This document shows positions 1 to 30,533 of a stretch of DNA of 30,533 nt, piece by piece (positions within the stretch are counted from its first letter, which is position 1; every line of letters starts with the position of its first letter). Where the stretch lies: positions 1 through 30,533 of the IMG/VR virus record IMGVR_UViG_3300025127_000158, one strand, 5' to 3'. This DNA is from a virus. A program made the position numbers and the translations under genes. The notes beneath the pieces were generated by a model. It was not told the origin of the DNA. It saw only the letters and a program-made list of their open reading frames with translations, and searched no databases.

Positions 1-34
1 TCTTTGTTGGCTTGTTCTTCGTCGGTGTATTCCA

Positions 35-205
35 ATGAAGTATATATTTGACGAAGGCGACTTTTGCAGATCATGCAAGGGCAATGGATACACCATAGAA
101 CACGACCACAGCCGAGGCGTCACAGTCTCTGAGAGCTGCTGGCATTGTGGAGGCACCGGCTTGCGAGCCGTTGTCATCATGCCAAACAAGGAGGGCAAAG
201 AATGA
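35..205 (+). CDS. Small DnaJ-type zinc finger protein
   Basis: This 56-residue reading frame carries two CxxCxGxG elements, at residues 11-18 (C11, C14, G16, G18) and 35-42 (C35, C38, G40, G42). That is the signature of half a DnaJ central zinc-binding domain, so one zinc ion bound by four cysteines is expected. In phages such mini-fingers occur alone or inside replication proteins; the partner here is unknown. Its TGA overlaps the ATG of the next gene (ATGA), which suggests translational coupling as the first visible gene of a plus-strand operon. The ribosome site before ATG 35 is weak. The same frame stays open back to the window edge, so the true start may lie upstream. A different frame closes at position 38, overlapping this ATG, and may be the tail of a preceding gene. 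Confidence 0.7.
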   Translation: MKYIFDEGDFCRSCKGNGYTIEHDHSRGVTVSESCWHCGGTGLRAVVIMPNKEGKE

Positions 206-519
206 TTGGCACGGTAGACATAAAAAAGATGCACCACCGCGACCCCAAGGAGACAGAACGCGCGGCGGCGCACAAGGTGGCCCAGACAGTCAAGGGAAAA
301 AGACTTCAAACATTGCAGGCGCTCGCTTCTCTTGTTGGAGGAGGAACAGGAGAGCAGATAGCGCATGCGGCCAGGCTGTCTATTCTTAGCATAAGACCGC
401 GCCTGAGTGAACTGCAAGAAATGCAGTTGATCGAGGACACAGAAAACAGACGCAAAAACGCCTTTGGTAATAACGAGATCGTTTGGCGCATAACTAAGGA
501 AGGCAAAAAATGTTTGTAA
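202..519 (+). CDS. Winged helix-turn-helix protein
   Basis: This 105-residue protein has a basic N-terminus (about residues 8-34, rich in H, R and K). A probable winged-helix domain follows at about 35-98: a helix ending in LASLVGGG, the helix pair EQIAHAARLS and IRPRLSELQEM, then a wing ending in NNEIVWRIT. It probably binds DNA as a small phage regulator, but no target can be named. ATG 202 was chosen over an upstream TTG (145) because a strong AAGGAGG-like ribosome site precedes it and it overlaps the upstream stop as ATGA. The C-terminus overlaps the next gene by 10 bases. The fold assignment rests on pattern only. Confidence 0.75.
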   Translation: MIGTVDIKKMHHRDPKETERAAAHKVAQTVKGKRLQTLQALASLVGGGTGEQIAHAARLSILSIRPRLSELQEMQLIEDTENRRKNAFGNNEIVWRITKEGKKCL

Positions 520-995
520 AATTTGAAGAGATCCAACGCATGTCAAACCAGATCCGAGAGATCACCGGCGACGATCAAGACACGTTTCTTGACACGCTGG
601 ACGGTGAAACAGATGCAATGGACATTCTGGGCAAGCTCATACAAGAGCGCACCGAATGCTCAATCTTTGAGGTCGCAGCGAAAGAGCTGGCCGCAACCTA
701 CACCGCCAGAGCAAAACGACTGAGCGCAAAGCAAGACGCAATCTCGCAGACAATCGGGCATTTGCTCGATGCTATGGGCGAAACCAAGATCCAGCACGAG
801 CTTGCCACAGTTAGCAGAACAAAGCCCCGTTGGTCTGTCAGGATCGATGACGAGGCAGAGGTTCCTTCTCAGCTAATGAAGGTAACAACGCGGCCAGATG
901 TTGCAGCAATCAAGAAACAGATGGAGCAGGGCGAGACAGTGCCAGGCTGCTCGATCAACCCAGGCAACCCATCTATTACAGTGAGGATAAAATGA
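510..995 (+). CDS. Siphovirus Gp157-family protein
   Basis: The 161-residue sequence matches the Gp157 family in layout: an N-terminal helical region (IREITGDDQDTFLDTLDGE), a long charged central helix with coiled-coil character (about 50-110), and a C-terminal beta-like end reading GCSINPGNPSITVRIK. Family members are usually encoded beside single-strand annealing recombinases in phage early operons, as here. One streptococcal member has been linked to phage resistance, but the biochemical role is not established. An AAGGAAGG ribosome site precedes ATG 510. The gene overlaps its upstream neighbour by 10 bases and its downstream neighbour by 4 bases (ATGA), so this is a tightly coupled operon. 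Confidence 0.8.
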   Translation: MFVKFEEIQRMSNQIREITGDDQDTFLDTLDGETDAMDILGKLIQERTECSIFEVAAKELAATYTARAKRLSAKQDAISQTIGHLLDAMGETKIQHELATVSRTKPRWSVRIDDEAEVPSQLMKVTTRPDVAAIKKQMEQGETVPGCSINPGNPSITVRIK

Positions 996-1726
996 GTAAA
1001 CTTATTGACGCAATGAAACAGGTCAATGACCTGAACAAAACCCACGGCGTAACCCAGCGCGGCGGCAAGAAATACACAGAAGTATTTGTGCGCGTCGAAG
1101 CATTCAGACAAGCATTCGGCACAGAGCTTGGCATTGATACCTCAATCCTGGTGGACGATGGCAAGCGCGTAGTGGTCAAGGCAACCATTCTAAGCAAAGA
1201 AGGGCTAACCGTAGGCTCTGGGCTTGCTGAGGAGATACGAGGGCAGGGCAACGTCAACAAGACCAGCGCTCTGGAGAATGCAGAGACAAGCGCAATCGGT
1301 CGCGCCCTGGCATCACTTGGCTTGCATGGCGGCAGCTACGCCAGCGCCAACGATATCGCAGCAGTACAGCGCAAGGAGAAAGCCATAGAGCAACGCAAGA
1401 AGCCAAACATTAGCGTACACCCGCTCGAACCAGAACCGGAGCCTGGCTTGCTCAATCTACGAACGCATCTTGGCAAGACACTGGCCGAGCTAGATCAGTC
1501 AGAGTTTGCTATGCGCCTGGTAAAGATGTTTGCAGTCTACACAAACACGGACAAAGACAAAGAAGGCAATCCGGTAGAGCCGCGCAAGCGCATGACATTT
1601 TTGCGTGAGCTTAAAGAGCATAACGCAGAAGGCATCGAGGCATTGAGTGAACCACTGCGCGAGCAGATCGATAAAGCCTATCTGAAAAATCTACGAAGCC
1701 TTGGCGCACAGAACGGTGAGAAGTAA
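992..1726 (+). CDS. Single-strand DNA annealing protein (Erf/Rad52-like)
   Basis: This 244-residue protein probably anneals complementary single strands during phage recombination and replication. The diagnostic block is at residues 91-110, containing ENAETSAIGRALASLG, followed by an ASANDI segment (117-122). Many Erf/Rad52-like phage annealing proteins share this pattern. It is preceded by a beta-rich region (about 28-78) with VFVRVEAFRQAFG and VVVKATIL. The C-terminal third is charged and probably flexible. Adjacency to a Gp157-family gene supports the call. ATG 992 has GAGG upstream and overlaps the previous stop; the TAA overlaps the next ATG by one base. No dedicated exonuclease or Sak4-like ATPase is in the window, so partners would lie outside it. 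The exact subfamily (Erf, Sak or other) cannot be settled by eye. Confidence 0.7.
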   Translation: MSKLIDAMKQVNDLNKTHGVTQRGGKKYTEVFVRVEAFRQAFGTELGIDTSILVDDGKRVVVKATILSKEGLTVGSGLAEEIRGQGNVNKTSALENAETSAIGRALASLGLHGGSYASANDIAAVQRKEKAIEQRKKPNISVHPLEPEPEPGLLNLRTHLGKTLAELDQSEFAMRLVKMFAVYTNTDKDKEGNPVEPRKRMTFLRELKEHNAEGIEALSEPLREQIDKAYLKNLRSLGAQNGEK

Positions 1727-1992
1727 TGGAAACCTGGATAGAAATGACCGAGCGTCACAAGCAAGAAAGGATTGAGCTGGTGAAATCACTGGCACAATCC
1801 CGCTATAGCCAAACCGAAGCAGCAGAACTTCTGGACACGACACTCACTAATCTGAATAATTTTATAAAGCGCAACGGTATTTACTGGATAACCATAAAAC
1901 AAGGAAGGAGGTCAAATGCCCAAAGAGCTACAAAAGATAGCGTCATCGATAATCAGAGCAGCATCGATAATTGCAATGGACAGCAAGCGTGA
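1726..1992 (+). CDS. Small helix-turn-helix protein (Fis-like motif)
   Basis: This 88-residue frame starts by one-base overlap with the previous TAA (TAATG). Residues about 27-51 (YSQTEAAELLDTTLTNLNNFIKRNG) read as a Fis-type helix-turn-helix, in which QTEAAELL is the first helix and the LTNLNNFIKRNG segment the recognition helix. It probably binds DNA. The last 25 or so residues are polar and low-complexity, and they overlap the next gene by 77 bases. That gene has an excellent ribosome site inside this frame, so this protein may be under weak constraint at its C-terminus. The coding call is fairly secure for the first 60 residues. Confidence 0.65.
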   Translation: METWIEMTERHKQERIELVKSLAQSRYSQTEAAELLDTTLTNLNNFIKRNGIYWITIKQGRRSNAQRATKDSVIDNQSSIDNCNGQQA

Positions 1993-2083
1993 ACCGAAGC
2001 GGCACACAATCTCGCAGCGAGCAGAAGAGATTATAAAGCTGGCAGAGCTATTGAAGAAAGGACTGGAAGAAAACAATGACTGA
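1916..2083 (+). CDS. Small helical protein, unknown function
   Basis: This 55-residue gene begins inside the preceding gene. The ribosome site AAGGAGGTCAA before ATG 1916 is close to ideal and is the main reason to accept it. The product is strongly helical and basic: residues 1-20 (KELQKIASSIIRAASIIAM) are amphipathic to hydrophobic, then comes a charged linker (DSKREPKR) and a second amphipathic helix (about 32-52, RAEEIIKLAELLKKGLEE). I do not recognise a family. Its stop overlaps the next gene by 8 bases. The 77-base overlap with the upstream gene is unusually long for this otherwise tidy operon. Confidence 0.6.
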   Translation: MPKELQKIASSIIRAASIIAMDSKREPKRHTISQRAEEIIKLAELLKKGLEENND

Positions 2084-2264
2084 ACCCGCATTTATGGCGT
2101 TTGTAATATTCTCGTCGCTGAGTGAGTGTAAGGACTTTGCTGAGTATTATGACCTGGAAAGGCTCTTCGAACCTCAGTGCGTACAAATGGGCGGCCCTCC
2201 AGAGTATCAGCTCCCCATTCCAAACATCAGACCCATGCCAAAACCGGAGGCCTCTGATGACTGA
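2076..2264 (+). CDS. Small acidic protein, unknown function
   Basis: This 62-residue protein has a hydrophobic start (FMAFVIFSSLSE), then DFAEYYDLERLFEP and a proline-rich tail (PPEYQLPIPNIRPMPKP). No family is recognised. Overlaps with the previous gene (8 bases) and the next gene (8 bases) fit the coupled layout of this operon. The ribosome site is moderate (GGAAG about 8 bases upstream). The proline-rich tail suggests an extended segment rather than a folded domain. Confidence 0.5.
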   Translation: MTEPAFMAFVIFSSLSECKDFAEYYDLERLFEPQCVQMGGPPEYQLPIPNIRPMPKPEASDD

Positions 2265-2541
2265 GGATCAAATGCGTGAGGCCATGCTCGAAGATGCAAA
2301 GGCAATCAGAAAGAGAACGCAATCGCGTGATGGTCAAACCCAATCTCTAAAACAAAACGTAGCTGTTGATTATAATATGGGCGGCAGAGACGCTAAACCA
2401 GAAACAAAGGAGATTATTGACCTGGCAAACAAAGGTGTAGACCGCGACACCATATGCAGACGCATGAGTTTTAAGGGATACACTCGAAAGAGAACGCTGG
2501 ATACTTTAGTGCGGCATTCTGATAAAATAAAAAAACGTTGA
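2257..2541 (+). CDS. Small basic protein with helix-turn-helix-like C-terminus
   Basis: ATG 2257 was chosen because GGAGG sits six bases upstream and the start overlaps the preceding gene slightly; the frame is open further upstream but without a comparable signal. The 94-residue product begins with a charged helix (EDQMREAMLEDAKAIRKR), has a polar linker, and ends with a probable helix-turn-helix at about 50-88 (KEIIDLANKGVDRDTICRRM, then TRKRTLDTLVRH). A DNA-binding role is inferred. It is the last gene of the plus-strand operon; about 125 bases downstream lies an intrinsic terminator. Confidence 0.65.
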   Translation: MTEDQMREAMLEDAKAIRKRTQSRDGQTQSLKQNVAVDYNMGGRDAKPETKEIIDLANKGVDRDTICRRMSFKGYTRKRTLDTLVRHSDKIKKR

Positions 2542-2666
2542 CCTAAGACTTAAATCAATGCAAAGTAAATTTAACCGAGGGGTTTGGTCGCCTCAACGTT
2601 GCTATATATGTACGCTTTCATTGTGGTATGCGGGTTGCATTTCGATCTATGTTAGGTAAGGGGAAG

Positions 2667-2696
2667 CCCTCTCAGAGAAATCTGGGGGGGTTTTTT
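2667..2696 (+). terminator. Intrinsic terminator of the plus-strand operon
   Basis: CCCTCTCAGA (2667-2676) pairs with TCTGGGGGGG (2681-2690) across a GAAA loop of the stable GNRA type. That gives a 10-bp stem with two G-U pairs, followed directly by six T (2691-2696). This is a textbook rho-independent terminator on the plus strand. It sits in the 218-base gap (2542-2759) between the converging operons. The rest of the gap holds no convincing gene. It has an 8-bp inverted repeat (2534-2541 with 2593-2600). On the minus strand the hairpin lacks a U-tract, so termination of the lysis operon is not explained. Confidence 0.9.
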
Positions 2697-2759
2697 CGTG
2701 GGGCCAGCAAGTCCATCACAACCCTGTCACAGTTTCCTGTTAGCCAGCCCCGAAAATAT

Positions 2760-3188
2760 TTATGACCAATCTTTTACAGCAAAGCAAGGGCAAGCCTTTC
2801 TAGCATAGGAATTATGTCCAGATATTTCTTTGATGCTGGGGAACTTGCTGCTGTATTCCACAATCAATTCACGCAAAGCCTCTTCTTGCTCTGGCGTAAA
2901 GTTATCTAAGAAAGCATCGTCAGCACAGCCGCCACGGCCACCTACTAGGCTTACCCCTATGGATGCCTTGTTGCGCCCCCTACAGTGCGCCCCTGAGCGC
3001 TCTACGGGCCTGCCATAGCCTACAGATCCATCGCGGTGAATAATTGCGTGGTAGCCAATGTCAGACCAGTTACGTTCTTCCACATGCCAGCGCCTTATCT
3101 CTGCAACCACATCATCAACAGATCGATCAGCATACCAGCTTGGATTTGTTGCAGTGCAGTGAATTATAATCTCGTTAATCTCTCTCAT
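2760..3188 (-). CDS. Endolysin: N-acetylmuramoyl-L-alanine amidase (T7 lysozyme type)
   Basis: This 142-residue protein cleaves the bond between N-acetylmuramic acid and L-alanine in peptidoglycan to release progeny. It aligns along its length with T7 lysozyme (Amidase_2): IIHCTAT near the start, DIGYHAIIHRDGSV (43-56), IGVSLVGG (77-84), FTPEQEEAL, and GHNSYARKACPCF (124-136). By comparison with T7, the zinc ligands are H10, H125 and C133, and the catalytic residues are Y46 and K131. There is no signal peptide, so export depends on the upstream holins. ATG overlaps the holin stop (ATGA). T7 lysozyme also inhibits T7 RNA polymerase; no such polymerase is visible here, so that second role is not implied. 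It is the last gene of the minus operon. Confidence 0.93.
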   Translation of the reverse strand: MREINEIIIHCTATNPSWYADRSVDDVVAEIRRWHVEERNWSDIGYHAIIHRDGSVGYGRPVERSGAHCRGRNKASIGVSLVGGRGGCADDAFLDNFTPEQEEALRELIVEYSSKFPSIKEISGHNSYARKACPCFAVKDWS

Positions 3189-3580
3189 TTGGTTAAGCCT
3201 TTCTGCTTTTCATATGTTCTCAAGCCACCAATCCCCAGCATACCACCAAGAACAGTGAGCAGCGTTCCCATGTCAAATTCTGGCAAAGGCGGGATTTCTG
3301 TTCCCGTTAGCGCAACGACAAAAAGGGCAACAGGCTGACCAATAAAATGCCAACCAAAAGCAAGCCCACACACCCAACCAATGAAAGGACGCCAGCCACC
3401 TTTAAAAGTGCTTCCACTTGCTGCCTCTGCCTGGTTGACCGATATTTGAGCCAGGGCCAGCTCTTGCGCGTGTCGATCCGACATAGTAGCAATCTCGTGC
3501 GCGAGCTTTGCTTTCTCGTCAGCATCAGGAATGAACTTGTCTAAGAGGCCAGTGACCGGCGCTATCAGTTTATCAATCAT
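3185..3580 (-). CDS. Holin, 3-transmembrane GTA-type family
   Basis: The 131-residue protein has an amphipathic N-terminus (IDKLIAPVTGLLDKFIPDADEKAKLAHEI), then GGWRPFIGWVCGLAFGW (61-77) leading into hydrophobic stretches at about 66-92 and 104-122. This matches the 3TM holin family first noted in gene transfer agents (the GWRPFIGW motif is typical). It would form inner-membrane lesions that release the endolysin encoded immediately downstream. ATG 3580 was chosen over a GTG at 3598 because it overlaps the upstream stop as ATGA. Confidence 0.85.
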   Translation of the reverse strand: MIDKLIAPVTGLLDKFIPDADEKAKLAHEIATMSDRHAQELALAQISVNQAEAASGSTFKGGWRPFIGWVCGLAFGWHFIGQPVALFVVALTGTEIPPLPEFDMGTLLTVLGGMLGIGGLRTYEKQKGLTK

Positions 3581-3765
3581 TTCTCCGATCCTAACCACAC
3601 AGCAAATGCACCAGTCATTGCACCAGCAACAACACTAATAAGCGCACTCTGCTGTGTACTAAGATCAGGCTGAGTCAGCGCCCACTCGATGCAGCGAATA
3701 TACATTACAGTCATTACCAGCATCATCAAACGCGGCATGATCTTCCAAGCAAGTATCTTTTCCAT
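3577..3765 (-). CDS. Small two-helix membrane protein of the lysis cassette
   Basis: The 62-residue product has two transmembrane segments (about 10-30, PRLMMLVMTVMYIRCIEWAL; and 38-58, QSALISVVAGAMTGAFAVWLG) joined by a polar loop (TQPDLSTQ). Short proteins of this shape occur beside holins in many phages. It could be a holin, antiholin or accessory pore protein, but sequence alone does not decide which. ATG 3765 is preferred to GTG 3771 because GAGG lies five bases upstream. It overlaps the 3TM holin gene by 4 bases. Confidence 0.75.
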   Translation of the reverse strand: MEKILAWKIMPRLMMLVMTVMYIRCIEWALTQPDLSTQQSALISVVAGAMTGAFAVWLGSEK

Positions 3766-3767
3766 AG

Positions 3768-4229
3768 TCACCTCATATCTTTTAGAAATTCAGTAAAGAA
3801 GTATAGGGCAACAAAGCCCCCAATACTTAGAGTAGCAATCAAACCCCAGGAAATATATTTAATTGTAGCAGCAATTTGACGTTGCCGCTCTTCAGCCTCT
3901 TTCTTTCGCTGAACGCGCATCTTGGCTTCAAAGGCTAAGAATGAATCCCAAGTGCCTGGCTTGCCATACAATCGGCAAATAGATTCTAGCTCTTTTCTTT
4001 GCTCTTGGATCTTTTGCAAGGCTAAGAACTCATCAAAGTCATCAGCAGATTTGCCCATGACCTTGGAAAATAAACCATTCTTTTTGCGGTTGCCTCTGGC
4101 TCTTAGCTCTTCTTCAGAGCTTACAAGATTTTTAAGAGGTGCCAGAAAATCCGACACCTCCTTGCCATTAGAAACAAACTTCTTAATCGTGCTGTAAGCA
4201 GCGTTAGCTGCTGCTAATTCAGCAAGCAT
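3768..4229 (-). CDS. Tail-anchored coiled-coil membrane protein, unknown function
   Basis: This 153-residue protein is mostly helical and charged. An N-terminal segment (LAELAAANAAYSTIKKFVSNG) is followed by a basic stretch (ELRARGNRKKNG), a conserved-looking core (FDEFLALQKIQEQRKELESI; YGKPGTWDSFLAFEAKMR) and a basic coiled coil. One C-terminal transmembrane helix lies at about 124-146. Similar proteins are familiar from marine phage genomes, where they are left unnamed. Its place between a hemolysin-like protein and two holin-like proteins suggests a lysis or membrane role. It is not a classical Rz, which has its anchor at the N-terminus. Confidence 0.75.
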   Translation of the reverse strand: MLAELAAANAAYSTIKKFVSNGKEVSDFLAPLKNLVSSEEELRARGNRKKNGLFSKVMGKSADDFDEFLALQKIQEQRKELESICRLYGKPGTWDSFLAFEAKMRVQRKKEAEERQRQIAATIKYISWGLIATLSIGGFVALYFFTEFLKDMR

Positions 4230-4232
4230 GGT

Positions 4233-4424
4233 TTATCCCATCATATTTATGCGAAGAAGCAAGGCTATGATGAAAGCAGACGCACCAATAACAATCGCTT
4301 CTAAGCGCTTTACGCGGTTAAACAGATCTTTGAATTGAATATCCATCTCGGTTTTAATAGCCACGATTTCCTTCTCCAGTCCATCAATGCGCGTGTGAGC
4401 GGATGATACGGTGCGCTTATCCAT
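4233..4424 (-). CDS. XhlA-like coiled-coil/transmembrane protein
   Basis: The 63-residue product is a short coiled coil (about 8-42, DGLEKEIVAIKTEMDIQF, then FNRVKRLEAI) followed by one C-terminal transmembrane helix (about 43-60, VIGASAFIIALLLRI). This is the layout of hemolysin XhlA-type proteins, which act with holins and amidases in some phages and prophages. ATG overlaps the previous TAA by one base. The family link is by architecture rather than a diagnostic motif. Confidence 0.65.
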   Translation of the reverse strand: MDKRTVSSAHTRIDGLEKEIVAIKTEMDIQFKDLFNRVKRLEAIVIGASAFIIALLLRINMMG

Positions 4425-4627
4425 TACTCTTTTTCCTTTATTTCAGCTTTTAACTTTTCCAAGTATCCAGCGCGACCAACTTGCATCTGTTCAATCTTTA
4501 ACGTCATGCCATTGATGTTTGCTTCAAGGGCTTTAATCTGATTTATGCAGTGCTTTGCAACATCGCTCAGTTGATCTTCAGTGTATTCTACTTCGTCAAT
4601 CGTAATGACCTTTTGTTCTTCAGCCAC
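4424..4627 (-). CDS. Small coiled-coil phage protein (DUF6447-like)
   Basis: This 67-residue acidic protein starts at a GTG with AAAGGA well placed upstream; there is no nearby ATG in frame. The N-terminal pattern ITIDEVEYTEDQLSDVAKHCINQIKALEANI, followed by a helix ending in GRAGYLEKLKAEI, resembles small phage proteins grouped as DUF6447. Those proteins often lie between tail fiber and lysis genes. The function is unknown. The entire C-terminal half is a predicted coiled coil. Confidence 0.65.
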   Translation of the reverse strand: MAEEQKVITIDEVEYTEDQLSDVAKHCINQIKALEANINGMTLKIEQMQVGRAGYLEKLKAEIKEKE

Positions 4628-4644
4628 GTTGATTTCCTTTCAGG

Positions 4645-4956
4645 TTATGCTGCCCACGGAACTCCGCTTGCAGTAGTTGGATTAACTATCGCAGCAATCT
4701 TAGCAGCAATAGCAGCTTCAGTACCATCCTTTGATACATGACCCCAGACCCAGCCCTGAGCCTGATCTTTTGTAATATCTGCATACGGCGTAAAGTCAGA
4801 CGCAGAGGCATCGTAGGTTAGCCCACAAGTGCCATAAGCTGATGCTGTGTTTCCATCATCATCAACGCCTGTGCAGCGCCAGTGAGCAATGTAAACGCCA
4901 CCGTCAGCGGTTTTGTGTTCCAATGTTGGAATAGTCCAAGTGTAAGTAATAGCCAT
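4645..4956 (-). CDS. Conserved phage protein downstream of the tail fiber
   Basis: The 103-residue protein opens with AITYTWTIPTLEHKTADGGVY and has a beta-rich core (IAHWRCTGVDDDGNTASAYGTCGL). A helical segment follows (ITKDQAQGWVWGHV), and it ends PTTASGVPWAA. Proteins with this beginning and end are common directly after tail fibers in marine phages and have no assigned function. A tail accessory or fiber-associated role is only an inference from position. AAGGAG sits 7 bases before the ATG. Confidence 0.75.
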   Translation of the reverse strand: MAITYTWTIPTLEHKTADGGVYIAHWRCTGVDDDGNTASAYGTCGLTYDASASDFTPYADITKDQAQGWVWGHVSKDGTEAAIAAKIAAIVNPTTASGVPWAA

Positions 4957-4967
4957 GTTGTTTCTCC

Positions 4968-7900
4968 TTAAATTGCTGCAATGATGAACGCTAGTAATTC
5001 GCTGTAGCGAACACCCATGCGTGTACGTTCTTCGCCAGTGTCTTCGTCAGTCCAAGTGCTTGAGATGAACATAGCGTAGTCGCCAGCGTTTAATCCTTCA
5101 GCCGCAAATGCAGCTTGTAGGTCTTGTGCAATGATACCAAAGTGCGTTCTGGCTTCATTACCTTTCTCAGCTACAGCATCTTTCCAGCGGAACTTACGCA
5201 GCAAACCTTTGGCAGCTACAGCAACACGTTGCTCTGCGTCTGTTAGCTCTGCAATATCTTGCTTTTCATTTCGGTCAGAAGTTTGGATTGTGCCATTAAC
5301 GGCGAAGATATCATCAAATCGGCTTCCGCTAGTTCCTAAATCATAGCTTCCGTCTTCAGTAGTCCCAGCATCATTTGTGGAGTAAATAACAGAAGTATCA
5401 AAAGCTAATCTAGAACCACTTGCTTTTCCAAACATTGGGTTTCCAAAGTATGTTGAAATACTCCCCACAGTGGAGCCGTCTTTTTGCAGACGCAAAATCT
5501 CACCATTACTGGTTTTGCGGTTTAATATAGAAACCGTATCTCCGTCTACCGTTGCAACTAGTGTTCCATTTGCTTTTGCCTCAACCCCAACAACTCCTGA
5601 ATCAACGGAAGTTTTAGACACCAACAAATCACCCGCTGATGTGAGGCGCATACGTTCTGTAGCAGATGTAAAGAAACGAAAATCACCAGCTTCAGCATTG
5701 TATAAGTAAAAATTGTTATCAAACCAATAACTTATATGACCGCCATCTGCTGCCGTGTGACCAGAAACACCGTTCGTAAATTTTAATTGACTGCCAACAC
5801 TAGATGATCCAACTTGTCTTAAGTGAAGTGTTGCTGTGTCATAACCTGATGTACTTGGAACAGGCGTGCCACCAATCCCGACACTACCGCTGCTGTCGAG
5901 GGTTACAATATCGCCAGTGCCATTTAAGTGCAGCCTGTAACTACCATCCGAAGCAGCCCTGTTGTACCAAGGTTGATTAGAACCCTGTTGAATATAAAAC
6001 TGATAATCGCTGCCAGTTAAGCCCAACCGCTCATTTGAAGCTGACCATTGCAGTTTTGCAGTGGAGCCTGTGTCTTCATAGAAGCTGATGTCGCCGTTGC
6101 CATCAATTAGGAGTTTGTTTTGGGCAGTCCCAGAAGATTTTGACCTGAATAAAATATCAGCAGCATCATTGTTATAAGAATTTTCAATATAAAGGACGCC
6201 ACTCGTTTGGCCCTCATAGCTAATTTTACCTTGAAATGAAGCATTATTACCTAAAAGAACTTCACCATTATTGACGCTATTTACTCCAGTAACAGAGGTA
6301 TAACCCTTGAATAGTGCTGCCGCTCCACCTGTGCTTTCCACAGTCAGCCCATCGCTGGTCAAAGTTCCAGTGATGTCTACACCTGTGCTGGTGGTGGCGA
6401 TCTTGGCTGCGTTGTCGTAGTAAAGAGTTACTGCACCATCTCTTTGAGCAACAATCATGTTGTCGCCTTCAGAGTAACTTCTTATATAAATATCTGCCCC
6501 TTCAATAAACAAACTGCCTGTTGGGTTTTTTTCTTGAATGTAGCTTGCGTTATTTGACCAATGAAAAATCTCTAAATCAGACCCATCGCCAAAGGTGGCC
6601 TTGTTGGTATCGCCAAAAGCAGCATTGCCACTTATACTAACGCCTGTGGAAGTGGTGGCGATTTTTGGGCTATCATCATACCTAAGCTGAACAGCGCCAC
6701 CGTCCGTTGCAAGGATGTATGTCTTTGTTCCAGCGCCGTTGTTAATCTCAATATTAGTGCCTTCAATCTTTAGATTGCCAGTACCAGTTTCTTTGATGTG
6801 ACTTGCTGTGCCACTATGGTAAATCTCTAGGTCAGACCCAGCGCCAAAGATGGCTTTGTCGTTGTCACCAAAAGACACATCTGCGGTTACTGTAGCGCCA
6901 CCATCCTTTAGAGTTACGCCATCAATAACCACGCCATTAGCCGCAGTCGTTTCAGAAATAGTATCCACAGTAATAGACTGACCAGCAGTAACAATAATGT
7001 TATTAGAGCCAGTCGTGTTGCCATTGCCAAGAACCTCGGCAAGCGTGTCAACTGTACCAACCTGTGCATCAACATAAGCCTTGATAGACTGCTGCGTAGC
7101 CAGCTTAGTCGCGCTGTTAGACGCCATGTTATCTTCGTCTAAGATCCCATCAACCGTAGTGCTGCTGGCAATGTTAAGACTTGTGTTAGTCGTAATCGCA
7201 CCAGTAACATCAATCGGCTTACCAAACGAAAGCTTTTCAGATCCGTTTGTTGTAACAAAGGTTAAATAATTATTAGAACCTTCTTTGATTGTTAGGGCTG
7301 TTGCCGAATTATCCGTAAGAAGAATGCCATCACTAAAATATAAAGGCTTACTCATTAGCCCATAGGTTGACGTTATGCTGAATATATTATTCCCACCAGC
7401 AGTAAACGCGAGCTGATCGGCTGCGGGAAAATATATGCCGGTATTTGTATCGCCAATATTTGTAATGCTTGGCGCACCCAAAGATCCATCAGCAAATGAT
7501 GCAAGGCCGCTAACAGTTAAATTAACTGTTCCAATATCAGGAACATTAGACAAGCTTGTGGTTGTGATATTACCTGAGCTATCAAAGCTAAGAAGCTGGC
7601 TAACACGATCATCAACTAAAGGCAGATAAAGATTCTTGTTTATATCGCCTGGCTGAGAGCGAATAGTCCGATCGAATCTTTCATCAAGCTGCTGAGACAT
7701 AACAACATTACTGTCAAACTGCTCATTCAAAGATGAAGCAAGTAAGTCACCAGCAGTCACAAAGTCCGTTGTTCTGGATAATGGCAAGTCACCGATAATC
7801 ACCAACTCATCCGTAGCAATTAGCGCCGATGCAAGCGTTATTGATCCAGTGCCGTTTGAGTTTAGTGACACTGTGTAATGGCTCGTAAGAGTAAGCAAGC

Positions 7901-8027
7901 CGTTGTTCTTGTAAACAGCAATATCTGCCTGAGCAAGCACGTTGAAGGTAAACGCGAATGGGCCAGTTCCAGTATTACCTGTGAACTCAACTCGGCGTGT
8001 AACCGGATTTATTGGAATGTCAGCCAT
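4968..8027 (-). CDS. Tail fiber with S74 autocleaving chaperone domain
   Basis: This 1019-residue protein is the probable receptor-binding fiber. Residues 1-150 resemble the virion-attachment region of podovirus fibers (PINPVTRRVEFTGNTG, a small beta domain, then LNEQFDSNVVMSQQLDERFDR). The shaft is beta-rich and repetitive, with two tandem copies of an about 85-residue unit at 385-554 (DLEIYH/DLEIFH and KIATTSTGV in each). The C-terminal domain (about 917-1019) is an intramolecular chaperone of peptidase family S74: S917 and K922 in SDRNEK form the expected Ser-Lys pair, followed by HFGIIAQDLQ and YSELLAFIIAAI. Trimerisation and self-cleavage before S917 are expected from the family. ATG follows AGGA; a good promoter lies about 25 bases upstream. 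Confidence 0.9.
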   Translation of the reverse strand: MADIPINPVTRRVEFTGNTGTGPFAFTFNVLAQADIAVYKNNGLLTLTSHYTVSLNSNGTGSITLASALIATDELVIIGDLPLSRTTDFVTAGDLLASSLNEQFDSNVVMSQQLDERFDRTIRSQPGDINKNLYLPLVDDRVSQLLSFDSSGNITTTSLSNVPDIGTVNLTVSGLASFADGSLGAPSITNIGDTNTGIYFPAADQLAFTAGGNNIFSITSTYGLMSKPLYFSDGILLTDNSATALTIKEGSNNYLTFVTTNGSEKLSFGKPIDVTGAITTNTSLNIASSTTVDGILDEDNMASNSATKLATQQSIKAYVDAQVGTVDTLAEVLGNGNTTGSNNIIVTAGQSITVDTISETTAANGVVIDGVTLKDGGATVTADVSFGDNDKAIFGAGSDLEIYHSGTASHIKETGTGNLKIEGTNIEINNGAGTKTYILATDGGAVQLRYDDSPKIATTSTGVSISGNAAFGDTNKATFGDGSDLEIFHWSNNASYIQEKNPTGSLFIEGADIYIRSYSEGDNMIVAQRDGAVTLYYDNAAKIATTSTGVDITGTLTSDGLTVESTGGAAALFKGYTSVTGVNSVNNGEVLLGNNASFQGKISYEGQTSGVLYIENSYNNDAADILFRSKSSGTAQNKLLIDGNGDISFYEDTGSTAKLQWSASNERLGLTGSDYQFYIQQGSNQPWYNRAASDGSYRLHLNGTGDIVTLDSSGSVGIGGTPVPSTSGYDTATLHLRQVGSSSVGSQLKFTNGVSGHTAADGGHISYWFDNNFYLYNAEAGDFRFFTSATERMRLTSAGDLLVSKTSVDSGVVGVEAKANGTLVATVDGDTVSILNRKTSNGEILRLQKDGSTVGSISTYFGNPMFGKASGSRLAFDTSVIYSTNDAGTTEDGSYDLGTSGSRFDDIFAVNGTIQTSDRNEKQDIAELTDAEQRVAVAAKGLLRKFRWKDAVAEKGNEARTHFGIIAQDLQAAFAAEGLNAGDYAMFISSTWTDEDTGEERTRMGVRYSELLAFIIAAI
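6366..6875 (-). repeat. Tandem repeat in tail fiber shaft (two units)
   Basis: Fiber residues 385-467 and 468-554 are tandem copies. Each begins with an FGDxxKAxFGxGSDLEI block, has a GxLxIEGxxI centre and ends with KIATTSTGVxIxG. At DNA level the copies are diverged but alignable, which points to an old duplication under protein-level selection. Each unit probably makes one turn-rich segment of the trimeric shaft. Confidence 0.75.
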
Positions 8028-8052
8028 GTCATTTTCCTATGTCTATGTTTAC

Positions 8053-8081
8053 TCTATACCAGATTTATCATCTTTGCTCAA
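8053..8081 (-). promoter_or_regulatory. Putative sigma70-type promoter of the tail fiber gene
   Basis: On the minus strand TTGAGC (8081-8076) and TATAGA (8058-8053) are 17 bases apart, with an extended -10 TGG before TATAGA. A start near 8046 would give a leader of about 20 bases with AGGA before the fiber ATG. The -35 overlaps the 3' end of the upstream ejection-protein gene. Confidence 0.5.
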
Positions 8082-10536
8082 ACACGTTTGAAACATCGGG
8101 CTGCCTTTCTGGAGCAACTTTGCCAGGACGCCACCAAAAATTTTGCCCGTATTCACGTTTGTACCTGGATTCCAACCGGCGCATTTTGCTTCTGGCATCT
8201 GGATCTGCCCATAGCTTTCCCTGATCCAGCACCATTCTTTCCAATGCCAGGCGAGAATACCAGAGCGTAGAGCCTGGAGTATAACGGCCAGCAAAGTTAA
8301 TAAACTCACTTCCGATATTTGTATCTTCGCCTTTGATTGCTTGCGTGACATTACCAATCGTCAGCTTGCGAACATCATCACCAAAACCAACAACCGGCCC
8401 CGCAATAGTTTCGGCCAATCCTCGATCGTAACGGTTTACATCTGAGAATAAAAAGTCTCCGTATATACCAAGACCACCACCTTGAAGCATTGCAGCGCCC
8501 CAAAACTCTGGATCTGTCATTGGGCGAGGATCTCGGCCTTTAGCCATTTCCTTTAGCTGCATTGCCAGAGCGCCCATTAATGTAGTGCTAATCAACAGAT
8601 CTGCGAAGTAAGTGCCTTTGGCCCTTTGTGTCGGTTGTGCCAGACCGCGCATGATATGCGTATTGACCAAAGTAACGCCAAAGTTTTTATACATGGCAAA
8701 CGATCGAGTAAGTTCACCAGCAAGTGTACCAGGCCGAGTATCACCAGTTAGAAAAGTACGGCCCCGTAGAGAGCTGCTAGGCACAGCAAAGTTTGTTTCT
8801 GTCTCTACCATAGCCAGCAAGTTAGTTGCTAAGTCACGAGCTAAATCTGAGCGTATATCTGTACGGGCCTCGATGTCCTCAGCTCTTAAAAACGATGCGC
8901 CCTCATATTCATAGAGCGGGGTTGTTCTAACAATCTCCCATTTGTCAGCGCCAATGCCATAATGGTCTAGCGTTTTCTGCATCATAGGATCGAGCTGCTT
9001 AAATGTCTTGCCAGCGTTGTCAGCCAGGTTTCCTAAGAACTCCATACCAAAAGACCACCGGCCGGCATTCGTCCAGGGAGAAAGCAAAGAAGCCCTCATA
9101 ACAAAATCAGCCATACGGCGTGTTATCTCTGGGCCTGACAAATCACCGACATAGCGCATTTGGGCAGCAGCAAGAGTTGACCAGCCTTCAGCCGTTAGAC
9201 CCAGGCGAATAGCCAGGCGTCCTTTCTCTTCCATGCTGAGAGGGTTCATAAAGTCTAGGTATTTCTTCAGCATTTTGGTTTGCGGCAAGCCAACCATAGA
9301 TCGAGCAATGCGCCCAAAATTCATATCAGTTGTTGCAGCAATAGCCGCGCCACCGAGCTGCGCCGATTGCAAAACCTGGCGAATACCGGCAAATGTATAT
9401 GCAAATGTGCTATCAACAGGCGCGTTTATAGATCCACTTACCGCTGAATATAATGAATCTATAGATGCTCCAGTACGTCTAGCAGCGCGTTCTGCCTTTG
9501 CATCACCAGCAGCATCAGCTTCTAATGTTTGTTTGATAAAGTTTGTTGTTGCTTGTGGGTTAGGGCCAAGCACTTCCATCATGGCAATGTCACGCGACAT
9601 CATATCAATATGGCCCATCATTGCATCAAACGCATTTGGGTTGCCAAACTTTTGCTGGTATTCCATCCAGCCATCTGCATTTTCAAAAACAAAAAAACGA
9701 TGATCTTGATTGCGTTGGGCAAAGGACTTGTTGCCCGTCATTGTACCAGGTTTAACTTTATTAAATCCATCTTTGCGTATTGTCTCGTAAGCATCCTTTA
9801 ACGCAAACTCAAGCTTACCATCTGAAAACGGCAAGCCTGTTTGCTCATCTATCATCTTCTTTAGATCAAGACGCGGAGATATGAAGTCTCGCCATTCTTT
9901 ATATGTTGATTGACGAACTCGCATAGTGTCATGGATCTGAGGCATACCCCAATCAACACGTTTGGGTATAGCACCACCGGCAGCATTGAACCTTGTACGC
10001 AAATATTCCGATGATGACCTCCAGGCTTGCGCCATTTCCCTAGCAGAAACATCGCCGGTTTCTTCGCCAAAAATCTCACGAACCACGTTCTTCAGTTGCG
10101 CTTTGTTCCTAGTCTCACCGGCCAGATTGCGCCGAAAGGTAGACAAGAACTCATCCATCTTTCTCGTAGCGCTACGCTGAACGGCCTGCTGCACCTGGAC
10201 AATGCTTCTAAACTTTGACGTCTGATCTTGCTCAAACAACGCTAAAGCCGCTCTGTTTTTGTCAGGTGTGCCTAAAGCTGTTTTATAATTTGATAAGTCA
10301 TAATTGATCTTCTTCCAGGTCGTAGCCTGGAGCATAGCGCGGCGCTTGCGCTCTATAGCAATCTTTTTTGCAGAGATAGATGTATCAGCCGCAGCTTTTG
10401 CTGTTGCAGCAGCACCACCCATTTGCCGGTTATACTTTGTTTCCAGCTCATCAAACAGACCTTTGATCTCTTTGGCTTGATCCTCAGTGATCTGTCCTTC
10501 AGCAACACCCTCATCAATACAGTTTTTAAAAGTCAT
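8068..10536 (-). CDS. Internal virion / ejection protein (822 aa)
   Basis: This large protein lies between the polyvalent protein and the tail fiber, where podoviruses encode proteins carried in the head and ejected with DNA. The first 170 residues are charged and helical (DQAKEIKGLFDELETKY; IAIERKRRAMLQATTWKKINYDL). The middle contains Ala/Gly-rich, weakly hydrophobic segments (QLGGAAIAATTDM). A late hydrophobic stretch (FADLLISTTLMGALAMQL, about residues 640-660) and GIYGDFLFSDVNRYDRG, GPVVGFGDD follow. The C-terminus is basic (KMRRLESRYKREYGQNFWWRPG). Similar proteins are usually called internal virion protein D-like. No enzyme motif was recognised. Its ATG overlaps the upstream stop (ATGA). 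A role in the trans-envelope channel is plausible but inferred. Confidence 0.7.
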   Translation of the reverse strand: MTFKNCIDEGVAEGQITEDQAKEIKGLFDELETKYNRQMGGAAATAKAAADTSISAKKIAIERKRRAMLQATTWKKINYDLSNYKTALGTPDKNRAALALFEQDQTSKFRSIVQVQQAVQRSATRKMDEFLSTFRRNLAGETRNKAQLKNVVREIFGEETGDVSAREMAQAWRSSSEYLRTRFNAAGGAIPKRVDWGMPQIHDTMRVRQSTYKEWRDFISPRLDLKKMIDEQTGLPFSDGKLEFALKDAYETIRKDGFNKVKPGTMTGNKSFAQRNQDHRFFVFENADGWMEYQQKFGNPNAFDAMMGHIDMMSRDIAMMEVLGPNPQATTNFIKQTLEADAAGDAKAERAARRTGASIDSLYSAVSGSINAPVDSTFAYTFAGIRQVLQSAQLGGAAIAATTDMNFGRIARSMVGLPQTKMLKKYLDFMNPLSMEEKGRLAIRLGLTAEGWSTLAAAQMRYVGDLSGPEITRRMADFVMRASLLSPWTNAGRWSFGMEFLGNLADNAGKTFKQLDPMMQKTLDHYGIGADKWEIVRTTPLYEYEGASFLRAEDIEARTDIRSDLARDLATNLLAMVETETNFAVPSSSLRGRTFLTGDTRPGTLAGELTRSFAMYKNFGVTLVNTHIMRGLAQPTQRAKGTYFADLLISTTLMGALAMQLKEMAKGRDPRPMTDPEFWGAAMLQGGGLGIYGDFLFSDVNRYDRGLAETIAGPVVGFGDDVRKLTIGNVTQAIKGEDTNIGSEFINFAGRYTPGSTLWYSRLALERMVLDQGKLWADPDARSKMRRLESRYKREYGQNFWWRPGKVAPERQPDVSNVFEQR

Positions 10537-13500
10537 ATTGTACAGAACTCCAATCGGGCTATCATTGCATCTTCCTGATCCATTTGAGCCTTAACATCTC
10601 TAAGCGTCATAGTTGTTTCTATTGGCTCGCCAGTAACAGGATCAAACCGCTCACCAAGAGGAACCTCAAGATCCATGTCATCAAAGATGTCAGATGTATT
10701 TATATCGTCAGTTATTGCTCCGTCTGTGGTAGGCTGCGTTTTTTCGAGAGAATACGTTGCACTATCGCGCTCTGCGACTCTGATAGCGTCTGGTCCTGTT
10801 CGTCCACCCGAAGGTACATCGAAGCTAGATCCTGATAACGGGTTGTCTCCTGAGACCTCTCTGATTTCTTTGGGGTCATTGAAGCCGCCATTGTTGTCGA
10901 TTTCCGCATAGCCATCAGCTGCGCCCTCCTGTCTTAATGTTCTAAATGTGGCAGATGGATTAGCCCCAACAGCATCAAGATATGCCGGTGGGATAATTCT
11001 GCCAGAAGATACAAAACGCCCGATCATACGTTGATATGCGTTTTCTGGGGTAACATCCATATTTACAAGACGAACCTTATACCCCTTATCTTTATATAGT
11101 GATATTGCTTTACGAATACTAGAGACAGAATGGCCCACTTTTGGCAAAACGATATTAGTTCCCTGCTCGATCATCAAGGATTGTAAGATCTTTGCCAAGT
11201 CAGAACTCTCTTCATGCACCGCTGATGCGCCAATACCGCCCTCATATTCTGGCAATGCCTTTTTAATCTCATCGCTGTCGAGGATAGCAGATCTGTTTGC
11301 AATGGCTAATTCATTGGCGATTGTGCTTTTACCAGCAGCCGGTGGGCCTAAAACTATAGTAAGCTCTTTATTTCTAAAAACAGGCTGTGGATCTATACCT
11401 AGCTCTTTAAATGCTAACTGCTCTGCATCACGCTCGAACCGAACCATTGCCTCTGCTGTTGAGGTAACATCCTGGTCATCTATTTTATAAACGCGAGAGT
11501 TATGCCAGGTTTCTGTGTCATAGCCCTCTATGCCAGACGTTTCTGCGCGAGCTTCCATTTCATCCAGCGCTTTAATAACAGATGGATGATTGTCTATCTG
11601 ATCTCTGGTTGGGCTTTCATCAAGCAAGCGTTTAAGGCCAGCAATAGAGTCAGCATCTACTTCATCAACACCGAACATATCATCAATAAGCTGATTGGCC
11701 TGGCGTTCTGCTGCTACCCCCGTTGGCTCGTCGAAGCCCTCAAGGGCTGGTTCTTTTTCAATTTCAGATCGAGCGATCTGCGGCGCACCATCGACAGCGC
11801 GTCCAATGTCGCCAGAAGATATGCGGTCGAAGTCGCCCGATTCAATTGATCCTCTGACAGCATCGAGGAAACCTCTGGTTGCTTCGACATAGCTGTTTGT
11901 GTCTCTGGCTGTTCTTGCTGCTTGGTTGAGGGCATCGGAGAGCGGCCCTTTTCTGTTTGCAAGCGTTTGGAGGAGCGCGATCGTTTGGCCATCTGTATTT
12001 GCCTTTCTTTCATTTGCTTCCTTAACTAAGATATTGCCTTCTGCCTCCAGGCGTTCCGAGTTACGAACCAATGTTTCAAATGCTGCTTTGTCGCGGCGCA
12101 GTTCTTTATATGCTCGATCTAAGATCTTTGCACGCTCTACATAATAGCTTTCAGTTATTAGCTCTTCACCAAATAGAGATATTTGCTTTACCTCTTCAGA
12201 TCCAGCCTCACGCACCTGGCGCACAATCGATTCCGCTTGGAAGGCATTACTAGGCTCAGACTTAGCTAAAACCTGGATAGCAGCATCTTGCAACGCGGGA
12301 TCATCAATTAATCTGCCAACGATAGCGCCATAGTTTGCCGGTATCACCTCATTAACAACAGCACCAAATGCTTCATCGCTTAGAGCCATCATATCTCTAG
12401 CCTGGCGAACTAGCTCAGAACGTGGCGGCAACTCTGACAATCTATCAGGCTCAACCCGCAACACCTTAGCCGCATCAATGGATGTGCCAGTGCCTTCTGC
12501 AATATTCTTCATTGCAGCAATTACACGCGCCTCTTCTGGGCTAATCCCATCAACCTCGCGCAGCTTATACCCGATAACCTTTACATCCTGAGAAGGATCT
12601 TGAGAGCGAATGCGCTTTGCTAGACCTAGACGCTGGTGGCCATCAGCAATAGCCAAGCGGCCATCTGCATATTCATACACCGTTACAACACCAGCTTTAT
12701 ACTTATCCCAAGTTGTTATGCCTTGCAGTCTTTCTGTTACGCCAAACTCATCACCGCCAGATTTAAACTGAAACGTCTTGGCATCAACCTCAATTATATC
12801 TGGGTCTAAGGTATATAGAACGCCATCAAGATTATCTGCTGCTTGCGCTGCTACAGAAGGTTTTATAGGCGCGTTTGGCTCTGGGCTTATCTTTGGCGCT
12901 TGATTGTTCTCTATCGCTGCTTGTGCGGCAGTTAAGCGGCTCTGATGCTCAAACTCTGCCACATTAGGATCTTGCGGCGTTTCTAGCGGATTAGTGGCAA
13001 CCACTTCCTCTTGTGCTTCGAGGACATCAACCAGGGCTTGATCCTCTGGGCTAACAGGCTTGCGGCCTTTGCCAGATAATACTTCCCAGCCTTTCTTGGC
13101 TTGCTCTGCAGTCATTCTTATACCGCGACCGGCAACAGGCAATGCTGCACCGAATGCGCCTTGAACAGCTACATTCGTTAAAAAGTCTTGATAGCTGTAT
13201 TCCAGATCAAGCTCATTATACCACTTGGCAACATCAACCTCAGTAATTGCACCAACGCCAGCATTTATAGCGGCGCTCTGCATTACGTTTTTCCAGAATG
13301 ATTTAGACCAACCGCCAAACGGCATTGTGGCTTGCGTTACCGGATCACCAAACGCTGAACCCATAGAGCCAATAAAGCGAGCAGCCGCGCTAGCTAGGTC
13401 AGGATTTGTTCTCGCAAGCTCTGCTAATTCATTCTGCTTAGATTGCACAAAGTCTTTAGTGCGCTGATCGATTACATCAGGCGTTATATCTTGTAGCTCT

Positions 13501-13823
13501 GGCGGCAGTGATTCTCTGTTCTCTGCCATCCAAGAATAAAGCTCTTGGGTTTGCCTCTCATAAACGCGAGGAGCGCTTGTATCAAACAAGCTGCCGCTGA
13601 GATATATGCCAGGGTTTTCAAAGTCACCGCCGTTTTGATTAGCTAGGTCTACGATCGGCCCCCAGACCTCTAGCATAGTAAATGCTTTGCTGTTTGTACC
13701 AGACCCACCGTTGAAGCGAGCAACATCAAACGCAGTCGCAAGGTTTTCTACAAGCGTACCAGGTGGTGCTTGCAAGCCCTGCTGGGGCAGGATGTCTAGT
13801 GGATCGGGCTGGTCAAAGTACAT
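10533..13823 (-). CDS. Polyvalent ejection protein with ParB-like and zeta-toxin kinase domains
   Basis: This 1096-residue protein lies inside the ejection-protein cluster. The N-terminal third is helical and resembles virion proteins (GSGTNSKAFTMLEVW, LASAAARFIGSMGSAFGDP). Residues about 341-470 form a ParB/DdrB-type domain: YADGRLAIADGHQRLGLAKR (DGHQR at 394-398) and NIAEGTGTSIDAAKVLR (440-456). A linker containing ISLFGEELITESYYVERAKIL and LANRKGPLSDALNQAARTA follows, as in many polyvalent proteins of phages and plasmids. Residues about 819-950 are a zeta-toxin-like P-loop kinase: Walker A GPPAAGKST (826-834, K832), LDSDEIKKALPEY with D849/D851, and a late arginine cluster (R932, R936, R942). 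Known zeta toxins phosphorylate UDP-N-acetylglucosamine. Delivery into the host with the DNA is inferred from position. No antitoxin is visible. Confidence 0.85.
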   Translation of the reverse strand: MYFDQPDPLDILPQQGLQAPPGTLVENLATAFDVARFNGGSGTNSKAFTMLEVWGPIVDLANQNGGDFENPGIYLSGSLFDTSAPRVYERQTQELYSWMAENRESLPPELQDITPDVIDQRTKDFVQSKQNELAELARTNPDLASAAARFIGSMGSAFGDPVTQATMPFGGWSKSFWKNVMQSAAINAGVGAITEVDVAKWYNELDLEYSYQDFLTNVAVQGAFGAALPVAGRGIRMTAEQAKKGWEVLSGKGRKPVSPEDQALVDVLEAQEEVVATNPLETPQDPNVAEFEHQSRLTAAQAAIENNQAPKISPEPNAPIKPSVAAQAADNLDGVLYTLDPDIIEVDAKTFQFKSGGDEFGVTERLQGITTWDKYKAGVVTVYEYADGRLAIADGHQRLGLAKRIRSQDPSQDVKVIGYKLREVDGISPEEARVIAAMKNIAEGTGTSIDAAKVLRVEPDRLSELPPRSELVRQARDMMALSDEAFGAVVNEVIPANYGAIVGRLIDDPALQDAAIQVLAKSEPSNAFQAESIVRQVREAGSEEVKQISLFGEELITESYYVERAKILDRAYKELRRDKAAFETLVRNSERLEAEGNILVKEANERKANTDGQTIALLQTLANRKGPLSDALNQAARTARDTNSYVEATRGFLDAVRGSIESGDFDRISSGDIGRAVDGAPQIARSEIEKEPALEGFDEPTGVAAERQANQLIDDMFGVDEVDADSIAGLKRLLDESPTRDQIDNHPSVIKALDEMEARAETSGIEGYDTETWHNSRVYKIDDQDVTSTAEAMVRFERDAEQLAFKELGIDPQPVFRNKELTIVLGPPAAGKSTIANELAIANRSAILDSDEIKKALPEYEGGIGASAVHEESSDLAKILQSLMIEQGTNIVLPKVGHSVSSIRKAISLYKDKGYKVRLVNMDVTPENAYQRMIGRFVSSGRIIPPAYLDAVGANPSATFRTLRQEGAADGYAEIDNNGGFNDPKEIREVSGDNPLSGSSFDVPSGGRTGPDAIRVAERDSATYSLEKTQPTTDGAITDDINTSDIFDDMDLEVPLGERFDPVTGEPIETTMTLRDVKAQMDQEDAMIARLEFCTI

Positions 13824-13833
13824 TGCTGTTTCC

Positions 13834-16572
13834 CTATTGCTCGCTCAACCAGTCATCATAAGACAAAAAGAAGTCTGGGCTAGCGCGTAATCCATCTCGT
13901 ATTTCTTTACGATATCTACTCATAAGCTTTTTTTGATCTGTGCTTGTAGATCTTTGAACATCAATCGGAACCGTATTAGTCATTTCTCTCATTGCTTGTT
14001 TTGTGCTTACACCTTTGACTTCTTGAGCCTCAACTTCTAAATCACTAAGTTTTGTTGCTTCAACTAACTTCTCCATATCAAACACTAAGTAATCACCGGA
14101 TTTATCAAAAACATATATGGGTTGGGCTTTGCTAGGATCTCCATATGTCAAGATAAATTTATTGCCGCCATATGATACCGGCTTGTAACTATTACTGTTA
14201 GAAATATTTTCTGAAAATTCTTCATCTATAACTTGCCCATCAGAAGCAACAGACATGCTGTTAGGCGTTATTGATTTTAGTGCTGCTTCAATATCATCAG
14301 CACTTAATGCTGGAGGTACAAATGTATTTACGCCGCGAACTTCTTGAATCCCACCATTGCCAGCACCATCAGCGCCAAGGGCAAGATCTATTGCACGGTT
14401 CCAAAGATCCTCATTAAATTCCTCTTCGTTTTTAGCTATATCTGCATAGATTGCTGAGGCAACCTGACGAGTAATCCCAACGGCGTTTGGCTGATAGCGC
14501 AAAGCCTGAGTAGTCTTTGCATTGAATGGAATGTCAGTTTTTGATGGTGTAAACTCTATTGGCTTAAATCCACCTTTTATTGCATCCATACCACGCAAGG
14601 CGCTGATTGCTGCATCCATTCTTTCGTTTACAACCAGCGCACCAATACCGGCAAACTCTGGAGCAGTATTGGATATTTCAGCCAACATATCAGGAGCCGC
14701 TTGGCCGCCACCTTCAACAATAGCACCTAGAAAGAACATACGCTGAGAGCGATCGGCTTCAGACATAACTTCAGCCAGCATAGATCTTTCTTGCGGCGTG
14801 AAATATGTTACTGGCGTTGAATACTTAGAAGAAACAATAGTCGCATCATTGATGCGTTTTCTCATAGTTTCTATTGTTGCATCTTGATCTGTAAAGTTAA
14901 TCGGCGTGATTTCAATAGCATTGCCATTTGCATCGTTAAGGCCAACGCGCATGGCGTATGACAGAGGATCTTTCTTTAATTCTGCCTCCATGCCAGACAG
15001 CATTTTCTTTGCAAGATCATATGTTTCTATTTCAACCGGAGTATCTAATCCAGCATCGCCAATGCCCTCAATGCCTGCTCCAAGGGATCTAATGTATCCA
15101 GCAGCTTCGGCTGGCGTCATATTGCCTACAGCCTCAGCAGTAGCACTTGTTATGTTTAATGCCATAGCATCCTCAGTAAGATCTTGCCTTAGATCTTCTG
15201 GAACATTGCTGACAGCTTCAATTAACTTTGCAATATCCCCACTTTCTACAGCGCGACCGGAATCAACTATCTTTTGAAAATCTGCAATTTCATTCGCCAG
15301 GCTATCAACAATAGGCTTAAACTCTGCTTTGCGAGCTGTTTGAGCTTTTTCTACACCGGCTTTAGCAGCAGTTAGATAAGCCTCTGCAACCTTTAATGTT
15401 TCAGCTTCTATGAGCGTATCAATACCAGCCTCACCCATACCCTCAAGGCCTTGCCTTAGAGCTTGCACCTCAGCAGCTAGATCTTCTGGCGTCATCTTAC
15501 GGAATGCAGCAGCCTTTTCCATGTTGAACTGTAAGCGTCCGACAGCATCTCTTGCACCCGCACCATAATCACCGGCAGCATTGGCTCGCTCTTCGAGTGT
15601 TAATACTTCTTTCTGCGAAGGCATGCCGCCCTTTGCTAGTATGCGGCTTTGCTCATTAACATCAACAACAATAGCCGCAGCTGCGCCTTTAGTAACTTGT
15701 AATTTAGAAGTGTATTCAGCTCGCAATGATTTGCGCAAAGATTGGGTTTGTTCCAAAGACATCCCAGCAACAGGTTTTGTCTCCATGCTAGTTAGCATCT
15801 CGGCCTGAGTATCAAGATCCGATGTATTGAACTTGTAAATTGTATTTTCTTTTATAGCAGCATTAAAAGCCTGTTCCTTAAATGCGGCAAGAGTTTCTGT
15901 ATCAGCGCCCAGACCAGCCAGCAAATCAATGCTTTCACCAATCTCTGTATTTATTGTTGTAGGATCGCTGCCTGGCAGTATTGCATTACCAACAACCTTT
16001 TCAAGCTGAACATCAGCAGCGCTGTTTACTTTGGCTTTGGCCTTTGATGCTTGTAACTTTACATAATAATTTGAATATCTTTCTTCTGCTTTGACAGACG
16101 CAGAGGATAGCCTAGTTTGCAGCATCAATGCTGCCTCTGGATCTATTGTATTTAGTGATGCAGAGTATCCATCTGTAATATCGGCAAGCTGTGCCTGGAC
16201 AGTGCTAAACGGTGTCTCATTTGTTTCAGCATCATTCAAGATCCGCATTATCTCGATTTCAGCTTCATTCTGTATTTCCGCAACAGCCACGCGACTACCC
16301 AGGGCATACGCTGAACGCTCTGCGATTGTAGTAGGTCCGCCAGCCGCCTCTATTGCCGCAAGAGTAGGGCGAGCGCCCTCTTCCCTAACGCGCTCCTGTC
16401 CTCGGATTGCAGCGCCCTCAGCGGCCTGCTTGAAGGCGAAGTCAGCCATGCGATCTACTTGCTGAGAAATATTCTGCCCAAGCCTGGCTTGTTCCCGCGT
16501 AGCGGCAAAGTCCAACTGCTGAGGTCGGCGAGTTTGTAAACCGATGCGCTGATATCTTGGAAGAATAGCCAT
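13834..16572 (-). CDS. Internal virion / ejection protein (912 aa)
   Basis: This 912-residue protein is dominated by Ala-, Glu- and Lys-rich helices with few aromatic residues and no transmembrane segment, typical of the large core proteins of podovirus heads. It begins MAILPRYQRIGLQTRRPQQLDF, with a helical region after it (REQARLGQNISQQVDRMADFAF). Two related internal stretches (KMTPEDLAAEVQALRQGLEGMGEAGIDT and NMTPAEAAGYIRSLGAGIEGIGDAGLDT, about residues 355-385 and 480-510) look like an internal duplication. No transglycosylase or other enzyme motif was recognised. It follows a small internal protein and precedes the polyvalent protein by 10 bases, matching the gp14-gp15-gp16 order of T7 in outline only. 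Confidence 0.7.
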   Translation of the reverse strand: MAILPRYQRIGLQTRRPQQLDFAATREQARLGQNISQQVDRMADFAFKQAAEGAAIRGQERVREEGARPTLAAIEAAGGPTTIAERSAYALGSRVAVAEIQNEAEIEIMRILNDAETNETPFSTVQAQLADITDGYSASLNTIDPEAALMLQTRLSSASVKAEERYSNYYVKLQASKAKAKVNSAADVQLEKVVGNAILPGSDPTTINTEIGESIDLLAGLGADTETLAAFKEQAFNAAIKENTIYKFNTSDLDTQAEMLTSMETKPVAGMSLEQTQSLRKSLRAEYTSKLQVTKGAAAAIVVDVNEQSRILAKGGMPSQKEVLTLEERANAAGDYGAGARDAVGRLQFNMEKAAAFRKMTPEDLAAEVQALRQGLEGMGEAGIDTLIEAETLKVAEAYLTAAKAGVEKAQTARKAEFKPIVDSLANEIADFQKIVDSGRAVESGDIAKLIEAVSNVPEDLRQDLTEDAMALNITSATAEAVGNMTPAEAAGYIRSLGAGIEGIGDAGLDTPVEIETYDLAKKMLSGMEAELKKDPLSYAMRVGLNDANGNAIEITPINFTDQDATIETMRKRINDATIVSSKYSTPVTYFTPQERSMLAEVMSEADRSQRMFFLGAIVEGGGQAAPDMLAEISNTAPEFAGIGALVVNERMDAAISALRGMDAIKGGFKPIEFTPSKTDIPFNAKTTQALRYQPNAVGITRQVASAIYADIAKNEEEFNEDLWNRAIDLALGADGAGNGGIQEVRGVNTFVPPALSADDIEAALKSITPNSMSVASDGQVIDEEFSENISNSNSYKPVSYGGNKFILTYGDPSKAQPIYVFDKSGDYLVFDMEKLVEATKLSDLEVEAQEVKGVSTKQAMREMTNTVPIDVQRSTSTDQKKLMSRYRKEIRDGLRASPDFFLSYDDWLSEQ

Positions 16573-16575
16573 GTC

Positions 16576-17010
16576 TTAACCTGTTAATTGTCCAGCTCTA
16601 TACGAACCTGTGCCAAGTGTACCAGCAGCAGAAACATAAGAGTTTAATTGTGCGGCTCGACCGGCAGATTGATAAATGCCTGCCTGAGTGCTTGCCTGGC
16701 CGAGAGCCATAAGAGCATTGTCTTGAGCAATAGCCTTTTCCCTAGCGCCCTCTGACAAAGCAAACTTTTGCAATGTTGAGGCAGAACCAGATGTAGGATC
16801 AACACCACCAGCAGCAGATCGAGAAATAATAGCCGCAAGCGTTTCATTAAGATTTCGCAAGGCATCAACGCCTTTTTGCTTATACGCAAGAGCTTCAGAT
16901 CTGCCGCGAAGCTCTGCTTGCCTGGCTTGCTCTTCATATTGCCTGCGCTGTGCTGCACCGGCAGCTATTTGACCCGCAGCAGAAACAGCAGCAAATGCTA
17001 ATTGACTCAT
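16576..17010 (-). CDS. Small internal virion protein (gp14-like position)
   Basis: The 144-residue product starts SQLAFAAVSAAGQIAAGAAQRRQYEEQARQAE: a hydrophobic Ala-rich helix followed by a long charged helix. After that come a Gly/Ser-rich linker (SRSAAGGVDPTSGS) and further Ala-rich helices. Short phage core proteins placed after the gp12-like tail protein commonly have this layout, and the family is thought to be ejected first and to insert into the outer membrane. ATG 17010 was chosen over GTG 17025 because GGGGA lies 6 bases upstream and the start follows the previous TAA by one base. Confidence 0.7.
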   Translation of the reverse strand: MSQLAFAAVSAAGQIAAGAAQRRQYEEQARQAELRGRSEALAYKQKGVDALRNLNETLAAIISRSAAGGVDPTSGSASTLQKFALSEGAREKAIAQDNALMALGQASTQAGIYQSAGRAAQLNSYVSAAGTLGTGSYRAGQLTG

Positions 17011-17011
17011 C

Positions 17012-19582
17012 TTAATTCCCCACACTCAAACGATATTCTAAGCCCAGAACAGTCATTGCCAATGGCACATTCTGGCTTACGGTTATTTGTCCAGTACCAC
17101 TATAGCCCAGCAAGCCGTGAACGGTCTTAGTACCGGTAAATGGATCAACAGGTTTATCTAAAACATTTTCACCAAGGTTTCTAAACGGAACTTGCTTGCC
17201 GTTGATCGTCATGTTCTGAGTTCCATTGACGATTGCATCAACTTGGATAATTCTCTTTTTAAAGCCTTGAACAGATCCAGAGGATAGAGTTGGCTCGGCT
17301 GGCATGGTTTTAGCTGTCACCGTATAATCAAGGCCAGCAACGAAAGATGTTGTAGAGGCAGTGGCAAAGTCCACACGACCATCATGGCTCGCAACCTTAG
17401 TGCCATCAATAACGCCATCTCGGATTATCTTAACAACCCTATCCCTAAGACCGGTGCTAGTAACTTCTCCAGCAGCACCACCAGATACAGCTCTGTCTAA
17501 AGTAATGTCTGGATTAAACTTTTGCAGATGATAGGTATTTGTAATGTAGCTGCTTACCCACGATTCACCAGCATCATGCGCTTCCCAAAACGCTTGGACA
17601 AAAGATAATATCCTAGCATAGATATAGTTATTGCTCGTTACGTCAGTAAAGGTAATTGTTGTCGGGCCAGGCCCATAAACAATCCTAATCAAAGTAACGT
17701 CACCATTTGCATCAATAGTTATTGTTGCTGTGCCGTTGCCATATGATTCCCAAAACCCAGCATCCAAAGTGCCTACAACACCATTCTGACCAAGATCTGC
17801 CCTTGGATAAGAGTCAACAGTTTCTAGCAGCCAGGCATACACACCACCATCAGATGCGTCTTTTGTACCAGCAGCGATCTCATCTATAGCAGCAGAAAGC
17901 CCATCTGTAGTATTCCAATCCATAACGGGAGCCTTGACGATTGTATAAACATCAGACACCTCAACGCCCACGGCAATAAACTCACCGTCAGTTGTAAACC
18001 TACTAGGAGCAATCACGTTTTGGCCAACCAGAATAGAGTAAACAGCCATCGAGCCATCTGTACCGTTCACCACAAACAATCGATCTGACTCATCTGTTGA
18101 GGCAGCGCGGCGAGCGGCCAAATCAATAGGATCTTTTAGCAAATGAGAACTGAGAGCTGAAAGAGGCTGAACCTGGTAGGACGCCGTAGTATCACCGAAT
18201 TGAAACGCATTAAGAGATTTCCCCTGCCTTTGGATAAAGACAGACGCGCCGTTTAAATCTTCAACAGGAACACCAGGCTTAGAGCCAAGTCTGGTTTGCG
18301 GCCTTATAAAAAAGCTCGAAGGCGTAATGGGATCATCGCTCGTTTGTATTACAGCAAACTCACCACCAGTTGTGAATATTCGCAAGTCATTGCCTGAGAA
18401 TAAATTAACAATACTGTTAAGCTGGTTTGTGTTAATTGTTGCCTCAACAGCCTCATCAGCAAGGCCAGTGCCAGGATTAAAGTCAAAGTAGTTAATTACA
18501 TTAGATCCCCAGATCGTGTTCTGCCTGGACTTAGATCCACCAAAATATAATCGGCCCTCATGGAATGCAGCAGACTTAGGCCAGCCGCGAGTGCTTGACC
18601 ATACGTCCTCATAGCCATGCTCACTCTCCCAATTACCGGCAGTAATAGCGCTTGTGTCAAAGAAGTTTACCTCAACAACAGCCTTCATTTCTGTGGCAGA
18701 AACAAACTCCACATACCGAGCGCGGCCAAAGGTGCTAATAACTTGGGCATATTCACCAACAGCAGCAGCAGCGAATGGCTCAACCTTATATCCTGTTGTG
18801 TTGTCTGGCGCTGTAGTCCAGGCGGGATAAACAGTTAGAACCTTTGTGGAAGCAACATAATCCTCAACGTGGCGCGTTTGTCCTGAGCCTGTGCCAGATG
18901 TTAAAGTTATAAACATTCCATTTGGCTGATCATCAGATGTAAAGCTAGATGAAGATTTGAGCGTAATTGTATCAGCGCCGCCAGCCTGAGCTGTTCCTGT
19001 GTCTGTCGTTGCTGCTGAGGCTGTAATGGTGATATTGCCAGAGGTAGCGCTGGGCGTAATCGTAAAGTCTGGTTGGTGCGTATCAAACGCATAGGCATAC
19101 TGAGGCAAATTCGTCAGAGGTAGGTTTTCTAACGTCCAAGAGGTATCACTGTTTCTCACCAAGCGTTTAGTTTGTAGATCTTCATGGCAGAGAATAAGCG
19201 TATCAACCGCTTGGGTATAATTGATCTCATCAAGCATCGCAGCAGTAATATGAGTAGCCGCAATGTAATCGTTGCCAGAGGCGTTAATGTTTGTTTGCAG
19301 CACTCCAGCCTTAAAAACATAAATCCTTTGATTAACAAAAACCAAAAGATAGCTGTCGTTTACACTAAACTCGAAGGGGATGATTTTAAAATCTGTAAAC
19401 GTACCACCAAAGTCATAGATAAACTGAAGCCCGTCACGGCGACGAAACCCGCCTTGAGGCTGAATGATTACATTCGTAGCTTCTTCCAGGGCATTCTGAT
19501 ATTGCTGTAGATCCGTTCTAGCACGAATAAGCGGATCAAGCTCGCCAACCGAGAAATTGGTTTGGAACTGTATTACCCGCAT
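17012..19582 (-). CDS. Tail tubular protein B / nozzle (gp12-like)
   Basis: This 856-residue protein probably forms the distal tail tube (nozzle). Its start, RVIQFQTNFSVGELDPLIRARTD followed by LQQYQNALEEATNVIIQPQGGFRRRDGLQFI, is the hallmark of this family in podoviruses. The next regions, LILCHEDLQTKRLVR, GWPKSAAFHEGRLYFGGSKSRQNTIWGS and FFIRPQTRLGSKPGVP, are also typical of gp12-like beta-propeller proteins. Residues about 180-240 hold a Thr/Ser-rich beta insertion (ITASAATTDTGTAQAGGADTI), and about 560-720 may be a second insertion. It follows the gp11-like gene with a two-base gap, so the pair is probably co-translated. Confidence 0.88.
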   Translation of the reverse strand: MRVIQFQTNFSVGELDPLIRARTDLQQYQNALEEATNVIIQPQGGFRRRDGLQFIYDFGGTFTDFKIIPFEFSVNDSYLLVFVNQRIYVFKAGVLQTNINASGNDYIAATHITAAMLDEINYTQAVDTLILCHEDLQTKRLVRNSDTSWTLENLPLTNLPQYAYAFDTHQPDFTITPSATSGNITITASAATTDTGTAQAGGADTITLKSSSSFTSDDQPNGMFITLTSGTGSGQTRHVEDYVASTKVLTVYPAWTTAPDNTTGYKVEPFAAAAVGEYAQVISTFGRARYVEFVSATEMKAVVEVNFFDTSAITAGNWESEHGYEDVWSSTRGWPKSAAFHEGRLYFGGSKSRQNTIWGSNVINYFDFNPGTGLADEAVEATINTNQLNSIVNLFSGNDLRIFTTGGEFAVIQTSDDPITPSSFFIRPQTRLGSKPGVPVEDLNGASVFIQRQGKSLNAFQFGDTTASYQVQPLSALSSHLLKDPIDLAARRAASTDESDRLFVVNGTDGSMAVYSILVGQNVIAPSRFTTDGEFIAVGVEVSDVYTIVKAPVMDWNTTDGLSAAIDEIAAGTKDASDGGVYAWLLETVDSYPRADLGQNGVVGTLDAGFWESYGNGTATITIDANGDVTLIRIVYGPGPTTITFTDVTSNNYIYARILSFVQAFWEAHDAGESWVSSYITNTYHLQKFNPDITLDRAVSGGAAGEVTSTGLRDRVVKIIRDGVIDGTKVASHDGRVDFATASTTSFVAGLDYTVTAKTMPAEPTLSSGSVQGFKKRIIQVDAIVNGTQNMTINGKQVPFRNLGENVLDKPVDPFTGTKTVHGLLGYSGTGQITVSQNVPLAMTVLGLEYRLSVGN

Positions 19583-19583
19583 T

Positions 19584-20201
19584 TTAGTACCTTACACTAA
19601 TTAAAGAATAGTCCTCAATAACTTGGGGCGGTTTTCCTCGGCCATCAATATTCATAGCGGCTCGCATTTTGCCACCACGACCAGAATCAGCCGGTGTACC
19701 ATATGCCTCAGCTCTGAAATAATCAGCTTTAGAAATTTGATCGGTTATAACGAAAGCCAGCTTAGAAGCTAACGCATAAGTAAGCAGATCGACAAAGTAA
19801 GGCGGCATTTTGCTTTCATCTACTGTCGCCTGGTAATCTATGTAGACTTCCTCAAAGTTTGTATAGACCTGATCCTGATAGACTTCCCAGCCGTATCTTA
19901 CCGGCAACTGGCCAACGCCAGAGCTTTGAAACAACGCTATAACGCCAGAAAGCATATCGCCTGGCATTTGATAAGCATATTTCCATTCGTCTACTGGAGC
20001 AGCCGCCAATCGAGCAAGCTGTTCTTTTTGAACGCTCCAGCTCCAAAGGTAGCTTGATAAAAGTGTATCGCGCAGATCTGGATATAATCTATTGCAAGCC
20101 TGAGCCGCATCGCTTCCCTCTGTAAAAGAAGAAATGGGCGCAGCACCCAACAGGATTAGAGCATCTGAACAGATTGAGAGTGAAGTATCACCAGCGGCCA
20201 T
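19584..20201 (-). CDS. Tail tubular protein A / head-tail adaptor (gp11-like)
   Basis: The 205-residue protein matches the podovirus gp11-like adaptor that sits under the portal. Features are a helical start (DTSLSICSDALILLGAAPISSF), ACNRLYPDLRDTLLSSYLWSW (the RLY..R...L..Y.W.W pattern is diagnostic), WKYAYQMPGDML, and a C-terminal PPYFVDLLTYALASKLAF. It would form a dodecameric ring bridging the portal to the gp12-like nozzle. A near-ideal CAGGAGGG ribosome site lies 6 bases before the ATG. A stable UUCG hairpin precedes the gene. Confidence 0.88.
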   Translation of the reverse strand: MAAGDTSLSICSDALILLGAAPISSFTEGSDAAQACNRLYPDLRDTLLSSYLWSWSVQKEQLARLAAAPVDEWKYAYQMPGDMLSGVIALFQSSGVGQLPVRYGWEVYQDQVYTNFEEVYIDYQATVDESKMPPYFVDLLTYALASKLAFVITDQISKADYFRAEAYGTPADSGRGGKMRAAMNIDGRGKPPQVIEDYSLISVRY

Positions 20202-20224
20202 ATTGCCCTCCTGTTAGTGGGGAA

Positions 20225-20242
20225 GGGGAGCCGAAGCCCCCC
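20225..20242 (-). promoter_or_regulatory. Intercistronic UUCG-tetraloop hairpin
   Basis: On the minus strand GGGGGGC pairs with GCTCCCC across a TTCG loop closed by C-G, the exceptionally stable cUUCGg tetraloop, with one G-U pair in the stem. It lies just after the capsid accessory gene and before the gp11-like gene. There is no following T-run (TTCCCC instead), so a processing or 3'-end-stabilising element, or a weak terminator, is more likely than an efficient intrinsic terminator. Confidence 0.7.
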
Positions 20243-20249
20243 AACCTTA

Positions 20250-20495
20250 TTATGTAGTCAAATCAGTAACGGTTATAACGCCACTGGTATTGATTAACTT
20301 ACACAGCGCTTGACTATCACTAGCAACGACCCAAAGGGCGTCACCAGTCGTAATAAGCGCTTCAACTGTGTTGAAATAACCTGAGCCTTTAACAGTTGCC
20401 AAATTATCACTTGATGAGATGTAAGTGTACACCGCTGGAGCGTTCCCGCTCTTGGATGCATCAACTGTTGACCAGTTTGCAGATGCGAATGCCAT
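20250..20495 (-). CDS. Probable capsid accessory/decoration protein
   Basis: This 81-residue protein is beta-rich (NAPAVYTYISSSDNL; NTVEALITTGDALWVVASD; GVITVTDLTT) and lies directly after the major capsid gene with a strong TTAGGAGG ribosome site. Small proteins with the pattern 'GNAPAVYTY...A.V...GYFN....L..GD.L' are common at this locus in phages and are sometimes proposed to decorate the head or form short fibers. Function is inferred from place and composition, not from a known domain. Confidence 0.65.
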   Translation of the reverse strand: MAFASANWSTVDASKSGNAPAVYTYISSSDNLATVKGSGYFNTVEALITTGDALWVVASDSQALCKLINTSGVITVTDLTT

Positions 20496-20510
20496 TGTCT
20501 AACCTCCTAA

Positions 20511-21344
20511 TTATTCAGTGCAAGAAATTTTGACAATGCCTTCACCGTCGATCGCAATAGCGCCAGCAGAGAACATCGAGCTAACCAGGAATGACGTTTT
20601 TTCCGGAACGTAATTCACTTCGGTTTTCTGCGACATTGACTCAGCGTAGCCCATTGAATCCTGGTGCCAAGCAAAACAGGTGCGAGTAGAAGGCTTAGGA
20701 ATACCACCCTCATCACGATCACCCATAGTCAAAATGGTGAAGCCCATGAACGTATTGATCTCACCTTGGACAAGAGCCTTTACAGCAGCAAAGTCCTGAC
20801 TGGTGATTTCAGTTTCGCCAAGCAATGCGTCGAGCTGAGAAGCATGCATGAGCAGTCTGCGACCCTCGGCGGGTACGTTCTTCTCATTCAATGCTTTAGC
20901 TGTAGCGCGTAGCTTTTCAATGTTCATGTTTGTGCCAGACCCGCCAACAGTCGTTGCAACTGTAGATGTGCCGGTGGCCGCGTTCAGAGCATCAATCATA
21001 ATCTGATCCATACGACGAGCGATAGATTTAGATACGACTTGAACCAACTCAGAGCGCTCATCAAAGTTGATGTGCGATTGCTGGAAGATGTCTGAATATT
21101 CTGCCGCGATGTAATCTTCCATCGTTGCAGTTACTCGACCATAAGTCACATTCAGTGGTGTGACATCAGTTTGTGGAACGCGAAGCGTGGCAACACCTTT
21201 TCCGATTGTTGGAAACTTTACAGTATTACCGGCTACTCCGGTGCGTGTCCTCATCGTGCCGCGAAGCAGCGATTCGGCTTGATACGCTTGTTTGACCTCA
21301 GAGTCGAAAAGATCAACAAACGCCGTAGTGACGTTCTGCGCCAT
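20511..21344 (-). CDS. Major capsid protein
   Basis: This 277-residue protein builds the head shell. It starts AQNVTTAFVDLFDSEVKQAYQAESLLRG and continues with TVKFPTIGKGVATLRVPQ. The rest includes an E-loop-like region, DERSELVQVVSKSIARRMDQIMIDALN, a helix region with LRATAKALNEKNVPAEGRRLLMH, and a C-terminal P-domain strand set (NYVPEKTSFLVSSMFSAGAIAIDGEGI). These are features of HK97-fold capsids of this phage group, and the length is within the usual range. It follows the scaffold gene after a 169-base leader with a predicted promoter and nested inverted repeats. AGGAGGT sits 7 bases before the ATG, consistent with very high expression. Confidence 0.93.
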   Translation of the reverse strand: MAQNVTTAFVDLFDSEVKQAYQAESLLRGTMRTRTGVAGNTVKFPTIGKGVATLRVPQTDVTPLNVTYGRVTATMEDYIAAEYSDIFQQSHINFDERSELVQVVSKSIARRMDQIMIDALNAATGTSTVATTVGGSGTNMNIEKLRATAKALNEKNVPAEGRRLLMHASQLDALLGETEITSQDFAAVKALVQGEINTFMGFTILTMGDRDEGGIPKPSTRTCFAWHQDSMGYAESMSQKTEVNYVPEKTSFLVSSMFSAGAIAIDGEGIVKISCTE

Positions 21345-21403
21345 TGCAGATACCTCCTAATAGGTTTCAACAAAACGCTTCCGTTATCCGAGGTTTCGGG
21401 CGG

Positions 21404-21497
21404 TCGCTTGCGCGTTATGGCCGCGCCAACCAGTAGAATACTACATTCAACGGGCCGGTGCGCGGTTAGCCGTCAAGACTAAAATACACGCAAGCGA
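21404..21497. repeat. Nested inverted repeats in the capsid gene leader
   Basis: Three nested perfect inverted repeats lie between scaffold and capsid genes: TCGCTTGCG (21404-21412) with CGCAAGCGA (21489-21497); CCGCGC (21421-21426) with GCGCGG (21460-21465); and GTAG (21433-21436) with CTAC (21441-21444) around a 4-base loop. Read-through RNA from the scaffold gene could fold into one long branched hairpin about 170 bases before the capsid ATG. Confidence 0.65.
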
Positions 21498-21509
21498 TAC
21501 TTATTGCAA
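21481..21509 (-). promoter_or_regulatory. Putative promoter of the capsid gene
   Basis: On the minus strand TTGCAA (21509-21504) and TATTTT (21486-21481) are separated by exactly 17 bases, just after the scaffold stop codon. Each hexamer matches the sigma70 consensus at 4 of 6 positions. The right arm of the outer inverted repeat (21489-21497) falls inside the spacer, so a protein bound there could control it. A start near 21474 would give a 130-base leader. Confidence 0.5.
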
Positions 21510-21513
21510 GAGT

Positions 21514-22284
21514 TTAGGCTCTTTGCTGTGATTGGAACCATTGACGCTCTATCTTAGTACGCCAAGCAGCATCAGTTTTCCAACGCGGATCTGCAATCGC
21601 AACATTAAGATCTTCCTTGGTAAACTCTGGCTGCTCAACCACAGGCTTGATCGGAATGTTCTCATTCGTAAGAGCCTGGTGATACTTTAAGAACGCATTG
21701 ATCGAGTCAGCATTATTCAAAGAATATGCTATCGCCTCACGCTCAGAGTTATTGAGAGGCGCTTTCATCAAGATGCGCTCCGTCATCTGGATCTTCTCAG
21801 AGGCATTTGAGCCTAGTTTTTCCATCTCAGCGCGTTGATCGTATTCAACACTTTCTTGCTCATCCTTTGACATCGATAAGACACGACCGGCCAAATCCTC
21901 GAATGCAGCCTGGCTAATCCCGTTTTCCTTAGCCCAATCCTGATATACGGCGACAGTCGGATCGTCAGAGTCCAAACCCTGATCCGCAAGTGAAGATATA
22001 TCATACTGCTCCGGTGCTTTATGTTTGCCCGACTTAAACTTCTTTTCCAGCTCCGCGTAACTTTTCGCCAGCTTTTCAACATCAGGGCCATCCTCATCCC
22101 AAAACTTTGCAGGGTAATAGTCAGGGCGCTCCAGAGGCCCATCATCATCTTCAGATGCTTGCATCTCTTCCTGTGGCTGTTCGTGAACCGGAATAGGCGC
22201 ATCCTCTTGAGGAGCCTCTGGCTCTGCCACGTTAATCATCGGAGCATTTGCATCCGCTTCTACTACTGCCGCTTCCTCAGCCAT
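21514..22284 (-). CDS. Scaffolding protein
   Basis: This 256-residue acidic protein would direct capsid assembly and then leave the head. The first 50 residues are disordered and rich in Glu, Asp, Pro and Gln (EAPQEDAPIPVHEQPQEEMQ). Then comes a typical RPDYYPAKFWDEDGPDVEKLAKSYAELEKKFKSGKHKAPEQYD segment, shared by many podovirus scaffolds, and helical, charged remaining sequence ending with WRTKIERQWFQSQQRA. Position between the Bbp19-like and capsid genes is canonical. The start overlaps the previous gene by 8 bases, with AAAGG upstream. Confidence 0.88.
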   Translation of the reverse strand: MAEEAAVVEADANAPMINVAEPEAPQEDAPIPVHEQPQEEMQASEDDDGPLERPDYYPAKFWDEDGPDVEKLAKSYAELEKKFKSGKHKAPEQYDISSLADQGLDSDDPTVAVYQDWAKENGISQAAFEDLAGRVLSMSKDEQESVEYDQRAEMEKLGSNASEKIQMTERILMKAPLNNSEREAIAYSLNNADSINAFLKYHQALTNENIPIKPVVEQPEFTKEDLNVAIADPRWKTDAAWRTKIERQWFQSQQRA

Positions 22285-22534
22285 TATTTGACCTTTCTAT
22301 TTTTTTCTCAATCATGCGAACAATCTCTGCCATTCCCGTTCTAGCATAACCGAAACTCGCATCTTCTCCAGGGTGCCAAGTTGGTTGTTCAATCGTAACG
22401 CTGCGCAAATGGCTTAAAACCTTCTGCCCCTCAGAACTCTTAAAAACTTTACCATATAGAATATCTATATCTTCAGCTCTTGGCGCTTCACTGACAGCCT
22501 GGGTTAATCCTTCCCAGCCTTCGGGTGAACTCAT
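22277..22534 (-). CDS. Bbp19-like small structural-module protein
   Basis: The 85-residue protein has the pattern FKSSEGQKVLSHLRSVTIEQPTW followed by HPGEDASFGYARTGMAEIVRMIEKKI. This fits the small family named after Bbp19 of Bordetella phage BPP-1, which lies between portal and scaffold in many podoviruses. Its function is unknown; a role in head assembly is plausible from strict synteny. ATG overlaps the portal stop (ATGA). Confidence 0.8.
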   Translation of the reverse strand: MSSPEGWEGLTQAVSEAPRAEDIDILYGKVFKSSEGQKVLSHLRSVTIEQPTWHPGEDASFGYARTGMAEIVRMIEKKIERSNNG

Positions 22535-24093
22535 TGCATTGCCTCCATTGTGGCCCCTCCATCAGTTGCAGCGGGTGGGCCTTGTTCTGCCATCATTGCT
22601 TGCTGCATCTGTTCCATCATCATTTGCTGCTCTTCCGGTGTGGTAAGCAGTTCTTGATTTATGTTCATCTTGCTTGCGATAAATTGAGTTATGCGCGGGA
22701 TAGACAGGGCCGCTTGACCCTGTGGGCCGAGAGCATTGGCTATCTGCATAAACTGCACAATATCGTTTACCTCTTGTAGCTTTTGAGCCTGCGCTAGAGG
22801 CGCAACCGGTGTAACCTTAACCTCAACGCCATTCACCTTTAGCGGCAGATCGATGAAACCTTGCTGATCCATGATGAACAAAATGCGCGATACAATCGGA
22901 ACCATTGTCTCATCTATCAACCGGCCAAAGGCAGATCCTAGATTAGTCGCAAGTTCACGCGATCTTTCTGCAATCTCTGTTGCTGATCGAGCAGACATAT
23001 TATCAGGCGGCAGCGTGTCATCCATCAGGATCTTTTTCACGTTCATACGCAGATCATTCATCACAATCTGGCTTACGTTAAAGTCACCGGCTCTAGGGAG
23101 GGGAGCCAGTGACGCACCCTGGGGGCCACCGTTACGAGCGACACCGATAACCGAGCCAGGCTGTATCTTAATATTCTGAGGATTGAGAACGCCATCATCT
23201 GCTGCTGTATATACGCCAGCAATCGCCAAAGAAGCATTCTTGAGAACTAGCTCAACAGTTTTGTTAAGCGTCTTAATGTCAGAAATGGCTGTAACCAATG
23301 GGCCACGGCCATATATCTCACCGGCCACCTTCATATATCGAGCAACGATAAACGGTGATGACTTCATTGTTCGGTAGACAAGCTCTTGCTTCTTACCAGG
23401 CCAAATAACGTGATAGCAATAAACGGCTCGCTCATAATCATAGATAACCGCATCCATCAGATCGATCTCTTTAGATGGCGATTGCTCTATTGCCTGAGCT
23501 AGTTCACTTGTCATTTCTGCGTCAGGAAACTCTTGTGGTATCGTTTCAGCCTTCATGCGGAGCTTGCGATAAACATTATCGACATTTCCGAATGTTCCCT
23601 CTTCAATAGCAACGAGATACTGAGGGATAGGCGTAAAACGAATAGGCGTAACCTCATCACCAGGTGTCACCATCATCACCGCAGTACCCACGCAAAGATC
23701 AAGCAAGAACTCACCCATAGCCAGATCAAAGTTAGTTTGTCGCATGATTTCAAACATACGGGTGGTATAAGCATCGAGCGCTGCCTGAGCCTGTGGCTGC
23801 TGTTGCGCTGGAATGCCAGTACCGGCCTCTAGGCGACACCATTCCTTTTGCGGGGGAAACAAACCAGCTTGTATGCGATTAGCAAAGCGCTGAGTGGCAT
23901 GAATGGCTGTAGAGTCAAAGACCCTTGCCATCTTACCTTTGCCTGGCACACCGCCCTCATAATAACCTGAGTATAGGTTTCGTTGCGGTAGAGCAAACTC
24001 ATAGCAATCTTCATAGATAGAACGCCACTCATCCTTGCGAGCCTGAGCTTTGGCCTCACGTTCAATAATATCTTTTACATTCAGCCGAGCCAT
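22531..24093 (-). CDS. Portal protein (head-tail connector)
   Basis: This 520-residue protein forms the ring at the packaging vertex. Diagnostic segments of the podovirus head-tail connecting family are present. Near the N-terminus are WRSIYEDCYEFALPQRN, KGKMARVFDSTAIHATQRFA and NRIQAGLFPPQKEW. Further on come YHVIWPGKKQELVYRTMKSSPF and RYMKVAGEIYGRGPLVTAI, SDIKTLNKTVELVLKNA, and MSARSATEIAERSRELATNLGSA. The C-terminus is Met/Gln-rich (EEQQMMMEQMQQAMMAEQ), as often seen in this family. AAAGGA precedes the ATG. It couples by ATGA overlap to the Bbp19-like gene. Confidence 0.93.
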   Translation of the reverse strand: MARLNVKDIIEREAKAQARKDEWRSIYEDCYEFALPQRNLYSGYYEGGVPGKGKMARVFDSTAIHATQRFANRIQAGLFPPQKEWCRLEAGTGIPAQQQPQAQAALDAYTTRMFEIMRQTNFDLAMGEFLLDLCVGTAVMMVTPGDEVTPIRFTPIPQYLVAIEEGTFGNVDNVYRKLRMKAETIPQEFPDAEMTSELAQAIEQSPSKEIDLMDAVIYDYERAVYCYHVIWPGKKQELVYRTMKSSPFIVARYMKVAGEIYGRGPLVTAISDIKTLNKTVELVLKNASLAIAGVYTAADDGVLNPQNIKIQPGSVIGVARNGGPQGASLAPLPRAGDFNVSQIVMNDLRMNVKKILMDDTLPPDNMSARSATEIAERSRELATNLGSAFGRLIDETMVPIVSRILFIMDQQGFIDLPLKVNGVEVKVTPVAPLAQAQKLQEVNDIVQFMQIANALGPQGQAALSIPRITQFIASKMNINQELLTTPEEQQMMMEQMQQAMMAEQGPPAATDGGATMEAMQ

Positions 24094-24097
24094 TTAC

Positions 24098-24388
24098 TTA
24101 TCCTTTTTTATTCCGTTGAGCAAAGTTACGAGCCGCCTCAACAGAGCCAAATCCCCATGCCTTGAGCGCCAAAGCCTTTCTAGTAGGCCTACCCTTTTCA
24201 TCTTTCATTGGCCCCTTCATTCCAGCAAAACGAGCAGCAAATGCAACCTTGCGACCAAAATCCTTGCTATCCTTGGGGGGCGTTTTCTTAACGGGAGGCC
24301 TTAAATTAGCACCCTCCGTGCGCTTGAAATACTCACGACCCTTGCGGTTTAAACCACCTTCAGGATTCTGATAAATCTTTGCTACCAT
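24098..24388 (-). CDS. Conserved basic phage protein (DUF6321-like)
   Basis: The 96-residue, strongly basic protein contains GGLNRKGREYFKRTEGANLRPPVK, then SKDFGRKVAFAARFAGMKGPM and KDEKGRPTRKALALKAWGF. This GLxxKGR...SGAxLKxPV...SFCARMxGMKGPMKD.kGkPTRKA pattern is common in phage structural modules, including marine T4-like and T7-like phages (DUF6321). Function is unknown; a basic, possibly virion-associated or nucleic-acid-binding protein is a reasonable guess. It is immediately upstream of the portal gene. Confidence 0.75.
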   Translation of the reverse strand: MVAKIYQNPEGGLNRKGREYFKRTEGANLRPPVKKTPPKDSKDFGRKVAFAARFAGMKGPMKDEKGRPTRKALALKAWGFGSVEAARNFAQRNKKG

Positions 24389-24397
24389 CGCCCTTGC

Positions 24398-24538
24398 TCA
24401 ATTTTTAGGTTTGGCCGCTTTGCGCTTAGGAGCAGCCTTCGGTGTAGCTTCTTTGGCATCAGCTTTTACCTCTTTAGTTTTTTCTGGCGCTGGCTTTGCG
24501 CGGTGATGAACTCTAGGATCTGATTTAATCTGTGTCAT
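24398..24538 (-). CDS. Very small Lys/Ala/Pro-rich basic protein
   Basis: This 46-residue gene fills the gap between the 115-residue and 96-residue genes. It reads TQIKSDPRVHHRAKPAPEK, then KEVKADAKEATPKAAPKRKAAKPKN. The composition is histone-tail-like with no hydrophobic core, so it is probably disordered and may bind DNA or coat a protein surface. ATG overlaps the previous TGA as ATGA, with AAGG 8 bases upstream. The junction is also an A-AAA-AAA run that could allow a -1 shift fusing it to the previous protein. Confidence 0.65.
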   Translation of the reverse strand: MTQIKSDPRVHHRAKPAPEKTKEVKADAKEATPKAAPKRKAAKPKN

Positions 24539-24882
24539 TTTTTTGCCTTCCGAATATTGAGCAATAATGCCCTTCTCTTTTTAGCCTTTTCACCCTGCGC
24601 CTTTTCAAACTTCACTCTGCGCTTGCGACCCTCTGCCTTAATCTTGGCCATTCTGGCAGCAGCAGCATCAGCAACAGGATCTTTTTTAGAAGGGCGCTTA
24701 TTGTTTTTACGCAAATCCTCTACTGCTTTTTTAGATTTGGCAGTTCTCTCAGGTGACGGATCTTTATAATTAAGAGGATCTTTGAGGCCAGTAGCAAAGC
24801 CCTTAACATCACTAAGAAACTGACTCTTAATGCTGCCGAGAGTTCCCTGAACAGCACCAGGCTTTTTCTTTGGCCGTATCAT
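24535..24882 (-). CDS. Basic structural-module protein, unknown function
   Basis: The 115-residue protein is very rich in Lys and Arg. It begins IRPKKKPGAVQGTLGSIKSQFLSDVKGFATGLKDP, and the second half is a series of basic helices (KKDPVADAAAARMAKIKAEGRKRRVKFEKAQ, KAKKRRALLLNIRKAKK). No family is recognised. Placement between terminase and portal and the flanking basic genes suggest virion or packaging association. The ATG overlaps the previous stop (TAATG). It ends in GCA AAA AAA TGA, a potential -1 slippery context. Confidence 0.65.
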   Translation of the reverse strand: MIRPKKKPGAVQGTLGSIKSQFLSDVKGFATGLKDPLNYKDPSPERTAKSKKAVEDLRKNNKRPSKKDPVADAAAARMAKIKAEGRKRRVKFEKAQGEKAKKRRALLLNIRKAKK

Positions 24883-25118
24883 TACTGACCGCCACCAAGT
24901 TTTGTTTGCATTGGTATATCACCTGGGCCTTCACGACGAGCTGGAGAGAATAACAATCTCATTCCACCAGTACTGAGCAATCTGCGACGAGCCTGAGCGC
25001 CTTGCATTTCAGCACGCTCTTCAGCCTCAGCTCTTTGCTCTGCTCTTGCGCGAGCCGCTTCAGCATCTTTTTCTGCCTGTGACTTGCCGCGTCTACCGCC
25101 GCCAAATAATCCCGCCAT
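24882..25118 (-). CDS. Small Arg/Ala-rich coiled-coil protein
   Basis: The 78-residue product has a Gly-rich head (AGLFGGGRRGKSQAEK), a single Ala/Glu/Arg helix (about 14-45, KDAEAARARAEQRAEAEERAE) and a tail with RRLLSTGGMRLLFSPARREGPG. Small proteins ending in this type of 'ARRRLLxxGG.RLLFSP' segment recur between terminase and portal in podoviruses. No biochemical function is known. GAGG lies seven bases upstream of the ATG. Confidence 0.7.
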   Translation of the reverse strand: MAGLFGGGRRGKSQAEKDAEAARARAEQRAEAEERAEMQGAQARRRLLSTGGMRLLFSPARREGPGDIPMQTKLGGGQ

Positions 25119-25119
25119 A

Positions 25120-25599
25120 TCAAAACCTCGCCATCATGTAGTAGTCAGCCCCCTCTGGGCCAAACTTTCTCATAATACTTTCTACCTCAAAATGCAGTGC
25201 TTTGGCAAACTTAAATGCGCTATCATTTTCTACTTTTACGCAGATTTGTAGCCTTCTAACACCATAATCTTGCAAAGCGGTATCGGTTACAGCCCTTGCG
25301 CCACGCACAAGTGATATCGCATGTTTGGAAAGATCCTCGCTCGGAACCATCCACATCTCAGCCAAGCCAGGCCAGTTCATACGAATGCCAAAGGCAGCAA
25401 TAACTCTACCTCTGCCAATCGCTGCCCAGCTCCATCCATCCTCTGAGTTATCCCAAATATAATCTATGTAGTTGGGAACGTATCGCATGTACTCCTTGCT
25501 ATCTTCTGTAAACCGCATTCTCGGCAAATGTTCAAAGCGTAGAGGAACAATTTGCTCATCTGAACTCATGCGAAACTCTGGAAGCTGAATCAATCCCAT
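25120..25599 (-). CDS. GNAT-like acetyltransferase-fold protein
   Basis: This 159-residue protein has the strand-helix order of a GNAT fold: DEQIVPLRFEHLPRMR, a WSWAAIGRGRVIAAFGIRM hairpin, LAEMWMVPSE (central strand), a helix HAISLVRGARAVTDTALQDYG, RRLQICVKVENDSAFKFAKALHFE, and the closing YYMMARF. That ending matches typical GNAT C-termini. The canonical acetyl-CoA loop (Q/RxxGxG/A) is not clear; SKHAISLVRGA occupies its place. It may therefore be an inactive or divergent member, as suggested for T7 gp13-like proteins. It starts within one base of the terminase stop. Confidence 0.7.
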   Translation of the reverse strand: MGLIQLPEFRMSSDEQIVPLRFEHLPRMRFTEDSKEYMRYVPNYIDYIWDNSEDGWSWAAIGRGRVIAAFGIRMNWPGLAEMWMVPSEDLSKHAISLVRGARAVTDTALQDYGVRRLQICVKVENDSAFKFAKALHFEVESIMRKFGPEGADYYMMARF

Positions 25600-27122
25600 T
25601 AGAAGATCTCAAAGTCTGTTGCTGCATTAAACGTCTGGCCACCAGCAAAGCTGTTGCCGTAGTTACCGCGCCGTAATCGACGTTGCTCACCACCACCCAG
25701 CATTAGATAGCCAAACGCATCCCCACAGTGAGAATGCTCGTTCTTTACCGGCATGTCCTTGAACCGCTCTTGACCAGCGCCGAGAGATTGACGCTTGAAG
25801 AAATAACCACCGGCTAAAGACTTTCTCAGCCTCAAGCATTTCTTATTTACCATTAGCCCAGGCTTGCCGCTCACCAGCCTATTCATAGGCGCAGCAGCAG
25901 CCTCACGGCGCACGTTGAACGCGTTACTGTCAGTCGGAGAGGCTTTGAAGCCAATCGAGCGCAAGTGATCGAAGGCAGTCACCTCATAGATTTCATCGCG
26001 CTTGTTACCGGCGGGATCACCCCATATCACCACCTCAGCCTTATTGAAGGACGCAGCAATCTTAGCAAGAAGCTCTTGCCCAAACCTCTCAAGCCCCATG
26101 TCAAACGTCACAAGCTCATCGAGAACCTTCCAGGCGCCACCAGATGTACGCTGTCCAAAGATAGCGGCTGGCGTCAAACCAAAGTCAACGCCGATCTGCA
26201 ATGGATATTGTGGATCATAAGTGACATCACCTGACATCATATCATCGTCATACTCAGGCCAGACAGGACGCCCCTCTTGCACAAACGTATACTTGCCTTC
26301 AGCGTAGCACCTGATCCAATCAGCATTCTTACCGCCGAGAAGCTGCTCATAATATCCGCTTGGCAAATGAACCTTGTTCTCAGCAGAGGGATTAACCATC
26401 CACCACTTAGCCCCAGAGAACACAAATCCATTCGCCTCTGGGTTTTCGGGCAGATCCTTGCCGCTTACCTCCAGCACACCGCCTGGCTGCCGGTAGAACT
26501 TCCAGGGAAACCGACCACCGATAGGATTCTTCTCTGCAAGCTCATGCCACCAGTGATCCGCGTCAGGCGGGTTAGTATCCATAATAATGCCATACCAGGA
26601 CGCGCCACCGTCAGACTGAGTAGGATAACGGCCAACACGGTGCGTCAGCCCGTCGATCACAGCCTTCGGCAGCTCACGGGCCTCGTTTACCCATGCCCCT
26701 GTTAGCTCCAGCGACAGCAGCTTCCTTACGTCTTGTGGCGTAGAAAGAGCCATGAAGATAACTTCGCAGTCTATACCAGGCGCACCTTCCCTCGAAGGCA
26801 GCTTTAGATGGTGCGTGATAGGCGGTTGCCAGCGCATTGCACCCCATACATCCTCTGGGAATAACTCTTGCCAGGTCTTGATTGTTGTTGTTCTTAGCTC
26901 TGGATAGGTATTACGCACGATTACAAACCGAGAATACCGAATGCCATCACGCGGCGAAGGCTTTTGCTGAACAGCCTTGAGCATTATTTCAGCAGCGCAG
27001 CCGTATGATTTACCAGATCCAACCGGACCCATAATCCCGCGAACAAAAGATTTGTCGTGTAGAAACTTCCAAACCGTTGCAGACTTGGAAAAATCCAAGT
27101 TCATGCTGGGAAGATCAGTCAT
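25599..27122 (-). CDS. terL: Terminase large subunit
   Basis: This 507-residue protein is the packaging motor. The N-terminal ATPase has Walker A GPVGSGKS (32-39) and a Walker B-like strand ELTGAWVNEARELP (139-152), with E147 the likely catalytic carboxylate. The C-terminal nuclease has D313 (GVDFGLTPAAIFG), D369 (VVIWGDPAGNKRDE) and D468 (HSHCGDAFGYLML), the expected metal-binding acids. Start choice: of the three in-frame ATGs near 27134, the one at 27122 has GAGG six bases upstream. It overlaps the terminase small subunit gene by 8 bases. All key motifs are intact. Confidence 0.95.
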   Translation of the reverse strand: MTDLPSMNLDFSKSATVWKFLHDKSFVRGIMGPVGSGKSYGCAAEIMLKAVQQKPSPRDGIRYSRFVIVRNTYPELRTTTIKTWQELFPEDVWGAMRWQPPITHHLKLPSREGAPGIDCEVIFMALSTPQDVRKLLSLELTGAWVNEARELPKAVIDGLTHRVGRYPTQSDGGASWYGIIMDTNPPDADHWWHELAEKNPIGGRFPWKFYRQPGGVLEVSGKDLPENPEANGFVFSGAKWWMVNPSAENKVHLPSGYYEQLLGGKNADWIRCYAEGKYTFVQEGRPVWPEYDDDMMSGDVTYDPQYPLQIGVDFGLTPAAIFGQRTSGGAWKVLDELVTFDMGLERFGQELLAKIAASFNKAEVVIWGDPAGNKRDEIYEVTAFDHLRSIGFKASPTDSNAFNVRREAAAAPMNRLVSGKPGLMVNKKCLRLRKSLAGGYFFKRQSLGAGQERFKDMPVKNEHSHCGDAFGYLMLGGGEQRRLRRGNYGNSFAGGQTFNAATDFEIF

Positions 27123-27534
27123 CATCTGCCTCATACGTTGTGGTAATATCTGGCCCCTTCATGTTGATCCCAACAATCGAAGGCTTGTCCACATTCTTCT
27201 CCACATCGAGCAAGCCACTAGCCTTAGCCAAGACGCGCAGAGGGCCTATCTTGTCAAACATTTCTATCGTCGTACCATGCTGGCCAACAGTCACCTTCTT
27301 GATTGCCGAGAGAGCTTCGTCAGGAATGTCTTTCAGCGGCTTTACCTGACCAGTATGCAGATCAATAATATCCGTAATTTTAGACGTGCCAATAGCAATA
27401 AGCTCAGCAGCCACAGCCTCTTTGTTCTGAGCCAATGTCTCCGAGCGGCCAATTCGACGCTGCAACAAACGCGCGCCGCCAAACCGACCAACCGGCGGGA
27501 TAGGTTTTATCTTATCCTCTTTTTTTCTGCTCAT
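27115..27534 (-). CDS. terS: Terminase small subunit
   Basis: The 139-residue protein precedes and overlaps the large subunit. It has a basic N-terminus (SRKKEDKIKPIPPVGRFGGARL), a helical core (RSETLAQNKEAVAAELIAIG), and a C-terminal segment (LKDIPDEALSAIKKVTVGQH; IEMFDKIGPLRVLAKASGLLD) that resembles the oligomerisation and large-subunit-contact part of several podovirus small terminases. The tail is acidic (TYEADDD). It would recognise the packaging site. No cos or pac site could be assigned. Confidence 0.82.
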   Translation of the reverse strand: MSRKKEDKIKPIPPVGRFGGARLLQRRIGRSETLAQNKEAVAAELIAIGTSKITDIIDLHTGQVKPLKDIPDEALSAIKKVTVGQHGTTIEMFDKIGPLRVLAKASGLLDVEKNVDKPSIVGINMKGPDITTTYEADDD

Positions 27535-27549
27535 TCTTCACAACAGACA

Positions 27550-27846
27550 TTATTGAAGATCTATAGGCAAACGATCATTCTCTTTTTTTATGCCCCTATA
27601 CGTCTGACTATCTTCGCACATCTTGAGATAAAATGTAGGATCTCCATCCCAACGCTCAGGGCCAATAACAATACCAGGAGAATAATCCTCACCCTCTTTG
27701 TTTTCATATGAACTAACACCAAACAGCTTCTTGTACAAAAGAATAAAGTTTTCGCTTAATTCATTATAACCATCGCGCTCATCACTACGGTACGCATCAA
27801 GCGCACCCCTTAATAAAAAATACTCGTAAGGAGTAAGTACAATCAT
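27550..27846 (-). CDS. Hypothetical acidic protein
   Basis: This 98-residue protein starts IVLTPYEYFLLRGALDAYRSDE, continues through NELSENFILLYKKLFGV, and has an acidic, aromatic-containing tail (ERWDGDPTFYLKMCED). No family is recognised. A strong AAGGAGG ribosome site lies before the ATG. It sits between a possible single-strand binding protein and the terminase genes. Confidence 0.65.
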   Translation of the reverse strand: MIVLTPYEYFLLRGALDAYRSDERDGYNELSENFILLYKKLFGVSSYENKEGEDYSPGIVIGPERWDGDPTFYLKMCEDSQTYRGIKKENDRLPIDLQ

Positions 27847-27857
27847 AACGCCCCTCC

Positions 27858-28097
27858 TTAAAACGGTATGCTATCGCCACCCGTATCCGTATCGGCACGA
27901 GAAGGTTGCTGAGAACGTGAGCCATCATCTTCAAACAGCTTCAGCCAAACCTCACCGTCCTTATTCGGCAAAGGCAATCCCTCTAGCTTAATGCTGATAC
28001 CCTTATCATTCGCAAAAGCAATACCATGACGCAACCAAACCGGCTTATCCCGACCAGGCACTTCCTTGGCTTGCACAACACTAAAACGCTTAGACAT
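27858..28097 (-). CDS. Small SSB-like protein with acidic IPF tip
   Basis: The 79-residue protein has a beta-rich body (RFSVVQAKEVPGRDKPVWLRHGIAF; KGISIKLEGLPLPNKDGEVWLKLFED). It also has a Ser/Gln-rich flexible linker (DGSRSQQPSRADTDTGGD) and ends in DSIPF. Single-stranded DNA-binding proteins show the same organisation: an OB-like body, a disordered linker and an acidic tip ending I/LPF that docks partner proteins. The body is short for a canonical OB fold of 100 residues or more. A similar family of 'NDKG.I..KL..LP' proteins occurs in phages without a firm name. AGGAGG precedes ATG. The function is inferred. Confidence 0.65.
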   Translation of the reverse strand: MSKRFSVVQAKEVPGRDKPVWLRHGIAFANDKGISIKLEGLPLPNKDGEVWLKLFEDDGSRSQQPSRADTDTGGDSIPF

Positions 28098-28164
28098 TAT
28101 TTCCTCCTATACAGCGTTGCAAGTTCAATAACGATATTACAAAGAAAGCAATACCACAAGATAA

Positions 28165-28758
28165 TTATCCCCAATGAGAAGCCATTGCATCGGCTATCCC
28201 TTGGTAAGTTTTACTGCGCTCTTTCCAACGATCCTCTGATGGTGGCAATCTATTTTGCCCTGAGTCAGTTTGATTTGCCCATCTTGGCTTATCGCCAACC
28301 ATTCTGGGCTCAACAAATTTTGTCGGCCTTAGCGTTCTTAAATTCTTCAACCAAAGACAAGTACGCTTAGAGGCATCGTCTCCGAACATATACGGATGAA
28401 TTGACTGATCCGCTTTTCTTATAGCAGTGCCAATTCTGCCGACAGGGTTCTCAATAGCTATCTTACCAATAGGCGCATCCATCAATGCACGAACAAACTC
28501 TAAAGCCTCCTCAGTCTTTTGCTCCCTGCCCTCTACCCGCTTATTCCAATGCAAGCCAGAGCTGCAAAGATAAGTGCAAGGAGGAAAGGCAATCATCATA
28601 TCCCAGTCATCACCCAATAACGAAAGAACATCACCCTCTATATGAAACTCAGATCCATCATCAGAAGGCAGCAAGTCACAAGACCAAGCATCATGACCTA
28701 ATGAGCGGAAAGCCTCACGCACACGGCCAGAATATTCACAAGCAATAAGTATCCTCAT
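28165..28758 (-). CDS. Small DNA cytosine methyltransferase-like protein
   Basis: The 197-residue protein opens with a Rossmann-like first strand, RILIACEYSGRVREAF (S-adenosylmethionine-site type). It has the catalytic-loop motif PPCTYLCSSG (59-68, C61), the ENP motif (103-105, KIAIENPVG), and the segments KRTCLWLKNL and SKTYQGIADAMASHWG typical of this phage family. Full C5 methyltransferases exceed 300 residues; this one lacks an obvious target recognition region, so its specificity is unknown. A protective function against restriction is plausible. No ribosome site precedes ATG 28758, and a promoter-like element ends just before it, suggesting a leaderless transcript. Confidence 0.8.
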   Translation of the reverse strand: MRILIACEYSGRVREAFRSLGHDAWSCDLLPSDDGSEFHIEGDVLSLLGDDWDMMIAFPPCTYLCSSGLHWNKRVEGREQKTEEALEFVRALMDAPIGKIAIENPVGRIGTAIRKADQSIHPYMFGDDASKRTCLWLKNLRTLRPTKFVEPRMVGDKPRWANQTDSGQNRLPPSEDRWKERSKTYQGIADAMASHWG

Positions 28759-28761
28759 ATG

Positions 28762-28793
28762 TAAGTGATATCATTACATAAGTGATATTACAA
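28762..28793 (-). promoter_or_regulatory. Promoter-like element with tandem 10-bp repeats
   Basis: TAAGTGATAT occurs at 28762-28771 and again at 28779-28788, one helical turn and a half apart. On the minus strand, TTGTAA (28793-28788) and TATCAC (28770-28765) are spaced by 17 bases and are overlapped by the repeats. The predicted start is at or next to the methyltransferase ATG (28758). Confidence 0.45.
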
Positions 28794-28796
28794 TAG

Positions 28797-28955
28797 CTAA
28801 GAATACATATCCCCAATATTAGCCCGTGACCTCTCCAGCAAACCCTCAGCCAACTGCTTAATCAAATGCGGAAACACATCATGCTCTATCACAGCAATCA
28901 ACTCACCATCACGCCATATACGCAATCCATCAGGATAAACGTGCCAGCTAATCAC
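28797..28955 (-). CDS. Small conserved phage protein (WHVYPDGLRIW type)
   Basis: This 52-residue gene uses GTG, which overlaps the previous TGA (GTGA). It reads ISWHVYPDGLRIWRDGELIA, then VIEHDVFPHLIKQLAEGLLERSRANIGDMYS. A beta hairpin plus an amphipathic helix is expected. Similar short proteins with W.VYPDGL..W.DGE..A.I....FP.LI occur in phage genomes; their function is unknown. No alternative start is available before the in-frame stop upstream, so the GTG is well supported. Confidence 0.7.
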   Translation of the reverse strand: MISWHVYPDGLRIWRDGELIAVIEHDVFPHLIKQLAEGLLERSRANIGDMYS

Positions 28956-29110
28956 TTCTTCTTCATACGCGTCAATGCAGCCTTCTTAAATGCCGCATCA
29001 GTAGGCGCACCCTTGCTGCCAGGCTTACGCATCTTCTCGTCACTGCCAGAAGCTATACGCTTACGCTTCGCTTGAATATTGGAATACAGTCCAGGTTTAG
29101 ATTTAGGCAT
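28952..29110 (-). CDS. Small basic conserved phage protein (KMRKPGSKGAP type)
   Basis: The 52-residue product reads PKSKPGLYSNIQAKRKRIAS, then GSDEKMRKPGSKGAPTDAAFKKAALTRMKKK. The pattern GLYxNIxAKRxRIxxGSxEKMRKPGxKGAPT is widespread in tailed phages and cyanophages as a short, highly basic protein of unknown role, usually near structural genes. AAAGG lies 8 bases upstream of ATG 29110. It overlaps both neighbours (8 bases with the upstream gene, 4 with the downstream gene). Confidence 0.8.
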   Translation of the reverse strand: MPKSKPGLYSNIQAKRKRIASGSDEKMRKPGSKGAPTDAAFKKAALTRMKKK

Positions 29111-29510
29111 CTTGCTTTCCTTTCACATTTAGCAATCTTTTAGGGCGCGGCTTTGGGCGCAACGAAGGAGCATCGCCATTACCGCGCATCTTGCCAATTA
29201 AAGAACTGATCCTTTTTGAGTATGCAGTAGGATCTTCACCCTCCGGAACAACAATAAAGTCCTTTCGCCTCATAGCTTCATCAAAAGCCTCAAACCTCTT
29301 AGACAAAACAACAGGCTTACCATCTCGCATCCTAACACGCGGAACAAGAACTTGACGGCCATCTTCAAGCTCATAACTCTCAGTGTGAGCAGCTCCCTCT
29401 TCGGGATGCAGTGGAGAACTAGAATCAAAAGCCCTCAGCAGCCAAGATGGCGCGCTGCCCCTGCTTAAACTGAGAAGAAGCTTTCTCTCCGGTGAGGTTA
29501 GGTCAGGCAT
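29103..29510 (-). CDS. Hypothetical protein, 135 aa
   Basis: This protein begins PDLTSPERKLLLSLSRGSAPSWLLRAFD, which reads as a helical domain, then a Ser/Pro-rich linker and ELEDGRQVLVPRVRMRDGKPVVLS (beta hairpins). AFDEAMRRKDFIVVPEGEDP follows, and it ends in a basic tail (RPKPRPKRLLNVKGKQDA). The first part resembles a DNA-binding or regulatory helix bundle, but I do not recognise a family. It is the first well-supported gene downstream of a 249-base regulatory gap. Confidence 0.6.
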   Translation of the reverse strand: MPDLTSPERKLLLSLSRGSAPSWLLRAFDSSSPLHPEEGAAHTESYELEDGRQVLVPRVRMRDGKPVVLSKRFEAFDEAMRRKDFIVVPEGEDPTAYSKRISSLIGKMRGNGDAPSLRPKPRPKRLLNVKGKQDA

Positions 29511-29654
29511 AGGAAGACCCTTTCATGGTTTTTCGGAAAATAGTTTCGTGGGGGTATGTACATAAGACGCGCGAGGCGGGGGGGCAAATGGGTCGATTGC
29601 GCTAGATGTTGATTTCCGCATGATTTTTGCAGGCGACCCGCCTAGATTGCAGGC

Positions 29655-29700
29655 GCTATACCATATCTTGTGCAATTTACTTAACATAATGCGTATTATG
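29655..29700 (-). promoter_or_regulatory. Putative promoter with adjoining palindromic operator
   Basis: CATAAT and ATTATG form a perfect inverted repeat with a 4-base spacer (29685-29700). Abutting it on the minus strand is TTAAGT (29684-29679), an 18-base gap and TATAGC (29660-29655) with TGG before it. A dimeric regulator next to the -35 is the simple reading. The surrounding 249-base gap (29511-29759) also holds a TATGTACATA palindrome (29555-29564) and two GCAGGCG direct repeats (29628-29657 region). Confidence 0.45.
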
Positions 29701-29760
29701 CGACTTTGCATATTCTGCTCGCTGAGTGCGGGTAACTGTCTTTCGGCTAGGTATGGTCAT
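29677..29760 (-). CDS. Possible 27-residue coupled peptide
   Basis: ATG 29760 overlaps the TGA of the HTH gene (TGATG), and AAAGG lies 8 bases upstream. The peptide reads TIPSRKTVTRTQRAEYAKSHNTHYVK and is strongly basic. It covers the palindrome at 29685-29700. No family is known. It may be only a chance frame. Confidence 0.3.
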   Translation of the reverse strand: MTIPSRKTVTRTQRAEYAKSHNTHYVK

Positions 29761-30365
29761 CAAGCTGCCCTTTCGTCGCTGTACGGCTCGCTCAGCAGCT
29801 CTACGGCTTGGTTTGCCAGCATTGCTGCGCCGCGTCTGAGTTTCTCCGGCTTGATTACCCAGCCATCGGCTACTGCCCGTGTGAAAAACTCTGTCGTCAA
29901 ACACTGAAATTCATCCACTAGCTTAGATAGGTCCAGTTCGACTGCCGTGTTAATACCAGTTAGGCGCATGTTACCTTCCTGTTTTAGCATTGCCTCAGCT
30001 TCACCTAATTGGATTTGCTGTTTAGGCGTTAGCCTGGAGCGTATAGTTTCCTCTAGCTTGACCTGTTGATCGTAGACGATGCGGTTGCTTGTGCTCTTCT
30101 GGTCTTTGTAGAACGGCTTACAAAACGTCATGTATCCGAACTTGCGTAGCCTTACGACATGCCAGCTTACACCTGACTGTGACAGCCCTATGTCTTGCCC
30201 TATCCTTGTTTGGCTTACGAATGTTCTGCCCATGTGATCGGCGTAGGAACAAAACGCCGCGAGCACTCTGAATGCTGACGGCGTGATGCGTGGATCTTTT
30301 AGCGCCCTGATTGGTACGACAGCAAACGCTCTGAGGTCTTTGGCTTTGAGCTGCTTTGGTCGCAT
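29760..30365 (-). CDS. Helix-turn-helix replication or regulatory protein
   Basis: The 201-residue protein has a conserved-looking start (RAFAVVPIRALKDPRITPSAFRVLAAFCSYAD) and a winged helix-turn-helix at about 48-80 (SQTRIGQDIGLSQSGVSWHVVRLRKFGYM). This arrangement is found in phage and plasmid replication initiators and HTH_36-like regulators. The C-terminal half is helical (LTPKQQIQLGEAEAMLKQ; KLVDEFQCLTTEFFTRAVADGWVIKPEKL). It could be an initiator or a transcription factor acting on the palindromes downstream. ATG overlaps the preceding TGA by one base. There is no clear ribosome site other than GAGGAG about 13 bases upstream, so coupling is likely. Confidence 0.7.
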   Translation of the reverse strand: MRPKQLKAKDLRAFAVVPIRALKDPRITPSAFRVLAAFCSYADHMGRTFVSQTRIGQDIGLSQSGVSWHVVRLRKFGYMTFCKPFYKDQKSTSNRIVYDQQVKLEETIRSRLTPKQQIQLGEAEAMLKQEGNMRLTGINTAVELDLSKLVDEFQCLTTEFFTRAVADGWVIKPEKLRRGAAMLANQAVELLSEPYSDERAA

Positions 30366-30533
30366 CAGTACGGGTTCTCCTCTAGCTCTGGCACTGGATC
30401 GTGTTCTGTGTATTGCACTGGCTTGCGTTCTGCGTAGACTTCAGCGCTGAGCTGTTCCAGGCTTTTGTAGTAGGTTTGGATTTGCTGAGAAGTTACCAGG
30501 TTCTTTTCGACTAGGCGATCAGCTCCGGTTCCG
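30365..30533 (-). CDS. C-terminal end of a truncated gene
   Basis: An open minus-strand frame runs off the right edge and ends at a TGA that overlaps the next ATG. The visible 55 residues (ADRLVEKNLVTSQQIQTYYK, then SLEQLSAEVYAERKP, then acidic VPELEENPY) suggest a helical, acidic C-terminus. Family and function cannot be determined. It is probably the upstream member of the same transcription unit as the HTH gene. Confidence 0.65.
   Translation of the reverse strand, partial: GTGADRLVEKNLVTSQQIQTYYKSLEQLSAEVYAERKPVQYTEHDPVPELEENPY

Follow-up and report, generated by a model that had tools for sequence, protein, structure and literature searches.

A 79-residue phage protein with a bacterial SSB-type tail is probably a compact single-stranded DNA-binding protein

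Results

A compact SSB candidate in a viral genome

The viral DNA analyzed here (IMG/VR record IMGVR_UViG_3300025127_000158, positions 1 to 30,533; the whole 30,533-nucleotide stretch is referred to as the window) encodes a 79-residue protein, here called mini-SSB, that is probably a functional, phage-encoded single-stranded DNA-binding protein (SSB). This reading is the best supported one because relatives of the protein are found in the places of SSBs, the tail is kept, and the family and the canonical SSB (Pfam PF00436) do not occur together in any of the 39 records searched. A compact phage SSB was one of two roles suggested in the first-pass annotation, and the operon place, the tail and the lack of co-occurrence with PF00436 all speak for it, from which we infer that the body binds single-stranded DNA (ssDNA). 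The features of the window that bear on this question are collected in Table 1.

Table 1. Position and basis of assignment of the mini-SSB gene, its parts and other relevant genes of the window
Feature	Position	Strand	Basis
Mini-SSB candidate, 79 aa	27858..28097	-	Relatives found; phrog_18187 match, E 3.4e-6
Shine-Dalgarno sequence AGGAGG	28103..28108	-	Read from sequence; 5 nt ahead of ATG
Mini-SSB body, residues 1-56	27930..28097	-	Predicted strands 3-11, 20-30, 33-38 and 53-56; conservation
Mini-SSB linker, residues 57-74	27876..27929	-	Sequence and length vary between relatives; low pLDDT
SSB-like tip DSIPF	27861..27875	-	C-terminal pattern; comparison with relatives
Terminase small subunit (terS, PF03592), conserved downstream neighbor	27115..27534	-	Domain match; recurs in relatives
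Terminase large subunit (terL)	25599..27134	-	Profile match; similarity to isolates
O-like replication initiator with HTH_36 domain, upstream neighbor	29760..30365	-	phrog_391, E 9.7e-6
Candidate single-strand annealing protein	992..1726	+	Relative of MW202512 mgM101-like protein
Gp157 / Mu Gam-like protein	510..995	+	Profile match

The open reading frame (ORF) ends in GGDSIPF, and on the opposite strand the reading of the same interval is interrupted by stops. Crude, uncorrected pN/pS values calculated from 65 distinct nucleotide versions averaged 0.13 for the body codons (1954 pairs) and were 0.45 for the last six codons (2080 pairs). The ORF is a real gene, conserved and under purifying selection. 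The 79-residue protein with a disordered tail ending in IPF that had been described initially was thus confirmed by the ORF, its Shine-Dalgarno sequence, the pN/pS values and the tips of the relatives.

A search of IMG/VR with the window protein revealed relatives encoded in 101 stretches, the best 80 of which were retained, and searches with divergent members, together with a family profile run over the fetched loci, reached proteins 22-59% identical to the window protein. W21, G25 and P42 are the same in all of 29 aligned members, K37, L38, L41, G48, E49, F55 and E56 are kept in at least 90%, and Q9, K18 and W51 in 83-90%. The window protein matches phrog_18187, which is listed with function unknown, over its full length (residues 1-79 on positions 1-94 of 94), and the seven other members tested also match this group (E 1e-13 to 0.0012), one of them, P0005, scoring better with phrog_37570. 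No match to the window protein was obtained in Pfam at E<=10, none to PF00436 in the window record, none in plasmids at E<=0.01, and nothing useful in NCBIfam. Thirteen candidate stretches in genome contigs of prokaryotes gave a single relative, whose 3,972-base contig has the look of a microvirus. The name SSB is borne by single family records only (MW202512, P7869, FBPa47 and FBPa19) and probably stems from automatic annotation; in the open-access literature no paper was recognized as describing a phrog_18187-type family. The family is likely to act like an SSB while falling outside PF00436.

Conservation of the tail and tip

A disordered linker followed by an acidic tip ending in I-P-F, a feature of bacterial-type SSBs, is present in the window protein. 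All 44 distinct close-relative proteins have D as the fifth-from-last residue and end in IPF, IPY or IPW (38, 3 and 3 proteins, respectively), so that the lack of tail conservation that the first-pass annotation had considered fatal to the SSB reading was not observed at this distance. In these proteins the body of about 56 residues is nearly fixed, whereas the part that follows the LFE motif varies and is 21 to 37 residues long. Within the window, an end of the D-x-I-P-F/Y/W type is found in only 1 of 537 stop-to-stop ORFs of at least 30 codons.

When a tail pattern (C-terminal [DE], up to two residues, [ILV]P[FWY]) was scored on the distinct closed ORFs of at least 40 codons in the fetched loci, it was present in 64 of 107 distinct family members versus 3 of 10,623 distinct other ORFs from the same loci. 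Two of those three encode SSBs, namely MEP301 gp50, annotated as ssDNA binding protein, and the SSB of Pelagibacter phage Hodr, which PF00436 matches although it is annotated as hypothetical. The 43 family members that lack the pattern include 21 microvirus versions as well as tailed-phage clades with other tips. Unlike the close relatives, the deeper members have a tip that varies or is missing, and the endings across the family include IPF, IPW, IPY, VPF, LPF, IPI, NPW, SPW, QPW, DPWS, NPFDE and GWGQ; the generalization that every member has the tip was rejected, because in some deeper clades it is altered or absent. The MW202512 member annotated as SSB (L265:6001-6438) carries DDDIPF internally, with 36 more residues after it, and as annotated the motif is not terminal.

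Exchange of the SSB body in the Ab31 BAS operon

Sequence comparison of the BAS operon of Pseudomonas phage Ab31 with its relatives in other Pseudomonas phages offers the strongest evidence that the small body does the work of an SSB body. The S gene of this operon, Ab31 orf36, matches PF00436, and its product is an SSB that improved recombination by BA and RecET in Escherichia coli, according to a review (PMC7516269). PAShipCat1 encodes proteins closely similar to those of Ab31 (orf39, 93.5% identity; Bet/RecT protein, 76.9%; exonuclease, 86.5%), and its next gene after the exonuclease encodes a 92-residue member of the family. The DNA similarity between the two, which covers positions 1497-4005 of the PAShipCat1 locus L269 at 83.5%, breaks off as the SSB place begins, at its first codons, returns at 4214 (83.7%), where 22 codons of the gene are left, stop included, and continues downstream. 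Similarity of FBPa19 to Ab31 likewise starts 22 codons before the gene end, and that of P7869 starts 8 codons before it; the exonuclease of P7869 and FBPa47 differs (36-37% identical). The family profile aligned with the P7869 protein from end to end (hhalign, 97.7%, E 2.3e-12), but the same comparison with the Ab31 SSB gave 2.1% and no match.

The shared tail codons and flanks, together with the differing bodies, indicate that an OB-type body and the small body take turns in a single operon place, attached to a shared SSB tail, and because this swap is seen in relatives, the window protein inherits the evidence by homology. As a side observation, the exchange of the body with retention of the tail codons spans L269:4001-4279 in PAShipCat1 and L270:29947-30393 in Ab31, and both tips deviate from the usual one, the Ab31 SSB ending in DDDIPL and the PAShipCat1 member in DDDIHF. 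Ab31 orf36 and bacterial-type SSBs resemble the mini-SSB family in having a conserved body, a flexible linker and an acidic tip of the D-D-x-I-P-F type, and family relatives fill the same operon place as orf36 with tail codons in common. In contrast, the bodies are unrelated in sequence, and that of the PF00436 proteins has about 105 residues versus about 56 residues with a four-strand model in the mini-SSB family.

Predicted fold and charge of the body

AlphaFold2, supplied with the 29 aligned members, predicted a body of four beta strands followed by a disordered tail (mean pLDDT 78.6, pTM 0.60), with 10-residue block means of pLDDT of 82-93 over residues 1-60 and residues 62-76 falling below 50. 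Since an OB fold comprises five strands, the four-strand model does not look like one. Foldseek retrieved no match at E<=0.001 among solved structures (best, 0.68), the best VIA alignment among 969 chains had a Z of 2.8, and no SSB or OB protein was present among the matches listed by the two programs. A sequence search of solved structures gave a best E of 0.5 with P0001 and none with P0006. The failure of these fold searches does not establish that the body has a different, let alone a new, fold. The early suggestion that the body is too small for a standard OB fold agrees with the four-strand model and with the absence of a PF00436 match, the negative fold search being no proof of it. Designed repeat proteins reached E 0.007 when solved structures were searched with the family profile, a result judged to be chance, no stretch passing alone. 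A comparison with predicted viral structures gave four unnamed matches at E<=0.001; the BFVD entry E5KIM2, a 402-residue viral protein and possibly a fusion, has one stretch with a similar predicted fold.

The net charge of the body is +3 in the window protein and ranges from -2 to +3 (mean +0.8) over the 29 members, and with a body so close to neutral, charge alone does not favor DNA binding.

Tail-less homologues in microviruses

Eight named Microviridae records match the family where no feature is annotated, and in the two records that were opened the homologue is flanked by the genes for the scaffolding protein and the replication initiator. A search with the gokushovirus protein yielded 23 loci, 21 of them microvirus-size contigs and 2 tailed phages (L180 and L181). 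The microvirus ORF was readable in full in 23 of the 24 loci examined, starts with GTG after GGAGG in the 8 ORFs displayed, and has a body pN/pS of 0.17 (190 pairs); the microvirus versions listed end without the tip. In marine Microviridae this unannotated ORF has about 67 codons (L002:2853-3053, L001:2966-3163 and L158-L179). That ssDNA viruses preserve a body lacking the docking tip suggests that the body has a function of its own, for which ssDNA binding would be the simplest candidate.

These homologues also bear on the other role proposed in the first-pass annotation, a decoy that takes over SSB-binding host factors. In such a protein the body would not bind DNA, and the soluble SSB tail would titrate host SSB-binding proteins or redirect them; the good match of the tip to the SSB C terminus would fit, as would a body that is not strongly basic and for which DNA binding is putative. 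However, selection is tighter on the body than on the tail (pN/pS 0.13 versus 0.45), tail-less homologues are under selection in microviruses, and relatives take the place of the canonical SSB in its operon, so that a decoy is disfavored and appears improbable.

Relatives in recombination operons

Members of the family were found beside recombination genes of several kinds. The gene order is ERF-YqaJ-member in locus L223; ERF, two further genes, YqaJ and the member in Methylophilaceae phage P19250A; mgM101-like protein, exonuclease, hypothetical protein and a member annotated as SSB in MW202512; RecT-exonuclease-member in PAShipCat1 and PS-1; and exonuclease-member, the member annotated as SSB, in P7869 and FBPa47. 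In FBPa19 the member annotated as SSB follows a hypothetical gene. EBPR podovirus 2 has the order Rad52-gp55-NinB, and gp55 was missed by the family profile, so its membership rests on a tblastn match (P0006 query, E 2e-4).

Seventeen IMG/VR records carry the family, the window included. A relative of the candidate annealing protein of the window (992-1726) is present in 8 of them, in one over residues 147-240 only, and a YqaJ exonuclease in 7 others; none has both types, and the other 2 records measure 23-25 kb. The 992-1726 protein is 41% identical to the MW202512 mgM101-like protein over 119 residues (E 8e-23), and it is also related to unnamed proteins of Pelagibacter and Lactobacillus phages. 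Its gene lies beside the Gp157/Gam-like gene and is distant from the mini-SSB gene.

This company of ERF, RecT and Rad52-type proteins and YqaJ exonucleases, and the occurrence of one or the other type in 15 of the 17 IMG/VR carriers, would also be expected if the protein were a recombination accessory whose body binds the annealing protein or the exonuclease rather than DNA, the tip linking it to host partners. We consider this unlikely, since one and the same family accompanies several unrelated annealing proteins, the microvirus carriers, with about five genes, encode neither the annealing-protein nor the exonuclease type, and the family fills the place of an SSB.

In a scan of 39 records with both PF00436 and the family profile, the family was found in 26, PF00436 in 4, both in none and neither in 9, and among 11 phages chosen only by terminase similarity PF00436 was found in 3 and the family in none. 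We take this mutual exclusion as weak, supporting evidence, because the carriers were chosen for the gene, the records may be fragments and the baseline is 3 of 11.

Neighbors of the mini-SSB gene in the window and its lineage

In the window, the mini-SSB gene is not adjacent to annealing-protein or exonuclease genes, and its neighbors are terS and a methyltransferase-like gene. The latter (28165-28758) matches phrog_757, DNA methyltransferase; of 109 distinct versions of the family gene, only 2 have it nearby. The first-pass annotation placed the gene next to terminase and not replication genes; terminase genes do lie downstream, but the O-like initiator is located 1.7 kb upstream in the same direction, an order that recurs in relatives. 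Of 88 distinct tailed-phage versions in the contig collections, 80 have a homologue of the window's terS no more than 1.2 kb downstream and 80 have terL no more than 2.5 kb downstream; the O-like initiator lies at most 2.7 kb upstream in 51, many contigs being too short to tell. A packaging accessory of the terminase, which the recurrent terS neighbor might suggest, is nevertheless very improbable, given that the members of L223, P19250A, MW202512 and the Pseudomonas phages lie in recombination operons and that the microvirus carriers have no annotated terminase.

The nearest isolate is OM43 phage MEP301 (terL, 68.5%), which has neither a PF00436 SSB nor a family member. Directly before its terS, at the matching place, it encodes gp50 (L084:2410-2700), a 96-residue protein that ends in LEDDLPF and that its authors named SSB (PMC8024684). 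Homology of gp50 with the window protein was rejected, since BLAST matches the tail only and hhalign gave 0.4%. Proteins of the gp50 kind (phrog_18154 / phrog_7364) are thus like mini-SSB in having about 100 residues, a tail ending in DDLPF and a place before terS, whereas their body does not match that of the window protein. A small ORF near the terminase of Pelagibacter phage Hodr was likewise discarded as unrelated by eye, and the family profile finds nothing in the Hodr record.

Discussion

The evidence against an SSB function of mini-SSB includes the location of the window gene beside the terminase instead of an annealing protein, the altered tips of deeper members and the DDDIHF end of the PAShipCat1 member, and the near-neutral charge of the body, as calculated, would count against a strongly basic DNA-binding surface. 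If the protein is nonetheless an SSB, its body, some 56 residues long and without sequence relation to OB-fold SSBs, would coat the ssDNA arising from phage replication and from recombination or resection, and the flexible linker would leave the D-x-I-P-F tip free. Like a normal SSB tail, the tip may then dock its putative partners, which are the annealing protein of the phage and the SSB-binding proteins of the host. The proposed recruitment by the tip is drawn by analogy with the SSB of phage HK620, whose last six residues are needed to bring the annealing protein onto SSB-covered ssDNA (PMC5928155).

Phage SSBs that are far from the bacterial ones have a precedent in the lactococcal Orf14bIL67 family (PMC3208561). 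These proteins are likewise encoded near annealing-protein genes, but they are reported to combine an OB fold with a C-terminal part that differs, whereas the family of the window protein combines a typical tail with an atypical body.

We tentatively suggest, with slightly less than even confidence, that the family forms a separate class of ssDNA-binding proteins, with a four-strand body of about 56 residues that is not OB-derived and that was swapped with OB bodies on one SSB tail; the tail-less form in marine ssDNA microviruses could cover the genome strands and yet recruit no host repair proteins. If the SSB reading is true, it would provide a function for phrog_18187 and for an unannotated gene of marine microviruses, structural studies and recombineering tools would gain a very small SSB, and it would mean that the SSB tail is a module able to outlive its DNA-binding body.
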